From NCBI GenBank assembly GCA_001305115.1, contig BCAA01000001.1:124001-188000 (forward strand): DNA of 64,000 nt, in the 5' to 3' direction. Source of the DNA: Clostridia bacterium UC5.1-1E11. GTDB lineage: Bacteria > Bacillota > Clostridia > Oscillospirales > Acutalibacteraceae. The notes beneath the pieces were generated by a model. It had not been told where the DNA came from. It made no database searches and saw only the letters and a program-made list of their open reading frames with translations. Below are positions 1-64,000 of this stretch, piece after piece. Each line of letters starts with the position of its first letter. Within the stretch, counting starts at the first letter, position 1. The translations under genes were made by a program, and so were the position numbers.

Positions 1-1746
1 AGTAACCGACCAATGCTTTGCCCCCACATGGGATTGCCACAGCTGCTGATATAGTGGGCATCGCTGCAATAATTCGTCCTGTTTTCCAATGTCAACAATC
101 GCTCCCTTTTTCAACACGACAATTTGGTCTGCATTCTGAATGGTAGAGAGCCTATGGGCAATTACCAGCAGAGTCTTCCCTCGGGAAAGTTCCATAATAG
201 ATCGTTGTATCTTGTCCTCATTTTCTGGATCTGTAAATGCAGTCGCTTCGTCAAGAATGACAATGGGGGCATCTTTTAGAATAGCGCGTGCAATGGCTAT
301 TCTCTGACGTTCTCCACCAGAAAGCTGTTTTCCAGCCTCTCCTGCTGGCGTATCCCATCCTTTTTCCAAACGGCAAATAAAATCTTCGCATTGTGCAGCC
401 CGCGCAGCTGCAAAGACTTGCTCTTCCGTTGCGTGTGGATTTCCCAATCGGATATTCTCCTTGAGAGAGCAATCGAAAAGAAAGTTATCCTGTGTGACAA
501 AACTGACTGTATCCGCCAGCTGTTTCAGAGGAATGTCCCGAAGGTCTACGCCACCGATTTTGATACTTCCATTCGTCACATCCCAGAAACGTGCAATTAA
601 CCTTGCAACCGTCGATTTTCCACCTCCTGATGGCCCTACCAAAGCGGTAAAGCTTCCTTCAGGCATTGCCAAATGGATATGGTGTAGAACTTCATCTTCA
701 GAATTACCTGTGTAAGAAAAGGATACGTCTTGAAGGACAATATCATTGTTCTCTAATTGAGCTGGCTTCGGTGCCTCTTTGAGTTCCGGCAATTGTAAAA
801 TATGGTTGGCATCCCTCACTGCATATTCCATGCTTTTGGCTTCATTTAAAAACTGTGTCGCTTTAAGAAGCGGTGTAACAATTCCTAAAGCTAACATAAA
901 ACACAATGCCAGTTCCGCTGGTCCCATACTTCCGTCCAGGTATAAGGCAACCCCGACAGGAAGTGTCCCCAGCAATGTGGTTGGCAGAATGGCAAAGCAC
1001 AAATTCATGGATTTCCAAGTACTCTCAAACCAAGCCATCGTAAACTCCTTAAAGGAACGAACGGCCCCTGTAAACTTTTCATAGGAGCTGGAAGCCTGAT
1101 TGAATGCCTTGACGACCTCAATTCCTTCAACATATTCTACGATAACGCTGTTCACCCGGTTGTTTGCCTTCATATAAGCGGCATATTGTGAATTATACGT
1201 TTTTAAACCGGAGATCATAGGAATAAGCGCCGCTGGAATTGTTACCAGAGAGGCCAAGCCCATTCTCCAGTCCATTACAAATAAAGCAACGACCACCCCC
1301 AATGGTAGCAATAGATTGGAACTTAACTCTGGAATCATGTGGGCCAAAGGCGGCTCCACGTCCTCCACACGATCAACAATTGTACTTTTGACACTACCAA
1401 TCGACTTGTTCAGTACCTCTCCCAAAGGAGCGCGCATTAAACGATCCGCAATTTTTAAGCGCAATCCCTCCAAAATTGTATAGGCGGAAACGTGGGACAG
1501 AACCGTTGAAATCCCATAAAAAGCAATCTTTACAAGGTAACCGCCCAGACTAATCCCGCACCAAAACAGGAGGCTGTACCAACCCGCAGTTTCATCGATA
1601 AACATGCGCAAAACCTCATAAATGCCTAAATAGGGTACAAACCCGCCTATTACGCTGATGACTGCACATAGAACGGATAAAACCATCTTTCCCTTACAAG
1701 GGGATGCAAATGAAAGCAAGGTTTTTAACCAGCTTTCTTGTTTCAT
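1..1746 (-). CDS. ABC exporter half-transporter (permease-ATPase), C-terminus outside window
   Basis: Half-size ABC exporter of at least 582 residues with an N-terminal six-helix membrane domain and a C-terminal ATPase. Translation of the minus strand shows Walker A VGPSGGGKST, signature LSGGERQR, Walker B VILDEATA with the catalytic Glu, and H-loop IAHR. The ATG at 1746 follows GAAGGGAG by 8 nt. No stop occurs before the window edge, so only a short tail is missing judging from the 583-residue paralogue at 8929-10680. A partner half-transporter probably lies just outside. The AraC gene upstream on the same strand suggests inducible control. Such AraC/ABC/ABC sets resemble the YbtP/YbtQ and IrtA/IrtB siderophore-type exporters, but the substrate here is unknown. 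Confidence 0.9.
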   Translation of the reverse strand, partial: MKQESWLKTLLSFASPCKGKMVLSVLCAVISVIGGFVPYLGIYEVLRMFIDETAGWYSLLFWCGISLGGYLVKIAFYGISTVLSHVSAYTILEGLRLKIADRLMRAPLGEVLNKSIGSVKSTIVDRVEDVEPPLAHMIPELSSNLLLPLGVVVALFVMDWRMGLASLVTIPAALIPMISGLKTYNSQYAAYMKANNRVNSVIVEYVEGIEVVKAFNQASSSYEKFTGAVRSFKEFTMAWFESTWKSMNLCFAILPTTLLGTLPVGVALYLDGSMGPAELALCFMLALGIVTPLLKATQFLNEAKSMEYAVRDANHILQLPELKEAPKPAQLENNDIVLQDVSFSYTGNSEDEVLHHIHLAMPEGSFTALVGPSGGGKSTVARLIARFWDVTNGSIKIGGVDLRDIPLKQLADTVSFVTQDNFLFDCSLKENIRLGNPHATEEQVFAAARAAQCEDFICRLEKGWDTPAGEAGKQLSGGERQRIAIARAILKDAPIVILDEATAFTDPENEDKIQRSIMELSRGKTLLVIAHRLSTIQNADQIVVLKKGAIVDIGKQDELLQRCPLYQQLWQSHVGAKHWSVT

Positions 1747-1897
1747 GTCAAAGACTCCCTTCATACAACATATTCATCCACTTTTGCGGATTATTTTTAT
1801 CATAGAAGATTACAATCGTCTTTTCCGCTCCTGTTGGACTACTCTGCTCCATTTCGTCGGGAATGAAAACCTTCTGTGAGTGGTCTGTATACAAAAC

Positions 1898-1940
1898 AAG
1901 GCCCCCTTCATGCGATTTCTGTCATGAAGAGGGGCCTTTT
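1898..1940 (-). terminator. Hairpin terminator after the AraC gene
   Basis: Inverted repeat with 5' arm 1898-1912 and 3' arm 1923-1937 (AAGGCCCCCTTCATG against CATGAAGAGGGGCCTT, one mismatch). T-rich sequence follows on both strands. It separates the AraC gene from the ABC gene, so the ABC gene probably has its own promoter in 1747-1897. Confidence 0.75.
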
Positions 1941-1963
1941 ATCCATCTTTTTATTACATAAAA

Positions 1964-2911
1964 CTATCCATTTTTCCGGTATTCCAGGGGGGCTTGTCCG
2001 ATGACAGCCTTGAAGGCGGCTGCAAACTTGCTAGGACTGTCATACCCTACCAAACCGGCGATTTCTGCAACACTGCGTTCCCGTTCCCTTCGAAGCAGAC
2101 TTGCAGCTCGATTCATTCGATAAGCACGCATATACGTATTGACTGGACTTCCATAAACATTTTTGAAACAGCTTTTCATCGGCGTCAGCGGAATATCAAA
2201 CTGTTCTGAAAGTTCCTCCAAGGTATAATGGTGCTCCAAATGTTCTGTCATTTGCCTTTGAATCGCTTTAATCTTTTCTACCTGTGACTTGTAAAAATAG
2301 GGGCGTTCCTCCCTCTGCTGAGGCAATTCAATTGCCTCCAGATAAAGAAGTAATTCTAAAACCTTGATTTTAAAGTACTGCAATTTGATCTTTTCCGGGA
2401 CAGCATACAGCTCGCCAAAAACATGTTCAATGGATGGGGCTCCATGAATGACCATTGGATGCCCACCGTTGCAAAATTTTTCCCGCAGAGCATAGAGTTC
2501 TACCGGAAAATCTTGTATCTGTTCTTTTAGGCGGCGCGCCGCTTCCGGAAGTGTAAAACTTACCGTAATTCCATGATAGTGAGACAGTGGAAAAGTGAAA
2601 TGGCCCGTATGTTCCAACCGGCAATCCATCTTCAGATCTCCAGCTTCTACATATGAGTAAGCGCTTTCATTGGCTGCATATTCCAAGCGTCCTTCCCGGC
2701 AATGGTCTATACAAAATAATTCCTGCGGCGTCTGAAATACAGATTCGCAATGTTCCATATGATAGTCGTTGTAAGCCAACATGACGCCGGGAAATACGTC
2801 ATACATGGTCATAGTGCCTTCACCTGTATCGTTTTTCATCTGGAAAACAGCACAGCGGTCACTCTGTGCCACTGGTATCAACGAGCTGTTCCACAGGATA
2901 GTCTCTGTCAA
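1964..2911 (-). CDS. AraC-family transcriptional regulator
   Basis: A 315-residue DNA-binding regulator. The last 100 residues form the two helix-turn-helix AraC domain (LEELSEQFDIPLTPMKSCFK, then VAEIAGLVGYDSPSKFAAAF). The first 200 residues are a ligand-sensing domain of the type seen in clostridial AraC regulators next to ABC exporters. The start is TTG at 2909-2911, with AAAGGGG 9 nt upstream; an internal ATG at residue 25 has no SD. It sits directly upstream of the ABC exporter on the same strand, so activation of that exporter in response to a metabolite is the likely role (inference). A relic of a related gene lies just beyond it on the opposite strand. Confidence 0.88.
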   Translation of the reverse strand: MTETILWNSSLIPVAQSDRCAVFQMKNDTGEGTMTMYDVFPGVMLAYNDYHMEHCESVFQTPQELFCIDHCREGRLEYAANESAYSYVEAGDLKMDCRLEHTGHFTFPLSHYHGITVSFTLPEAARRLKEQIQDFPVELYALREKFCNGGHPMVIHGAPSIEHVFGELYAVPEKIKLQYFKIKVLELLLYLEAIELPQQREERPYFYKSQVEKIKAIQRQMTEHLEHHYTLEELSEQFDIPLTPMKSCFKNVYGSPVNTYMRAYRMNRAASLLRRERERSVAEIAGLVGYDSPSKFAAAFKAVIGQAPLEYRKNG

Positions 2912-3029
2912 CCTCTCACACCCCTTTGTTTTTTATTATTCCATTTTCAGCAAGCGCTCAAAAGCATATTGTAAAATTTCCCTACCCTATCCCTATATAA
3001 ATAGATTTGTCAATCAGTGAATCTCTCTG

Positions 3030-3726
3030 GCTACTACTTCATCCGTGACCGTTCAATTCGCTGGTCGGTTCATCGAATCTCCAATGGATTACCAATCCGT
3101 CATTGAATCGATTCCAATCGTTGTGGGATGATTCCTTTTCAAGAGTTCATCTATAGCAGGGTTTCCTTTCTTGGTTATTCGTCAAAACTCATATCAATAC
3201 AATCAACATTGGTCCATCCTTATCAACCATACAGGAAACCTTCCACAAATTCTACTCCGAATAGACAACTTTGTACCATTTGGACTTTTTCTAAAGAGGA
3301 ACGGCCACCAAACTCTTCTATGAGGGAAAAGTTACCCTGATTGTTGAGCGGAGTAAAAAGTCTAAGGAAAGGCAGGCGAACAAATAGCATTTTTCACCGC
3401 AGGATATAGAGCTGCTGGAAACTATCGCCTGTTTTCTCAACGGCCACTATGTCCAAGATGTCACATTAGAGCAATTGGGAAAAATCGCATGCATGGGAAA
3501 AACTAAGTTGCAAACAAATTTTAAGCAATACAATTGCTGTACCCTTACAGAGTATCTCCAGTAATCCCGCATAAGTCAAGCAGAACACCTTCTCTCTGAC
3601 ACAGATTTGAACATCGGTCAGATAGCAAAAACAGTAGGATATACCAGTGCCAGCCGTTTTGCAGAATTATTTCGAAAGAGCACAGGATTATTGCCTGGAG
3701 AATTTCGAAAAAAAGCGCAAAAATAG
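3030..3726 (+). pseudogene. Decayed AraC-family regulator gene
   Basis: The last 110 codons still read as an AraC-type helix-turn-helix domain: NIGQIAKTVGYTSASRFAEL then FRKSTGLLPGEFRKKAQK and a stop at 3724-3726. The frame is broken by a TAA after TEYLQ (about 3564) and a TAG near 3391. The older upstream part (LFYEGKV, STIQETFHKFY) is recoverable only by changing frame. No intact start or SD is visible. It faces the intact AraC gene, so it may be the remains of a second regulator from an earlier exporter unit. The number and type of lesions differ from the isolated homopolymer indels elsewhere, so this one looks truly dead. Confidence 0.75.
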
Positions 3727-3769
3727 GTAAACCGCTATTCAAACGAATCTTAAATGGATTCGATAAAAG

Positions 3770-3817
3770 AAGCGCCCCGAATCATGGCCATTGGTCAGCT
3801 TCGGGGCGCTCTTTTTC
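3770..3817 (+). terminator. Strong rho-independent terminator
   Basis: AAGCGCCCCGAA (3770-3781) pairs with TTCGGGGCGCT (3800-3810) and is followed by CTTTTTCTT. It follows the AraC relic and faces the 3' end of the minus-strand ABC operon. Confidence 0.85.
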
Positions 3818-3971
3818 TTGATTGCGGAGTCGGTATCATTGCAGCAAACATTGTTTCATGTTCACATTTTTCTAAAAAAATGGCTTCCTTGTTATGAATT
3901 CAACCACAGGATTTTCTACAATGCAATTGTTTGCTTTTTTACGTAGAAATGGTCTCAGCGGCCGCATCTTG

Positions 3972-5816
3972 TCAACTCAGTTCAAACATGCCATGATAAA
4001 GCTGATAATATCGCCCCTTCTGCAAAAGCAGATCTTCGTGGTCCCCGCGCTCCACAATTTGTCCATGTTCCAGTACCATGATCGCGTCAGCATTGCGCAC
4101 CGTACTCAAACGATGGGCGATCACAAATACTGTACGCCCTTCCATCAGCTGATCCATTCCTTTTTCAATCAGAGATTCCGTACGGGTATCGATGGAGGAG
4201 GTTGCTTCATCCAGAATCAGTACCGGTGGGTCTGCCACAGCTGCCCTGGCAATGGCCAAAAGTTGCCGCTGCCCTTGTGAAAGATTGGCGCCGTCAGCGG
4301 TCACCATGGTGTCATATCCCTGTGGCAACCGTCGAATAAAAGAATCCGCATTGGCAATGCGAGCTGCCCGCCTGATCTCCTCATCGGTCGCATCCAACTT
4401 TCCAAAGCGAATATTATCTGCAATGCTCCCGGTAAAGAGGTGGGTATCCTGTAAGACAATCCCCAAGGAATGCCGAAGTGCCTCTTTTTTGATGTCCTTG
4501 ACATCGATCCCATCGTATGTGACACAGCCGCCCTGTACGTCATAAAACCGATTAATCAGATTCGTAATGGTGGTCTTTCCCGCCCCTGTAGAGCCTACAA
4601 AGGCAATTTTCTGTCCTGGTTTTGCATAGAGGGTGATGTTTTTCAGGACCGGGTGATTGGATTCATAGCCAAATTCGACATTTTGAAATCGAACATCGCC
4701 ACACAAAGGAACCAATGTCCCATCCATTTTGCGCCATGCCCAACGACCCGTCTTTTTTTCGCAGGGAACGAATTGCCCTGCTTTCTCTTCCACATTGACC
4801 AAGTCCACCTTCCCTTCGTCAATCTCTGGCTTGAGTTGCATCACATTAAAGACGCGTTCCGCGCCTGCCAAAGCTGCCAGAAGGAAATTGCTCTGCTGAG
4901 TAAACTGATTGATTGGCAAGGCAGCCTGCCGGACAAAAACCAAGTAACTTGCTAAACTTCCGACATCCGTTGTCCCTTGTAGTGCCATGATTCCCCCCAA
5001 TACAGCGACAATGGCATAGTTGATATAGGAAATGCTGACCACTGCGGGAATCATTGTAGCTGCATAACTTTGGGCTCCTGTACCCGCTTTACGCAAGGCC
5101 TCGTTTTTCTTTTGAAACTCTTTTAGATTCGCTGCTTCATGATTAAATACCTTTACGACTTTTTGCCCATTGACCATCTCTTCAATGTAGCCATCCAAAT
5201 CGCCAAGACTGGCCTGCTGACGGGTATAGTATTTTTTACTGCGTTTCCCGCTGAAACGGATATAAAGGAACATCGCTGCGTAACATACCACAACGATCAG
5301 CGATAGGCGCCAATTCAAGATAAACAGGATAACCAGCGTCCCCACCATCTGGATAAAGCTCTGAATAACCATTGCAAAGCTGTTGTTTAACGCATCGGAT
5401 ATCGTATCCACATCGTTGGTGAAATAGCTCATAATATCGCCGTGCCTCTGCGTATCAAAGAATTTGAGAGGCAATGTTTGTAGATGCGCAAACAGATCCC
5501 GGCGAATATCAAACAATACCTGCTGTGCCGCCTTGACCATCGCTTGTGTATAACCATAGGCGGAGAGTGCCCCTATTCCATAAATCGCCGCTGTCAATAT
5601 CACCCCACTGAGCAATGTATCCACTTCTCCAGATACAAGGTTATTGACCACCGGGCGTATCATATACGTTCCCAACAAATTCGCCAAGGCGCTGATGGTT
5701 ACCAGAACCGCCACCACCAGGAGAATCAATTTGTGCCGCCCCATATAGGACAACAACATGCGGATCGTATAGCGGAGATTTTTAGGCTTTTTGGCACTGA
5801 GCTGTTGCGCCGCCAT
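3972..5816 (-). CDS. ABC exporter half, canonical ATPase subunit of a heterodimer
   Basis: Multidrug-type half-transporter of 614 residues with an N-terminal transmembrane domain followed by an ATPase. Visible motifs are Walker A GSTGAGKTT, signature LSQGQRQL, Walker B VLILDEATSSID with the catalytic Glu, and H-loop IAHR. It pairs with the upstream gene, whose nucleotide site is degenerate, as in the TM287/288 and BmrCD heterodimers. An insert of about 40 residues precedes the ATPase domain (around residues 347-385, containing KKTGRWAWRKMDG). The ATG at 5816 follows GGGGGAGAGG and overlaps the preceding gene by 35 nt, indicating translational coupling. It is the third gene of a marR-led operon, so drug or bile-type efflux is plausible. 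Confidence 0.93.
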   Translation of the reverse strand: MAAQQLSAKKPKNLRYTIRMLLSYMGRHKLILLVVAVLVTISALANLLGTYMIRPVVNNLVSGEVDTLLSGVILTAAIYGIGALSAYGYTQAMVKAAQQVLFDIRRDLFAHLQTLPLKFFDTQRHGDIMSYFTNDVDTISDALNNSFAMVIQSFIQMVGTLVILFILNWRLSLIVVVCYAAMFLYIRFSGKRSKKYYTRQQASLGDLDGYIEEMVNGQKVVKVFNHEAANLKEFQKKNEALRKAGTGAQSYAATMIPAVVSISYINYAIVAVLGGIMALQGTTDVGSLASYLVFVRQAALPINQFTQQSNFLLAALAGAERVFNVMQLKPEIDEGKVDLVNVEEKAGQFVPCEKKTGRWAWRKMDGTLVPLCGDVRFQNVEFGYESNHPVLKNITLYAKPGQKIAFVGSTGAGKTTITNLINRFYDVQGGCVTYDGIDVKDIKKEALRHSLGIVLQDTHLFTGSIADNIRFGKLDATDEEIRRAARIANADSFIRRLPQGYDTMVTADGANLSQGQRQLLAIARAAVADPPVLILDEATSSIDTRTESLIEKGMDQLMEGRTVFVIAHRLSTVRNADAIMVLEHGQIVERGDHEDLLLQKGRYYQLYHGMFELS

Positions 5817-7545
5817 ATTCCTCTCCCCCTTTCATTTGAGATCGATAAATTTCCTGATAGATTGGATCGGTTTCCAATAGCTCCTGGTGGGTTCCAATAG
5901 CGTGCACTTTGCCGTCCTCTAAAATGACAATCTGATCCGTATGCATTACGGAGGTAATCCTCTGCGCAATGATGATCTTCGTCACATTGGTAAGAGCAGA
6001 CAAGGCTGTACGAATCTTTCCCTCCGTCGCTGTATCCACCGCACTGGTGGAGTCGTCAAAAATCAGCACCTTCGGATGTTTCAACAATGTACGGGCAATA
6101 CATAGCCGCTGTTTCTGTCCACCGGAGATATTATTGGCTCCCTGGCCCAGATCTGCATCCAGCCCTTTGGGTATCCGCTGTAAAAATTCATCCGCGCAAG
6201 CTGCCCGGCAAGCCGCCCATAGGGTGTCGTCATCGGCCTCCGGATTTCCCCATTGCAAATTTTCTCGCACAGTACCGGAAAAAAGTACATTTTTTTGTAA
6301 AATCATTCCAACCGAATCGCGCAATACCTTAAGATCATATTCCCGTACGTCGCGTCCGCCCACCTTTACAACGCCTTCTGTAGCATCATACAACCGTGGA
6401 ATCAGCTGTACCAGCGTCGTTTTGGAGGAACCGGTTCCGCCTAAAATTCCAATCGTTTGCCCAGGCTTAAAGTGCAAAGTTACCCCAGAGAGTGCATATT
6501 CCTGCGCATCTTCGCGATATTTAAAGGAGACATTTTCAAAATCAACACTCCCGTCATGGACCTCTGTCATGGCATTTTTGGGGGTGGACAACACAATCTG
6601 CTCGTCCAAAACCTCGCTGATACGGCGCGCGCTGGCCAATGAACGCGTAAGCAGTAGAAACACATTTGCAATCATCATTAAAGAGTTCATCACTTGCATG
6701 ACATAGCTCAAAAAACCGGTAAGATCTCCCACCTGCAACGTAGAAGCCAAAATCATATTTCCGCCAAACCACATGATGAGTACAATCGCGGTATACATAA
6801 CAAATTGAAAAGCAGGAAGGTTCAAAACCGCATAATGAAACGTTGTCCGGCTGGATTCCATCAAATCTGTATTGACACTTTGAAATTTCTCTTCTTCATA
6901 CTCTCCTCTCACAAAGGCTTTGACTGCACGAATCGCAGTTAACCCCTCCTGGACGACGTTGTTTAACCGGTCTACCACCTTTTGCAAATGGCTGTACATC
7001 GGTCCTACCTTGCGGAGAATAAAGAACAGGACGATCCCCAACAAAGGAGCACAGATTACAAAGACAAAAGCCAGCTGCGGGTTCATCCAAAAGGACAACG
7101 CCACTCCCATAATCAGCATCACCGGGCCGCGAACCAATGGCCGGAAGCCGCCGTTAATTGCATTCTGAAGCACCGTTACATCCGTCGTCATGCGCGTAAT
7201 CAAAGAGGAGGTATCAAAGTGATCCAAATTGGAAAAAGAATAATTTTGAACCCGCTCATATTGCGCCTCTCGGATTTGGGCACCCCAGCCATAAGCCGTT
7301 CGTGCAGCAAAGTGCGCATATAATAGACCGGTAATCAGCGCTAATATGGCACAAATCCCCATCTGGAGTCCCTTAGAAATAATGTAATCGACATCGCGAT
7401 TCACCACACCAACATCAATTAGGTCGGCAATCAATACGGGGATAACGAGCTCAAAACAAGTCTCCACCAAAACCAATAGGGCTCCAATCACCATATCCTT
7501 CCGATAGGGGCCCATGTATTTTAACAGTCGTTTGATGTCTCGCAT
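5782..7545 (-). CDS. ABC exporter half, degenerate-site subunit of a heterodimer
   Basis: Half-transporter of 587 residues, membrane domain plus ATPase. Walker A is GGTGSSKTT and the signature is ISGGQKQR. The Walker B reads VLIFDDSTSAVD, with Asp in place of the catalytic Glu, and the H-loop reads IAQR, with Gln in place of His. Both substitutions mark the non-hydrolysing site of asymmetric exporters such as TM287 and BmrC, so hydrolysis should occur at the site completed by the partner encoded downstream. The ATG at 7545 follows AAAGGAGG and lies inside the last 25 nt of marR. The operon order is marR, this gene, then the canonical half. Confidence 0.93.
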   Translation of the reverse strand: MRDIKRLLKYMGPYRKDMVIGALLVLVETCFELVIPVLIADLIDVGVVNRDVDYIISKGLQMGICAILALITGLLYAHFAARTAYGWGAQIREAQYERVQNYSFSNLDHFDTSSLITRMTTDVTVLQNAINGGFRPLVRGPVMLIMGVALSFWMNPQLAFVFVICAPLLGIVLFFILRKVGPMYSHLQKVVDRLNNVVQEGLTAIRAVKAFVRGEYEEEKFQSVNTDLMESSRTTFHYAVLNLPAFQFVMYTAIVLIMWFGGNMILASTLQVGDLTGFLSYVMQVMNSLMMIANVFLLLTRSLASARRISEVLDEQIVLSTPKNAMTEVHDGSVDFENVSFKYREDAQEYALSGVTLHFKPGQTIGILGGTGSSKTTLVQLIPRLYDATEGVVKVGGRDVREYDLKVLRDSVGMILQKNVLFSGTVRENLQWGNPEADDDTLWAACRAACADEFLQRIPKGLDADLGQGANNISGGQKQRLCIARTLLKHPKVLIFDDSTSAVDTATEGKIRTALSALTNVTKIIIAQRITSVMHTDQIVILEDGKVHAIGTHQELLETDPIYQEIYRSQMKGGEEYGGATAQCQKA

Positions 7546-7976
7546 ACCTGTTCCTCCTTTTGGTTTTGAAAGTTTTGATAGGAACGCAACAGATATTCGG
7601 CAAATTGCTCCCGCTCCTGATCGCTAAATCCCTTAAGCATCCGCTCCTCCATATCCTGATAGTTTTTTCTCCATATTTTTGCATAACGGCGCCCTTGATC
7701 TGTAAGTTCAATTCGATCGCTTCGCCGGCTCTCCTGATTGATTCCTCTTGTTATAAATCCGCTTTTTTCCATCGTACACAGCATGCGGGACACGGCAGCC
7801 GGATCAATTTCGAAATATTCTGCCAACTGTCTCTGGCTGCAAGGTCCTTGCCCCGCTAAATAGACCAACAGCTTCGGTTGTCCATTTCCCAATCCGGACA
7901 GGCCCAAATGCGAGCGAAGGTATCCCCTCTGGGCATGAAATGTACGGTATAACCGCATATAAAATGTGTTTTCCAT
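7521..7976 (-). CDS. MarR-family transcriptional regulator
   Basis: Winged-helix regulator of 151 residues. The helix-turn-helix reads SQRQLAEYFEIDPAAVSRML and the wing region reads GFITRGINQESRRSDRIELT. I chose the ATG at 7976 because AAGAGGTG lies 6 nt upstream; a longer reading from 8030 would start inside the operator. The gene leads an operon with the two ABC halves and overlaps the first. A 31-bp palindrome covers the -10 region, so autorepression with ligand-induced release is the expected mode (inference from family behaviour). Typical ligands are phenolic compounds or antibiotics; none can be named here. Confidence 0.92.
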   Translation of the reverse strand: MENTFYMRLYRTFHAQRGYLRSHLGLSGLGNGQPKLLVYLAGQGPCSQRQLAEYFEIDPAAVSRMLCTMEKSGFITRGINQESRRSDRIELTDQGRRYAKIWRKNYQDMEERMLKGFSDQEREQFAEYLLRSYQNFQNQKEEQVCETSNDC

Positions 7977-8001
7977 TGTTTTCACCTCTTGGCAATCCTC
8001 T

Positions 8002-8057
8002 AATTGATATATCAACAGTTGATATATCAATTATAGTATACCCCGTTTCCTTGTCAA
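8002..8057 (-). promoter_or_regulatory. marR operon promoter with palindromic operator
   Basis: On the minus strand a TTGACA box (8052-8057) and a TATAAT box (8030-8035) are separated by 16 bp. A palindrome at 8002-8032 is symmetrical over 31 positions around base 8017. It contains the 12-mer TTGATATATCAA twice, at 8004-8015 and 8019-8030. The operator therefore overlaps the -10 box and the start of transcription, as expected for a MarR-type repressor site. Confidence 0.85.
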
Positions 8058-8151
8058 TGGTCTTCCCAACAAATCTTTGGATATTTTTGTTATCCTTTAA
8101 ATGAAAAACATATTCAAAAAAAGCTTTTAAAGTTACCCCTTGTAAAGAAAT

Positions 8152-8210
8152 TTGACAGAACAACGATTGCATGATATATTGATAATTAGATTATCGATAA
8201 TTAAATTATC
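8152..8210 (+). promoter_or_regulatory. tetR promoter with tandem palindromes
   Basis: TTGACA (8152-8157), 17 bp, then TATATT (8175-8180). Two adjacent 15-bp palindromes follow immediately: GATAATTAGATTATC (8181-8195) and GATAATTAAATTATC (8196-8210). Paired dyads between promoter and SD are typical of TetR self-operators. Confidence 0.82.
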
Positions 8211-8224
8211 AGCATAGGAAAGGA

Positions 8225-8859
8225 GTGGTTTCTCTGGCAACTCCAGATCATTCCATCGATCCGCGGATCTTAGAAAGTGCCAAAAAAGAATTTTTGGCAA
8301 ATGGTTTTGAACGCACTTCGCTCAAAGCAATCTGCGATGGTGCAGGAATTACCACAGGCGCCCTTTATAAGCGATACAAGGGAAAAGAGGACCTATTTTG
8401 TGTTGTGGTTGCCAATACGGTCGCTGATTTAAATGCTGTCGCCAAACAAAGAGGTGGCAGAGATGCAAGCGCTTTATCCGATGATGAATTAATCCGAGAA
8501 TGGTACATGGACGAAGAAGATATGATGTGGTGGTTCCGATTTTTATATGAACGGCATGATGGTTTTACCCTTTTGCTCAAATGTGCTGAAGGGACTGCCT
8601 ATGCCAATTTTCAGCATGATTGGGTCGAGATGTTAACCGAGGCAACCAGCGTTTTTTGAAGGAAGCCCAAAAACGAAATCTCTGCCGTTCAGATATCTCA
8701 CAACAGGAACTTCATATCCTTCTCTCGGCATTTTGGGCCACGATTTATGAGCCTTTCATCCACGACTTTTCCTGGGAACAAATTGAAGCCCATTGCCGGA
8801 TTGTGTGTAATCTCTTTAACTGGCAAAAAGCATTTGCTTTCTGTGAGCCCGGCTCATAA
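8225..8859 (+). CDS. TetR-family regulator, frameshifted near the T6 run at 8652-8657
   Basis: The N-terminal helix-turn-helix (ILESAKKEFLANGFERTSL, then GAGITTGALYKRYKGKEDLF) is typical TetR. The first frame ends at 8659. The protein continues in the -1 frame from about 8650 (RFLKEAQKRN to FNWQKAFAF) to a stop at 8857-8859. One missing base around 8645-8657 would restore about 210 residues. The GTG at 8225 overlaps its own SD (AAAGGAG, 8219-8225); an in-frame CTG at 8234, 8 nt downstream of it, is a likelier start. It leads the ABC pair that follows and probably represses it. I judge the shift more likely a sequencing error than inactivation. Confidence 0.8.
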
Positions 8860-8884
8860 CCTCTCCTAAGAGAGGTTCTTTTTT
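8858..8884 (+). terminator. Terminator or attenuator between tetR and the ABC pair
   Basis: AACCTCTC (8858-8865), a 4-nt loop, GAGAGGTT (8870-8877) and then CTTTTTT. It begins on the tetR stop codon. Its position implies that the ABC genes are transcribed by partial read-through or from a promoter in 8885-8912. Confidence 0.8.
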
Positions 8885-8928
8885 GTCGCAAAGTTAGCTA
8901 AGGCTAATTAGCAAAGGAGGAAGGAACG

Positions 8929-10680
8929 TTGTTTAAAAAAGTATTGGAATATGCCGGCGAATACCGAAAAACCACCTATTCTGCCATGGTTGCGATGCTG
9001 ATTGGCATGGTGATGAACGTCATTCCTTTTCTGTTCATCTACCAGCTTATACGCCCCCTGCTCATGCGGGAGTCAGTCGACGCTGGATATGTGATCTGGC
9101 GCATCCTTGCGATTGCCGTCTGCGGTATTTTATATGCGGTATTTTACGTATGGGGGCTCTCCCTCTCCCACCGGTCCGCTTATCATACCCTGAAGAATTT
9201 GCGCATCTCTCTACAGGGAAAACTGGAGAAGCAACCACTCGGTGTCATCCAAGAAAAAGGCGTCGGTTCGATCAAAAAGATGTTCATAGATGACATCGAG
9301 TCCATCGAGCTTCTTTTAGCCCATGCATTGCCGGAAGGGATTGCGAATCTGGCTGTTCCTGCCCTTGTTTTTATTGCCATGTTTTTTGTTGATTGGAAAC
9401 TTGCCCTCCTCTCCCTGTGTTCTCTGCCTCTGGGATTGGCGGCAATGATGGCCATGTACCGCGCAGGTACTAGCAAAATGGGACAGTATTATGCGGCTGC
9501 TCAAAAGATGAATAACACTATCGTTGAATACATAAATGGAATGGAGGTTGTGAAAGTCTTTAACCGGGATGGAGAATCCTACCACCGTTTTGAGAAGGAT
9601 GTCCGCGGGTATCGGGACTTTACCCTAGCCTGGTATAAAGTATGTTGGCCATGGATGGCCCTGTATAATAGCATTCTCCCCTGCGTTGCACTGTTTACCC
9701 TCCCAATCGGCGCCTATCTGGTACTACAAGGGAACTCTACTTTGCCGGATCTCGCTCTGGTCCTGTGTATGTCCTTTGGCGTTGGTGCACCGTTGTTGCG
9801 GGCATTGGGTTTTATGTCCACTCTTCCTCAGATCAATTTCAAAATAACGACTTTGGAGCAAATGATGAGTGCTCCCGCTCTTCAGCAGACAAACAATTCT
9901 TTCCGAGGGAAAAACCATAACATCTCCTTTGAGAATGTCCATTTCGCATACAAGGAGGACGAAGTTCTACACGGAATAACGCTCAACGTTCCAGAAGGGA
10001 GTCTCACTGCTTTTGTCGGTGAATCTGGAAGCGGAAAATCAACGTTAGCGAAACTGTTGGTCCATTATTACGATGTCACCGGTGGCTCCATCCGGATTGG
10101 AGGGCAAGATATTCGAGAAATGAGTATCGAGGCACTGAATAACCAGATTTCTTATGTAGCTCAGGAGCAGTTTCTATTCAATATGAGCCTGATGGAGAAT
10201 ATTCGATTGGGAAAGTTGGACGCCACCGATGAAGAAGTCATGGCTGCGGCTGAAAAGGCCCAGTGCGGAGAATTCCTTTCCAGATTGGAGAATGGCATCC
10301 ACACCATGGCTGGCGACGGCGGCAAACAGCTCTCCGGCGGTGAACGGCAGCGTATTTCGCTGGCCCGTGCAATCTTAAAGAACGCCCCCATTGTTGTTCT
10401 GGATGAAGCGACTGCCTTTATGGACCCGGAAAATGAAGAGAAAATGAACGAAGCAATTGCGGAGGTTATCAAGGGAAAAACCGTCATCGTCATTGCGCAC
10501 CGTCTCTATTCCATTGTTGGGGCCGACCAAATCTGTGTGTTGGAAAACGGCAAACTTTCGGCAGTAGGTACGCATCAGAAACTCCTGGAAAGTTGTCCAG
10601 AATATCAGAAACTTTGGAAAGCGGCAGAAGGCAGTGCGCAGTGGAAAGTCAGCACCGCGAAAGGAGTGGAGAACAAATGA
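8929..10680 (+). CDS. ABC exporter half-transporter (permease-ATPase), first of a pair
   Basis: Half-transporter of 583 residues with six predicted membrane helices in the first 320 residues and a C-terminal ATPase: Walker A VGESGSGKST, signature LSGGERQR, Walker B VVLDEATAFMDPENEE, H-loop IAHR. The start is TTG at 8929, with AAAGGAGG upstream. It closely resembles the gene at 1-1746 in the Walker B extension (DEATAF.DPENE) and in the membrane domain (EVVKVFN, ALPLL-type turns), so the two units are paralogous. Its stop overlaps the start of the next gene (ATGA at 10677-10680). This pair type includes YbtP/YbtQ-like siderophore transporters; the substrate is unknown. Confidence 0.93.
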   Translation: MFKKVLEYAGEYRKTTYSAMVAMLIGMVMNVIPFLFIYQLIRPLLMRESVDAGYVIWRILAIAVCGILYAVFYVWGLSLSHRSAYHTLKNLRISLQGKLEKQPLGVIQEKGVGSIKKMFIDDIESIELLLAHALPEGIANLAVPALVFIAMFFVDWKLALLSLCSLPLGLAAMMAMYRAGTSKMGQYYAAAQKMNNTIVEYINGMEVVKVFNRDGESYHRFEKDVRGYRDFTLAWYKVCWPWMALYNSILPCVALFTLPIGAYLVLQGNSTLPDLALVLCMSFGVGAPLLRALGFMSTLPQINFKITTLEQMMSAPALQQTNNSFRGKNHNISFENVHFAYKEDEVLHGITLNVPEGSLTAFVGESGSGKSTLAKLLVHYYDVTGGSIRIGGQDIREMSIEALNNQISYVAQEQFLFNMSLMENIRLGKLDATDEEVMAAAEKAQCGEFLSRLENGIHTMAGDGGKQLSGGERQRISLARAILKNAPIVVLDEATAFMDPENEEKMNEAIAEVIKGKTVIVIAHRLYSIVGADQICVLENGKLSAVGTHQKLLESCPEYQKLWKAAEGSAQWKVSTAKGVENK

Positions 10681-12427
10681 TTACTCTGATGAAACGAATT
10701 CTTGCGGTTTCTGGCCCTTATAAAAATCGAATCAAGATTGCGTTTATTTTTCCTTTTTAAAGTCCCTCCTTGCCAAGGCTCCCATCATGTTGGCTTTCCT
10801 GGCGCTTGCTGCCTTTTACGAAAATACTATTACAGAGGAACTGTGCCTATGGTATGGAATCGCAATGGTCGCCTGTGTCCTGTTGCAGGTTGTCTTCCAT
10901 CACATTGCAGATCGGTTACAATCCGCAGCTGGATTTATGGTCTTTTCGGATATGCGCATGGAGCTTGGCGCCCATCTGCGGCGGATGCCCATGGGGTATT
11001 TCACCGAAGGCAACATTGGAAAAATCAGCTCTGTTCTGTCCACCGATATGGTATTTATCGAAGAAAACTGTATGACCGTCCTTGCCGACATGATGAGCTA
11101 TATCTTTGCAGAAGCAATTATGTTGGTCTTTTTGTTCTTTTTCAACATTTGGATTGGCCTTGCTGGCCTTGCTATTTTATTGGTCATTCTGCTGGTCGCC
11201 AAGGGCATGAAAAAGGAGGCTGTTATAGATTCCTACACCCGCCAAGAACAAAGCGAGAATCTAACCGAAGCAGTTCTCGATTTCACCGAAGGCATCAGTA
11301 TCATCAAGACCTATAATCTATTGGGAGAAAAATCCAAGGAACTCTCCGAAAATTTCCGGCAAAGCTGTGAAACCAATCTCCGTTTTGAGGAAAATCATGC
11401 CCCCTGGCAACGCTGGTTAAATATGGTCTATGGGCTTGGAGCAGCAACGATTATCGCTGTTGCTATGTTTCTCAACAGCCAAGCTCTATTGGATGTGACG
11501 TTCCTAGTTGGCATCATGCTTTTTGTTTTCGACCTTTTCGGTCCTTTGAAAGCATTATATGGGCAAGCCACACGCTTGACGGTAATGAACAGTTGCATGG
11601 ATCGTATTGAAGAGGTATTCCACGAAAAAGAACTCCCTGATGACGGCGCGGATCGGATTCCCGAGAAAAGTAAAACGCCGGAGGTTCAGTTCAAAGATGT
11701 CCGCTTCGCATATGGGGACAAAGAGGTACTGCACAATATTTCCTTCGATCTAAAGCGGAACCAAATGATCGCCTTGGTAGGTCCTTCGGGTGGAGGAAAA
11801 TCGACGATTGCCAACCTTTTAACCCGTTTTTGGGATGTTCAATCCGGTCAAGTAATGATTCGCGGTAAGGACGTCCGAAATGTCAAGTTGAACGATCTGA
11901 TGAATCATATCAGTATGGTGTTTCAGCGAGTATATCTATTTCAAGATACCATTTATAATAACATTAGTATGGGCCGTCCGGATGCTACACGCGAAGAAGT
12001 CATGGAAGCAGCCAAAAAAGCGCGCTGTTACGATTTCATTATGGCCTTACCCGATGGATTTGAAACGATGGTCGGTGAGGGCGGCGAGACCCTTTCCGGA
12101 GGAGAGAAACAGCGGATCTCGATTGCGCGCTGCATTTTAAAGGATGCCCCTATTGTAATTCTGGATGAAGCAACTGCCAGTGTGGACGCTGACAATGAGA
12201 GTTACATCCAGGAGGCTATCAATGAACTCTGTCGGGGCAAGACGCTCTTGGTTATCGCCCACCGTCTGAACACGATCCGGGGGGCCGATCAAATTCTTGT
12301 CATAGCCAACGGTAAAATCGCCCAGTCCGGGACCCATGAAGAGCTCATACAGGCAGGTGGTATCTACAAAGATTTCGTCACCGTCCGAGAAAACAGCCGC
12401 GGTTGGAACCGTAATGGCACAGCTTAA
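10677..12427 (+). CDS. ABC exporter half-transporter, second of the pair, frameshifted near 10747-10751
   Basis: Starting at the ATG that overlaps the previous stop, the frame reads MITLMKRILAVSGPYK and stops at 10758-10760. From 10754 the next frame carries the rest of a normal exporter: SFLKSLLAKAPIML, Walker A VGPSGGGKST, signature LSGGEKQR, Walker B VILDEATASVD, H-loop IAHR. Adding one T to the T5 run at 10747-10751 gives a continuous protein of 583 residues, the same length as its partner. The lesion is therefore a one-base deletion in a homopolymer, probably a read error. An internal ATG at 10787 has no good SD, so a truncated start is unlikely. Confidence 0.88.
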
Positions 12428-12462
12428 TGGATATAATCCCTGTGTTTCGCGGAGAAAGACAA

Positions 12463-12508
12463 AAAGCCCGTGGATTTCATTGTCAAATGGAATCCACAGG
12501 CTCTTTTA
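12463..12508 (+). terminator. Terminator of the TetR-linked ABC operon
   Basis: The stem AGCCCGTGGATTTCATT against AATGGAATCCACAGGCT, with a short loop, is followed by CTTTTATT. It lies between the ABC operon and the 3' end of queA. Confidence 0.85.
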
Positions 12509-12538
12509 TTATTTGGACGTATCCCCAAAAAAGTACTT

Positions 12539-13630
12539 TTAGAACTGGGCTTTTTTGTCCCCTTCCTTACGCTCTGGCATCCTGCCTGTTATAAACATCG
12601 CATCACCAAAGCTGAAAAAGCGGTACTTTTCCTTTACTGCCGTATGATAGGCCTGCATCGTAAGGTCATAGCCTGCCAGGGCTGAGACCAACATAATCAG
12701 CGTACTTTCTGGCAGGTGAAAATTGGTAATCAAGCCGTCAAGCACTTGAAATTGAAAGCCGGGATAGATAAAAATATCCGTCCATCCGGCGCTCTCTCGA
12801 ATACAACCTTCCTTTAATGCGACGGATTCCAAAGTACGGCAGCTTGTGGTTCCAACAGCGATCACGCGGCCACCGTGGCGTTTGGTCTCATTGATGCGTT
12901 CGGCTGCCTCTTTACTTATCGCATAATGTTCCGAATGCATCCTGTGCTCTGAAACATTCTCGACCGTCACCGGGCGGAATGTCCCCAAGCCTACATGCAG
13001 CGTCACAAAAGCCGTCTTGATTCCTTTTTCTCGGATGCGCTCTAAGAGTTCTGGCGTAAAATGAAGCCCCGCCGTTGGCGCTGCAGCCGAACCGATCTCT
13101 TTGGAATAAACGTTTTGATAGCGTTCCTTGTCCTTCAGGTCTTCCGTAATATAATGGGGCAACGGCATTTGTCCGATTTGATCTAAAATCGCGTAAAAGT
13201 TTCCTTCGTAATGAAATTCAACAATCCGATTGCCGCCCTCTACAACTTCCAACACATCTGCACGCAACAAGCCGTCGCCAAATGTAAAATGCGTTCCAGG
13301 TTTTGCACGCTTACCCGGTCCTGCCAGCACTTCCCAAATGTCCCCCTCGCGGTGCGTCAGCAGAAGAAACTCCACTTTGGCGCCCGTACCATCCTTGATT
13401 CCGTAAAGCCTCGCTGGAAGCACACGGGAATCATTTAAAACCAAGCAATCCCCTGGGTTTAAGTAATCGATTATATCAAAAAAATGCCGGTGCTCCATTT
13501 CACCTGTGTCCTTATGTAAAACAAGCAGCCGCGAAGAATCTCTCGGCTCCAGCGGCGTCTGAGCGATCTGTTCCTTTGGAAGATCGTAATAAAAGTCATG
13601 TGTGCTCCAATTCCGTTTCATTTCTTCCAT
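12539..13630 (-). CDS. queA: S-adenosylmethionine:tRNA ribosyltransferase-isomerase
   Basis: QueA transfers and isomerises the ribosyl moiety of SAM onto 7-aminomethyl-7-deazaguanine in tRNA to form epoxyqueuosine. The 363-residue product has the family's conserved blocks: [19 protein letters not shown] near the N-terminus, [35 protein letters not shown] and [16 protein letters not shown] chose the ATG at 13630 because AGGAGA lies 7 nt upstream; a longer frame from 13717 lacks an SD and would overlap the promoter of the riboswitch operon. It stands alone here and diverges from the lysine operon. No other queuosine gene is visible in the window. Confidence 0.95.
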
Positions 13631-13710
13631 TTTATGTTCTCCTAAAATTGATAAATTCTCATTCTTTTCCGCCATACAAAGAACGAGGAAAAACTTTAAC
13701 AAAGAATAAA

Positions 13711-13739
13711 TTGACAACCCTAAAAACCCATGGTATGAT
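13711..13739 (+). promoter_or_regulatory. Promoter of the lysine biosynthesis operon
   Basis: TTGACA (13711-13716), 17 bp, then TATGAT (13734-13739). It lies directly upstream of the riboswitch. Confidence 0.82.
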
Positions 13740-13754
13740 GATGATAATTTGAAT

Positions 13755-13960
13755 AGATGGATAGAGGTGCGGTTTTAAAGAGTATCACGCGGGAGGGTGC
13801 CAAAGCCCGGGAACGCCTGTGAAAGGGAAAACCGCCGAAGGAGAGCGGCGTTTGGCCGGCGTTCTTCTGGGGGCAGAGTGAAGAACGCTGCAACTGTCAT
13901 CATAGATTTATGATGGAGCGCTATCGGCAGTAAAGTCCGTAAGGAATACCGAGCAAGTTC
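13755..13960 (+). ncRNA. Lysine riboswitch (L box)
   Basis: The roughly 200-nt leader contains the hallmark L-box blocks in order: AGAGGTGCGG (13763-13772), AAGAGTA, GAAAGGGAAAACCGCCGAAG (about 13822-13841), a long stem-loop arm, then CTGTCATCATAGATTTATGA and TGGAGCGCTATC (to about 13925). The first gene after it is asd, followed by dapA and dapB, exactly the regulon expected for a lysine sensor. Ligand binding should favour the terminator just downstream and shut the operon off when lysine is plentiful. Confidence 0.93.
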
Positions 13961-13978
13961 TATTATATTGATTTGATG

Positions 13979-14001
13979 ACCGGTTTTCAACCGGTTTTTT
14001 T
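13979..14001 (+). terminator. Expression-platform terminator of the lysine riboswitch
   Basis: ACCGGTT (13979-13985), a TTC loop, AACCGGT (13989-13995) and a run of seven T. It immediately follows the aptamer and precedes asd by about 235 nt. The remaining leader (14002-14237) carries no further convincing gene. Confidence 0.85.
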
Positions 14002-14237
14002 ATTGCGCTATGTACGTGGGAGATTTGTCCCACCATAACACAGTAGGGGAACACGCGCGGCCCGCCCGGACGCTGCCGTTCCGGTCAAACCGAAAAGAAA
14101 CAATCTGGCCATTTCAATCTTTCAAGGATTGCCCTGGATACATTTCTAAGGACTGTTTCAGGAGGGGTATCTTTTCGTTCTGTCAGGTTCTTTCTTTTCA
14201 GCTATTCCCATATCATCATATAGGAGGAAATGGTACA

Positions 14238-15317
14238 ATGAAAAAATATCAAGTTGGAATTATTGGAGCTACAGGTATGGTTGGACAACGTTTTGCAACG
14301 CTTCTGGAAAACCATCCGTGGTTTGAAGTAAAGGCGCTCGCCGCAAGCGGCCGTTCAGCCGGCAAGACCTATGAAGAAGCAGTGGGCGAACGTTGGGCTA
14401 TGAGTACCCCCATGCCAGAATCCATGAAAGAAATGATCATTTTTGATGCTGCAGCGGATGTAGAAAAAGTTGCTTCGCTGGTAGATTTTGTCTTCTGTGC
14501 CGTCAATATGAACAAGGACGAGATCAAGGCATTGGAGGAGGCCTACGCAAAGGCAGAATGCCCCGTTATGTCAAACAACAGTGCAAATCGCGGTACCCCG
14601 GATGTGCCGATGATTATTCCGGAGATCAATGCAGATCACGCTGCTGTAATCGAAGCACAGCGCAAACGTCTTGGTACGAAGCGCGGATTTATTTCTGTAA
14701 AATCCAATTGTTCCTTGCAAAGCTATGTCCCAGCCATTCACCCACTAATGGATTTGAATGTCACTAAGGTGTTGGCTTGCACGTATCAGGCCATTTCCGG
14801 CGCTGGAAAAACCTTTAAAACTTGGCCGGAAAGCCTTGACAACGTGATTCCTTTTATTGGTGGAGAAGAAGGAAAATCTGAAAACGAGCCTCTGAAAATT
14901 TGGGGACATGTGGAGGACGGAAAAATTGTAAACGCTACCTCTCCCTGCATCACCTCCCAGTGCCTGCGTGTGCCGGTCTCCGATGGGCATACCGCAGCCG
15001 TATTTGTCTCTTATGAAAAGAAAATCGAGCTGGAGGAGATTATCCACCGTTGGGAGAGTTATAAAGGTATCCCGCAGGAGCTCGAGTTGCCGAGCGCGCC
15101 GAAGCAGTTCTTGCATTATTTCCGCGAGGATGACCGTCCGCAATCCCGCTTGGATCGCAATTTGGAGAACGGTATGGCCGTTTCGATCGGCCGCCTGCGC
15201 CCGGATACCCAGTACGACATCAAGTTTGTCTGTCTCTCTCATAATACGCTGCGAGGCGCCGCTGGCGGCGCTGTTCTGATGGCAGAGCTGCTCTGTGCAA
15301 AGGGATACTTGGACTGA
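14238..15317 (+). CDS. asd: Aspartate-semialdehyde dehydrogenase
   Basis: Catalyses the NADPH-dependent reduction of aspartyl phosphate to aspartate semialdehyde, the branch point to lysine, threonine and methionine. The protein has 359 residues: Rossmann motif GATGMVGQRF (10-19), catalytic Cys158 in KSNCSLQ, and the conserved tail SHNTLRGAAGG. Length and motifs match the archaeal/fungal-type branch of the family, common in clostridia. The ATG at 14238 follows TAGGAGG; an open frame extends upstream to 14010 but covers leader sequence and lacks an SD there. It is the first gene of the riboswitch-controlled operon. Confidence 0.96.
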   Translation: MKKYQVGIIGATGMVGQRFATLLENHPWFEVKALAASGRSAGKTYEEAVGERWAMSTPMPESMKEMIIFDAAADVEKVASLVDFVFCAVNMNKDEIKALEEAYAKAECPVMSNNSANRGTPDVPMIIPEINADHAAVIEAQRKRLGTKRGFISVKSNCSLQSYVPAIHPLMDLNVTKVLACTYQAISGAGKTFKTWPESLDNVIPFIGGEEGKSENEPLKIWGHVEDGKIVNATSPCITSQCLRVPVSDGHTAAVFVSYEKKIELEEIIHRWESYKGIPQELELPSAPKQFLHYFREDDRPQSRLDRNLENGMAVSIGRLRPDTQYDIKFVCLSHNTLRGAAGGAVLMAELLCAKGYLD

Positions 15318-15379
15318 TTTCCAAAGGGAACGAATATACATACATATTCTCAGTTAACTAATGAATTGGAGGTCCGACT

Positions 15380-16267
15380 ATGAAGAAACTCATCTACACC
15401 GGTTCTGGCGTTGCGCTGGTCACTCCCATGCATAAGGATGGCTCCATCAATTACGAAAAGTACGGGGAGTTGATCGAATTTCAGATCAGCCACGGCACGG
15501 ACGCGATTATCGCCTGTGCGACAACAGGTGAATCCCCTGTCTTGAACCACGAAGAGCACTGCAAGGCGTTGGAATATGTCATTCAAAAGGTAAACAAGCG
15601 TGTTCCCGTTATCGCCAGTACAGGCAGTAACGATACGACCTATGCAGTACAACTTTCTCAGGAAGCAGAGCGTATGGGTGCAGATGCGCTTCTCTCTGTG
15701 ACACCCTATTACAATAAAACATCCCAAACAGGTTTGATACGGCATTATACATACATTGCAGATCGCGTTCATCTGCCGATGATCCTCTACAATGTCCCTT
15801 CGCGTACAGGCTGCAACATTAAACCGGAGACCTATTTGGAACTCTCCAAACACCCAAACATCAATGCAGTTAAAGAGGCCAACGGGGACATTTCTTCGGT
15901 AGCTAAGACGATTGCCCTGTGTGGGGATGATCTTTACGTTTATTCCGGAAATGACGATCAGACCCTTCCGATGCTCGCTTTGGGTGGTAAGGGCGTTATC
16001 TCGGTGTTTGCCAATGTCTTGCCGCAGGAGATGCACGATCTATGCGCTTCGTTCCTGTCCGGGGATGCGGCTAAGAGCCGTGAGCTTACACTGAAATATG
16101 TGGAATTGATGAACGCTTTCTTTATGGATGTCAATCCCATACCCGTTAAAGCTGCGATGAATGAAATGGGCTTTGACGTAGGCGACTGCCGGATGCCTCT
16201 GACAACAATGAGCGAACCGGCGCTGAATCAGCTCCGGACCATTCTAAAAAAATATCAGCTGATCTAA
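15380..16267 (+). CDS. dapA: 4-hydroxy-tetrahydrodipicolinate synthase
   Basis: Condenses pyruvate with aspartate semialdehyde in the first committed step to diaminopimelate, lysine and dipicolinate (the spore-core solute). The 295-residue TIM-barrel enzyme shows the pyruvate-binding TTGES (48-52), Tyr137 in YNVPSRTG and the Schiff-base Lys165 in AVKEAN. The ATG at 15380 follows TTGGAGG. It is the second gene of the L-box operon, between asd and dapB. Confidence 0.97.
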   Translation: MKKLIYTGSGVALVTPMHKDGSINYEKYGELIEFQISHGTDAIIACATTGESPVLNHEEHCKALEYVIQKVNKRVPVIASTGSNDTTYAVQLSQEAERMGADALLSVTPYYNKTSQTGLIRHYTYIADRVHLPMILYNVPSRTGCNIKPETYLELSKHPNINAVKEANGDISSVAKTIALCGDDLYVYSGNDDQTLPMLALGGKGVISVFANVLPQEMHDLCASFLSGDAAKSRELTLKYVELMNAFFMDVNPIPVKAAMNEMGFDVGDCRMPLTTMSEPALNQLRTILKKYQLI

Positions 16268-16295
16268 ACGAAGATCACCTTTGGGAGGATAAAAA

Positions 16296-17048
16296 ATGAC
16301 CAGGATTCTTCTCTGCGGATGCAACGGTAAAATGGGCCGTGTGATCGCCGCATGTGTCAAAGAACGGGAAGATTGTAAAATTGTAGCCGGTATTGACCTT
16401 CACACAGATCCCTTTGGGGATTTTCCTGTCTATGCTGCTCCTGCCGATGTGCGGGAAGAAGCAGACGTTGTGATCGATTTCTCCCATCCGGCCTTGCTCA
16501 CCCCCCTGTTACAGTTTGGCTTGGAGCGTAAGCTCCCTTTAGTGCTCTGCACAACTGGTTATAACCATGAACAAGTGAATGAATTGAAGCAGGCATCTCA
16601 CAAAATCCCTGTCTTTTATTCTGGAAACATGAGCTTGGGGATCAATCTTTTGATTGAACTCTCTAAAAAAGCGGCGCAAATTTTGGGCGAAGATTTTGAT
16701 ATTGAAATCATTGAGAAACACCACAATCAAAAAATCGACGCCCCCAGCGGTACGGCACTCATGATTGCGGACGGCATTTCTTCCGTCGAGGATCACCGTA
16801 TGACTTATATGTACGATCGCCATTCCCAACGCAAAAAGCGCGATAAGAATGAGATTGGAATGCATTCAGTGCGCGGCGGAACAATCGTTGGAGAGCACGA
16901 AGTGATTTTTGCTGGACCGCATGAGGTCATCACCCTTTCTCATTCCGCACAATCAAAGGAGATTTTTGCCAATGGCTCCATCAATGCTGCCGTATACCTG
17001 GCAAAACAGCCCGCCGGACTCTATAATATGTCTGACTTATTAAAGTAA
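16296..17048 (+). CDS. dapB: 4-hydroxy-tetrahydrodipicolinate reductase
   Basis: Reduces the DapA product with NAD(P)H in the diaminopimelate/lysine pathway. The protein has 250 residues, with dinucleotide-binding GCNGKMG (8-14) and the catalytic block EKHHNQKIDAPSGTA, including His142-His143 and Lys146. The start follows TTGGGAGG. It is third in the lysine operon, 28 nt after dapA. Confidence 0.97.
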   Translation: MTRILLCGCNGKMGRVIAACVKEREDCKIVAGIDLHTDPFGDFPVYAAPADVREEADVVIDFSHPALLTPLLQFGLERKLPLVLCTTGYNHEQVNELKQASHKIPVFYSGNMSLGINLLIELSKKAAQILGEDFDIEIIEKHHNQKIDAPSGTALMIADGISSVEDHRMTYMYDRHSQRKKRDKNEIGMHSVRGGTIVGEHEVIFAGPHEVITLSHSAQSKEIFANGSINAAVYLAKQPAGLYNMSDLLK

Positions 17049-17061
17049 AGGGGATACGATT

Positions 17062-17517
17062 ATGGAACAATCGGTTATCACAACCCTCAGCGACATCACT
17101 CTGGTCAATTTACAGAATTGTCCAGTGGCGCTCACCTCCATTGCAAAGATCTTTCAAAAAATCTCGGATTTGGGCGTGAATGTGGATATGATTTCCCTGG
17201 CGCCTACGCACGGAGCATATACCACCATCTCGTTTACCATTGATGACGAAGATCTTGGTAAAATTTTAAAATTCACCTCTGCCCTATACGACAATCACGA
17301 TATTAAAACCATCGTCAGCAGTGGGAACTACAAGATTGCGGTGTATGATGAACATATGAAAAATACGCCCGGAATCGCGGCCAAAATTTTGAAGGCTGCG
17401 GCGGATGTCAATACGGACATCCGCCTCATCAGCACCTCCGATGTAGAGATTTCCATGCTTGTAACAGCGGCTGATTTCGAGCAAACATTGGAATCAATTG
17501 AAAACCAAATTGGTTAA
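17062..17517 (+). CDS. Stand-alone tandem ACT-domain protein (aspartokinase regulatory-domain-like)
   Basis: A protein of 151 residues consisting of two ACT modules. The first (about 10-75: TLVNLQNCPVALTSIAKIFQ, GVNVDMIS) and the second (about 85-150: YKIAVYDEHMKNTPGIAAKI, ISTSDVEISMLV) resemble the C-terminal amino acid-binding half of aspartate kinase. No kinase domain is present. It is the last gene of the lysine operon, 13 nt after dapB and ahead of the terminator. The position suggests an amino acid-sensing subunit that binds lysine and acts on a partner such as a separately encoded aspartokinase; this is inference. Confidence 0.85.
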   Translation: MEQSVITTLSDITLVNLQNCPVALTSIAKIFQKISDLGVNVDMISLAPTHGAYTTISFTIDDEDLGKILKFTSALYDNHDIKTIVSSGNYKIAVYDEHMKNTPGIAAKILKAAADVNTDIRLISTSDVEISMLVTAADFEQTLESIENQIG

Positions 17518-17538
17518 GGCATCCCTATGTGTTACATC

Positions 17539-17594
17539 AAAAGGGGTTCCGCAGTCCGATTTTCAAAAATCGGACTGTGGAACCCCTTTTCTTT
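17539..17594 (+). terminator. Terminator of the lysine operon, facing sigG
   Basis: A long near-perfect stem, AAAAGGGGTTCCGCAGTCCG against CGGACTGTGGAACCCCTTTT, with an AT-rich loop at 17561-17570, ends in CTTT. It also touches the 3' end of the convergent sigG gene, so it probably terminates both. Confidence 0.88.
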
Positions 17595-18358
17595 AAATAT
17601 CCCTTTTTATTTTTCCCAACGCCCCTTTTTCCAAGCGAGAGACCTGCGCCTGGCTGATACCAATTTCCGAGGCAACTTCCATCTGGGTTTTCCCCTGGAA
17701 AAAACGCATGGTTAAAATACGTTTTTCCCGATCACTTAGATCGCTAATCGCTTCTTTTAGAGCAATTTCATCCAACCAATTGTTGTCGTCGTTGTTGTCG
17801 CCCACCTGATCCATCACATAAATGGTATCTCCCCCATCCGAAAAACCGGTTCATATAGGGATACCGGCTCCACAATGGATTCCAACGCCAACACCACATC
17901 TTCCCGTGGAAGATCCAGCGCCTTTGCGATTTCTTCAATCGTGGGTTCCCGATTGTTCTGCGCGGTCATCTTTTCTTTCACCTGCATCGCCTTGTACGCT
18001 GTATCTCGCAGGGATCGGCTGACACGAATGCTGTTGTTGTCGCGCAAATATCTGCGGATCTCTCCAATAATCATCGGCACGCCATAGGTAGAGAACCGTA
18101 CGCCCTGATTCATATCAAAGTGGTCGATTGCTTTGATAAGCCCAATACACCCCACTTGAAAAAGATCGTCTAAATTTTCCCCGCGATTTGTAAATCGCTG
18201 GATAACACTGAGGACCAACCGCAGGTTCCATTAATCAATTCTTCCCTTGCCTGCTTATCCCCTTCCTTGACACGGCGCAGCAGTTCTGTTTTTTCCTTTT
18301 CCGTCAAGACTTTGAGCTTTGCAGTATTTACTCCACAGATGTCCACTTTGTTGTACAC
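17593..18358 (-). CDS. sigG: Sporulation sigma factor SigG, interrupted by two one-base deletions
   Basis: Late forespore sigma factor. Three successive frames join into one SigG-like protein: YNKVDICGVNTAKLKVLTEK (start), NRGENLDDLFQVGCIGLIKA (region 2), REPTIEEIAKALDLP (region 3), FQGKTQMEVASEIGISQAQV (region 4.2 helix-turn-helix). Restoring one base at about 18226 (giving INGNLRLVLSVIQRF) and one at the A5 run 17841-17845 (giving PVFSDGGDTIYVMDQV) yields exactly 255 residues. The start is GTG at 18356-18358, with GGGAGGA upstream. It is separated from spoIIGA-sigE by about 7 kb, unlike in Bacillus where the three genes adjoin. Confidence 0.9.
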
Positions 18359-18467
18359 AGCACATTCCTCCCATCCGGCTTTCGCAATCATTATTGCCAT
18401 GATCGGGTGGGAACATGCACTGGATAGGAAGGAAAAAGCAAGTGGAGTGGCTTGTTTTTGACATTGC

Positions 18468-18512
18468 AAACCGGGGAAAAACCACGTGTGCTGTGGCTTT
18501 TCCCCGGTTTCA
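18468..18512 (-). terminator. Hairpin between ppa and sigG
   Basis: AAACCGGGGAAAAACCAC pairs with GTGGCTTTTCCCCGGTTT. It lies after the ppa stop on the minus strand. The T-tract is weak, so it may be a partial terminator. Confidence 0.6.
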
Positions 18513-18562
18513 AACCCATTTAAAAAATTTTTATAGAAGCGTACTTGTCCAATGAAACAACA

Positions 18563-19093
18563 TCAACGACAATAGTTTTCCAGATAGCTTTCGATGCTCT
18601 CTTGAATGATTTCTTTTGCACGATCAACGCTGCAAACGTTGTCGATCGCCGTCGTTTTCCCCTCAAGTGCCTTATACACGGAAAAGAAATGGGACATCTC
18701 ATCAAAAATATGGGCCGGTAACTCGCTGATATCCTTATAGCCGTTGTAGGTCGGGTCATTAAATGGAATCGCGATAATCTTTTCATCCTTATGCCCATTG
18801 TCTTCCATACTGATTACACCAATCGGATAGCAACGTACCAAGGACAAAGGATGGATATTTTCCGAACAAAGCACCAAAACATCGAGTGGATCGTGGTCCT
18901 CTGCATAGGTTCGTGGAATAAATCCATAATTTGCTGGATAATGTGTGGACGTGTACAGGATACGGTCCAAAAAGAGCAATCCCGTCTCTTTATCCAGCTC
19001 ATATTTGGCCTTACTTCCCTTTGTAATCTCGATAACTGCACAGAAATCGTCTGTTTTTATGCGTTTTGGGGAGATATCATGCCAGATATTCAT
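18563..19093 (-). CDS. ppa: Inorganic pyrophosphatase (family I)
   Basis: Soluble Mg-dependent enzyme that hydrolyses pyrophosphate and so pulls biosynthetic reactions forward. The 176-residue product carries the family signature DHDPLD (66-71) and the metal and phosphate residues EITKGSKAKYE and YPANYGFIP. The ATG at 19093 has AGGAGGA upstream with a 7-nt gap, better than an upstream ATG at 19123. The gene lies between the divergent ylmC gene and sigG and appears to be a single transcription unit. Confidence 0.95.
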   Translation of the reverse strand: MNIWHDISPKRIKTDDFCAVIEITKGSKAKYELDKETGLLFLDRILYTSTHYPANYGFIPRTYAEDHDPLDVLVLCSENIHPLSLVRCYPIGVISMEDNGHKDEKIIAIPFNDPTYNGYKDISELPAHIFDEMSHFFSVYKALEGKTTAIDNVCSVDRAKEIIQESIESYLENYCR

Positions 19094-19303
19094 TCCGATT
19101 CCTCCTTCAGTTCGCCGGTACAAATCCCGGCTATATTTCTTTTATATTGTATCATTTCGCATAAAAAGAATCAAGAAATTTCCCGGAAACCTTATACAAA
19201 TTCATTAAAAACAGATTTCCTAATGGGTTATATCTGTTTTCTGCATTTGAAAAAATGTTTGTGCATACATATGAAACGATCAGTAGTGCAGGAGGAATGT
19301 TCC

Positions 19304-19582
19304 ATGAATTGCAGAATCGCGGACATGCGGCATAAGGAGGTTATCAATACAAAGGATGGCACACGTATTGGTTATGTGTGCGATGTGGAGATCGATACCG
19401 TCACCGCACGGGTTCTTTCCCTTGTCATTTATGGCCGGCTGCGTTTCTTTGGCCTGCTCGGCCGTGAGGATGACATCATCATTAAGTGGCAAGATATTGA
19501 AGTCATTGGTGACGAAACCATTCTGGTGTGTTATAATGACTTTTATCGAGTGAAAAAGAAACCGCGCATGTTTGGAAGTTGA
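19304..19582 (+). CDS. YlmC/YmxH-family PRC-barrel protein
   Basis: Small protein of 92 residues with one PRC-barrel fold: NCRIADMRHKEVINTKDGTR at the N-terminus and GYVCDVEIDTVTARVLSLVIYG in the middle. Members sit near sporulation genes in Firmicutes and are annotated as YlmC/YmxH sporulation proteins, although the molecular role is unclear. The ATG at 19304 follows AGGAGGA; a longer open frame upstream to 18791 is antisense to ppa and is not used. It lies close to sigG, as in other clostridia. Confidence 0.85.
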   Translation: MNCRIADMRHKEVINTKDGTRIGYVCDVEIDTVTARVLSLVIYGRLRFFGLLGREDDIIIKWQDIEVIGDETILVCYNDFYRVKKKPRMFGS

Positions 19583-19611
19583 CCGTTATCCGGCAACATT
19601 CTGAAAAAATC

Positions 19612-19640
19612 TTGCAATCTCTGTCTGATTGTGGTATAAT
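19612..19640 (+). promoter_or_regulatory. rpsB-tsf promoter
   Basis: TTGCAA (19612-19617), 17 bp, then TATAAT (19635-19640). A leader of about 110 nt follows, with a small hairpin around AGAGAGCTTTCTCT. It could host autogenous control by S2, but I recognise no known motif. Confidence 0.8.
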
Positions 19641-19753
19641 AATGCGCGCAAAACACACGCCAGCGTTGGACGAACCGGTGCTTTAGAGAGCTTTCTCTGA
19701 GGTTCTGCGTCTAAAATAAAACGCGGCGGAGGAAAAACCAAGGAGGATTTATC

Positions 19754-20494
19754 ATGGCAGTTGTATCTATGAAACAGCTTTTGGAGGCCGGCGTCCATTT
19801 CGGCCACCAGACCAGAAGATGGAACCCGAAAATGGCTCCCTATATCTTCACCGAACGCAATGGTATTTATATCATTGACCTGCAGAAGACCGTTAAGAAG
19901 CTTGAGGAAGCATATAATTTCATCCGCGAGCTTTCGATGGAAGGCAAATCTGTTTTGTTTGTCGGAACAAAGAAGCAGGCCCAGGAATCCGTTCGCGACG
20001 AGGCAGAGCGTGCAGGCGCTTATTTTGTAAACGCAAGATGGTTGGGCGGCATGCTCACCAACTTCCGCACCATTCGCCGCAGAATTGACCGTTTGAACCA
20101 ACTCAAGGCAATGGAAGCCGACGGCACGTTCGATCTTCTTCCGAAGAAGGAAGTTACGAAGCTCCAACTCGAAATCGAAAAGCTGGAAAAATTCATGGGC
20201 GGCATTAAGGATATGAAGCAGCTCCCAGGCGCTCTGTTCATTGTTGACCCGCGCAAGGAGAGAATTGCTGTTGCTGAGGCAAAGAAGCTCGGTATTCCGA
20301 TCGTTGCAATCGTTGACACCAACTGCGATCCGGACGAAATCGACTATGTCATTCCGGGCAATGACGACGCAATCCGCGCTGTCAAGCTGATTTCTGCTAC
20401 GATGGCAAATGCGATCATCGAAGGCAGAGAGGGCCAGATGGGCTCTGCTGAGGCACAGGAAAAAGAAAATGAGGCCGAGGAGGTCGCGGGCTAA
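19754..20494 (+). CDS. rpsB: 30S ribosomal protein S2
   Basis: Structural protein of the small ribosomal subunit, 246 residues. The N-terminus [20 protein letters not shown] and the block [13 protein letters not shown] are diagnostic. The Glu-rich C-terminal tail ([11 protein letters not shown]) is a usual variable extension. The start follows CAAGGAGG. It is co-oriented with tsf, the widely conserved pairing, with a hairpin between the two genes. Confidence 0.98.
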
Positions 20495-20540
20495 TCCAAG
20501 TAGGATTCCCCCATCAAATCAGTAAAACAATCGATCAAAA

Positions 20541-20572
20541 AAGCGCCGGGAGGATATTCTCCCGGTGCGTTT
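20541..20572 (+). terminator. Intercistronic hairpin between rpsB and tsf
   Basis: GCGCCGGGAG (20543-20552), a 6-nt loop and CTCCCGGTGCG, then TTTAAAAAA. It probably attenuates rather than abolishes tsf transcription, since no separate tsf promoter is evident. Confidence 0.75.
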
Positions 20573-20592
20573 AAAAAACGGAGGGATAATCA

Positions 20593-21510
20593 ATGGCTGC
20601 TTTTACAGCAAAAGACGTTGCAGCGCTTCGTGAGAAGACAGGCTGCGGAATGATGGACTGCAAAAAGGCATTGACCGAAGCAAACGGCGATATGGATGCC
20701 GCGATCGACTTCCTGAGAGAAAAGGGCCTGGCTGCTGCCACCAAGAAGGCTGGCCGTATTGCAGCAGAAGGCGTTGCCTATGCCTGCACCAATGAAGCTG
20801 GCAATGTTGGCGTTGCAATCGAAGTCAATGCAGAGACTGACTTTGTTGCAAAGAACGCAGATTTCCAGAACTTTGTAAAGACCTGCGCCGATACGGTTAT
20901 GGCACAGAATCCGGCGGATGTTGATGCTCTGTTGACCTGCAAGGCAGCAGATTCCGAGCTGACGGTCGATGAGCTCCTCAAGGAGAAAATCCTCACCATC
21001 GGCGAGAATATTAAGATTCGTCGTTTCCAGCGTTTTGAGGGCACAGTGGTCTCCTATATCCATGGCGGTGGCAGAATTGGCGTCCTGGTGAAGTTCGAGA
21101 CTTCTCCGGAAGTTGCTGCAAAGGAAGGTTTCCAGGAGTACGCAAAGAACATTGCTATGCAGGTTGCTGCGATCAACCCGTCCTATCTGGACGAGGCTTC
21201 TGTTCCGGCCGACGTTGTTGAGCATGAGAAGAAGATTCTCACAGAGCAGGTGATTGAGTCCGGTAAGCCGGCCAACATTGCTGAGAAGATCGTCGTGGGT
21301 AGACTTGGCAAGTTCTATAAGGAAGTATGCCTTGTGGAGCAGGCTTATGTAAAGGACGGCGACCTGTCTGTTAAGCAGTATACGGAGAATACAGCTAAAG
21401 AACTCGGCGGCGACATCAAGATTGTTGCATTTGTACGCTTTGAGAAGGGCGAAGGCCTTGAGAAGCGCGAGGACAACTTTGCAGATGAAGTTGCCAACAT
21501 GATTAAATAA
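20593..21510 (+). CDS. tsf: Translation elongation factor Ts
   Basis: Nucleotide exchange factor for EF-Tu, 305 residues. The N-terminal UBA-like domain contains REKTGCGMMDCKKALTEANG. The core has the conserved EVNAETDFVAKN that contacts EF-Tu, and the C-terminal part has GDIKIVAFVRFEKGEGLEKR. The ATG follows CGGAGGG. It is second in the rpsB-tsf unit and is followed by a strong terminator. Confidence 0.98.
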   Translation: MAAFTAKDVAALREKTGCGMMDCKKALTEANGDMDAAIDFLREKGLAAATKKAGRIAAEGVAYACTNEAGNVGVAIEVNAETDFVAKNADFQNFVKTCADTVMAQNPADVDALLTCKAADSELTVDELLKEKILTIGENIKIRRFQRFEGTVVSYIHGGGRIGVLVKFETSPEVAAKEGFQEYAKNIAMQVAAINPSYLDEASVPADVVEHEKKILTEQVIESGKPANIAEKIVVGRLGKFYKEVCLVEQAYVKDGDLSVKQYTENTAKELGGDIKIVAFVRFEKGEGLEKREDNFADEVANMIK

Positions 21511-21531
21511 TTTTTCGTGATTGCAATAGAG

Positions 21532-21561
21532 ACAGCGCGGAGATTTTCCGCGCTGTTTTTT
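21532..21561 (+). terminator. Terminator after tsf
   Basis: ACAGCGCGGA (21532-21541) pairs with TCCGCGCTGT (21547-21556) and is followed by a T-rich run. Confidence 0.9.
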
Positions 21562-21700
21562 ATTTCAATAAAAAGGAACTCTTTTATTATTTAATCAATG
21601 GGCACCCCTACCAATCGGAAAGTTTCTTCTCTTATTCCGGTTAAAGCTATCTCTTTTAAGAAAAATTCGTTATAATAAGCATATGGAAAGAGGTGATATT

Positions 21701-23101
21701 ATGCCATCATCCAGGCGCCGCGCATCCCGAAAAAGAAATTCGATTCTTCCCATTCATCCACCGAAACAGGTGCTGCGCCTGATCGACCGGCTGCAAAAAC
21801 ATGGCTTTGAGGCCTATGCGGTGGGCGGATGTATCCGCGACAGTTTACTAGGGCTTTCTCCAAACGATTGGGATCTCACTTGTTCGGCGCATCCAGAAGA
21901 GGTAGCCCAAGCCTTGTCCGATTATCCGGTCCTTCCCACCGGTCTGCAACACGGTACTGTGACGGTGTTCATCGACGGTCTATCCGTAGAAATTACAACC
22001 TATCGGGTGGATGGTGCCTACTCTGACGGACGGCATCCGGATTCTGTATCTTTTTCTAGGAATCTTCTGGACGATTTGGCCCGTCGAGATTTCACAGTCA
22101 ATGCCATTGCCTACCATCCCAATCGGGGGTTGGTCGATCCATACAACGGTTTGCACGATCTACACAGCCGTACATTGCGCTGTGTAGGTATGCCAGAACA
22201 GCGTTTTCAGGAAGACGCACTTCGAATTCTTCGTGGGCTTCGCTTTGCCTCTACTTTAGGATTCACCATTGAAAAAAAGACTGCTTATGCAATCTTTCAG
22301 CAAAGGGATCTGCTCAATCGGATTGCTGAGGAGCGCATTCAAGTGGAATTTTCCAAGCTTTTGTGCGGCCGGGACGCGGAACGAATCTTACGGAAATATC
22401 AACGGGTCATTTCCGTTTTTCTTCCCGAAATTACCCCCATGGTCGGATTAGAGCAACACAGTCCCTACCACATCTACGACGTATGGGAGCATACGCTTCA
22501 TGCGATTTCTGCGATAGAACCGAAACTAGAACTGCGGCTTGCCGTTTTACTGCATGATATTGGTAAGCCACAATGTTTCTCTATGGATGCTAAAGGAGTC
22601 GGACACTTTTATGGGCATCAAAATCTGGGTGCAGACATCGCCAAAACCATACTCACTCGCCTCCGTTTTAGCAATGAGATCGTCCGAACCGTCTATACTT
22701 TGGTCAAATATCACGATGTGTCTATCACCGATGAAGACGTTCGTATCAAACGTTGGTTAAATCGACTGGGAGAACCTGTTTTCCGTATGTTGCTGGCTGT
22801 TAACCAGGCAGATACGGCTGCTCACTCCCCCGCCGCTGCTCTGCGCATGGAAATGATTGAACGGGAAGCCGTAGCTCTCAATAGAATTCTCGCTGAACAG
22901 GCTTGCTTTCAACGCAAAGACCTCGCTATAAAAGGACAAGATCTTTTGCAGCTCGGTATCCCAGAGGGGCCAGAAGTGGGCCGGATCTTACAGGAACTTC
23001 TGGATGCCGTATTGGAGAACCGATGTGCCAACCAGTATGAAGACCTTCTTGCCGTAGCGAAACAACTCTATTCGATGCCTTCCCAGCCAAAGGAGGAATA
23101 G
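21701..23101 (+). CDS. cca: CCA-adding tRNA nucleotidyltransferase with HD domain
   Basis: Adds or repairs the 3' CCA end of tRNA. The 466-residue protein has the class II nucleotidyltransferase motif VGGCIRDSLLG (41-51), with catalytic Asp56 and Asp58 in DWDLT, and the RRDFTVNAIAY block. An RNA-binding helical region follows, then an HD domain with VLLHDIGKP. I use the ATG at 21701, preceded by AGAGGTG; an ATG at 21683 lacks an SD. A TATAAT box at 21671-21676 would give a very short leader. The next gene starts 3 nt after the stop. Confidence 0.93.
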   Translation: MPSSRRRASRKRNSILPIHPPKQVLRLIDRLQKHGFEAYAVGGCIRDSLLGLSPNDWDLTCSAHPEEVAQALSDYPVLPTGLQHGTVTVFIDGLSVEITTYRVDGAYSDGRHPDSVSFSRNLLDDLARRDFTVNAIAYHPNRGLVDPYNGLHDLHSRTLRCVGMPEQRFQEDALRILRGLRFASTLGFTIEKKTAYAIFQQRDLLNRIAEERIQVEFSKLLCGRDAERILRKYQRVISVFLPEITPMVGLEQHSPYHIYDVWEHTLHAISAIEPKLELRLAVLLHDIGKPQCFSMDAKGVGHFYGHQNLGADIAKTILTRLRFSNEIVRTVYTLVKYHDVSITDEDVRIKRWLNRLGEPVFRMLLAVNQADTAAHSPAAALRMEMIEREAVALNRILAEQACFQRKDLAIKGQDLLQLGIPEGPEVGRILQELLDAVLENRCANQYEDLLAVAKQLYSMPSQPKEE

Positions 23102-23103
23102 GC

Positions 23104-23604
23104 TTGCCAGAATATGTACAGCATACATTGGCGCCTCTCTTTGATAAAAATTCCAAAGTCTTAATACTTGGCACAATGCCTTCTCCCAAAAGCCGAGCCT
23201 TTGGTTTTTATTACTCCCACCCACAAAATCGCTTTTGGCGTGTTCTGTCGGATGTATTCCAGCAGGCTTTGCCGGTTACAAATGATGAAAAGGCTGCTTT
23301 CTGCCTATACAATCATATTGCGCTTTGGGATGTGCTAAAAAGTTGCTCGATTGAAGGCGCTGACGATGGAAGTATCCGAGAACCGGTTGCAAATGACCTA
23401 TCCCCCTTGTTACAAAGTGTTCCTATCCGTACCATTTGTACAACAGGCACAAAAGCAGCCGCTCTTTACAAACGCTTATGCTTGCCCTCCACCGGACGGC
23501 CAGCCCTTGCACTGCCCTCCACGAGTCCGGCCAATTGCCGTCATTACCCCTACACACGACTCGTTGAGGCCTACGCTATTTTACCGGACTTATGTTTTCC
23601 TTAA
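23104..23604 (+). CDS. DNA-deoxyinosine (hypoxanthine-type) glycosylase of the uracil-DNA glycosylase superfamily
   Basis: Base-excision repair enzyme of 166 residues. The N-terminal motif VLILGTMPSPKSRAFGFYYS followed by HPQNRFW matches the active-site region of family 6 hypoxanthine/deoxyinosine glycosylases. HIALWDVLKSC and LPSTSPANC are also characteristic. The start is TTG at 23104, with AAAGGAGG upstream, 3 nt after the cca stop, so the two genes are likely cotranscribed and translationally coupled. Confidence 0.85.
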   Translation: MPEYVQHTLAPLFDKNSKVLILGTMPSPKSRAFGFYYSHPQNRFWRVLSDVFQQALPVTNDEKAAFCLYNHIALWDVLKSCSIEGADDGSIREPVANDLSPLLQSVPIRTICTTGTKAAALYKRLCLPSTGRPALALPSTSPANCRHYPYTRLVEAYAILPDLCFP

Positions 23605-23619
23605 CACCACTTTTGATAG

Positions 23620-23754
23620 AAGAGGGTGTCCCAAAACTACGAATCTTTCGATTCATGGAAAAGGGGCATCCTCTTTTTTGTTTGGAAAAATATCTGCGTT
23701 TCTAAAAAACGAAGAGATTCTTCCATCATTTCATGACCATTCGGACATCCTTTT
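23620..23754 (+). repeat. MITE-like element, copy A (degenerate right end)
   Basis: This stretch of about 135 bp matches the reverse complement of 54561-54694 almost base for base over its first 90 bp (AAGAGGGTGTCCCAAAACTA, then the GAATCTTTCGATTC palindrome, GGGGCATCCTCTTT and ATATCTGCGTTTCTAAAAAA). The left end is the intact terminal repeat; the right end (TTCGGACATCCTTTTC) is a decayed version of it. It contains no gene. It lies just after the glycosylase gene and may supply its terminator. Confidence 0.88.
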
Positions 23755-23759
23755 CTAGT

Positions 23760-24095
23760 TTCCTTTCATTAAATCTTTCGATCAAGGTTATCCGCCCAAT
23801 AGGGAAACATCGTTGCAAACCCCTGAATTGGTTAAAGAAAAGACATATTTGTTGCTAATCTCCATTTAATGAAATCATGCAGGAGGGTAAAAAAGGCTAT
23901 AGTCGAGAATAAAATATCCCCGTCAATCGCCCTTCCTCCGCATGATCTCTATTGTTCCAAAATAAAAGGCCATAACAGGGCGCTGTGGTTGGTATCCAGA
24001 TAGTCTCTTGAATATTACAGGGAAAACCTGGCGTGAGATGTTCCGTTTGTCACAGTTCTCATTTGTAGCTTCTGGTTCATTATACTTATGTTTTT
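23760..24095. other. Intergenic stretch without recognisable gene
   Basis: I see no coding potential with an SD and no convincing RNA structure here. Short open frames on either strand lack start signals. It may be decayed sequence left after the mobile element inserted. Confidence 0.5.
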
Positions 24096-24096
24096 C

Positions 24097-24198
24097 GTGA
24101 CATTTTCTATTTTTTATTGTATAATAGTAACAGTTCATATAAAAATATATTCTCTATAATTGTGCGATCTGAGCTTGTTTGCCGCTGGAAACAAGCTC
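24097..24198 (+). promoter_or_regulatory. Promoter and leader hairpin of the GH13 gene
   Basis: GTGACA (24097-24102), 17 bp, then TATAAT (24120-24125). The leader carries GAGCTTGTTT (24171-24180) pairing with AAACAAGCTC (24189-24198), followed by pyrimidine-rich TTCTTCCCCC. This could be an attenuator or a transcript-stabilising hairpin. Confidence 0.65.
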
Positions 24199-24253
24199 TT
24201 CTTCCCCCTTCCTATAAAAATTTTTTCGTCAGCGGAGATTGGAGTTTTTTCTG

Positions 24254-25564
24254 ATGTGGGCTTATGAGAGTGTTTTTTATCAGATTTATCCCCTCGGCTT
24301 CTGTGGGGCTCCCAAACAAAACGATGGTATCCTCACACCGCGCATCCAGAAAGTGACCAGCTGGATTCCACATATTTTAGACTGTGGAGCCAATGCAATC
24401 TACTTCTCTCCCCTATTCGAATCGGACGCGCATGGGTACGATACACGTGATTATCGTAAGTTGGATTGCCGCCTTGGTACCAATGAGGACTTTGCAGCCG
24501 TGTGTAGAGAATTACACCAAAACGGAATAAAGGTCGTCCTTGACGGTGTTTTCAATCATGTGGGGCGTGGCTTTTGGGCCTTTCAGGATGTTTTGAAGCA
24601 TCGCGAAAATTCACCTTACAAAGATTGGTTTCATATCAATTTTGGCGGTAATGATGGCTATAACGATGGCTTGTGGTACGAAGGTTGGGAAGGCCACTAT
24701 GAACTGGTAAAGCTAAATTTGCGCAATGAAGCTGTCATCGACCACCTCTTTTCTTGTATTCGCAGTTGGGTAGAGGAATTTGATATCGATGGTTTACGCT
24801 TGGATGTCGCCTACTGTGTAGATCGAGATTTTCTTCGCCGTCTACGCAGTTTTTGTGATACATTGAAGCCGGACTTCTTCTTGGTGGGAGAGATTCTTGG
24901 CGGGGATTACAACCAGATTATGAACGATCAGATGCTTCACAGCGCCACCAATTACGAATGTTATAAGGGGTTGTTCTCCAGTTTGAACTCCATGAACCTG
25001 TTCGAAATCGGCCATTCCCTTTTGCGCCAATTTGGGCCGGAAAATTGGACGCTCTACAAGGGAAAACATCTTCTTAACTTTGTGGACAATCACGATGTTG
25101 TCCGAATTGCGAGCAATTTGACAAATGAAAAACATCTTCCCATTATTTATGCGTTGCTGTTCGGTATGCCAGGTATCCCCTGCGTTTATTATGGCAGTGA
25201 ATGGGGAGCTCTTGGGAAAAAGGAACATGGCAGTGACGATTCTTTGCGCCCTTGTTTTGAAGAACCGCAAAGTAATGCACTGACAGAATGGATTGCAAGA
25301 TGTGCAAAGGCGCACAAAGAAAGCCAAGTACTTTGTTACGGCAATTTTCAATCTGTCCTGTTGACCAATAAACAGTTTATTTTTGAGCGTTCTTATGAGG
25401 GAAAGCGCGTTTTAGTTGCAGTCAACGCGGATAGCGAGGCATACGATGCCCATTTTAACGCCAATGCTGGCCGGGCACGCGACTTGTTGACCGGAGAAAT
25501 GCACGATTTTGGCGGGGGAAGCAAGCTCCCACCCTACAGCGCCGCGTACTGGGAGATCGATTGA
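24254..25564 (+). CDS. Cytosolic alpha-amylase family glycoside hydrolase (GH13)
   Basis: Hydrolyses or transfers alpha-glucosidic bonds of maltodextrin-like sugars. The 436-residue protein has a (beta/alpha)8 barrel with all catalytic residues: nucleophile Asp184 in GLRLDVA, acid/base Glu213 in VGEI and Asp281 in FVDNHD. DGVFNHVG (97-104) is the first conserved region. There is no signal peptide and no N-terminal starch-binding module, so it should act inside the cell, perhaps on imported maltodextrin or glycogen products together with the malQ-glgP unit 6 kb away. The ATG at 24254 follows GGAG by 9 nt. Exact specificity (maltogenic amylase, glucosidase) cannot be told. Confidence 0.9.
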   Translation: MWAYESVFYQIYPLGFCGAPKQNDGILTPRIQKVTSWIPHILDCGANAIYFSPLFESDAHGYDTRDYRKLDCRLGTNEDFAAVCRELHQNGIKVVLDGVFNHVGRGFWAFQDVLKHRENSPYKDWFHINFGGNDGYNDGLWYEGWEGHYELVKLNLRNEAVIDHLFSCIRSWVEEFDIDGLRLDVAYCVDRDFLRRLRSFCDTLKPDFFLVGEILGGDYNQIMNDQMLHSATNYECYKGLFSSLNSMNLFEIGHSLLRQFGPENWTLYKGKHLLNFVDNHDVVRIASNLTNEKHLPIIYALLFGMPGIPCVYYGSEWGALGKKEHGSDDSLRPCFEEPQSNALTEWIARCAKAHKESQVLCYGNFQSVLLTNKQFIFERSYEGKRVLVAVNADSEAYDAHFNANAGRARDLLTGEMHDFGGGSKLPPYSAAYWEID

Positions 25565-25699
25565 TTGAGTCAAAATCCGATTGCAATCTGAATGATACAC
25601 TTCACAATATTGAACGATTCTGTTAAACCGTTATGTAGAATAGCCTTTTCATACAATATAGTTTAAAACCGATCTCTTTTAAGAGGACTCTTACGCAAA

Positions 25700-25745
25700 T
25701 AAAACCACCCACACGGGATCAAATGATCCTGTGTGGGTGGTTTTT
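25700..25745. terminator. Bidirectional terminator between the GH13 gene and sigE
   Basis: AAAACCACCCACACGGGATC pairs with GATCCTGTGTGGGTGGTTTT, followed by T in both directions. It serves two convergent genes. Confidence 0.92.
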
Positions 25746-25757
25746 CAGAATGGCCCC

Positions 25758-26489
25758 TTAACTTACACGCTCCAAATCTTTGCGCAAGCGTTCAATAATG
25801 CGCTTTTCCAGACGCGATATGTAAGATTGTGAGATTCCCAGGCTATCGGCCACCTCCTTTTGCGTATGCTCTTTGGTATGATTTAGCCCAAAGCGAAGTT
25901 GCATGATCTTCTTTTCGCGTGGCGCCAAATGTTCCACCGCATTGAGCAATAGATCACGCTCCACCTCTTGCTCTAGTCCGTGGTTTACTGTATCCTGTTC
26001 ACTCCCCAAAATATCTGAAAGCAATAGTTCATTTCCATCCCAGTCCACATTTAGCGGATCATCAATGGATATTTCATTTTTCTGTTGAGAGCTTTTTCGC
26101 AGGTACATTAGAATTTCATTCTCGATGCAGCGGGATGCATAGGTCGCCAGCTTAATTTTCCGTTCCGGACAAAAAGTATTGACCGCTTTGATTAAACCAA
26201 TGGTTCCAATTGAGATTAAGTCCTCCACGTTTGCTGTACTAGACTCAAATTTCTTTGCTATGTATACAACCAGACGCAGATTATGAGTAATCAACGGCTC
26301 ACGTGCGTTTTGTTTTCCCTCCATGATGTTTTCCATCACCGTTGCTTCCTGCTCCGCTGTAAGGGGCGGCGGTAAGGTCTCTGGTCCATTGATGTAATGA
26401 ATTTCTCCCCGTATCCGAAATCGGAACAACAAAAACGACCATTTTTCTTTCAACCAATGAAATAGGTTGTTTACTTTTGTTTGAAACAC
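25758..26489 (-). CDS. sigE: Sporulation sigma factor SigE
   Basis: Early mother-cell sigma factor, made as an inactive precursor and activated by SpoIIGA. The 243-residue protein shows [25 protein letters not shown], the region 2 core [18 protein letters not shown], and a C-terminal helix-turn-helix [20 protein letters not shown]. The start is GTG at 26489 just after GAGGGGAG; it gives a pro-region of about 30 residues, as in Bacillus. Longer ATG starts (26540, 26522) lack an SD. It lies 92 nt after spoIIGA on the same strand. Confidence 0.94.
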
Positions 26490-26581
26490 GTACTCCCCTC
26501 TTTGCCGCTGCCGCTTCGGCATATGTACTGTTTGTTCCATCTGTCCACGGCCAAATTTGAACCGATGGAATGATCCCGAAT

Positions 26582-27409
26582 TTAAGCCAACAGGTCCGGA
26601 TGAAGCAACGCATCGAATTCCCCATTGGAAAGGGATTCCGGACATACAGCAATATAAACATCCTTTGTTTCGATATGGCGTTTTCCCATAGAGATCGTCA
26701 ACTTTTCTGGGCGAAATGCAGAAAGAATCCCTTCACCGCCCACAGCCCCATAGGGTACTAGGCGAAAATTTGTCTGTTCCCTCTGCTGGAGTATCTCCGC
26801 AGGAAGGACCGATTCCTGTACCACAACCACCGGAAACCCTGAAAACGGCTCTGTTAAAGTATTTCCTGTGTCCACCTTTGCCGTACAGTGTATTTCCTTT
26901 CCTTCACAAAACACGGCGATGGGGCAAAGAAGTGTTTCCGATTGTTGTCTACCAGTTATTCTTTGAATAAAGCGAATTGCAAAATAGCAAATCACCGTTG
27001 TTACCAGCAAAAATAACGGCGAGACGTCAAAATAAACCACAGAATTTTTAATCAGCAATCCCTGCGGGGCTATAAAATACCAGAGGCAAAGCATAAACCC
27101 CGCAAAGGCAAAGCTCGTCAAATAAAAGCCGGCTAGGGACCGCAAAAAGAGTTTCCAGCCCTGTAGAGGGAATGCAGCCCAGATGATGGTAGCAGACATC
27201 AATAACTTGATAAACAGAGCCAAGATCGAAGGAAGTTCGGGTAGAAAGATGCTCAGAGCATAAAATGCCCCCAATGCAGCTCCAGCAATCATCCGTCCGC
27301 GCCGTACTGGAAGATGTAGGAAGCGTGCGACTGCAAGCAACAGAAAATAGTTGATGAACAAGTTTACACCGATCAATACGTCTATGTATACGGTCTGCGT
27401 GTGTCCCAT
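26582..27409 (-). CDS. spoIIGA: Sigma-E processing peptidase SpoIIGA
   Basis: Membrane aspartic protease that cleaves the pro-sequence from SigE in the mother cell. The 275-residue protein has about five hydrophobic helices in the first 150 residues ([20 protein letters not shown] onward) and a soluble protease half with the catalytic aspartate in KVDTGNTL (Asp180). The ATG at 27409 closely follows an AAGGGGGG run. It is paired with sigE downstream, the conserved arrangement. Confidence 0.93.
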
Positions 27410-27524
27410 CCCCCCTTTTTTCCAAGCCGTTCTTTTTCAAGCGGCTCTTTTATTATAGCGGTTTGTTTTTGCTATTTCTGTCAAAAACAGAGGGAACCAT
27501 TCTGTCTAATTTGGCAGTAACGTA

Positions 27525-27565
27525 ACAGGGCCAACCCAAAGTAATTTCTTTTGGGTTGGCCCTGT
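27525..27565 (-). terminator. Hairpin after the CotF-like genes
   Basis: ACAGGGCCAACCCAAA (27525-27540) and its exact complement TTTGGGTTGGCCCTGT (27550-27565) form a 16-bp perfect stem. No clear T-tract follows on the minus strand, but position suggests termination of the coat genes ahead of spoIIGA's start region. Confidence 0.7.
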
Positions 27566-27583
27566 CTATAGAAAGGATTTCTT

Positions 27584-27847
27584 TTATGATTGAGGATTTG
27601 CGTTCTGGAATTTTTGTTTTGCCTGTTGAATTTTTTGCTGCTGCGCCTGCGGTGTTGGATACCAGCCGCGTTTTTTCATCTCATCGAATACATCTGCCTG
27701 AATCTGATGTTCCTCATTGAGGATATTCATAAATTCATCGCGGATATTCGGTGTAGCGCATTCATTGGCGAAGGTATTGTACATCTCAGTAATAAATTTT
27801 TGCGAAGCTAAGACATCGTCAAATACTTCTTTTTCCTGCATAGCCAT
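27584..27847 (-). CDS. CotF-family spore coat protein
   Basis: Small protein of 87 residues. It has the CotF-like motif VFDDVLASQKFITEMYNTFA, with charged helices and a Gln/Lys-rich tail (AQQQKIQQAKQKFQNANPQ). Members are spore coat or forespore-associated proteins. The ATG at 27847 follows GGGAGGGA; an upstream TTG belongs to the spacer. It forms a unit with the small gene upstream (14 nt gap). Confidence 0.85.
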   Translation of the reverse strand: MAMQEKEVFDDVLASQKFITEMYNTFANECATPNIRDEFMNILNEEHQIQADVFDEMKKRGWYPTPQAQQQKIQQAKQKFQNANPQS

Positions 27848-27860
27848 AGTCAATCCCTCC

Positions 27861-28043
27861 CTAGTTTAAAAAGCTCAAGAGCTTTTCATAGTGGGTTTGA
27901 TGTTTTCCCGCGATTGCATTGCACTTCTGTTTAAGTTCCGGGTCTGTACACTGTTGCGCATACTCTTTGCACTTGGCAATGAGCAATTTTTCGCTGCTAA
28001 GCTGATCTTCAATGGCAGAAAGTTCCTTTTCCGTCAACGCCAT
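27861..28043 (-). CDS. Small CotF-like helical protein
   Basis: Short protein of 60 residues (MALTEKELSAIEDQLSSEKL at the start), predicted all-helical, resembling the N-terminal half of CotF-type proteins: a helix, then ECAQQ-like KEYAQQCTDPELKQKC and the second helix HQTHYEKLLSFLN. The ATG at 28043 follows AAGGGATG. It is cotranscribed with the CotF-like gene. A coat function is inferred only from this pairing. Confidence 0.75.
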   Translation of the reverse strand: MALTEKELSAIEDQLSSEKLLIAKCKEYAQQCTDPELKQKCNAIAGKHQTHYEKLLSFLN

Positions 28044-28167
28044 TTTGAAACACATCCCTTCTTTTTGATACCGCTAAGCTATCAGCGGCGCTTCCTATGC
28101 GGATTTTCCGCATTTGCTTTCCTAACGCCTCCCCGCAAAGAACGGTAGCGTGTCCTTTATTTTTCGA

Positions 28168-28198
28168 TCTGTACACCGAGATTATACTCTTGTACAGA
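28168..28198 (-). promoter_or_regulatory. Promoter of the CotF-like genes flanked by an inverted repeat
   Basis: TCTGTACA (28168-28175) and TGTACAGA (28191-28198) are perfect inverted 8-mers. Between them, on the minus strand, lies TATAAT (28181-28186). This is a likely -10 box inside an operator. The following leader has two small hairpins (CCGCT/AGCGG and ATGCGGA/TCCGCAT). Confidence 0.6.
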
Positions 28199-28248
28199 CG
28201 AATCAAAATTTTCAAATCGGGCTACCTAGCGCCGTCATACGGCAATAT

Positions 28249-28620
28249 CTATGTAGCCCGTCGAACGGTTTCGGTGCCGCCCAGCCCAAAACTGATGCTG
28301 AGTGCCTGGTCCACCTGTTCCATCGAACGGCGGTCGATGCGCCCCATGCGTTCCTTTAAACGATGCTTATCGATGGTACGCACTTGTTCCAATAGGACTA
28401 CCGAGTCCTTTGCCAGCCCGGTGTCCTCCGAATGCAGCATAATATGCGTCGGAAGGTTTGCTTTGGCCCGTTGGCTGGTGATGGCTGCTGCGATGACGGT
28501 CGGGCTAAACCGGTTTCCAACATCGTTTTGAACAATTAGCACCGGGCGTACTCCACCCTGTTCAGAACCGACGACAGGGCTTAAATCGGCATAGTAAATA
28601 TCGCCTCTTCTAATGTTCAC
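28249..28620 (-). CDS. ndoA: EndoA/MazF-family mRNA endoribonuclease toxin, no antitoxin visible
   Basis: Sequence-specific endoribonuclease of 123 residues. It has the MazF/PemK core [44 protein letters not shown] and [16 protein letters not shown]. The start is GTG at 28618-28620, with GGAGAG 8 nt upstream. Upstream DNA to 28827 holds no convincing EndoAI-type antitoxin gene. In Bacillus ndoA follows alr and ndoAI; here the neighbours nnr and acpS are kept but alr and the antitoxin are absent. Confidence 0.92.
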
Positions 28621-28693
28621 ACTTTTCACTCTCCGAATACAAGGATATATTCCGCTCATGAGCTTATCTGTATTTTTGACAGGGGTTTCCGAG

Positions 28694-28722
28694 ATTATTC
28701 GCTTTGAAAAATTCTCTGTCAA
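28694..28722 (-). promoter_or_regulatory. ndoA promoter
   Basis: Minus-strand TTGACA (28717-28722), 17 bp, then AATAAT (28694-28699). It gives the toxin gene its own transcript, with a leader of about 65 nt. Confidence 0.65.
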
Positions 28723-28826
28723 AAAACTTGTCGTGCTCGTTATCATAATATTAGAAGAGTGAGGTAGTGGACACAAAAACAAATTTTGGATCGATTCCAG
28801 CTCATTTTTTGAGGCTTAAAAGAAAA

Positions 28827-28857
28827 AACGCTGCTCATCCGTCGATGAACAGCGTTC
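28827..28857 (-). terminator. Terminator of the lipoprotein gene
   Basis: On the minus strand AACGCTGTTCATC pairs with GATGAGCAGCGTT (one mismatch, 4-nt loop), followed by TTTTCTTTT. Confidence 0.88.
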
Positions 28858-28862
28858 TATTT

Positions 28863-29390
28863 TTATTTGACCACCAGCATCCGCTCTGCCGGCGGATCAT
28901 AGAGGAACTGTGCCATAAAATCCTTTTGAGGAATCGCGAGGGACAAAATCTGCCCCGTCTCTGGATCGGCTGTAAGAGAGAAATCACATCCGTCAAAGGA
29001 CCCATGATAGGTATGATCTTCTTCGACTGTCAATACATCTGGACGGCAGGCATAATCCAATACCTGCTGCAAGACCAACGCAAAATTGGTCTGTGGCAGT
29101 GTGCAGACCTCGCTTTGCGCTTCCAACCCTGCATAGGCGACGCTGAACCCCTCGCCGCTCCAATAGTAGTCCATCCCAGCCAGATCTTCCGGCTGTAAAA
29201 TCGAGACACGCAGGATTCCAGGGCCAGTGCGATTGACTTCACAGGTAACCTGTGTTTCCCCCGATGTGATCGCCGCTCTACAAGAGATATTGAACACTAA
29301 GTCTGCGGGTTCCAAGGGCTGCGTGGGTACGGTACATGCGGACAATAGGAAAGCAAGAAATGGAAATAGGAACAGCGCAGTCCTGCGCAT
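28863..29390 (-). CDS. Predicted lipoprotein of unknown function
   Basis: A protein of 175 residues. The N-terminus is a lipoprotein signal: RR, hydrophobic FPFLAFLLSA, then lipobox LLSAC with the modified Cys near residue 19. The mature part is rich in beta-type sequence (VTCEVNRTGPGILRVSI, DGCDFSLTADPETGQ) and has four more Cys. Its position between nnr and ndoA mirrors the outer-membrane-like lipoprotein YdcC in Bacillus, and the sequence (ADPETGQILSL) fits a YdcC-type domain. No function is assigned. The ATG at 29390 has GGGGGG 6 nt upstream. Confidence 0.8.
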   Translation of the reverse strand: MRRTALFLFPFLAFLLSACTVPTQPLEPADLVFNISCRAAITSGETQVTCEVNRTGPGILRVSILQPEDLAGMDYYWSGEGFSVAYAGLEAQSEVCTLPQTNFALVLQQVLDYACRPDVLTVEEDHTYHGSFDGCDFSLTADPETGQILSLAIPQKDFMAQFLYDPPAERMLVVK

Positions 29391-29405
29391 GGACAACCCC
29401 CCGGT

Positions 29406-30941
29406 CTATCGTTCAATTTCTAAAAACAGCTCCGGAAGCTTTTCAATCATGTCCGAAGGCAACATCGCACATTTGGACAAGCGCTGTGCACAGCGATCAC
29501 CAGCCATACCATGCAGATATACGCAGCCCGCTGCAGCTGTCAATGGCTGTACTCCCTGCGCAACGAAGGAAGCAATCATTCCTGCTAGAACATCGCCGCT
29601 TCCCGCCTTTGCCATACCGGGATTCCCCGTAATATTGAGAAACGCCTTTCCCTCCGGAGAAACTGCAATCGTGCCAGCCCCTTTGAGCACCAAAGTCACA
29701 TGATGTTCCGCAGCAAAGCTGCGGGCATATTCCAAACGGTGTGCCTGAACATCCGCCACATTTGTTTTTAACAAGCGAGCCATCTCGCCGGGATGCGGCG
29801 TCATAACAACCGGTCCCTTTGCTGTTTTCAAAATATCTATATGCTCCGCAAGGATATTTATTCCATCTGCGTCGATTACCAGCGGGCATTTTGCTGTCGC
29901 CAGTAGTTTTGTAACCAAAGCTACTGACGCGGCAGATTTTCCAAGACCACAGCCGATGAGGCAAGCGGTTGACCGTGAAAGGAAAGCCAACAGATTGCGC
30001 TCACTTTCCCCGGAAAGCGCCCCGTTGGGCAGATGATTCAATAACGTGTAAACCGGCTCCACCACCTGAGAAGCTACAATGGGATAAATAGTCGAAGGAA
30101 GTGCAACATTTACCAATCCTGTCCCGCAGCGGATCGCCGCCTTTGCACTCAATACAGCCGCACCAGCCATCCCTGCGCTGCCACATACACACAATAAACG
30201 GCCATAGCTCCCCTTATTGCTCTCTGGTTTACGCGGCTTTACCATGGTGCGCGCTACATTTTGCTCCGTTACCTCCAAAGTCGTCGGCTGACGGTTCACC
30301 AAAGCGGCTGTTATCCCAACTGGTACGACGGCCACCTGTCCACAATACGTCTTGCCAGGCTGCAATAGATGAGCATTTTTCAACGTAGTAAACGAAACCG
30401 TATAATTCGCTCGGATACATTTCCCCTCAATCCCACCGGTATCACAGATCACACCGCTGGGAATATCCAAAGAAATCACCGTTGCTGTACAGCTCTTCAC
30501 TACAATAAACAACGGATGTAAATATTCTGGAACCGAACCATGAAACCCAATTCCATAGATTGCATCCACAATGAAATCCGCTGAAGAAAGCATGGGTGCA
30601 ATGATTTCAGGGGTTTCCAGATAATCGACTGTCTTGACCGTTGTTCCGGAGAGTTTTTCAAACATCTCCCGTGCAATCTCCGTGCCGGGCTGTCCTTCGG
30701 TTAGAACCACGATCACCTTAGCTCCCAATTCTGCAAGGTGGCGTGCTGCCACAAAGCCATCGCCGCCGTTATTTCCTTTTCCACAAAGCACCACTACGCG
30801 CTTCTGATCGACTGGAAAACGCTTTTTAATAAACCGGGCCGCTGCCGCGCCTGCATTTTCCATCAGCTGCAAATAACTAACTCCCGATCGGACGGCGCTC
30901 TTTTCCAGATTGCGGGTCTGTTCCGCATTCAATACCTTCAT
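29406..30941 (-). CDS. nnr: Bifunctional NAD(P)H-hydrate epimerase and dehydratase
   Basis: Repairs damaged NADHX and NADPHX. The 511-residue fusion has an N-terminal YjeF epimerase domain (LMENAGAAAARF, GKGNNGGDGFVAARH, about 1-210) and a C-terminal ADP-dependent dehydratase of ribokinase fold (GSAGMAGAAVLSAKAAIRCG, VMTPHPGEMARL, NPGMAKAGSGDVLAG, about 225-500). The ATG at 30941 follows AAAGGAGAGG; the frame extends upstream without a signal. It lies downstream of acpS on the same strand, a common clostridial arrangement. Confidence 0.95.
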   Translation of the reverse strand: MKVLNAEQTRNLEKSAVRSGVSYLQLMENAGAAAARFIKKRFPVDQKRVVVLCGKGNNGGDGFVAARHLAELGAKVIVVLTEGQPGTEIAREMFEKLSGTTVKTVDYLETPEIIAPMLSSADFIVDAIYGIGFHGSVPEYLHPLFIVVKSCTATVISLDIPSGVICDTGGIEGKCIRANYTVSFTTLKNAHLLQPGKTYCGQVAVVPVGITAALVNRQPTTLEVTEQNVARTMVKPRKPESNKGSYGRLLCVCGSAGMAGAAVLSAKAAIRCGTGLVNVALPSTIYPIVASQVVEPVYTLLNHLPNGALSGESERNLLAFLSRSTACLIGCGLGKSAASVALVTKLLATAKCPLVIDADGINILAEHIDILKTAKGPVVMTPHPGEMARLLKTNVADVQAHRLEYARSFAAEHHVTLVLKGAGTIAVSPEGKAFLNITGNPGMAKAGSGDVLAGMIASFVAQGVQPLTAAAGCVYLHGMAGDRCAQRLSKCAMLPSDMIEKLPELFLEIER

Positions 30942-31013
30942 GTATGTACCTCTCCTTTTTATCCGGACTGCTTTGGGTGCAATAAAACCATTATATTTTT
31001 CCCAATTCAAATA

Positions 31014-31388
31014 TCAGGAATCCACAGACGCTTGCCCAATGACCACAGCAGATGCATACTCTTTTGTGTGGGTGACACTTACAGAAAACACCAAACCACG
31101 CTCGCAAACAATGCGTTGCGCTTGCCCGCTCAAATGCAGGCTGGGCTCCCCCAAACTCCCGCGCAACAACTCTACTTCCCTGAGAGAAAAACCGCGCACA
31201 CCTGTTCCCAACGCTTTGGCAAAGGCCTCTTTTGCACAGAAAGAAGCTGCCGCACTCTGCGCGGAAAATCCGCGCTCCTGCAAAAAGGCCCGTTCAGCGG
31301 GTCCAAATACCCTTTCACAAAAACGCGGATTCTGTATGGATTTTTTGATTCGCTTGACCTCAACCAGATCGATCCCAACCAAAAGCAT
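31014..31388 (-). CDS. acpS: Holo-[acyl-carrier-protein] synthase
   Basis: Transfers 4'-phosphopantetheine from CoA to acyl carrier protein. The protein has 124 residues, with VGIDLVEVKRIKKS (metal-binding Asp) at the N-terminus and FCAKEAFAKALGTGV in the middle. The ATG at 31388 places the conserved motif at the very start, as in all family members, although the SD is weak (CAGGGTA). It is the first gene of acpS-nnr-lipoprotein. Confidence 0.95.
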   Translation of the reverse strand: MLLVGIDLVEVKRIKKSIQNPRFCERVFGPAERAFLQERGFSAQSAAASFCAKEAFAKALGTGVRGFSLREVELLRGSLGEPSLHLSGQAQRIVCERGLVFSVSVTHTKEYASAVVIGQASVDS

Positions 31389-31459
31389 GTGCGGTACCCT
31401 GCCTGTCTGGTATGGCCCGCACAAATCCATCTGCGCAGGCCATACGAATTGATTTTATA

Positions 31460-31488
31460 ATTGTACCATATTCCAGTGATTTTTACAA
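31460..31488 (-). promoter_or_regulatory. acpS promoter
   Basis: Minus-strand TTGTAA (31483-31488), 17 bp, then TACAAT (31460-31465). Confidence 0.72.
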
Positions 31489-31496
31489 TTCCTGGT

Positions 31497-31526
31497 TTTT
31501 ATTCAGTCCGAATTTGCTGAATAAAA
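31497..31526 (-). terminator. AT-rich hairpin after glgP
   Basis: TTTTATTCAG (31497-31506) and CTGAATAAAA (31517-31526) are perfect complements. It lies 6 nt after the glgP stop and ahead of the acpS promoter. Confidence 0.55.
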
Positions 31527-31531
31527 GCATT

Positions 31532-33886
31532 TTAAGTCGTATGAGAGGCCTCACCGATCTGCCAGATCTCCTTGGCATATTCCACAATGGTCCGGTCGCT
31601 GGAAAACTTCCCTGCATTGGCAGTGTTCACAAAGCATTTGCGGATAAACTGCATGCGATTGTCTCGATAGTCCGCGTTAACCTGTAACTTTGCATCACAG
31701 TACGGCAAGAAATCAAGCAACAGATAATAGTGATCCGGTTTATGCCAACTCGCCCCCTTGAGCAGAGAATCATACAGCTCTTGGAACATCCCTGTGCCGC
31801 CGTCACTGAACGTCCCATCGATTAAGGTGTCCACCACTTTACGTATGCGCGGATAAGTCTCGTAAACCATTCTGGGATCATAAACTGTTTCGACCTGCTG
31901 AAGCTCTTCTACTCGCGCGCCGAAGATGTAGTTATTTTCCTTGCCTGCCTGCTCTACGATTTCAACATTTGCTCCATCATAGGTGCCAAGTGTGACCGCG
32001 CCATTGAGCATAAACTTCATATTCCCAGTACCGGAGGCCTCGGTCCCAGCCGTTGAAATCTGTTCCGAAACATCCGCAGCTGGAACTAATTTTTCTGCAT
32101 AGGAGACATTGTAATTGGCCACAAACAAGACTTGGAGCCGATCCTTTGTCTCTTCATCGTGGTTGACCAGTTTCGCAATCTCATGGATATATTTAATTAC
32201 CCCTTTTGCACGGTAATATCCCGGAGCAGCCTTTGCCCCGAACAGAAAAACCGTTGGATAAAAATTCGAAATTCTTCCATCCTTAAGGCCAAAATAGATG
32301 TCGAGAATGGAAAATGCATTCAACAGCTGCCGCTTATACTCATGAAGACGTTTCGCCTGAATATCAAAGAGAAAACGCGGGTCCAGGCGAACCCCCTCAT
32401 GTTTTTCTATATAATCAGCCAACTGCTGCTTTTTCAGCTGCTTAATTTCAGCAAACTGCTGTAAGGTCTCCGGATCATCCCAAAACGCTTCCAATCCCTT
32501 CAACTTTGAAAGATCTGTCACCCAACTGCCTCCGATTTTATCCGTGATAAAACCGGAAAGTTCCTGGTTGCACAGGGCCAACCATCGGCGCTGGGTAATT
32601 CCATTGGTCTTGTTGTTAAAGCGTTCCGGATATAGACGATACCACTCGTTAAGAGCTGTATTTTTGAGAATTTCCGTGTGAATTTTCGCCACACCATTGG
32701 TGGAGTGTGTGGCAAAAATCGCCATCCGGGCCATATGAATCATGCCACCGTCCAAAATGCGATAAGGCTTTTGATCCTCTCCACGGATCCCCCGATGATC
32801 GAGCTCCTTCTGTAGAGCCTTGTCAATCAACACCACATAACGATATACCTGAGGGACCACCGACTTAAACAGACGTACATCCCACTTTTCCAACGCTTCC
32901 GCCATAATGGTGTGGTTGGTGTAGGCAAAAGTCTGCCGTACAATCTTTAGAGCGCGTGCAAAGGGGACCCCTCTCTCTGATAATAGACGTACCAATTCTG
33001 CAATGGAGATCACCGGATGGGTATCATTCAGCTGAATGGCGTATTCCTCCGGAAACGCAGAGAAATCCTCGCCATGCTTTGCCTGGTATTTTCGCAGAAG
33101 ATCTTGAAGGGATGCACTGGAGAAAAAGTACTGCTGTTTTAAGCGCAGACGCTTCCCCTTGTCTGTATCATCGTTTGGATACAAAACGCTCGAGATCGCC
33201 TCAGCCTCATCTCGCTCAAGCACGGCACGGTCATATTTCTGTTCATTGAACAGCTGAAAATCAAAGCCATGGATGGGTTCAGACTGCCAAAGGCGAAGTG
33301 TATTGATTCGTTTTCCGCCGTATCCAATAATAGGCGTATCGTACGGAACCGCATATACCCGCTGATTTTTAAAGTCGATCCGGACCTTCTCGCTTTCTTT
33401 CCGGATGGACCAAGGATCGCCAAACCGCTGCCAGTCATCCGCTGTTTCCCTCTGGAATCCATTTTCAAAATACTGCTTAAACAGGCCGTATCTGTAGCGG
33501 ATTCCATACCCATCCAATGGGAGATTCTGCGTTGCGGCTGAATCCAAAAAACACGCGGCCAAACGGCCCAAGCCGCCGTTTCCCAACGCCGCGTCCTCAA
33601 TATCTTCAAAGATCGAAAGCTCGATTCCGTTCTCATTGAATAGCTCTGCGAGCTGATCGAGCAATCCTAGGTTCAACAAATTGTTGTAGATCAAGCGGCC
33701 CACCAAAAATTCGGCAGAAAAATAGCACGCCCGTTTCTCCTTCAAAGGCTTTCTCCAGTCAGCGGCAACCGCCTTCATAACCGCTTTGGAAACCGCATCA
33801 TACAGTTCTACGGTACTGGCCTCTTGGATGTTCTTTCCATAGTCCAATTCCAGCGCCTCGCATATATCGTTTTTAAAGGTGTTCAT
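31532..33886 (-). CDS. glgP: Glycogen/maltodextrin phosphorylase
   Basis: PLP enzyme releasing glucose-1-phosphate from alpha-1,4-glucans. The 784-residue protein carries the phosphorylase landmarks EDAALGNGGLGRLAACFLDS, YAIQLNDTHP, and the PLP-binding region EASGTGNMKFMLNGAVTLGT with the Schiff-base Lys in NMKF. The ATG at 33886 follows GGAGGGG. It lies 16 nt downstream of malQ, so the two are cotranscribed and process glycogen or imported maltodextrin together. Confidence 0.96.
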   Translation of the reverse strand: MNTFKNDICEALELDYGKNIQEASTVELYDAVSKAVMKAVAADWRKPLKEKRACYFSAEFLVGRLIYNNLLNLGLLDQLAELFNENGIELSIFEDIEDAALGNGGLGRLAACFLDSAATQNLPLDGYGIRYRYGLFKQYFENGFQRETADDWQRFGDPWSIRKESEKVRIDFKNQRVYAVPYDTPIIGYGGKRINTLRLWQSEPIHGFDFQLFNEQKYDRAVLERDEAEAISSVLYPNDDTDKGKRLRLKQQYFFSSASLQDLLRKYQAKHGEDFSAFPEEYAIQLNDTHPVISIAELVRLLSERGVPFARALKIVRQTFAYTNHTIMAEALEKWDVRLFKSVVPQVYRYVVLIDKALQKELDHRGIRGEDQKPYRILDGGMIHMARMAIFATHSTNGVAKIHTEILKNTALNEWYRLYPERFNNKTNGITQRRWLALCNQELSGFITDKIGGSWVTDLSKLKGLEAFWDDPETLQQFAEIKQLKKQQLADYIEKHEGVRLDPRFLFDIQAKRLHEYKRQLLNAFSILDIYFGLKDGRISNFYPTVFLFGAKAAPGYYRAKGVIKYIHEIAKLVNHDEETKDRLQVLFVANYNVSYAEKLVPAADVSEQISTAGTEASGTGNMKFMLNGAVTLGTYDGANVEIVEQAGKENNYIFGARVEELQQVETVYDPRMVYETYPRIRKVVDTLIDGTFSDGGTGMFQELYDSLLKGASWHKPDHYYLLLDFLPYCDAKLQVNADYRDNRMQFIRKCFVNTANAGKFSSDRTIVEYAKEIWQIGEASHTT

Positions 33887-33902
33887 TGCTTTCCCCTCCT
33901 GG

Positions 33903-35399
33903 TTATCTTCCATAGATCTCTGCCAATCCGCAGAGCCAATCTGCAAGCTCGTCGGTCAGCTGTCCTTCCACCAAGCGCCAACGCCAATTTCCTCCCAGCG
34001 TAGATGGGAAGTTCATCCGGGCACTGTTTGGTAGGAACAGAAGATCCTGTATCTGGTATAAAACCGTATTGGCCACACTCGCATAACCCGCCACGATCAT
34101 TGCCTTTGGAATATCTTTACGGCGGTGGACCTGTAAATAGCGCATCGCATAGCGCGCATCCTTGCCCTTCTTTTCCACATAATGCCCCACCAATGTCTCA
34201 TTATCATGCGTTCCGCCATAAATAGCCATATTCTGAGAATAATTGTGCGGAAGGTGCTCGTTTTGGGCATCTGAATCAAAGCCAAACTGCATCACCTTCA
34301 TACTGGGGTACCCCGCCTGCTTCAGTACCTTGCGCACCTCTGGAACCAAGGCGCCCAAATCCTCTGCAATAATCTTGGACGTTCCCACCGCCGAATCGAT
34401 CGCCTTGACCAGCTTGATTCCCGGCCCTTGCCGCCACTCTCCCCGTGCGGCTGTCTCTGCGCCGTAAGGGATGGCATAGTAGCGTACCGTCCCAATGAAA
34501 TGGTCAATGCGAATGACATCATACAGGCGCGCTGAATGGGCCATGCGCGCTTTCCACCAGGCAAAGTCTGTATGTTCCATCTCCTCCCAATCATAAAGAG
34601 GATTTCCCCAGAGTTGACCGGTTTCAGAAAAAGCGTCCGGGGGAACACCTGCTACACATGTTGGCCTGTGTTGCGCATCGAGCTGGAATAATTCTCCGTG
34701 AACCCATACGTCTGCACTGTCCAATGCGACGTAGATGGGGATGTCCCCGATAATCTGTACACCGCACGCCTTCGCATAGGCGCGAACACGATCCCACTGC
34801 TGATAAAACTGGAATTGGCAGAATTTCCAAAAATTCCGCTCCTCTTCCAAAAGTGCAGACCAGATTTCCACCTCTTCCGCATCCCGCATACGAATCCGCT
34901 CGGGCCAGAGAAGCCATTCTTGTCCGTGGAACGAGTCCTTCAACGCCATGTAAAGGGCATAGTTCTCCAGCCACAGGGCTTGCTCCTCACAAAACGCTTC
35001 GTAGGCCGGTGTTCCGATGTGCTTGCTCCTTTGAAATGCCAACCGCAGAACTTGAAAACGCGATTGGTAGAGCTTTGCATAGTCCACATCATCCGGGGCT
35101 TTCCCCCAATCAAACTCCTTGATCTCTTCCTCTTGCAGCAGTCCTTCTTCACAGAGTGTATCCAAATCAATGAAATATGGATTTCCCGCAAATGCAGAAA
35201 ACGACTGATAGGGACTATCGCCGAAGCTGGTCGGCCCTACTGGGAGCACCTGCCAGTACTTTTGCCGCGCCGCCTTTAAGAAATCCAGAAATGTAAATGC
35301 CGCTTTGCCCAACGTACCAATCCCATACGGGGACGGTAAACTGCTGACCGGCAATAAAATACCCGCTCCTCGGGGTAATTGTTTGCTTTTATTTGGCAT
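33903..35399 (-). CDS. malQ: 4-alpha-glucanotransferase (amylomaltase)
   Basis: GH77 enzyme that disproportionates maltodextrins to lengthen short chains for GlgP. The 498-residue protein shows the family markers RGAGILLPVSSLPSPYGIG, GDSPYQSFSAFAGNP, DVIRIDHFIG (nucleophile Asp), IIAEDLG (acid/base Glu) and YGGTHDNET (third Asp). The ATG at 35399 follows AGGTGA; in-frame upstream codons lack an SD. It is the first gene of malQ-glgP and divergent from a LacI regulator. Confidence 0.96.
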   Translation of the reverse strand: MPNKSKQLPRGAGILLPVSSLPSPYGIGTLGKAAFTFLDFLKAARQKYWQVLPVGPTSFGDSPYQSFSAFAGNPYFIDLDTLCEEGLLQEEEIKEFDWGKAPDDVDYAKLYQSRFQVLRLAFQRSKHIGTPAYEAFCEEQALWLENYALYMALKDSFHGQEWLLWPERIRMRDAEEVEIWSALLEEERNFWKFCQFQFYQQWDRVRAYAKACGVQIIGDIPIYVALDSADVWVHGELFQLDAQHRPTCVAGVPPDAFSETGQLWGNPLYDWEEMEHTDFAWWKARMAHSARLYDVIRIDHFIGTVRYYAIPYGAETAARGEWRQGPGIKLVKAIDSAVGTSKIIAEDLGALVPEVRKVLKQAGYPSMKVMQFGFDSDAQNEHLPHNYSQNMAIYGGTHDNETLVGHYVEKKGKDARYAMRYLQVHRRKDIPKAMIVAGYASVANTVLYQIQDLLFLPNSARMNFPSTLGGNWRWRLVEGQLTDELADWLCGLAEIYGR

Positions 35400-35708
35400 A
35401 AAATCACCTAAATCACGAAAATATTCGAAATCTTGCCAGAAAATATGATAGCAAATCTTCTTGGCAATGTCAACCAATGCACTATCTCTTCGTTGGGAAT
35501 TTGTTGTGAAATATAGCTGTTTTTTTGATATAGGATTGAATACTCTTCCGCAACCAGATCACCATCCGGCAATCCATGGAAAAAGCTCTTGCAACCCCGC
35601 TTTAGGCACGATATACTAAAAGAAGTTTTTTCCAACCATACCAAAAAGAAACGATGCGGCTTTCTGCTGTTTTTATTGAAATCATTGATTTGTCAGGGAG
35701 GTGATGCC

Positions 35709-36701
35709 GTGGCGACGATCAAAGACATTGCAAAAAAACTCGGTATTGCAACCAGTACAGTTTCCAAAGGGTTAAATGGAGCCAAGGACATCAGCGAGGA
35801 AACCCGTCAATTGGTGCTGGATACCGCTGTGGAGATGGGGTATGCTGTCAAGCGCGTCCAACGAAAAGGGACACACAAGGTCTGTATTTTAATTGAAAAT
35901 ATGGAGTACAACAGCATCGACCAATTTGGCTATGAGATTATTGTCGGATTTAAGTTGGCAGCAGCACGCCGTCACTATGATGTCACAGTACTCCCCACCA
36001 ATCTCAATATGCAAGTAGAGGAAAAATATGACTCCTTCATGCTAAAAAATGGTTTCAGCGGCGCCTTTTTGCTCGGATTCGCCCTACATGATGATTACAT
36101 CTCACAGATCCATAAAACCAGCGTTCCGACAGTCCTCTTCGACAACATCATCCAAAACCGGCATGTGGGAAGTGTTGGTACGGATGGCTACGAGGGAATC
36201 GAGTTGGCTGTCCGCCTTTTGGCAGCTGGTGGACATAAGCGTATCGCACTTCTAAACGGTGCCAAGAACAGTATGGTTACACAAGAGCGGCAGGAGGCCT
36301 TCCTAGAATCGATGGAACGCCATAAACTGACAGTAGACCCTTCTCTCGTACAAAATGGATGGTTCGTCGCAGACTGCGCCAAACAGCATGTCGCCCATTT
36401 TCTCGAACAAGGAGCAACCGCGATTGTCTGTGCCAGCGACTTAATCGCGTCCGGGGTGATTGCGGAACTGAAGCGCCTTGGAAAACGTGTGCCGGAAGAT
36501 GTCAGTGTCACCGGATTTGACGATTTACCCATTGCGCAACATCTGTGTCCAGCCCTCACCACGATCCGGCAAGATCGGGTCTCTCTTGGTAAAAGCGCGT
36601 TTATGCTTTTAGAGGAACTCATCGGAGGGGTCAGTATTGGCAAGCTTCTTTTGCGCCCAGAGCTGATTATTCGGGAATCGACCGGGCCATGTCCAGAATA
36701 A
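35709..36701 (+). CDS. LacI-family transcriptional regulator
   Basis: Sugar-responsive repressor of 330 residues. The N-terminal helix-turn-helix reads ATIKDIAKKLGIATSTVSKG, with the hinge helix just after, followed by a periplasmic-binding-protein-like sensor domain (VCILIENMEY, FSGAFLLGFAL, GHKRIALLNG, VTGFDDLPIAQHLCPALTTI). The start is GTG at 35709 after GGGAGG; an upstream ATG frame at 35589 has no SD. It faces malQ-glgP, so control of glucan metabolism is likely (inference). AAATCATTGATTT (about 35680-35692), a 13-bp dyad just before its SD, is a possible self-operator. Confidence 0.9.
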   Translation: MATIKDIAKKLGIATSTVSKGLNGAKDISEETRQLVLDTAVEMGYAVKRVQRKGTHKVCILIENMEYNSIDQFGYEIIVGFKLAAARRHYDVTVLPTNLNMQVEEKYDSFMLKNGFSGAFLLGFALHDDYISQIHKTSVPTVLFDNIIQNRHVGSVGTDGYEGIELAVRLLAAGGHKRIALLNGAKNSMVTQERQEAFLESMERHKLTVDPSLVQNGWFVADCAKQHVAHFLEQGATAIVCASDLIASGVIAELKRLGKRVPEDVSVTGFDDLPIAQHLCPALTTIRQDRVSLGKSAFMLLEELIGGVSIGKLLLRPELIIRESTGPCPE

Positions 36702-36728
36702 GAAGCGCTGAAAATTCCACAAAAAAGC

Positions 36729-36757
36729 TTGTATTTTTTCAAAAAAGATGCTATATT
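36729..36757 (+). promoter_or_regulatory. pheST promoter
   Basis: TTGTAT (36729-36734), 17 bp, then TATATT (36752-36757), immediately upstream of the T-box leader. Confidence 0.75.
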
Positions 36758-36762
36758 AAAAA

Positions 36763-37021
36763 ATAACGCAAGGAAAAAGGAAAGTAGCTTTTCCCCCAGC
36801 AGACAGAGAGGGCGCGCCACCGGCTGTAAGCGTGCTTGTGCATGAGAAAAGAGAAGTTCCCTTTGGAGCGGCGCGGTTGAAGGAGTTCTGGTAGGCCGCG
36901 ACGGTGGACCCCGTTATCGGTCAAAAAGCTGCACACCGCACGAAAACGGTGTGAATCAGGGTGGTACCGCGGAGCGTTTTACGCCTTCGTCCCTTTATTG
37001 AAGAGGGACGAAGGCTTTTTG
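36763..37021 (+). ncRNA. T-box leader of pheST (tRNA-Phe sensing)
   Basis: The T-box core GGTGGTACCGCG lies at 36960-36971. The terminator GCCTTCGTCCCT (36983-36994) against AGGGACGAAGGC, then TTTTT, competes with it. A TTC triplet in AGAAGTTCCC (36857-36859) fits the specifier codon for phenylalanine. Uncharged tRNA-Phe should favour antitermination and pheST expression. Confidence 0.92.
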
Positions 37022-37066
37022 TTTATCGTCCCAATACTTTATCGTTTTGAAAGGAATGATTACGCA

Positions 37067-38089
37067 ATGAAGCAGAAGCTGGAGGAAATCCGCGCAAATG
37101 CCGCGCAGGAACTGGCGGAAGCAAGCGATGCTCAAGCACTGGAGAGCCTGCGCGTCAAGTACCTTGGAAAAAAAGGCGAGGTAACTGCTATCCTCAAACA
37201 GATGGGCAAACTCTCTCCTGAAGAACGTCCCGTCATCGGTGAATTGGCCAACAAAGTCCGTGCCTTTATCGAAGACGATTTGACCAAACGCGCAGCGGAA
37301 TTAAAGGCGCAAGCGACTCAGAAGCGTCTGGAAGAGGAGCGTATCGATGTCACTCTGCCGGGCAAACACCGCACATTGGGCGTCAAACATCCGCTCTCCA
37401 TTGTCCTGGATGAGATTAAGGAAATCTTCGTGGGTATGGGATTTGACATTGTAGAGGGCCCCGAAGTCGAATACGATTACTATAATTTTGAAGCGTTGAA
37501 TATTCCAAAGGACCATCCGGCGCGTGACACGCAGGATACCTTCTATATCAATGAAAACATCGTCCTGCGCACCCAGACTTCCCCGGTACAGGTGCGTGTT
37601 ATGGAAAAACAAAAGCCGCCGATCCGCATCATCTCTCCCGGACGTGTGTATCGCTCGGATGCGGTGGATGCAACCCACTCCCCTCTTTTCCATCAGATCG
37701 AGGGCCTCGTAGTGGACAAAGGGATTACCTTTGCAGATCTGAAGGGAACTCTTGAGACCTTTGTAAAACGTCTGTACGGAGAAGACTCGGTTGTCCGTTT
37801 CCGTCCACACCACTTCCCATTCACGGAACCGAGTGCCGAAGTGGACGTGCAGTGCTTCAACTGCCATGGAGAGGGGTGCCGTCTCTGCAAAGGAGAAGGT
37901 TGGATTGAAATTCTCGGCTGCGGCATGGTGCATCCAAAGGTGCTCTCCAATTGCGATATCGATCCGGAGATTTATAGCGGTTTCGCCCTTGGAATGGGTT
38001 TGGAACGCGTCGTGATGCGGCGTTATAACATCGACGACCTGCGCCTGTTCTATGAGAACGACGTACGGTTCCTCAAGCAGTTCGGTTGA
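37067..38089 (+). CDS. pheS: Phenylalanyl-tRNA synthetase alpha subunit
   Basis: Catalytic subunit of the alpha2-beta2 enzyme that charges tRNA-Phe. The 340-residue protein has an N-terminal coiled-coil region (1-85) and the class II core: [20 protein letters not shown] (motif 1), [19 protein letters not shown] (motif 2) and [15 protein letters not shown] (motif 3). The ATG at 37067 follows AAAGGA at 9 nt or more; the frame open from 36998 runs through the terminator and is not used. It is followed by pheT. Confidence 0.97.
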
Positions 38090-38120
38090 TGACTAGATGA
38101 TGATATAGAAAGCGTGGTAA

Positions 38121-40510
38121 ATGACGATGAATCTTTCGATGAGATGGCTGAAAGAATTTGTAACGCTCGATGAAATGCCCATGCGTGCATTCACAGAAGC
38201 AATCACAATGAGCGGTTCTAAGGTAGAAGGCTGGGAAAAAGAAGGCAGCGAAATTGAGAATGTCGTGGTTGGTCAGGTTCTCAAACTGGAAAAGCATCCG
38301 GACTCCGATCACCTTTGGATCTGTCAGATCGACGTGGGTACAGGAGAACCGCTGCAAATTGTCACCGGTGCACAGAATTTACAGGAACAGGATTTTGTCC
38401 CGGTGGCACTGCACAACTCTCTCCTGCCGGGCGGGAAAAAAATCAAAAAGGGCAAGCTGCGCGGCGTAGAAAGCAACGGTATGCTCTGCTCTCTGGGTGA
38501 GCTAGGGTTGACACAGCACGATTTTCCGAATGCCATTGAGGACGGTATCTTTGTATTGGGCGACGACTGTGACCATACCCTCGGGATGCCGGTTTGCCAG
38601 GCAATCGGTTTCGACGACACAAAGGTCGAATTTGAAATCACTTCCAACCGCCCGGACTGTTTCTCTGTGATCGGTCTGCGCGCGAAGCAGCCGCAACCTT
38701 TGGCAAAGAGTTGCAGCTGCACACACCGGTGGTCAAAGGTGGCCATGGTGACTGCACTCCGCTTTTGGATGTCAAAGTGGAAGAACCGAACCTGTGTTAT
38801 ATCTACTCCGCTAAAGTGGTCAAAAATGTGCGGGTAAAACCTTCTCCCCGCTGGATGCGTGAGCGTCTGCGGGCAATGGGTGTTCGCCCCATCAACAACA
38901 TTGTCGATATCACGAATTACGTGATGCTGGAATATGGTCAGCCAATGCACGCGTTTGACCTGCGCTATGTGGATGAAGCGACCATCCGTGTACGCCGTGC
39001 AAAGGCAGGTGAGACGATCACGACCCTGGATGGCGTTGACCGTACCCTTACCGAAAAGCAACTTGTCATTGCAGATGCACACAAGCCAATTGCCATTGCA
39101 GGCGTTATGGGAGGCGAATACAGTGGCATCATGGATGACACCACGACGATCGTTTTTGAGTCGGCTTGCTTCAACGGCGCTTCTGTCCGCACCACAGCGC
39201 GCGACCAGGGCATGCGTACCGATGCATCTGCACGTTATGAAAAGGGATTGGACCCCAACAACTGCCTGCCGGCACTTGAGCGTGCCTGCGAACTCGTCGA
39301 GCTTCTTGATGCCGGCGATGTGATGGATGGGGTCATCGTAGATGACCACTCCTCCAGCGAGCGCCATAGAATTCATCTGGACGTGGATTGGATCAATCGT
39401 TTCCTGGACACCGATCTTTCTGAAGACGCAATGAAGGCGATTTTAACCAAACTTGACTGCCAGTTTGACGGCAAAGATATTCTGATTCCCACCTTCCGGC
39501 CCGATCTTGCGCATAAGGCGGATATTGCAGAAGAAATTGTACGCTTCTATGGCTATAATAAGGTCCCCGGCACCTCCTTGGACGGTGGTGCACAGGGAAA
39601 ATACACGCCGCGTCAAAAGTTCCTTTCCACGATCAGCAATACCATGTTTGCACTGGGCGCCAGCGAGATCATGACGTATTCCTTCATCAGTCCCAAATAT
39701 TACGACAAAATTCGTATGCCCGCAGATGATCCACTGCGCAAGTCCATTGTCATTTCTAATCCGCTTGGCGAGGATACCAGCATCATGCGCACAGTCGCAT
39801 TGCCGTCCATGTTGGAAGTCCTCTCGCGCAACTACAACAATCGCAATGAGGCTGCATGCCTCTTTGAATTGGCCAGCGAATATATCCCCACCACCGAGGA
39901 TTCGCTTCCGGAGGAGAAATCCACCCTGGTGGTAGGCATGTATGGCAGCGATGCCGATTTCTTCACCATCAAGGGCATGGCTGAACAGCTCTTGGAAAAG
40001 CTCTGTGTTACGGATTACGATATTGTTGCCTCCAGTGAGGAATATAGCTACCATCCCGGCCGTTGCGCCGTGCTCTCCATCGATGGGCAACGCCTGGGTG
40101 TGATCGGCGAAATTCACCCAGAAGTGGCAGAAAGCTATGATATCGACGGGCGGATCTACTGTTTTACATTGGATGTGGACCTCATGTTTGCCCATGCAAA
40201 AACAGACAAGACCTATACCCCCTTGCCGAAGTTCCCAGCCGTTACGCGCGACCTGGCCCTTCTGTGTGAAGACTCTATCCCGGTTCTGGAGTTGGAACGG
40301 GCTATTGTCCGCGGCGCTGGAAATCTTTTGGAAAAGATTAAGCTGTTTGACGTTTACAAAGGCGCACAGATTGAGGCGGGCAAAAAAAGCGTGGCTTTCA
40401 ATATTGTTCTGCGTTCCAGCGACAGCACTTTAACGGACGAACAGACCAACAATGTCATGAAAAAAGTCATGGCAGAGCTGGAAAAGGCTGGCGCAGTCTT
40501 ACGTTCTTAA
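38121..40510 (+). CDS. pheT: Phenylalanyl-tRNA synthetase beta subunit, one-base deletion at about 38678
   Basis: Editing and tRNA-binding subunit. The first frame (NLSMRWLKEFVTLDE, tRNA-binding domain with HPDSDHLWICQIDVG) runs to EITSNRPDCFSVIGL. From about 38679 the protein continues in another frame with AREAAATFGKELQLHTPVVK, then the B3/B4, B5 and FDX-ACB domains to 40510. Adding one G between CTG (38676-38678) and CGCGCG restores a protein of 796 residues, normal length. PheT is essential and a second copy is not visible, so a base-calling error is the simplest explanation. The start may be 38121 or 38127. Confidence 0.93.
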
Positions 40511-40531
40511 TTCTTAGCGATAAAAAGAGTC

Positions 40532-40567
40532 AAAGGGCCCATGTGTAAAATACACATGGGCCCTTTT
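40532..40567 (+). terminator. Terminator of pheST
   Basis: AAAGGGCCCATGTGT (40532-40546) pairs with ACACATGGGCCCTTTT (40552-40567); the A-run is upstream and the T-run downstream. Confidence 0.92.
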
Positions 40568-40687
40568 CCCTACTTTTTCGTTAAAATTGTCCGGTTTACG
40601 CTTCTGCGTTTTTTCCTATGCGGCAATCCTTCCACATGCCAACCTGATCGTGTATATAGGATTCAGCAATTGTTCATAAATTAATTC

Positions 40688-40716
40688 TTGAAATCATGGG
40701 CTATATGCGGTATTAT
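40688..40716 (+). promoter_or_regulatory. ireB promoter
   Basis: TTGAAA (40688-40693), 17 bp, then TATTAT (40711-40716). It gives a leader of about 85 nt. Confidence 0.7.
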
Positions 40717-40807
40717 ATATTATAAATATCATTGTGTTTTCGGTGCACGTTGCATAAATTCCCTGTTTTATGCAAGGATGAAAGTATGAACCATTGGAGG
40801 TGTTTCC

Positions 40808-41056
40808 ATGTTTGACGATAAGACGATGACCTTTTCTCTTGGCCAGAATCGCGAGGATGATATCAAGCAAATTCTTACGATCGTATATGACGCCCTTAAA
40901 GAAAAGGGATATAATCCGATCAGCCAGTTAGTCGGCTATATCTTATCAGAAGATCCCACGTACATTACCACACACAACAATGCACGCAGTTTGATTCGAA
41001 GAATTGACCGCGATGAACTGCTTCAGGTATTGCTGAAATCCTATCTGGGCGAGTAA
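40808..41056 (+). CDS. IreB-family regulatory phosphoprotein
   Basis: Small protein of 82 residues formerly known as UPF0297/YrzL. Sequence blocks [39 protein letters not shown] and [20 protein letters not shown] match the family closely. In Enterococcus faecalis IreB is phosphorylated near its N-terminus by the Ser/Thr kinase IreK and affects cephalosporin resistance; Thr6 and Thr8 occupy that region here. The ATG at 40808 follows TTGGAGG. The partner genes usual elsewhere (ruvX, alaS) are not adjacent. Confidence 0.93.
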
Positions 41057-41105
41057 ATCACCGTACGAATGATATTAATACGAATCGAAGAGGATGGTTG
41101 CAGCT

Positions 41106-41402
41106 ATGAGTGAAAAGAAGGATCAGCCGAAATTCCCGACTTATAAGGGAAAACCGCTTGTTCGGTGTGGCGATGTGATTTATTACGGCAGCATGAAGGA
41201 TAAATACGTCGTGAAACTCGAAATTAAGAGCAAGAAAAAAGTACAAGATATGGACGTTGCGGACCGTGTGACGGTACAGTTGATGTATACCGACCCTAAT
41301 ATCCGCGCACGTAAGCAAATTGTCAAGACCAGTGAGAAAGAAGGCTTGTACCTCGCAATGGATATTGCGGATGCCTGGCTTACCAGAGCGTTGGCAGAAT
41401 AA
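41106..41402 (+). CDS. Small conserved protein of unknown function downstream of ireB
   Basis: A protein of 98 residues (or 102 from 41094), with no motif I can name. It is Lys-rich at the start (SEKKDQPKFPTYKGKPLVRC) and then shows beta-strand-like blocks (DVIYYGSMKDKYVVKLEIKS, ADRVTVQLMYTD) and a C-terminal helix (GLYLAMDIADAWLTRAL). The SD GAAGAGG lies between the two possible ATG codons. It shares a transcript with ireB (49 nt gap) and is followed by a terminator. The composition suggests a small cytosolic, possibly nucleic-acid-binding protein, but this is unproven. Confidence 0.8.
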   Translation: MSEKKDQPKFPTYKGKPLVRCGDVIYYGSMKDKYVVKLEIKSKKKVQDMDVADRVTVQLMYTDPNIRARKQIVKTSEKEGLYLAMDIADAWLTRALAE

Positions 41403-41407
41403 AGATA

Positions 41408-41453
41408 AAAAAGCCGGATGGACCAGAATGCTTCTGGATTCCATCCGGTTTTT
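41408..41453 (+). terminator. Terminator after the ireB unit
   Basis: AAAAAGCCGGATGGA (41408-41422) pairs with TCCATCCGGTTTTT (41440-41453), with an inner CAGAA/TTCTG stem. The convergent MATE gene ends just beyond. Confidence 0.88.
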
Positions 41454-41472
41454 CTTTATATTTAATCAAAAA

Positions 41473-42876
41473 CTAGGAATCGTACGATTGATCCAGCTTT
41501 CCAGTCGGATACTCTTTCTCCTGCTCTTCCCTCTTGAAGCGTTCCGCCCCACTTCCGTAGCCGTACCGAAAGCGGTATTTCCAGGTCAGGAACAGAGAGA
41601 AAAGAATCGCGCCGAGTTCGGCTGCCGGAATGGTCAACCAAACGCCGTCCAGATCCCATATCCATGGCAATAAAACAATGCCAAGTACCACAAAGACCAG
41701 TGTGCGCAGAAGGGACAGAAAGCCGGAAATCACACCGTTGGAAAATGCAGTAAACATCCCCGAGGCAAAGATATTGACCCCCACTAGCAAGAAACTCACT
41801 GCAAAGAGATAAAATCCATGCAGAGCGATCTCGTAGACCTCTGTACCCTGTGGTGAAAAAATTCCCATCAAAAACGGTGCAAAGATATAGGACAACACTA
41901 GAATGATCACCGAGGAAACGACAATAAAGACGTAGCAATATCGAATGATCCGGTGCTCCTGTTTCCAGTTCTGCGCCCCATAGTGGAAGCTGATGATGGG
42001 TGCCACCCCCGAAGTAAAGCCCAGAAAAATGGAAACCATCAGGAACTGCGCATAGAGGACGATGGTAATGGCGGCAACACCATTTTCTCCAAGGTAATGC
42101 AGCATGGCCATATTAAACAGGAAAGTGGTAATCCCCATAGATAAATTGGTAACCATCTCGGAAGCACCATTGACGCAACAGTGCGCCAACATCTTCCCTG
42201 CAAATACTGGCTTTTGAAAATGCAGTGTATTCTTTCCAAATAAAAAGTAAAAAATCCCAATAACCGCTGGCAACAACTGTCCCAGGCCTGTAGCGATGGC
42301 AGCCCCGGCCACCCCCATATTCATGGGTACAATAAAAACATAATCTAAAACAATATTGATGATTCCGCCGAGCACGCTGTTTAACAATCCCAACTGCGGC
42401 TTGCCCGCTGTCACCATAAAATAATCAAACAGGCACTTTATAATGTTGGCTGGTGCAAACAGCAGGCAGATATACGAGTAAACGTAACAATCGTCGTACA
42501 ACACCTCTGTCGCTCCAAGTGCACGGACAATTGGGCCTGTAAAGAAAAGGCCAACAAGCAAAAATAGAACGCCCACAAAAGTGGAAGCCAGAACAATCAA
42601 TGTAAAATGTTTCCGTGCATGTTCCTCCTTGCCCTCTCCCATCTCCTTTGCTACAATTGCGCTACCACCTGTCGCAAACATAATTCCAATTCCCGCAATG
42701 ATGTTGATTAACGGCATGGAAATATTAATCGACGACAATGCATTTGAACCCACAAACCGCGCAACAAAAATGCCATCCACAATGGTATAAAAGGAAAGGA
42801 CCAGCATCATTACGATAGTGGGCAATGCAAATCGAAGCAAGGAGAAAAAGCGAAACTCCCTTGCCAATGAATTCAT
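41473..42876 (-). CDS. MATE-family multidrug efflux transporter, MerR-linked
   Basis: Twelve-helix cation-coupled exporter of 467 residues. The N-terminal half shows MMLVLSFYTIVDGIFVARFVG and ATGGSAIVAKEMGEG; the second repeat shows GVAPIISFHYGAQ. Both are MATE/DinF hallmarks. The ATG at 42876 follows AAAGGAGATG; an upstream frame to 42909 is spacer. The gene is divergent from a MerR regulator and has a MerR-type promoter, so drug-inducible efflux is likely. The acidic-basic tail (KREEQEKEYPTGKLDQSYDS) is cytosolic. Confidence 0.93.
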   Translation of the reverse strand: MNSLAREFRFFSLLRFALPTIVMMLVLSFYTIVDGIFVARFVGSNALSSINISMPLINIIAGIGIMFATGGSAIVAKEMGEGKEEHARKHFTLIVLASTFVGVLFLLVGLFFTGPIVRALGATEVLYDDCYVYSYICLLFAPANIIKCLFDYFMVTAGKPQLGLLNSVLGGIINIVLDYVFIVPMNMGVAGAAIATGLGQLLPAVIGIFYFLFGKNTLHFQKPVFAGKMLAHCCVNGASEMVTNLSMGITTFLFNMAMLHYLGENGVAAITIVLYAQFLMVSIFLGFTSGVAPIISFHYGAQNWKQEHRIIRYCYVFIVVSSVIILVLSYIFAPFLMGIFSPQGTEVYEIALHGFYLFAVSFLLVGVNIFASGMFTAFSNGVISGFLSLLRTLVFVVLGIVLLPWIWDLDGVWLTIPAAELGAILFSLFLTWKYRFRYGYGSGAERFKREEQEKEYPTGKLDQSYDS

Positions 42877-42922
42877 TTGAAAAACATCTCCTTTCTTATT
42901 GATTTGCAACCCGATACTCTTT

Positions 42923-42953
42923 ATGATAAAGTATATAGTAACTATATAGTCAA
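42923..42953 (-). promoter_or_regulatory. MerR-type promoter with 19-bp spacer driving the MATE gene
   Basis: Minus-strand TTGACT (42948-42953) and TATCAT (42923-42928) are separated by 19 bp, longer than the usual 17. The spacer is almost filled by a 17-bp dyad, TATATAGT-A-ACTATATA (42932-42948). This is the classic layout in which a MerR activator untwists the promoter to bring the two boxes into register. Confidence 0.82.
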
Positions 42954-42967
42954 GAGGATTTTTTAAA

Positions 42968-43797
42968 ATGATGGAAAAAATACAGAATGGGTCTTTTCGA
43001 CCGGAGAATTTGCAAGGCTTTGTGGGGTAAGTAAACAGACACTCCTCTATTACGATCGCGTTGGAATTTTCAAACCAGAACGAATCTTAGAAAACGGATA
43101 TCGCGTCTATACCTATCCACAGTTGGAGACATTCCATGTGATTGCCACTCTACGTGAGATGGGAACCCCGATTCAAGAAATAAAATCCTACTTAGATGGG
43201 CGTAGCCCGCATACGTTCATTCGTCTATTTGAACGCCAAAAAGAAGAGTTGGAAGAAACGCTTCAAAATCTGGAACAGATACGTCAGATGATGAAAAATA
43301 AGATCGCCATTACACGTCATGCGCTAGAGGTCGATTTCCAAAAGATTTCTCTGGAACAACAAGCGGAAGGACAGTTGGTTCTAAGCCAACCGATGAAGAG
43401 TTGGGAAGAACAGGAATATCTGCCCATTCTGACCGAATATTTGAATCTGTGCAACAACGAAAAACTGTTTCGAGGCCACTCAAATGGTACAATGGTAAAA
43501 TGGGAAGCATTTTTAGATTGTAATTATACAGACTGTACCTATTTTTTTTACACACAGGTTCCCCACGAGCTTTCCCATCTTTCAACGCATCGCCGTACCG
43601 CTGGAACCTATGTTGTTGCTTACCATAAAGGGGACTACGATACGATTACAGAGGCATATGAGCGCTTAACCTTGTTTATTCGACAGAATGGACTTTTGAT
43701 TCAGCCGTATTCCTACGAGGACAACTTATTGGATGAAATCACCAGTCCAGATTGCCGCGATTTTCTTACAAAGATCTCTATTCCCATTGCCGATTAG
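42968..43797 (+). CDS. MerR-family regulator, one-base deletion in the A6 run at 42975-42980
   Basis: N-terminal winged helix: [20 protein letters not shown], then [21 protein letters not shown] coiled coil follows ([17 protein letters not shown]), then a C-terminal effector-binding domain of the multidrug sensor (GyrI/BmrR) type ([20 protein letters not shown]). The only start codons (42968, 42971) are out of frame with this. Adding one A to 42975-42980 gives [17 protein letters not shown] and a protein of about 276 residues. The SD AGAGGA lies 9 nt upstream of 42968. It is divergent from the MATE gene, which it should activate. Confidence 0.88.
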
Positions 43798-43803
43798 ATC
43801 GTC

Positions 43804-43863
43804 AGAACCCCCGGCAAATGAACTGTCCTTTTCGTTCGGTACAGTTCATTTGCCGGGGGTTCT
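43804..43863 (+). terminator. Long perfect hairpin after merR
   Basis: The arms 43804-43826 and 43841-43863 are complementary over 23 bp (AGAACCCCCGGCAAATGAAC and its complement). No T-tract follows. It is strong enough to stop polymerase or protect the 3' end. Confidence 0.78.
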
Positions 43864-43882
43864 CGTTTCGCTAAAGCAGATT

Positions 43883-43925
43883 AAAAAAGCGATACGCCCT
43901 GGCAATAGGGCGTATCGCTTTTTAT
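43883..43925 (-). terminator. Bidirectional terminator before the P-loop ATPase 3' end
   Basis: AAAAAAGCGATACGCCCT (43883-43900) pairs with AGGGCGTATCGCTTTTTA (43907 onward). It terminates the minus-strand ATPase unit and backs up the merR hairpin. Confidence 0.88.
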
Positions 43926-43935
43926 GTTCGAAATA

Positions 43936-44949
43936 TTATTTTTGAAATAAAGCTGAGCGAATCTCCTCGATGGTCTTTTTACAGACAGCCTCATCCAAGC
44001 GTGAAAGATGGGTCTGCTGTGCACGATCGTAAGATTCCTTTGCCAAGCGTAATTTTTCTGTTGCCATTCCCACCTGTTCTTTATAGTCATGCCGGAACTG
44101 AGTCAATTTGCCGGCATTCTGTTCATCCGTCCCCGGCTCTACAGCCACCTCATAGACATCAATAATCTCATCTGTCGGTAGAGAAGGAAAATATTCATGC
44201 GGTGAGGTGCTGTCAAAAATACAGAAGTCCAATTCCCGAACAACTAACATATCCAGGCTCTGTGGATCAAACGCACAATGATATACTTCTACTTCAAAAC
44301 CTGCACACACGGCTTTTTTTACCAATCTTTTCAACAAGGTAGATTTGCCTGTCCCCGGCCGCCCCTTGATAAAATATCGCTTCCCTAGACATTGTGTGAG
44401 ATTGGCAATATAGTCAAAGGAACCATTGATCGTAGCCGCACCAAAATAGCGGTCTACAGCATGCCCCTTCTTTTCTGTATGACGGTCACCGATCAGACGA
44501 TCCTCTGTCTTCTTCGCGAGTTCATCAGCTGCTTGAAAGTCCATTTTTTCGATGTAAACCTTTTCCCACGCATCGTGTATGCGTAATGCTGCAGCAAAAT
44601 ACCCATGAGCCTCCCCCAGTGCCTCTCGCATCTGACGAATATTATAGTCCTCCAGCAGATTCAGCCCATTGTTTTCTGCATAGAATGGAATATGAATTAC
44701 ACCGGCAGAAAGGTCTGGCAAAATCACACCTTCCAAGGTATTGTCCAAACAGTTGTGAATGAGCTCTGTCCGTTGCTTCTGCTCTGCCGCATAATTGCAA
44801 ATATCCTCCAAGAGCTCCTGCAGCGGCTTTTGCGGGTAACCATGCAGGGGAACCACCCGATCCAATCCTCCAAAATTTGATTCATAAAAACTGACATATC
44901 CACGCGAACTATTGCTATTTACAAAGTAATGAATTGCCTGCCTTTGCAT
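43936..44949 (-). CDS. P-loop NTPase of the PRK06851 type, function unknown
   Basis: A protein of 337 residues. A nucleotide-binding Walker A, FIKGRPGTGKSTLLKRLV, lies in the middle (about 190-210), followed by VEVYHCAFDPQSLDMLVVRE and the acidic stretch DFCIFDSTSPHEYFPSLP, which may contain Walker B. The N-terminal part has the phrase SSRGYVSFYESNFGGLDRV, itself reminiscent of a degenerate P-loop module. The family is widespread in Firmicutes, including spore-formers, without an assigned role. It lies 79 nt downstream of the FAD protein gene on the same strand, so they may share a transcript. Confidence 0.8.
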   Translation of the reverse strand: MQRQAIHYFVNSNSSRGYVSFYESNFGGLDRVVPLHGYPQKPLQELLEDICNYAAEQKQRTELIHNCLDNTLEGVILPDLSAGVIHIPFYAENNGLNLLEDYNIRQMREALGEAHGYFAAALRIHDAWEKVYIEKMDFQAADELAKKTEDRLIGDRHTEKKGHAVDRYFGAATINGSFDYIANLTQCLGKRYFIKGRPGTGKSTLLKRLVKKAVCAGFEVEVYHCAFDPQSLDMLVVRELDFCIFDSTSPHEYFPSLPTDEIIDVYEVAVEPGTDEQNAGKLTQFRHDYKEQVGMATEKLRLAKESYDRAQQTHLSRLDEAVCKKTIEEIRSALFQK

Positions 44950-45028
44950 AAAGATTCCCCTTTCCCACCATATATTGTATTTTTTCCACTTTCTATTGTA
45001 TGGTCCGAAAAAAGGAAATATCCATCTT

Positions 45029-46447
45029 TTAAACCTTTCCTTTGGATGCTATATCGCGCGCCACCACAACACCGCTCACGGAGGCTTGCATTAACCCGCG
45101 AGTAATTCCAGCACCGTCGCCAATAGCATATAGATTTTTAACCTCCGTCTCAAAATGGGTGTTTACCGCAATCTTAGAAGAATAGAATTTGACCTCTACG
45201 CCATACAGCAGCGTATTTTTTGAGTATAGTCCCGGAGCCAGCTTGTCAAATGCTTGTAGCGCCTCTACAATGCTGGTAAGATGCCGGTGCGGTAAAACAA
45301 AGGAAAGATCTCCAGGCACCGCGTTCTTTAAAGTTGGAACCGTAGTTGATTTTTTAGGCGCGAGGCATCGGTTCTGCGCCCTTTGAGCAGATCTCCCAAC
45401 CGCTGTACCATAATTCCCCCACCGGTCAGCATATTTCCAAGTTGAGCAATATAACGGCCATACTCAATCGGCTGGTGAAACGGTTCTGTAAATTCAGTAG
45501 AAACCAACATCGCAAAATTGGTATTTTCGGTGCGTTTATCTTCATCCGCATATGAATGGCCATTCACCACAGCGATTCCACCATCCTCCCCGTCATAGTG
45601 TTCCTCGCTGACAATCCCTCCAGGGTTCATGCAGAAGGTTCTCACCTTGTTTTCAAAGGTGTCCGAGTAGTAGACAAGTTTCGCTTCGTATAGATGCTTT
45701 GTAAGACGGTCCATGACTGCATTTGGTACTTCGACCCGCACACCGATGTCCACTGCATTATTCTTAGTAGAAAGGCCATTCTGCTGTGCAATTCCATGTA
45801 ACCACTCTGCTCCCCCGCGCCGGGGCGGCAATCACATAGGGCGCACGAATTAACTTGCGCTCTCCATCGGGCATATTCAACCAGGCTCCCTGAACCGTTT
45901 CTCCTTCTACCAACAGGGTATCCGCTGTCGTATGTTCCCAGAATGTGAAATTTGGACAAGCAGAAAGATATTGATACATGGCACGCAGCACTTCAAAGGA
46001 ATATTCTGTTCCCATATGCCGAACAGGGCAGGGAATCAACTGGATATTTTCCTTATGCGCTTCATAAGCAAGCTCTTCTGCAAACTTGTCGCTTTTTCCA
46101 TAGATTTTTTTCGGTGCTCCAAAATGCAGATACATTTCATCCGCATAATGAATCAGGTTGCGCACCGTCTCCACCGGAAGATAGTCTGTTAGGTTTCCCC
46201 CCACTTCTTCTGACAGAGAGAGCTTTCCATCCGAAAATGCTCCAGCTCCCGCCCAACCATTCATAATGCTACAGGTCTTACAGTGTGCACACTGTCCACT
46301 GGTGCGCGCCGGACAGGCCCGGCGGTCAATACTACTCCCAGAATCGACAACCAGAACCCTTTTTTCCGGCATCAGGCGGTTCATCTCTAACGCAGTAAAA
46401 ATACCTGCAGGGCCGGCGCCAATAATCAATAAATCATAATCAAACAT
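45029..46447 (-). CDS. FAD-dependent dehydrogenase (COG2509 type), broken by two indels
   Basis: The N-terminal frame has the dinucleotide motif LLIIGAGPAGIFTALEMN and a Cys-rich segment RRACPARTSGQCAHCKTCSI, followed by GWAGAGAFSDGKLSLSEEVGG, which is typical of COG2509 proteins. The frame breaks in a GC-rich run (about 45811-45827), continues from RGGAEWLHGIAQQNGL, and breaks again at the T6 run 45350-45355, where one extra base gives LKKSTTVPTLKNAVPGDLSF. The C-terminal frame ends with YAIGDGAGITRGLMQASVSG. Repair gives about 473 residues, normal length. The redox substrate is unknown. Confidence 0.85.
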
Positions 46448-46599
46448 TTTTTATCAACCTCACTCTTGTTCAGACGATGTGTGGGCAAAACAATGTATTA
46501 TAGGCTCGTTTTCATCATTCTGTCAAGTGTTTCGACTATTATTCCTATAAAATCTCCAAAAAGTGAAAAGATTTTTTCTTTTATAACAGATGTTCTTAT

Positions 46600-46636
46600 A
46601 CAAAAACTCCACCGGCCCTGTGGCAAGTGGAGTTCT
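46600..46636 (-). terminator. Terminator of the second MATE gene
   Basis: AACTCCAC (46605-46612) pairs with GTGGAGTT (46627-46634). On the minus strand the second arm runs into TTTTTG. It lies just beyond the MATE stop. Confidence 0.75.
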
Positions 46637-46644
46637 CAAATCGA

Positions 46645-48033
46645 TCAAATTGATTCAATTGCAGTAGATTTTGTCTGGTTCTTGGCCAACAACCTTCGAA
46701 AGCGAATAAAAAAGATCAGTCCTGTCGTAGTAGCTGCCAAAAAATCCGCAATTGGCTCAGCAAGAAATACGCCTAATACTTTGTCTGCAAAAAAGTGAGG
46801 AAGGAACAGAATGAGGGGAATTAATAAGAATACCTTGCGCAACAATGCCAAGAAAAGCGATGTCTTTGCCTGCCCAATCGCTACAAAAGTTTGCTGGCAA
46901 GAGCACTGCACCCCAAGGACCAAACACATTGACATATAAATACGCAGTGCCCAAGCGGTAAAAGATGCCAAATCCACCTCAGGGGTAAACAGGCGGACAA
47001 ATGCATTTGGAAAAAGCATGAGCGCCAACCAGAACAACATAGAAAAAGCAATGGAAGATAGGAACAATAGATGAAATGCCTTCTTTACACGGTCGTTCTG
47101 TTTAGCTCCAAAATTAAAACTGACAATCGGCTGTGCGCCCTGCGCCAGACCCGTCAACGGCATAAACGCTACCTGCATAACACTGCTACATATGGTCATC
47201 GCACCAACCGCTGTATCGCCGCCATAACGCTGTAACGAGGAATTTAAAACGATATTAACTGCACTTTCTGTTGCCTGCATAATAAATGGAGAAAGCCCTA
47301 GCGCCAAAACCGGAAGGACAATCTTATGGTTAAGACGAAAATTTTTGGGGCGAAGCTTTAGAATCGTACGTTTTCCAAATAGAAACCATAAAACCCAAAT
47401 CGAAGAAATAGCCTGTGACAGAACCGTCGCAACAGCGGCCCCTTGTACTCCCATTTGAAACACAAAAATAAAAACCGGGTCCAATACAATGTTCAGACCA
47501 GCGCCGATTATAACCGTAAACATACTGGTCTTTGCAAATCCTTGGGTTGTAATAAAACTGTTCAGCCCCAAAGCCAACTGAACAAAGATCGTCCCACTGA
47601 CATAAATGGTCATGTATTGCATGGCGTATGGCAAGGAGTCCGCACTAGCGCCGAATAGCAAGAGCAACGGCCTCTGAAAAAGCAGGAAAAACGCTGTCAA
47701 TACAACCGAAATTCCTAGCAGCAGGGCAAAGCAGTTTCCCATAATACGTTCTGCCCCTGCATAATCGCCTTCTCCCATTTTGATCGATGCGCGTGGGCCT
47801 CCGCCCATACCAATCAATGAACTAAACGCGGCAATCAACAAGATAATAGGAAATGTGATTCCCACCCCTGTCAAAGCTGTTGCGCCGATGTCTGGAATAT
47901 GTCCTATATAAATTCGATCTACAATATTATAAAGTGCGTTGATGATTTGCGCTGTAATGGCGGGAACAGCAAGCTGAAATAACAACTTGCCGACGCGCTC
48001 CTCTCCCAATCGGTTTGTTTGCGACTGTGCCAA
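46645..48033 (-). CDS. MATE-family efflux transporter
   Basis: Twelve-helix exporter of 462 residues. It has NALYNIVDRIYIGHIPDIGA and IGMGGGPRASIKMGEGDYAG in the first repeat and GLAQGAQPIVSFNFGAKQND in the second, all MATE landmarks. The start is TTG at 48033, with AAGGGGG upstream at 8-9 nt. It lies 12 nt after yqxD and probably shares its transcript. It is a different MATE subfamily member from the one at 41473-42876 and has no adjacent regulator. Confidence 0.93.
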   Translation of the reverse strand: MAQSQTNRLGEERVGKLLFQLAVPAITAQIINALYNIVDRIYIGHIPDIGATALTGVGITFPIILLIAAFSSLIGMGGGPRASIKMGEGDYAGAERIMGNCFALLLGISVVLTAFFLLFQRPLLLLFGASADSLPYAMQYMTIYVSGTIFVQLALGLNSFITTQGFAKTSMFTVIIGAGLNIVLDPVFIFVFQMGVQGAAVATVLSQAISSIWVLWFLFGKRTILKLRPKNFRLNHKIVLPVLALGLSPFIMQATESAVNIVLNSSLQRYGGDTAVGAMTICSSVMQVAFMPLTGLAQGAQPIVSFNFGAKQNDRVKKAFHLLFLSSIAFSMLFWLALMLFPNAFVRLFTPEVDLASFTAWALRIYMSMCLVLGVQCSCQQTFVAIGQAKTSLFLALLRKVFLLIPLILFLPHFFADKVLGVFLAEPIADFLAATTTGLIFFIRFRRLLAKNQTKSTAIESI

Positions 48034-48045
48034 AAAGCATCCCCC

Positions 48046-48489
48046 TTATTCATTTCCCATTTCTTGTAATAGGCGCACAAACGCTCTCTCAAAATCCACA
48101 TCGTCCTGGCGTGTACGTTTTTTGGCTCCAGTCGTTCTTCCCCCTGCCCGCCGGACCTTCTGCCCCAGATGACGTTCGAACAAAAGTTGATCCATATTAC
48201 TGTCGTTATAAATCATCCCGTTTTGGTTTATCGCTCTTGCACGCTTTCCCAGTGCCAACGCTGCCACACCAAAGTCTTGCGTCACTACCAGGTCTCCTGC
48301 CTCCAAAAGATTTGCCAACCGAAGGTCTGCACTGTCATGTCCCTTATCCACAGTGATGACGGTACTGTACCCATCGTTCAGAATATGGCTGGTATCCAAA
48401 AGCATTACAACGGGCAATCGACAGGTTTTGGCATGCTTTACAATGATCTCCTTCACCGGACAAGCGTCCGCATCCACCAAAATTTTCAT
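48046..48489 (-). CDS. YaiI/YqxD-family (UPF0178) protein
   Basis: A protein of 147 residues. The family's conserved blocks are ILVDADACPVKEII (1-14), VDKGHDSADLRLANLLEAGD and VVTQDFGVAALALGKRARAI. Conserved acidic residues suggest a PIN-like nuclease fold, but activity is unproven. The tail GRTTGAKKRTRQDDVDFERA is also typical. It is the first gene of a two-gene unit with the MATE exporter. Confidence 0.9.
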   Translation of the reverse strand: MKILVDADACPVKEIIVKHAKTCRLPVVMLLDTSHILNDGYSTVITVDKGHDSADLRLANLLEAGDLVVTQDFGVAALALGKRARAINQNGMIYNDSNMDQLLFERHLGQKVRRAGGRTTGAKKRTRQDDVDFERAFVRLLQEMGNE

Positions 48490-48665
48490 AGGCGTTTTCT
48501 TTGATCCACTCCTGTTCCCATTCTTGTCACCTATTCATTATATACCAATTGGGAGAGGATGGAAAGCTGTTTCGGGCAATCTCTTCTCTTGTCCTAAGAA
48601 ATATGTTATACTATCTTTTATACGACAATGGTCGCAATGAATTTGACAAAAAGGCGGGAATCCGA

Positions 48666-49715
48666 TTGAAGTACAGTTTTCAAAATGATTACAGCGAAGG
48701 CGCACATCCAAAGCTTTTAAAGGCCCTAAATCTGGCCGGAAGCAAACAGAATACAGCCTATGGAAACGATGGACACTGTAAACGCGCAGCCGACTTGCTA
48801 CGCAAAGAAATTGGCCGTAAAGATGTGGACATCCACTTTCTGGAAGGCGGCACACAGGTCAATTTGACCGCCTTAACCGCCTTCCTGCGTCCTCACGAAG
48901 CCGCCATTGCGGCGGAAACCGGCCATATTGCAGGACATGAAAGCGGTTCTATTGAGGCCACCGGACACAAGGTATGCATCACGCCGGGCGTAAACGGTAA
49001 ACTGACGCCGGAGGGAATTCTGCGTGTATTGGCTGCCCATCCGGACGAGCACATGGTAAAACCCAAATTGGCTTATCTCTCCAACTCATCTGAATGCGGA
49101 ACGGTCTACTCAAAAGAGGAATTGAACGCACTTCATCGGTGCTGCCGAGAAAATCGTCTTTACCTCTACATGGATGGCGCCCGTCTGGGAAGCGCCTTGT
49201 GTGCAAGTGATCTCACCATGCAGGACATCGGCGCATTAACCGATGCCTTTTATGTGGGTGGCACGAAAAACGGCGCTCTGTTGGGTGAAGCATTGGTCAT
49301 CTGCAATGAAACCCTCAAACCGGATTTTCGTTATATCTTGAAACAGCGTGGCGGTATGTTGGCAAAGGGTTTTGTCCTTGGGGCACAGTTTGAAGCATTC
49401 TTTGAAGACGGTCTCTACTACGCACTCGCCAAACATGCCAACCATATGGCAGATCTGTTGCGTGAAGCATTTCGCGCTTTAGGGTTTCGATTCTTTTCTG
49501 ATTCTCCGACCAATCAGGTATTTCCCATTCTTTCTGATGCCTTATTGGAGCAGCTTTCTAAGGATTATGCCTTTGAAGCCTGGGGACGTGTTGATGCCGG
49601 TCACCAAGCAGTCCGTTTCGTAACTTCGTGGGCCACTCCAGAGGAGATTGTTCGGGAATTTATTCAAGATCTGCACAACTATACAGCCAGTGAGAATCCA
49701 ACAAAATTGTTATGA
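48666..49715 (+). CDS. Low-specificity threonine aldolase-like PLP enzyme
   Basis: A protein of 349 residues of the fold-type I beta-eliminating lyase/threonine aldolase group. Blocks: FQNDYSEGAHPKLLKALN, HFLEGGTQVNLTALTAFLRP, LYLYMDGARLGSALCASDLT (cofactor-binding Asp) and DAFYVGGTKNGALLGEA, with the PLP Lys in TKNG. It would cleave threonine or related beta-hydroxy amino acids to glycine and an aldehyde. The start is TTG at 48666 with AAGGCGGG upstream; a longer open frame from 48501 lies in the intergenic promoter region and is not used. Confidence 0.88.
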   Translation: MKYSFQNDYSEGAHPKLLKALNLAGSKQNTAYGNDGHCKRAADLLRKEIGRKDVDIHFLEGGTQVNLTALTAFLRPHEAAIAAETGHIAGHESGSIEATGHKVCITPGVNGKLTPEGILRVLAAHPDEHMVKPKLAYLSNSSECGTVYSKEELNALHRCCRENRLYLYMDGARLGSALCASDLTMQDIGALTDAFYVGGTKNGALLGEALVICNETLKPDFRYILKQRGGMLAKGFVLGAQFEAFFEDGLYYALAKHANHMADLLREAFRALGFRFFSDSPTNQVFPILSDALLEQLSKDYAFEAWGRVDAGHQAVRFVTSWATPEEIVREFIQDLHNYTASENPTKLL

Positions 49716-49843
49716 AAGTTAACAAACTGTTTCTTTCTTTTCGGATGGATTCGCGGTAAAATGATTGCGTCAAAAAGCATATCAATCCTTTTGGGAAAGG
49801 GTTTCTACGAACACTTTCCCTCTTGTTTAAGGAGGCATATTTT

Positions 49844-50593
49844 ATGAAAAAAACCGTTGGATTGCTGTTGGCTGTGATCTTGGCGATTTCTGTCTGCGCT
49901 TGTACAAATGGCAGCGAAGAATCATCTTCAACTCTGCCTTCAAGCGAGGCTCCATCGTCCTCTGAGGCCAGTGTTCCGCAAACACTCAGCTTTGATGGAA
50001 TGGATTTTACTTTTACTGTTCCTTCCCGTTGGAATAAAGAGCACTATACCGTCAAAGTTACGAAAGACGATGTGATGAGTACCCAAGACGTAGAATATAG
50101 CCATGTAGATTTCTTGTTCAAGGGAAATACAGACACTCCACTGCTTTCCATTTGGGCAGCTCCTAAAACGTGGTGGGATGACCAAAATACGGTGGGCGCG
50201 GAGCTTCCCTCCCTGATTCAAGAGAGCGGGGATACCGTCTATTTGGCGGATATTCCAGCGGAGAACCCCGTTTCCGACGAAGAGGATGCTGTTCTTTACA
50301 GCGAAATGGCCATTCAATTGGACGAAGTCAAAGCAGGGTTCACTGTCGTCAATACATCTTCCTCCAGTTCTGAAACCGCCTATATCGATGGAACGCTCAC
50401 AGACGGAACGATGAATACCATCACAATCGAAACCAGCGACGGCAAGGAACTTCTCTTCAACAAAGAAGGTGCAGAAGTCAACGAACCGGACGGATTGGTG
50501 ATCGGCGACCGGCTGCGTATCTATTATGATGGGACAATCAATGGTTCTGACACGACCGAGGTCACAGTAACAAAGATTGAAAAGATTTCCTAA
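49844..50593 (+). CDS. Predicted secreted lipoprotein of unknown function
   Basis: A protein of 249 residues. The signal peptide KKTVGLLLAVILAISVCAC ends in a lipobox with the modified Cys at about 20. A Ser/Glu-rich linker (GSEESSSTLPSSEAPSSSEA) follows, then a folded part with an all-beta look (SFDGMDFTFTVPSRWNKEHY) and a C-terminal repeat of short beta strands (AYIDGTLTDGTMNTITIETS). I cannot name a family. The ATG at 49844 follows AAGGAGG. It stands alone and is followed by an imperfect terminator. Confidence 0.82.
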   Translation: MKKTVGLLLAVILAISVCACTNGSEESSSTLPSSEAPSSSEASVPQTLSFDGMDFTFTVPSRWNKEHYTVKVTKDDVMSTQDVEYSHVDFLFKGNTDTPLLSIWAAPKTWWDDQNTVGAELPSLIQESGDTVYLADIPAENPVSDEEDAVLYSEMAIQLDEVKAGFTVVNTSSSSSETAYIDGTLTDGTMNTITIETSDGKELLFNKEGAEVNEPDGLVIGDRLRIYYDGTINGSDTTEVTVTKIEKIS

Positions 50594-50680
50594 GCGAGAA
50601 AAAACATAGAAACGTACGAGAGAACGTATTGTGCAAGAAAGGCCGACAGAATCTCTGCAAAAAACCATCCATGTATGAAA

Positions 50681-50745
50681 ATAAGAGGCGCCCTGTATAT
50701 AGCCATTGGCTGGACACAGAGCGTCTCTTCTGTTTTTATTCCTAG
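50681..50745. terminator. Imperfect hairpin between lipoprotein and uraA genes
   Basis: AGAGGCGCCCTGT pairs loosely with ACAGAGCGTCTCT around a 15-nt loop, then TTCTGTTTTTATT. It lies between convergent genes. Confidence 0.6.
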
Positions 50746-50794
50746 ATTTGAAATACAAAGGCTCTACTTCCATTGGCCTTTACAATATGATTGG

Positions 50795-52102
50795 TTACTT
50801 TTTCGGAACAACCGGGGCATCTGCCGCTTCTGCCGTCGTCTTTGGCTCTTCTTCCTGATCGTTGGTCCAGTGAAGTTTGTCAAAGATATAGAATAGGAGG
50901 CCCATCACCATACCAACGACACAAGCGAGTACCATTCCTTTGAGCTGTACGCCGCCGATGTTCCATGCAATACCGGATAACCCAACCACAAACACCACTG
51001 CGGTCAACGCCTGGTTGCGCGCCTTGCCGTAGTCCACCTTAGCATCCACCAAAATCCGCAGGCCAGAAGCGCCAATCATTCCATACAACAGAAACGAGAT
51101 TCCACCGATGACTGGCCCCGGAATGCTGCTGATGAGTGCAGATAGCTTGCCAATAAATGCGCAAACGATCGAGAATACCGCCGCGCCGCCAATAACCCAA
51201 ACGCTGTATACCTTGGTCATCGCCATAACGCCGATATTTTCCCCATAGGTTGTCGTGGGAACCGAACCAATCAAGCCAGAGAGGGCTGTAGAGAAATTAT
51301 CCGCAAACAAAGAGCGGTGCAACCCCGGATCTTTCAACAGATCGCGGCCAACCACCTTGCTGGTGACAATCTGATGGCCGATGTGCTCAGATGCGATTAC
51401 CAGTAGGACGGGCAACATGGTAAGAACGGCTTCCATGTTAAACTTTGCCATCTGGAAATGGGGCAAGGAGAACAGCGACGCATCCACGACAGGTTGAAAC
51501 TCTACAATCCCTACGATACAGGCAGTGATATATCCTGCAATGATTGCGACCAAGATGGGGATAACCGCCAGGAATTTACGGAACAATACCGAACCGAATA
51601 CCGCTACACAGAGTGTCACCAAAAAGACCAGGACATTTTTCATATCAATGCTCTCGTCCAACAGGCCCGCATTGCTGGCTGCATTGGAAGCCAACTCCAA
51701 CCCGATCAACGCCACAACCGGCCCCATCGCTGCCGGAGGAAGAATGCAGTCGATCCAATTGGTTCCAAACTTATACACAATCAACGCTAAAATACAGCCG
51801 CATATACCCACTGCAACAAAGCCGCCTTGGGCATATTCAAAGCCATACTTTTGGATCACAACCCCTCCTGCCGCTAGGAAGGCAAAACTGGAGCCAAGGT
51901 ATGCCGGCGCGCGGCCTTTCGTAATGAGAATGAACAGCAGGGTTCCCACACCATTCATAAACAGTACAATGGCCGGGTCGATGCCAAAGACGGATGGGAC
52001 CAACACCGAGGCGCCAAACATGGCGAACATGTGCTGGATGCTCAGGGGGATGGCTTGCCGAAGAGGCGGCCGCTCGTTAACCTGGATGATCTTGCTTGAC
52101 AT
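50795..52102 (-). CDS. uraA: Uracil permease (NCS2 family)
   Basis: Membrane transporter of 435 residues with about 12-14 helices. Signature elements are QHMFAMFGASVLVPSVFGID at the N-terminus, PVLLVIASEHIGHQIVTSK and TYGENIGVMAMTKVYSVWVI, matching UraA/PyrP rather than the purine branch. The ATG at 52102 follows GAGGAGAG. No PyrR-binding attenuator is recognisable in the 230-nt leader, although an inverted repeat lies close to the SD. The C-terminal tail (DQEEEPKTTAEAADAPVVPK) is cytosolic. Confidence 0.93.
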   Translation of the reverse strand: MSSKIIQVNERPPLRQAIPLSIQHMFAMFGASVLVPSVFGIDPAIVLFMNGVGTLLFILITKGRAPAYLGSSFAFLAAGGVVIQKYGFEYAQGGFVAVGICGCILALIVYKFGTNWIDCILPPAAMGPVVALIGLELASNAASNAGLLDESIDMKNVLVFLVTLCVAVFGSVLFRKFLAVIPILVAIIAGYITACIVGIVEFQPVVDASLFSLPHFQMAKFNMEAVLTMLPVLLVIASEHIGHQIVTSKVVGRDLLKDPGLHRSLFADNFSTALSGLIGSVPTTTYGENIGVMAMTKVYSVWVIGGAAVFSIVCAFIGKLSALISSIPGPVIGGISFLLYGMIGASGLRILVDAKVDYGKARNQALTAVVFVVGLSGIAWNIGGVQLKGMVLACVVGMVMGLLFYIFDKLHWTNDQEEEPKTTAEAADAPVVPKK

Positions 52103-52124
52103 GGTACTCTCCTCATTTCCTTTC

Positions 52125-52160
52125 AACCCACTCGTTGGGGGATTTCCCAACGAACTGGGC
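52125..52160 (-). promoter_or_regulatory. Leader hairpin next to the uraA SD
   Basis: CCCACTCGTTGGG pairs with CCCAACGAACTGGG across a short GGATTT loop (one bulge), starting about 10 nt upstream of the SD. It could control access of ribosomes. No known motif matches. Confidence 0.45.
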
Positions 52161-52330
52161 CTTCATATTTTATGAAACGGCGACAGGAGAATTTTTGACA
52201 AAATCCCCCCCAAAATGTGGGGTGCTTTTTGAATTCCAATGTTTATCGGTCTCTTCACAAACGATGGATTCTCTTCCCCTATTTTGCGGTACACTTCTCT
52301 TCCAAAACCCCTGCACCACCGGATTCACCG

Positions 52331-52380
52331 AAAAAAAAGGCCCGCCCGAAGAGAAAAATCACTTCGGAGTGAGCCTTTTA
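52331..52380 (-). terminator. Terminator of the flavin reductase-rubredoxin gene
   Basis: On the minus strand AAAAGGCTCACTCCGAAG pairs with CTTCGGGCGGGCCTTTTTTTT. It separates the upstream unit from uraA. Confidence 0.8.
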
Positions 52381-52459
52381 GAAGCCGCGACCGGCCGATT
52401 CACCGTTCTACTGATTCTACAGAGAGACAAATTGTTCACAGCTTCTAAGGGATTCTATT

Positions 52460-53116
52460 TTATTGGCGCTTAAATGCGCTCTTCGGTGCGCCGCAGATCG
52501 GGCACACCCAATCGTCCGGAAGCTCCTCAAAAGAAAGATCCGGATCATCGTATACATATCCACAGATGGTACAGATAAACTCTTCCCCATCGTTGCGGTC
52601 ATCCACAGCCTCTGTTGCACGGTAAGTAGGAGCATTTTTTGGCGCTGTTCCTTTGATTACTTTATGATAATAATCATAAGTCATTGGCTTCCCCTTAGAG
52701 GTGTCGCTTCCCGCCATCACTTCTGCAATAAAAACGGTATGGGTCGCTGTCTCTACACGGTTGACCACCTTACACAAGAACCAGCAACAAATATTCTCCT
52801 TGACCACAGGCAACCCTTCCACCAGTATCTTATGGCGGATATTTTTAAGCTTGTCTGTATCCCGGCCGGAATTAAATCCCAATGCGCCGATTACCGCTCC
52901 CGAGGTATCCTCCGAAAGCACTGAAACCGTAAAAATGCCTTCCTTTTCAATGCATTCGTGGCTGTAATTGTTGCGATTCATACTAATTGCAATTTGGTTG
53001 GGTGTATTCGTCACCTGAAACACCGTATTCACAATACAGGCGGATACTCGCTTATCATTTTTTACACCAATGGCATACATTCCGTACGAGAGATTGAAAA
53101 GTGTCTCGTCCTTCAT
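52460..53116 (-). CDS. Flavin reductase-like protein fused to a C-terminal rubredoxin
   Basis: A protein of 218 residues. Residues 1-160 are an FMN-binding flavoredoxin/flavin reductase domain ([40 protein letters not shown]). Residues 170-218 are rubredoxin: [13 protein letters not shown] and [14 protein letters not shown] with the two CxxC iron ligands. Such fusions (high-molecular-weight rubredoxin, Hrb) pass electrons to flavodiiron proteins that reduce O2 or NO in anaerobes. The ATG at 53116 is the best start, with GGAGGTG upstream. No flavodiiron partner is adjacent. Roles in oxygen or NO defence are inferred. Confidence 0.9.
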
Positions 53117-53264
53117 GAAAACAAACACCTCCGGTGAGCATTCATTGCCCCTATTCCTATCTATGTTACCACGAAGAGCGGACAGATACAAGGTAAATTT
53201 GCTGTTTTCCAACAAATTATTTTATAAAACCACGTCGGGCTCCGCTTTTTTGGACAGCAAACTG

Positions 53265-54539
53265 CTACATATTCCCAGATTTCTTAATGCGCTCCCAATA
53301 CGCACGATAAGCCTGCTCCGTCTTATTCTCCCCATAATGATAATAATGAACCCCTTGCAAATTGTCGGGGAGATATTGCTGGGCAACCCAACTGTTCGGA
53401 TAATCGTGCGGATACTTGTAGAATTGCCCTTTATTGGGATTATCCGCTCCATCGTAATGATTGTTTTGCAGTTGACGGGGAATCGGCCCCGCCCTTCCCG
53501 CACGTACATCTTCAGCCGCAGCGAGTATCGCATCGTGCCCGCTATTGGATTTTGGTGCGTTGCACACCAAAAGAACTGCATCCGCCAAAGGAAACCGCGC
53601 TTCTGGCAATCCAACCATCAGGGCCGTATCCACCGCAGCCTTTACAATGGGGATGATCTGCGGATAAGCCAACCCTACATCTTCACTCGCGCATACCAAC
53701 AATCTCCTACACGCTGACGGGAGATCTCCTGCTTCCAACAGTCGCGCCAAATAGTGAATCGCCGCATCCGGGTCGGAGCCGCGCATTGACTTTTGGTATG
53801 CGGAAAGAATGTCGTAGTGTTCATCCCCTTCGCGGTCGTATTTCATTGCACTGCGTTGCGTCAACTCCCTAGCGCTCTCCAGAGAGACAAAACGGCTGTC
53901 GCCATTCCTCTCTTGTGCAGACAATGCACAGAGTTCTACTGCATTCATTGCTTTGCGTACATCTCCACCGCAGGCGGCAGCAATATGCTTTACAACTCCA
54001 TCCTCCAGCTGTAATGTACTGTGCAGGTCGTCTTCCATCAGGCCGAATGCCCGTTCAACCGCGCGGCAGACTTCCTCCGGCTGTACAGGCTTAAACTCAA
54101 ATACCGTGGAACGGCTTAGGATTGCATTGTACACATAAAAGTATGGATTTTCTGTCGTGGATGCGATCAATGTAATCTGCCCATTCTCGATAAACTCCAA
54201 AAGTGTCTGCTGTTGTTTCTTATTAAAGTACTGGATCTCATCTAAGTAGAGCAATACGCCGTTCACCGCGTCCAGCCGGTCCAAGCTGGCAACCACTTCG
54301 CGAATATCGGCGGTGGAAGCTGTGGTTCCATTCAATTTACAAAGCTTCCGATGGGTCTGCCTTGCAATGATGGAAGCCAATGTCGTTTTTCCTATACCGG
54401 AGGGGCCATAAAAAATCATGTTGGGAATTTCACCGGACGCAATGATTCTCCGCAGAGGCTTTCCCTCTCCAAGCAGGTGACGCTGGCCTACAATTTCATC
54501 CAGGGATTGCGGGCGAATACGATCCGCCAATGGGCGCAT
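53265..54539 (-). CDS. rarA: Replication-associated recombination protein A (RarA/MgsA ATPase)
   Basis: AAA+ ATPase that acts at stalled replication forks. The 424-residue protein begins RPLADRIRPQSLDEIVGQRH. Walker A is FYGPSGIGKTTLASIIA, Walker B is LLYLDEIQYF, and sensor 1 is LIASTTENPYF. The C-terminal block YLARLLEAGDLPSACRRLLV and the final Tyr-rich HYYHYGENKTEQAY are family features. The ATG at 54539 has AAAGGAGG upstream; longer readings run into the MITE. The element immediately upstream separates it from glyA, so its promoter may lie within or at the edge of the repeat. Confidence 0.94.
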   Translation of the reverse strand: MRPLADRIRPQSLDEIVGQRHLLGEGKPLRRIIASGEIPNMIFYGPSGIGKTTLASIIARQTHRKLCKLNGTTASTADIREVVASLDRLDAVNGVLLYLDEIQYFNKKQQQTLLEFIENGQITLIASTTENPYFYVYNAILSRSTVFEFKPVQPEEVCRAVERAFGLMEDDLHSTLQLEDGVVKHIAAACGGDVRKAMNAVELCALSAQERNGDSRFVSLESARELTQRSAMKYDREGDEHYDILSAYQKSMRGSDPDAAIHYLARLLEAGDLPSACRRLLVCASEDVGLAYPQIIPIVKAAVDTALMVGLPEARFPLADAVLLVCNAPKSNSGHDAILAAAEDVRAGRAGPIPRQLQNNHYDGADNPNKGQFYKYPHDYPNSWVAQQYLPDNLQGVHYYHYGENKTEQAYRAYWERIKKSGNM

Positions 54540-54560
54540 CCTACCTTCCTCCTTTACCGG

Positions 54561-54694
54561 AAGAGGGTGTCCCAAAAGTCATGAAATGCCTTCAGGATAC
54601 CCTCGTTTTTTAGAAACGCAGATATTTTTTCAAACAGAAAGAGGATGCCCCTTTCCTATGAATCGAAAGATTCGTAGTTTTGGGACACCCTCTT
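54561..54694 (-). mobile_element. MITE-like element, copy B with perfect terminal inverted repeats
   Basis: This 134-bp element has 17-bp perfect terminal inverted repeats: AAGAGGGTGTCCCAAAA (54561-54577) and TTTTGGGACACCCTCTT (54678-54694). It matches 23620-23754 in opposite orientation. It has no coding capacity, so mobilisation in trans by a transposase with the same ends is inferred. It inserted between glyA and rarA, about 20 bp upstream of the rarA ATG. I did not detect a clear target-site duplication. Confidence 0.88.
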
Positions 54695-54727
54695 TTTGAT
54701 TCACTATTCGATGGAATGGAAACAAGC

Positions 54728-55981
54728 TTACGCATAAAGCGGATACCGCGCACAAATCTCACTGACCATGCTGCGGATCTTTTCTTTGCTGTTGTCGAAG
54801 TCATTGATTGCCAATGCGATACATTCTGCGATGGTGTCCATATCCGCTACCGTCAAACCACGGGTCGTGATAGCTGCTGTTCCCAGACGCAGGCCACTTG
54901 TGGTAAAGGGGCTGCGCTGCTCATTCGGAACCGTATTCTTGTTTGCAGTGATATACACCTCATCCAAACGATGTTCCAACTCCTTGCCTGTCAGTTCCTG
55001 GCCGCTGAGGTCCACCAACATGAGGTGATTATCGGTACCACCGGAAACGAGCTTCACACCGCGCTTGAGAAGTCCATCCGCCAAGGCAGAAGCATTCGCT
55101 ACAATGTCATGCGAATACTGTTTGAACTCCGGCTTCAAAGCTTCCCCAAAGCAAACCGCCTTGCCTGCAATGATGTGCATCAAAGGACCTCCCTGGGTGC
55201 CGGGGAAAATTGCCTTGTCGATCGCCTTCGCATACGCTTCTTTGCAAAGGATCATACCGCCGCGCGGACCGCGCAGGGTCTTATGGGTAGTTGTTGTCAC
55301 TACATCTGCATACGGGACCGGGTTGGGATGATCGCCGCCCGCCACCAGGCCGGCAATATGCGCCATATCGACCATGAAGAGCGCGCCACAGGCATCGCAG
55401 ATCTCACGGAATTTTGCGAAGTCAATCACTCTCGGGTAGGCGCTGGCGCCCGCGACAATCAGCTTTGGCTTTACCTGCATAGCCTGCTCATAAAGCTGGT
55501 TGTAGTCGATTCGGCCTGTCTCCGGACTGACGCCGTATGCGACAAAATTGAAATAACTTCCCGACATATTGACCGGGGAACCATGCGTCAGATGGCCGCC
55601 TTCCGCTAAGTTCATGCCCATAACCGTATCACCGGGCTTGAGCAACGCAAAATAAACCGCCAAGTTCGCCTGTGCACCCGCATGCGGCTGCACATTCGCA
55701 TGTTCTGCACCGAACAACTTGCATGCACGGTCACGCGCAATATTTTCAACGACGTCCACATATTCGCAACCGCCGTAGTACCGCTTTCCCGGATACCCCT
55801 CTGCATACTTATTGGTCAGTACACTGCCCATCGCGGCGAGCACCGCCGGGGAAACCATATTTTCGGAAGCGATCATTTCCAAATTTCGCTGCTGACGCTT
55901 AAATTCATCCTGCATGGCCGCGCCGACTTCGGGATCTGCCTGGGACACGAATCCAATCGTATCCATCATATCTTTGTACAT
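54728..55981 (-). CDS. glyA: Serine hydroxymethyltransferase
   Basis: PLP enzyme interconverting serine and glycine while loading tetrahydrofolate with a one-carbon unit. The 417-residue protein has [44 protein letters not shown] and the PLP-lysine block [19 protein letters not shown]. The ATG at 55981 lies 10-12 nt after AAGGAGAGG. The leader (55982-56100) has no glycine riboswitch that I can recognise. It is monocistronic or read towards rarA through the MITE. Confidence 0.97.
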
Positions 55982-56159
55982 TTTCGCTCGTTCCTCTCCT
56001 TGGTTGGTATTGGCCGCCAGCCGTCCCGGTCCCGGGCACGACTCTCGCCTGTATCTTGTTATCCATTATATCCTTTCTGCCGATAAAACGCAACACCTTC
56101 CGACCAGGGTTTCCATTTTATGCAGGAATTGGACATAACATGCAATTTCTTTTTCTGCA

Positions 56160-56819
56160 TCACCCTATAAACCACTGGCGCAACAGATACAAAAGCAGAA
56201 GATGGGCCGGATAAAACAGGTAGAATACATACCTGTTGACCGGCCTTCCCCTCTGGCCATTGTACAGCAAAATGGGGACCGCCGCGGCTGGCGCCGCCAA
56301 TTGCAGCATCGTATGGTTGAGCAGAGAAAACCCTGTATTCATCACAGTAAAGAGGGCCGTCCCCCTGGAAGGATAGATCCGGCAAACAAAAAAGGCCACC
56401 ACTGTCATCACGCCAAAAGCTCCGTAATCGGCCTGTATTCCCTCCGCAAGCAAGGCAAGTACGGCTATCCCTGCAAAACTCCAAACCGGTTTACTCTGCA
56501 TGAAACGCTTCAAGATTTCGCAAGCGGCCAATCCCAAAAATAGGGTGAAAAATACATTCTGCGCTTGCGGATAAACGAACACATTTCGGCAAGCCAGATC
56601 AAACGGTACCTCAGACAACAGTGCAAAAAGCAGCAGGCGCCCCAGATAACGGTTGCTGTTTTTTGTATGTGCGGCTCCTTCTGCCAGAAGAAAACCGTAC
56701 AGAGGAAACGCCAGCCGGCCCACCAGCCGAAGGCTCTGTATCTGTGGAAACAAGGCCATTCCAGTGTGATCCACCATCATGGACAACAGTGCCAAGAACT
56801 TCAGCCAAAGGCCGGACAA
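56160..56819 (-). CDS. TraX-family membrane protein
   Basis: Integral membrane protein of 219 residues with about seven hydrophobic helices. The family marks are LKFLALLSMMVDHTGMALFP at the N-terminus, GRLAFPLYGFLLAEGAAHT, the TraX-type phrase QNVFFTLFLGLAACEILKRF and YVFYLFYPAHLLLLYLL at the end. TraX proteins N-acetylate F pilin in plasmids, but chromosomal members in Firmicutes have no established role. The start is TTG at 56819, with AGGAGGA upstream. No conjugation gene is present nearby. Confidence 0.85.
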   Translation of the reverse strand: MSGLWLKFLALLSMMVDHTGMALFPQIQSLRLVGRLAFPLYGFLLAEGAAHTKNSNRYLGRLLLFALLSEVPFDLACRNVFVYPQAQNVFFTLFLGLAACEILKRFMQSKPVWSFAGIAVLALLAEGIQADYGAFGVMTVVAFFVCRIYPSRGTALFTVMNTGFSLLNHTMLQLAAPAAAVPILLYNGQRGRPVNRYVFYLFYPAHLLLLYLLRQWFIG

Positions 56820-56881
56820 AGCAAATTCCTCCTTTATCAGAGATTTTCTTCATCATAGGGAAATTTACGCTGTTTGTCAAC

Positions 56882-56910
56882 TTGTGCTTTCGCCCGTTTT
56901 CGTATACAAT
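56882..56910 (+). promoter_or_regulatory. nth promoter
   Basis: TTGTGC (56882-56887), 17 bp, then TACAAT (56905-56910), upstream of nth and divergent from the TraX-like gene. Confidence 0.65.
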
Positions 56911-57001
56911 AAAGCCATAATCGAATGTTGTCGAACCAAAAATTTGGGGAGACGGAAGCGATTTTGGAAGGAATGAGACTGGATAAAGGAGATGTTACGG
57001 A

Positions 57002-57664
57002 ATGACCAAAAAGCAACAAGCCGTTTGGGCGGTAGAAGCTTTAAAGAAAGAATATCCCGATGCGATTTGTTCATTAACATATACGGAACCACTTCAATTA
57101 TTGATCGCTACACGCCTATCCGCACAATGCACCGATGCCCGTGTCAATCTGGTGACGCCTGCGCTCTTCGAGCGTTTTCCGACTTTGGACGCCTTTTGCG
57201 ACGGCCCTGTGGAGGACATTGAAGAGATCATTCGCTCCTGCGGGCTGTACAAGACCAAAGCGCGTGATATTTACGCGATGTGCAATAAACTCCGCAGTGA
57301 CTATCATGGCGTTGTCCCGGATACCGTGGAAGAGCTCACCAAACTCCCCGGCGTAGGACGCAAAACAGCCAATCTTGTCGTGGGCGATATTTATCACAAA
57401 CCCGCTGTTGTGACAGATACCCATTGTATCCGCATCTGTGGACGCTTGGGGTTGAGCGAAGGGAAAGATCCACTAAAGGTCGAAAAGCAACTCCGCGAAG
57501 TCCTGCCAATGGAAGAAGCCAATGACTTTTGCCATCGGCTGGTTTTACATGGACGCGCTGTCTGCGATGCACGTAAACCCAAGTGCGACATCTGTTGTAT
57601 GCGTACGTTTTGCAAATTTGCGAAAGAAACCGTTGTGGAAGCAGCAAAGGAGGGTAAGAAATGA
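57002..57664 (+). CDS. nth: Endonuclease III
   Basis: DNA glycosylase/AP lyase that removes oxidised pyrimidines. The 220-residue protein has the helix-hairpin-helix LPGVGRKTANLVV with catalytic Lys121, Asp139 in VVTDTHC and a [4Fe-4S] ligand set (Cys188, 195, 198, 204 in a C-X6-C-X2-C-X5-C pattern). The ATG follows AAAGGAGATG. Its stop overlaps the next start (ATGA at 57661-57664). Confidence 0.96.
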   Translation: MTKKQQAVWAVEALKKEYPDAICSLTYTEPLQLLIATRLSAQCTDARVNLVTPALFERFPTLDAFCDGPVEDIEEIIRSCGLYKTKARDIYAMCNKLRSDYHGVVPDTVEELTKLPGVGRKTANLVVGDIYHKPAVVTDTHCIRICGRLGLSEGKDPLKVEKQLREVLPMEEANDFCHRLVLHGRAVCDARKPKCDICCMRTFCKFAKETVVEAAKEGKK

Positions 57665-58185
57665 AAAAACTGTTGATTGTGGTAGATTATCAAAATGACT
57701 TTGTAACCGGTTCCCTTGGATTCCCTGAAGCGGCGGCATTGGAACCAAAGTTACATGACAAAGTGCAAGCCTATCTTGACGCAAAGGATGATGTTGTCTA
57801 CACCATGGATACCCATGGGGAAAACTATCTTGAAACACAGGAAGGCAAAAAGCTCCCTATTCCCCACTGCATATGTGGTTCAGAGGGCTGGCAGCTCCAT
57901 GGCCGCTTGCGCTACCAACTGGCTTATTGCCCCTATTTCGAGAAAAACACCTTTGGAAGCCTCGATCTGTTGCACTATTTGGAAGAAAAGCGCTATGATG
58001 TTATTGAGTTTGTCGGAGTCGTCAGCAATATCTGTGTAATTTCGAATGCTGTATTGGCAAAGGCTGCGCAACCGGAAGCGCAAATCATTGTTGATGCACA
58101 GTGCGTCGCCAGCAACGATTCCGTTATGCAGGAAAAAGCGTTCGACATGCTAGAGAATCTGCATATTGATGTCCTAAATCGCTGA
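57661..58185 (+). CDS. Isochorismatase-fold cysteine hydrolase
   Basis: A protein of 174 residues with the catalytic triad of the family: Asp9 in VVDYQNDF, Lys95 in FEKNTFGS and Cys125 in VVSNICVIS. This points to a nicotinamidase or similar amide hydrolase (PncA-like), although the pyrazinamidase metal site (DxHxH) is only partly visible in MDTHGENY. It is translationally coupled to nth by a 4-nt overlap. The substrate is not established; nicotinamide salvage is one possibility. Confidence 0.88.
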   Translation: MKKLLIVVDYQNDFVTGSLGFPEAAALEPKLHDKVQAYLDAKDDVVYTMDTHGENYLETQEGKKLPIPHCICGSEGWQLHGRLRYQLAYCPYFEKNTFGSLDLLHYLEEKRYDVIEFVGVVSNICVISNAVLAKAAQPEAQIIVDAQCVASNDSVMQEKAFDMLENLHIDVLNR

Positions 58186-58224
58186 AAAAGCCAATCAAAA
58201 GAAACAAAAAATTCGAAAAAACCC

Positions 58225-58254
58225 TTGACAGATTTCTCTTGTCCGGCGTATAAT
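58225..58254 (+). promoter_or_regulatory. trp operon promoter
   Basis: TTGACA (58225-58230), 18 bp, then TATAAT (58249-58254). Confidence 0.85.
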
Positions 58255-58257
58255 GGC

Positions 58258-58567
58258 ACCAAAATAAAACAGTTTAAAATCCGACGAGCAAAAGTAAGTA
58301 CCCTGTAAAACGGTGGCACAGAGAACCGGCGGATGGTGAAAAGCCGGGGCATACGATACAGGCGAATGGGTTTGTGAGGAGCGTGGAGAAAGGAATTTCT
58401 GAGTAACCATCGCCGTGGTTCCCGCGTTAAGGGAAAGGGTATTGAGGCAAAAGCTGCGTACCTGCATTGATTTTGCCGTGTACCTGTGACAAGCGGAACC
58501 AGTTGGTTTCGGAATTTGGGTGGCACCACGAGTCTATCGTCCCATGCGGATGATAGGCTCTTTTTAT
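58258..58567 (+). ncRNA. T-box leader of the trp operon (tRNA-Trp sensing)
   Basis: The T-box sequence TGGGTGGCACCACG lies at 58517-58530. The competing terminator GAGTCTATCGTCC pairs with GGATGATAGGCTC, then TTTTTATT (58530-58565). A candidate UGG specifier lies in GGCGAATGGG (58367-58369), consistent with tryptophan. Stem I elements (AGAGAACCGGCGGATGGTGA) precede it. Uncharged tRNA-Trp should switch the operon on. Confidence 0.9.
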
Positions 58568-58603
58568 TTGCAAATTTATAATCTTGTTAAAGGAGATGCG
58601 CAT

Positions 58604-60070
58604 ATGTTGTACCCCACCTTGACGGAAGTACAGGAGCTTTTAAAGGAATATGACGTTGTTCCCGTGTTTTATGAGGTCCTGTCCGATTCTATGACCCCTA
58701 TCCACATTTTCAATGCCCTCAAGGAGAAAAGCGACACCTGTTTTATTTTAGAAAGTGTCGACAATACACAGTGGGGCCGCTACTCCTTTATCGGCATTCG
58801 TCCAAAGATGGAGATCCGTATCAAAAACGGATTGGCAACCGTTGTGAAAGACGGAACCGAATCTTCCTCTGCAATCGACAATCCAATTTCCTTCCTGACC
58901 GAACTTATGGATCATTACAAATCCCCCAGTTTTCCCAACCGCCCCAAATTGACCGGCGGCCTGGTCGGATATTTTGGCTATGATACCATCCGCTATATGG
59001 AAAAAACACTGATTCATCCGCCGAAAGACGATCTGAATCTGCCGGATTGCCACCTCTTCCTTTACGATCAGCTGGTAGCATTCGACCATCTTTCGAATAA
59101 GACGGTGATTATCCAAAACATCTCACGCCTGGGAGACGCCGAAACCGCATATACCGCATGTGCGGCCGAAGCGGAACAGCTGGGATCTTACCTGACCGAA
59201 TTTTCCCCACTCCCTCACGCTTCAAAAAAGCACCCGTCCCCTGTGGTCGAAACAAACATCACCAAAGAGCAACATCTGGAAAATATTCGCAAAGCACAGG
59301 AATATATCCGCAACGGCGACATTTTTCAAGTGGTTCTTTCCCGCCGGTTGGAAGTTCCCAACCCGCCGGATGCATTTGACGTCTACCGTTGTTTGCGTTC
59401 TGCCAACCCTTCTCCCTATCTCTACTATTTTAAGCTCAAAGATTATGAAATTGTTGGCGCTTCCCCGGAAATGCTCGTGAATGTGACGAAAGGGATTGTC
59501 TCCACCAAACCAATCGCAGGCACTTCCAAGCGCGGCTTGACCGAAGCACAGGATAAAGAATTGGAGCGCGACCTGCTCAAAGATCCAAAGGAAAAGGCGG
59601 AGCACACCATGTTGGTAGACTTGGGCCGCAATGACGTCGGAAAGGTTTCCAAGTTTGGTACGGTCGAAGTCACTAGCTTTATGAAGGTAGAACGTTATTC
59701 TCAAGTCATGCACATTGTCAGTGATGTAAAAGGGATGCTTCGAGAGGACAAAACCGCGTTGGACGCATTGCTCTCTGTTCTGCCTGCCGGCACACTCTCT
59801 GGCGCGCCAAAGGTCCGCGCCATGGAGATCATCGACGAATTGGAGCCCACCAAGCGCGGTCTTTACGGTGGCACCGTGGGCTATCTAGGCTTTGACGGTA
59901 ACATCGACACCTGTATTGCCATTCGTACAGTCCTGTTCAAAAACAATCGTGCTTATGTGCAGGCGGGCGGTGGTATTGTTGCGGACTCAATACCGGAAAA
60001 AGAATTCGAAGAGAGTGAAAACAAAGCCCGCGCAGTAATCAACGCCATTGAGCAAGCATGTAACCTTTGA
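58604..60070 (+). CDS. trpE: Anthranilate synthase component I
   Basis: Converts chorismate to anthranilate with ammonia or glutamine supplied through TrpG. The 488-residue protein shows the chorismate-binding enzymes' blocks GGLVGYFGYDTIRYME, NGDIFQVVLSRRLEV, ASPEMLVNV, PIAGTSKRG, and PAGTLSGAPKVRAMEIIDEL. A possible feedback-binding ILESVD-like element (CFILESVDN) is near residue 50. The ATG at 58604 follows AAAGGAGATG. It is the first gene after the T-box, and the next gene follows after a 19-nt gap. Confidence 0.96.
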   Translation: MLYPTLTEVQELLKEYDVVPVFYEVLSDSMTPIHIFNALKEKSDTCFILESVDNTQWGRYSFIGIRPKMEIRIKNGLATVVKDGTESSSAIDNPISFLTELMDHYKSPSFPNRPKLTGGLVGYFGYDTIRYMEKTLIHPPKDDLNLPDCHLFLYDQLVAFDHLSNKTVIIQNISRLGDAETAYTACAAEAEQLGSYLTEFSPLPHASKKHPSPVVETNITKEQHLENIRKAQEYIRNGDIFQVVLSRRLEVPNPPDAFDVYRCLRSANPSPYLYYFKLKDYEIVGASPEMLVNVTKGIVSTKPIAGTSKRGLTEAQDKELERDLLKDPKEKAEHTMLVDLGRNDVGKVSKFGTVEVTSFMKVERYSQVMHIVSDVKGMLREDKTALDALLSVLPAGTLSGAPKVRAMEIIDELEPTKRGLYGGTVGYLGFDGNIDTCIAIRTVLFKNNRAYVQAGGGIVADSIPEKEFEESENKARAVINAIEQACNL

Positions 60071-60089
60071 GAAAGGCAGGGAAACAGCC

Positions 60090-61727
60090 ATGATTTTAAT
60101 GATCGACAACTACGATTCGTTTACGTATAATCTCTATCAATATATTGGCAAATTTTATTCGGACATTATGGTAAAACGAAACGATGAAATCACGTTGGAA
60201 GAAATCGAGTCGCTTGCTCCGCAGGCAATTGTCATCTCCCCCGGTCCCGGTTACCCGGCAAGCGCCGGTATTTCCATCGCCGTTATCCAAAAATTCAGCG
60301 GGACCATTCCAATTCTTGGCGTCTGCTTGGGGCATCAGGCCATCGGTGAAGCTTTCGGCGGAAAAACCGTACATGCAAAAACCTTGATGCACGGCAAAGC
60401 CAGCGAGATCTCGGTTCAAAATAAGAATCCTCTTTTCTCCGGCCTGCCGGAAAAAGTGGTCGTCGGACGCTATCATTCCTTAATCTCTGACCGTGACTCC
60501 CTTCCTGCGTGCTTAGAAATCATCGCTGCGGATGAGGAAGGCGAAATCATGGCATTTGCTCATAAGGAGCATCCCACCTATGGCGTACAGTTTCATCCGG
60601 AATCCATCTTGACCGAGTGCGGCCCCAAAATTCTGGAAAACTTTTGCGACCGAATCGCACACCTTCCCATCACAGGCCACACCGAATCTGCCGTCCCACC
60701 TGCACAACGGAACCTTTTAAAGCCCTATATCTTTAAAATCATTGAAGGGGACGATCTGACCGAGGAAGAAGCCGTTGAAGCAATGGATTGTATCATGTCC
60801 GGCGGCGCTACGAACGCTCAAATTGGCTCGTTTGTGACCGCGTTGCGTATGAAGGGTGAAACCATTCCAGAGATTACCGGATTTGCCCGCGTCATGCGCC
60901 AGAAGGCGCAGCCCATGCCGGGATGTTCTGATTCCATCGATATTGTTGGCACAGGCGGCGACATGGTGGGCACCTTTAATATCTCCACTACCAGCGCTTT
61001 TGTCGTAGCTGGCGCGGGGGCACGCGTCGCAAAACACGGCAACCGCAGTGTCTCCAGTAAGAGCGGTGCAGCGGATGTCCTAGAAGCGCTAGGGGTAAAG
61101 ATCGCCATGACTCCCGACCAGGCGGCACAGTGTTTGAATGGTTGCGGCCTTTCTTTCCTCTTCGCCCAATCATTCCATGGGTCCATGCGTTTTGCTGCTG
61201 CCCCCCGCAAAGAGATCGGCGTGCGCTCTGTGTTTAATATTCTCGGTCCGCTCGCCAATCCCGCACAAGCAGATTATATTCTGCTTGGAGTATACGATGA
61301 AGACCTGATGGAACCTATGGCGCGTGTCTTGATGAATCTGGGCATTCGAGGGGCAATGCTCGTACATGGAAACGACGGCCTGGATGAAATCACCATTTCC
61401 AGCACCACGCGCGTGTGTGAAATTCGCGATGGAAAGCTGATCAAATATGATCTGGACCCGCGCGATTATGGTATAGAGCTCTCAGACCTCTCTCAAGTCA
61501 TCGGGGGCACCGCCCAGGAGAATGCCCAGATTACGCTTGGCGTACTCGAAGGGAAGCCCGGCCCCTGTCGGGACATTGTCCTTTTGAACGCCGGCTGTGC
61601 GCTTTATACCATCCGTAGGGCGGATTCCATCGAAGAGGGAATCGCACTTGCAAAAGATTCCATCGATTCTGGAAAAGCAATGGAAAAACTCCATGCATTT
61701 CAGGCCTTTACCCATTCCATTTCGTAA
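60090..61727 (+). CDS. trpGD: Fused anthranilate synthase glutamine amidotransferase and anthranilate phosphoribosyltransferase
   Basis: A protein of 545 residues with two enzymes. Residues 1-190 are the TrpG glutamine amidotransferase with Cys79 (GVCLGHQAIGEAFGG), His169 and Glu171 (VQFHPES). Residues from about 212 onward are TrpD, with VGTGGDMVGTFNISTTSAFV, KHGNRSVSSKSGAADVLEAL and FNILGPLANPA. The order is the same as in the E. coli TrpD fusion. I use the ATG at 60090, since earlier codons overlap trpE. SD is AAAGGCAGGG. Confidence 0.95.
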   Translation: MILMIDNYDSFTYNLYQYIGKFYSDIMVKRNDEITLEEIESLAPQAIVISPGPGYPASAGISIAVIQKFSGTIPILGVCLGHQAIGEAFGGKTVHAKTLMHGKASEISVQNKNPLFSGLPEKVVVGRYHSLISDRDSLPACLEIIAADEEGEIMAFAHKEHPTYGVQFHPESILTECGPKILENFCDRIAHLPITGHTESAVPPAQRNLLKPYIFKIIEGDDLTEEEAVEAMDCIMSGGATNAQIGSFVTALRMKGETIPEITGFARVMRQKAQPMPGCSDSIDIVGTGGDMVGTFNISTTSAFVVAGAGARVAKHGNRSVSSKSGAADVLEALGVKIAMTPDQAAQCLNGCGLSFLFAQSFHGSMRFAAAPRKEIGVRSVFNILGPLANPAQADYILLGVYDEDLMEPMARVLMNLGIRGAMLVHGNDGLDEITISSTTRVCEIRDGKLIKYDLDPRDYGIELSDLSQVIGGTAQENAQITLGVLEGKPGPCRDIVLLNAGCALYTIRRADSIEEGIALAKDSIDSGKAMEKLHAFQAFTHSIS

Positions 61728-61739
61728 GGAGAGACCCCG

Positions 61740-62519
61740 ATGATTTTGGATGATATTGTTTGTAAACGAAGGGAACAGCTTGCGCAGGAAATGGCTCGTA
61801 CGCCGCTTGAAGCCGTTCAAAAGGAAGCGCAAAAACGGCAGGAACCAACACGGGATTTTGCTTCGGCTCTAAAAGGCGGCCAGTTAGCTGTGATCGCTGA
61901 AGTAAAAAAAGCATCCCCCTCAAAGGGGCTGATCTGCGCAGACTTTCATCCGGTGGAGATTGCAAAGGCCTATGAACAAAATGGAGCAAATGCATTGTCC
62001 GTACTGACGGAAGAGCATTATTTCCAGGGAAAGAGCGACTACCTGCGTGCGATTCGTGCGGCGGTCTCCCTTCCGATCCTGCGCAAGGATTTCTTTATCG
62101 ATCCCTACCAAATCTATGAAGCCCGCGCCATGGGCGCGGATGCCATCTTGCTGATTGCCGCCCTGTTGGACACAAAAACCATGCAGGAATTTGCCGCAAT
62201 CGCACACAGTCTGGGGCTTGCATGCCTCACAGAGGTTCATAACGAAGAGGAACTCTCTTCCGCCTTGGACGCTGGCTGCGATCTCCTTGGAATCAATAAT
62301 CGCAATCTCAAGACCTTCGAAGTCAACTTGTCTGTCACGGAACGTTTGGCTTCTCAGGTTCCCGATGGGTGTGTTTTGGTATCGGAGAGCGGAATACGCA
62401 ACAACGGCGATATGAAAATTGTGCGCAAGCACGGTGCAGATGCTGTTCTGATTGGAGAAACATTGATGCGCAGTGGTGATATTGGACGTTCTCTTCGAGA
62501 ATTGAGGGATGGCGTATGA
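61740..62519 (+). CDS. trpC: Indole-3-glycerol phosphate synthase
   Basis: TIM-barrel enzyme closing the indole ring from the CdRP intermediate. The 259-residue product has VIAEVKKASPSKGLI, LSVLTEEHYFQGKSDYL, PILRKDFFIDPYQIYEA, LGINNRNLKTFEV and VSESGIRNNGDM, all family landmarks. The ATG lies 12 nt after the trpGD stop and follows AAGGAGAG. It overlaps trpF by 4 nt (ATGA at 62516-62519). Confidence 0.97.
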   Translation: MILDDIVCKRREQLAQEMARTPLEAVQKEAQKRQEPTRDFASALKGGQLAVIAEVKKASPSKGLICADFHPVEIAKAYEQNGANALSVLTEEHYFQGKSDYLRAIRAAVSLPILRKDFFIDPYQIYEARAMGADAILLIAALLDTKTMQEFAAIAHSLGLACLTEVHNEEELSSALDAGCDLLGINNRNLKTFEVNLSVTERLASQVPDGCVLVSESGIRNNGDMKIVRKHGADAVLIGETLMRSGDIGRSLRELRDGV

Positions 62520-63169
62520 AACTAAAGCTCTGTGGTATTCGCAGGCTGGAGGACATCGGCTATATCAATGAATTTCCGCCGGACTATATTGGTTTTGTCT
62601 TTGCAGAAAGTAAGCGGCAGGTTTCTGTAGAACAGGCCGCGACGCTTGCCCAGTCCCTCCATCCGGGGATTCAGACGGTGGGTGTATTTGTCAACGCTCC
62701 TTTAGAACACTTGCTCCAAACTGCAGAACGTGTTAGACTGGATATATTGCAGCTCCACGGGGACGAGGATGCATCCTATATTCACGCGTTGCGCCAACGG
62801 ACAAAATGTCCTATTTGGAAAGCCGTCCGTGTCACCAATGCAGAGAGCATTCGCCGTGCGGAGAAACTCCCGGCGGATCTACTCCTGTTGGACAGCTTTT
62901 CCCCCGCTGTCTACGGAGGAAGTGGACAGATAGCCGATTGGAATGCCATACGAGGGGCCCACCCGCAAAAGCCCTTTTTTCTCGCGGGTGGATTGACGAT
63001 CGATAACCTCTCCGAGGCAATACAGGCGGTTCAGCCGGCCGGCGTCGATCTTTCCGGCGGTATTGAAACAGATGGCTGCAAAGACAGGGAAAAAATCCGT
63101 GCCGTGGTCGCGCAATTTCGGGCGCTTCAGCACAGACAGGGGATCAATCAGGAAGGAAGGACAACATGA
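62516..63169 (+). CDS. trpF: Phosphoribosylanthranilate isomerase
   Basis: Amadori rearrangement of phosphoribosylanthranilate. The 217-residue TIM barrel has the N-terminal KLCGIRR with its catalytic Cys, [38 protein letters not shown] and GVDLSGGIE, the last equivalent to the usual DVSSGVE phosphate loop. The C-terminal stretch beyond about 205 is a short basic tail. It overlaps trpC upstream and trpB downstream (ATGA at 63166-63169) by 4 nt each. Confidence 0.95.
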
Positions 63170-64000
63170 ACAAGATCGGAAGATATGGCGAATATGGCGG
63201 TCAGTATGTACCCGAAACGGTGATGAATGCCGTCCATGAACTGGAAGCCGCTTATACAAAATATAAGGATGACCCGGATTTTCAGAGGGAGCTCTCCTGG
63301 TATTACCAGAATTACGCCGGCCGCCCCTCCATGCTTTACTACGCGGAGAAAATGACCAAGGACCTTTGCGGGGCAAAGATTTATATCAAACGAGAAGACC
63401 TCAATCATACCGGTTCCCATAAAATCAACAATGTGTTGGGGCAGATCTTGCTAGCAAAACGTATGGGGAAAAAACGCATCATCGCAGAAACCGGCGCTGG
63501 CCAACACGGCGTTGCAACAGCGACCGCTGCCGCGTTGTTTGGCATGGAATGCGAAGTCTACATGGGAGCAACCGACGTGGAACGCCAGTCGCTCAATGTT
63601 TATCGGATGGAATTGCTTGGTGCAAAGGTAACGCCGGTCAACAGTGGAACTGCGACCCTGAAAGATGCAATTAACGAGGCCATGCGGGACTGGACGACTA
63701 ATATCGACACCACGTATTATTTGATCGGTTCTGTGATGGGCCCCCATCCCTATCCACAAATGGTGCGCGATTTTCAAAAAATCATCGGTGTGGAGGCCAA
63801 GCGCCAGCTAATGGAACGTGAGGGCAAGCTGCCGGACGCTGTTTGCGCCTGTGTGGGCGGCGGCTCCAATGCGATGGGGATGTTTTACGACTTTATTCCG
63901 GACACATCGGTACGGCTACTCGGCGCCGAGGCAGCTGGCGAAGGGGTTGACACCGACCGTACTGCAGCAACCATCACCAGAGGCCGTACGGGAATCTTTC
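63166..64000 (+). CDS. trpB: Tryptophan synthase beta chain, truncated by the window end
   Basis: PLP enzyme that condenses indole with serine. The window holds the first 278 codons: [17 protein letters not shown], the PLP Lys86 in [26 protein letters not shown] and the phosphate-binding [12 protein letters not shown]. All core residues up to this point are intact. It is the fifth gene of the trp cluster; trpA presumably follows. Confidence 0.96.

Follow-up and report, generated by a model that had tools for sequence, protein, structure and literature searches.

A short repeat of about 130 nt situated between glyA and rarA is found at 48 places in the genome of its host, a member of the Clostridia, and is better called a non-autonomous derivative of the IS1182 family, which would have lost its transposase gene by deletion and kept both ends. 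We consider it probable, at roughly three chances in four, that this deletion derivative is moved in trans and was inserted by inverted-repeat replacement, i.e. in exchange for hairpins at the target sites. According to this reading an IS1182-family insertion sequence would have retained both recognition ends along with its subterminal hairpins while losing the transposase. An IS1182-type transposase, not found in the assembly and perhaps lost, would then move the element in trans. The target hairpin, in many cases located at the end of a gene, would be deleted while the element ends are joined at its feet. The hairpins and T-runs carried by the element itself might leave the gene end terminator-like, and because the element brings these structures its insertions may be cheap for the host.

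The element was noticed in a stretch of 64,000 nucleotides, referred to here as the window. Copy 1 (54561-54694, plus strand, with a 130-nt core at 54563-54692) lies between glyA (serine hydroxymethyltransferase, 54728-55981, minus strand, PF00464 with 573 bits) and rarA (MgsA/RarA-type AAA ATPase, 53265-54539, minus strand, PF12002 with 206 bits). Its left terminal inverted repeat at 54561-54577 and the partner at 54678-54694 on the minus strand have arms of 17 nt that are 100% complementary and separated by 100 nt, which confirms the perfect 17-bp repeats of the preliminary description of this DNA. The 15-mer at 54563-54577 is the part common to IS1182-family elements. The element is built as a tandem pair of hairpins with a T-run behind each of them on the plus strand of the element, and the terminal inverted repeat consists of the outermost strands of these two hairpins. 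The left subterminal hairpin (54563-54604, plus strand, followed by a T-run at 54606-54611; -19.6 kcal/mol, z -5.2) matches three IS1182-family elements at their left end, and the right subterminal hairpin with its T-rich end (54636-54697, plus strand; -28.4 kcal/mol, z -6.7) matches the right end of three such elements. The second, inverted copy described earlier was recovered at 23622-23752 on the minus strand (C1:147622-147752 in the genome) with 86% identity to copy 1 across about 130 nt, the left end being decayed and the right end intact; a decayed end in one of the two copies had been described. Upstream of it lies a gene of the uracil-DNA glycosylase superfamily (23104-23604, plus strand, PF03167 with 49 bits). 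In the window alone the 15-bp end has 4 matches with up to 3 mismatches, a number reached by 13 of 100 shuffles and thus within chance. Rfam gave three matches in the window, none above the gathering score over either copy; they correspond to a lysine riboswitch and two T-box leaders (13754-13931, 36762-36997 and 58275-58547).

We determined the number of copies in the host assembly, which comprises 2,997,790 bases in 83 contigs and is 93% complete. The 15-bp end GAGGGTGTCCCAAAA, allowing a single mismatch, is present 64 times, including 35 exact occurrences, and the reversed control gave none. When copy 1 was compared with its own genome by blastn, at least 45 matches were obtained, at least 40 of them 104 nt or longer and of 85-100% identity; these figures are a lower bound, 40 of 72 candidates having been scored. 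A list built from individual loci contains 48 places, leaving out blast pieces shorter than 70-90 nt as well as a 300-bp variant (L071) and a solo hairpin (L076). The large family suspected from two copies in the window is therefore borne out by the genome-wide search. More than 120 nt could be aligned for 46 of the 48 copies; the two others (L063 and L078) gave shorter alignments, are absent from the 46-row alignment and had their sites judged by eye only. Since the mean identity is 89% to the consensus and 82% among copies, most copies are, by this measure, not young; the best pair shares 97%. The 300-bp variant (L071:1810-2119, C30:4317-4616 in the genome) consists of the two ends of the element enclosing a longer, different interior. 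Another copy, 79% identical to copy 1 (L075:1757-1887, C60:3256-3386), lies within an apparent frame of 507 codons whose reality is doubtful.

The ends of the element lead to complete insertion sequences in other genomes. Scanning genome contigs with GAGGGTGTCCCAAAASTCATG yielded 49 stretches, 30 of them titled Lachnospiraceae, and three (L155, L160 and L140; from Lachnospiraceae, Butyrivibrio and a Clostridia isolate) contain entire elements, 1749-1764 bp long, that are bounded on either side by the 15-mer; the two ends are exact in L155 and L160, and L140 has one right-end mismatch. Each carries a single transposase frame of about 511-518 aa. The transposases of two of the three match the IS1182 family model NF033551 with 447 and 433 bits at a cut-off of 270, as well as PF13751, PF05598 and PF01609. 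The consensus of the copies corresponds to the left 50 nt plus the right 80 nt of the three IS1182-family elements compared. Left-end scores were 62-71 against at most 21 for shuffles, with the first 21 nt built in by the search pattern; right-end scores, free of such selection, were 40-63 against at most 25. Each end of the consensus fits its own side of the insertion sequence better than the opposite side. The expectation that the ends should identify the helper transposase thus holds as far as IS1182-family elements of other Clostridia are concerned, and not for the genome of the host, where a full-length insertion sequence with these ends, also proposed earlier, was not found: no pair at insertion-sequence distance was seen in the list of 15-bp ends. 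A DUF772 search gave no match in the host genome (G000) or in three congeners (G001, G002 and G003), and no IS1182-type transposase protein was found in these four; distant matches occurred in 5 of 40 genomes. As the assembly is 93% complete, a helper may lie outside it, and even loss of the helper would be compatible with derivation from the IS1182 family.

The distribution of the element is narrow. Among 40 genomes searched, counting that of the host, the element occurs in two, the host and the congener G002, and it was not found in G001 and G003 of the same genus. The single copy in G002 is, together with its 20-base flanks, identical to a copy of the host (L009), and a stretch of 3130 bp around it (C6:110552-113683 in the host, L180 on contig C2 in G002) is 97.6% identical. 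As the other matches of the window to G002 are only about 74-82% identical, this suggests a recent exchange of the stretch between the two species. The congeners are otherwise without the element. The exact 15-mer end is present in one of 150 genomes of the family, that of the host (G002 is outside this sample). The consensus, compared with 394 genomes of the order, gave weak chance-like matches of 19-37 nt in 11 genomes besides that of the host, with two candidates scored per genome, and plasmid and phage collections contained no match to the element. The exact 15-mer was also present in 30 viral-contig stretches. These were set aside as chance because the right arm of the element, a second end within 200 nt and a transposase match were missing from all of them. 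Apart from the element, a segment of about 250 bp in the host (L190:5906-6166, C7:44405-44666) has dozens of matches of 72-80% in each of G002 and G003; one of its frames resembles the C-terminus of a protein, so that a domain shared by surface proteins may be involved.

We analyzed the insertion sites for target duplications. Exact flanking direct repeats of 5-9 bp were found at none of the 48 copies. Repeats of 3 and 4 bp flank 5 and 3 copies, respectively, with shuffled means of 4.6 and 1.3 and maxima of 11 and 4, so that no duplication stands out above shuffles, contrary to what the preliminary description had envisaged. Its label MITE fits in that the element is short, lacks a transposase gene, has terminal inverted repeats and is present in many copies; because the target site duplication is absent we do not file it as a strict MITE. 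The left flanks are rich in A (position -2 in 36 and position -1 in 31 of the 48 copies) and the right flanks are rich in T (position +1 in 41, position +2 in 39). Inspection by eye had suggested that at L008 and L014 the element had entered the loop of a hairpin whose arms stayed in place; this was rejected, flanking inverted matches being not above shuffles. With respect to the neighboring genes, convergent gene ends are preferred: 26 of 42 classifiable copies lie there, compared to 26 of 106 background gaps (Fisher p 4e-5). Divergent gaps are avoided, with 2 of 42 copies compared to 23 of 106 (p 0.014). The 42 contexts are the 48 copies minus four at edges and two within long ORFs; the ORFs come from a longest-first rule and not from a gene finder, and the 106 background gaps may include gaps bearing the element.

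Comparison with the congeners indicates what occupies these positions where the element is missing. The position taken by the element in the glyA/rarA gap is occupied in each of the three congeners by a GC-rich hairpin, whose stem is GCCGCACTG/CAGTGCGGC. Relative to G002 the flanks ACCGGAA and TTTTT join the element directly and the hairpin arms are gone. Expressing the fit as foot offset, i.e. the length of the own flank minus the distance to the hairpin foot, with hairpin cores hand-picked from folds, we obtained -1/+2 for G002, +1/+3 for G001 and +2/+3 for G003. In total 24 copies of the host were examined, 13 of which have both flanks anchored in a relative. Four of these were dropped for long or rearranged gaps (L189:443, L189:6259, L191:1437 and L191:11714), which leaves nine measured sites. 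At every one of them the relative carries a hairpin, and in each case it differs from the element, in contrast to the stretch being conserved at the same sites as an ordinary terminator or RNA, which the preliminary description had named as the opposing case. Both feet lie within 7 nt at three sites (glyA/rarA; L002 with -7/-1; L003 with +3/+4). At three further sites one foot lies within 3 nt (L190:14822 with -1/+14; L192:18533 with 0/+39; the site of copy 2 at 23622 with +3/+307, where G002 has a hairpin near the position of the copy), and at the remaining three (L190:1508, L190:5442 and L192:1471) neither foot fits. The pattern known from IS1272, a lost target hairpin with the element at its feet and no duplication, is accordingly seen at both feet in 3 of 9 sites. 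In five gaps with the element, four have a G002 hairpin by rule, and one of these four has another hairpin in the host, far from the element. Another hairpin within 80 nt accompanies 1 of the 48 copies; the same rule gave 15 of 43 element-free gaps, in stretches of other lengths.

The structures of the element were also assessed as potential terminators. A simple hairpin rule is passed by the left arm in 4 of 48 copies and by the right arm likewise in 4 of 48, and a simple terminator scanner reported neither copy in the window. Pair covariation is weak in the two hairpins, with 17 cells changed on both sides compared to 11.6 in shuffles (reached by 8 of 500) and a covariation score reached by 223 of 500, and it is absent in the terminal repeat. 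Covariation was therefore discarded as proof of a selected structure. As few arms pass the hairpin rule and covariation is weak or absent, the terminator function stays putative. The glyA/rarA hairpin of the relatives was likewise considered as a plain glyA terminator and rejected; it is called terminator-like only, because the T-run on that strand is short (3 in G002). Both genes read leftwards, and on their reading strand neither the element nor the congener hairpin has a long T-run. The inferred rarA start (54539) lies 21 nt from the element, in agreement with the distance of about 20 bp given before. The influence on rarA expression raised in the preliminary description is weakened, since the change amounts to a hairpin for a hairpin, one being already at that place in all three congeners examined. 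Judged from these sequences, a strong new effect on rarA would not be expected.

The missing hairpins could also be explained by ordinary transposition near tolerant gene ends, with the redundant old terminator decaying afterwards under selection and time. This is rather unlikely in our view, even though several observations agree with it. Gene-end hairpins keep their position without the element: of the 22 G002 hairpins in gaps free of the element, 12 are matched by a hairpin in the host and 10 are not, and for 7 of the 12 the positions on either side agree to within 5 nt. Because both occur at element-free gaps, kept position and loss of gene-end hairpins are not peculiar to the element. Moreover, most copies are old, with 89% mean identity to the consensus, and 3 of 9 sites fit neither foot. 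Ordinary insertion is, however, at odds with the lack of 5-9 bp direct repeats at all 48 copies, and at glyA/rarA the flanks align up to both feet with no arm of the hairpin of the three congeners remaining. The matched transposase family also includes IS1272, a published inverted-repeat replacer.

Far less probable than decay is that the element serves the host as a regulatory or terminator RNA repeat, REP-like or attenuator-like, which is copied for its function and without a transposase. Folding of the whole element is strong (z -7.4 and -6.1 on the two strands) and its gene-end position would suit such a repeat, but the similarity to complete insertion sequences takes in the ends as well as the two subterminal regions, no Rfam family covers either copy and covariation is weak. 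Furthermore the congeners lack the element except for one exchanged stretch and have different hairpins at the nine sites. We give just as little credence to another IS family of this genome, with similar tips, as the source of the mobilizing transposase. Such a helper would account for a copy pair of 97% identity in an assembly in which no IS1182-type transposase was found, yet the match to the IS1182 family spans 50 and 80 nt with left and right kept apart, and no end pair at insertion-sequence distance was seen in the list for this genome. Insertion of a non-autonomous IS1182 derivative by replacement of hairpins remains the reading we prefer.

Left ends occur on their own as well. Among the 49 stretches found with GAGGGTGTCCCAAAASTCATG, transposase matches are present in 5, and in 11 the contig stops no more than about 140 nt from the tip. 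This leaves 33 stretches, and 29 of them show a hairpin partner at a distance of 34-42 nt inward, with neither a transposase nor the right arm of the element; the same distance rule was satisfied by 1 of the 30 viral stretches (L100). Visual inspection indicates that at least three of these 29 (L132, L136 and L138) retain more IS sequence, and the rest resemble free-standing hairpins of about 44 nt in many Clostridia genomes (L112-L160). The host has one such solo hairpin at about L189:9646-9690 (C2, about 118045-118090) in a region of -39.7 kcal/mol (z -9.1), and G002 has another hairpin at this site. The left hairpin alone may be able to move, possibly as an even smaller mobile unit. As a tentative extension, the element and the left hairpin of about 44 nt (about 26-29 of the 49 left-end loci, once in this genome) might form a family of mobile terminators that spread by exchanging gene-end hairpins; we regard this as possible but doubtful.

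The proposed insertion mode has precedents in staphylococci. IS1272, a member of the IS1182 family, has been reported by Wan et al. 2017 (PMC5678879) to replace inverted repeats without target duplication; in the model proposed there, the element ends are joined to a cruciform at its 3' feet. TnSha1 is reported to delete target hairpins in part, and 5 of 7 targets were confirmed as terminators by RNA-seq (Furi et al. 2016, PMC4923244). The element studied here resembles IS1272 and TnSha1/TnSha2 of Staphylococcus in the transposase family of its helper, the inverted-repeat tips, the lack of target duplication and the loss of a target hairpin, often a terminator (PMC5678879, PMC4923244). Unlike these autonomous or composite elements it is non-autonomous and 130 nt long, and it populates 48 places of a distant Firmicute genome in which no helper was found. 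With the IS1182-family elements L155, L160 and L140 it shares the 15-bp tips and the left and right subterminal hairpin regions, while these are 1749-1764 bp long and carry a transposase gene. A survey lists IS1182 among the families over-represented between convergent genes (PMC9208149). Bacterial MITEs are likewise short, free of a transposase gene, present in many copies, and flanked by terminal inverted repeats with ends common to an insertion sequence, but they are described as making target duplications (PMC3049150), none of which were found here. SPRITE of Streptococcus pneumoniae is, by description, also comparable, being a terminator-like repeat enriched at gene ends with target duplication not established; it differs in consisting of a single 18-bp duplex with AAAA/TTTT ends (PMC3049150). 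Among the papers found, detailed inverted-repeat replacement concerns IS1272 and transposons built on it. The accessible text of a 2024 MITE review (PMC10969869) contains no mention of IS1182 or IS1272, and the titles and abstract openings of the open-licence papers searched hold no description of a non-autonomous family using this mode of insertion.

With its 48 non-autonomous copies, this genome from another Firmicute lineage represents a large natural sample of the mechanism. It suggests a cheap way of spreading for a mobile element, which would occupy the place of a gene-end hairpin and bring a hairpin of its own. This could help to account for terminator-like repeats that are located at gene ends without target duplications. 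If the family of mobile terminators considered above exists, transposition would drive the turnover of terminators, and orphan repeats such as SPRITE could be its products.
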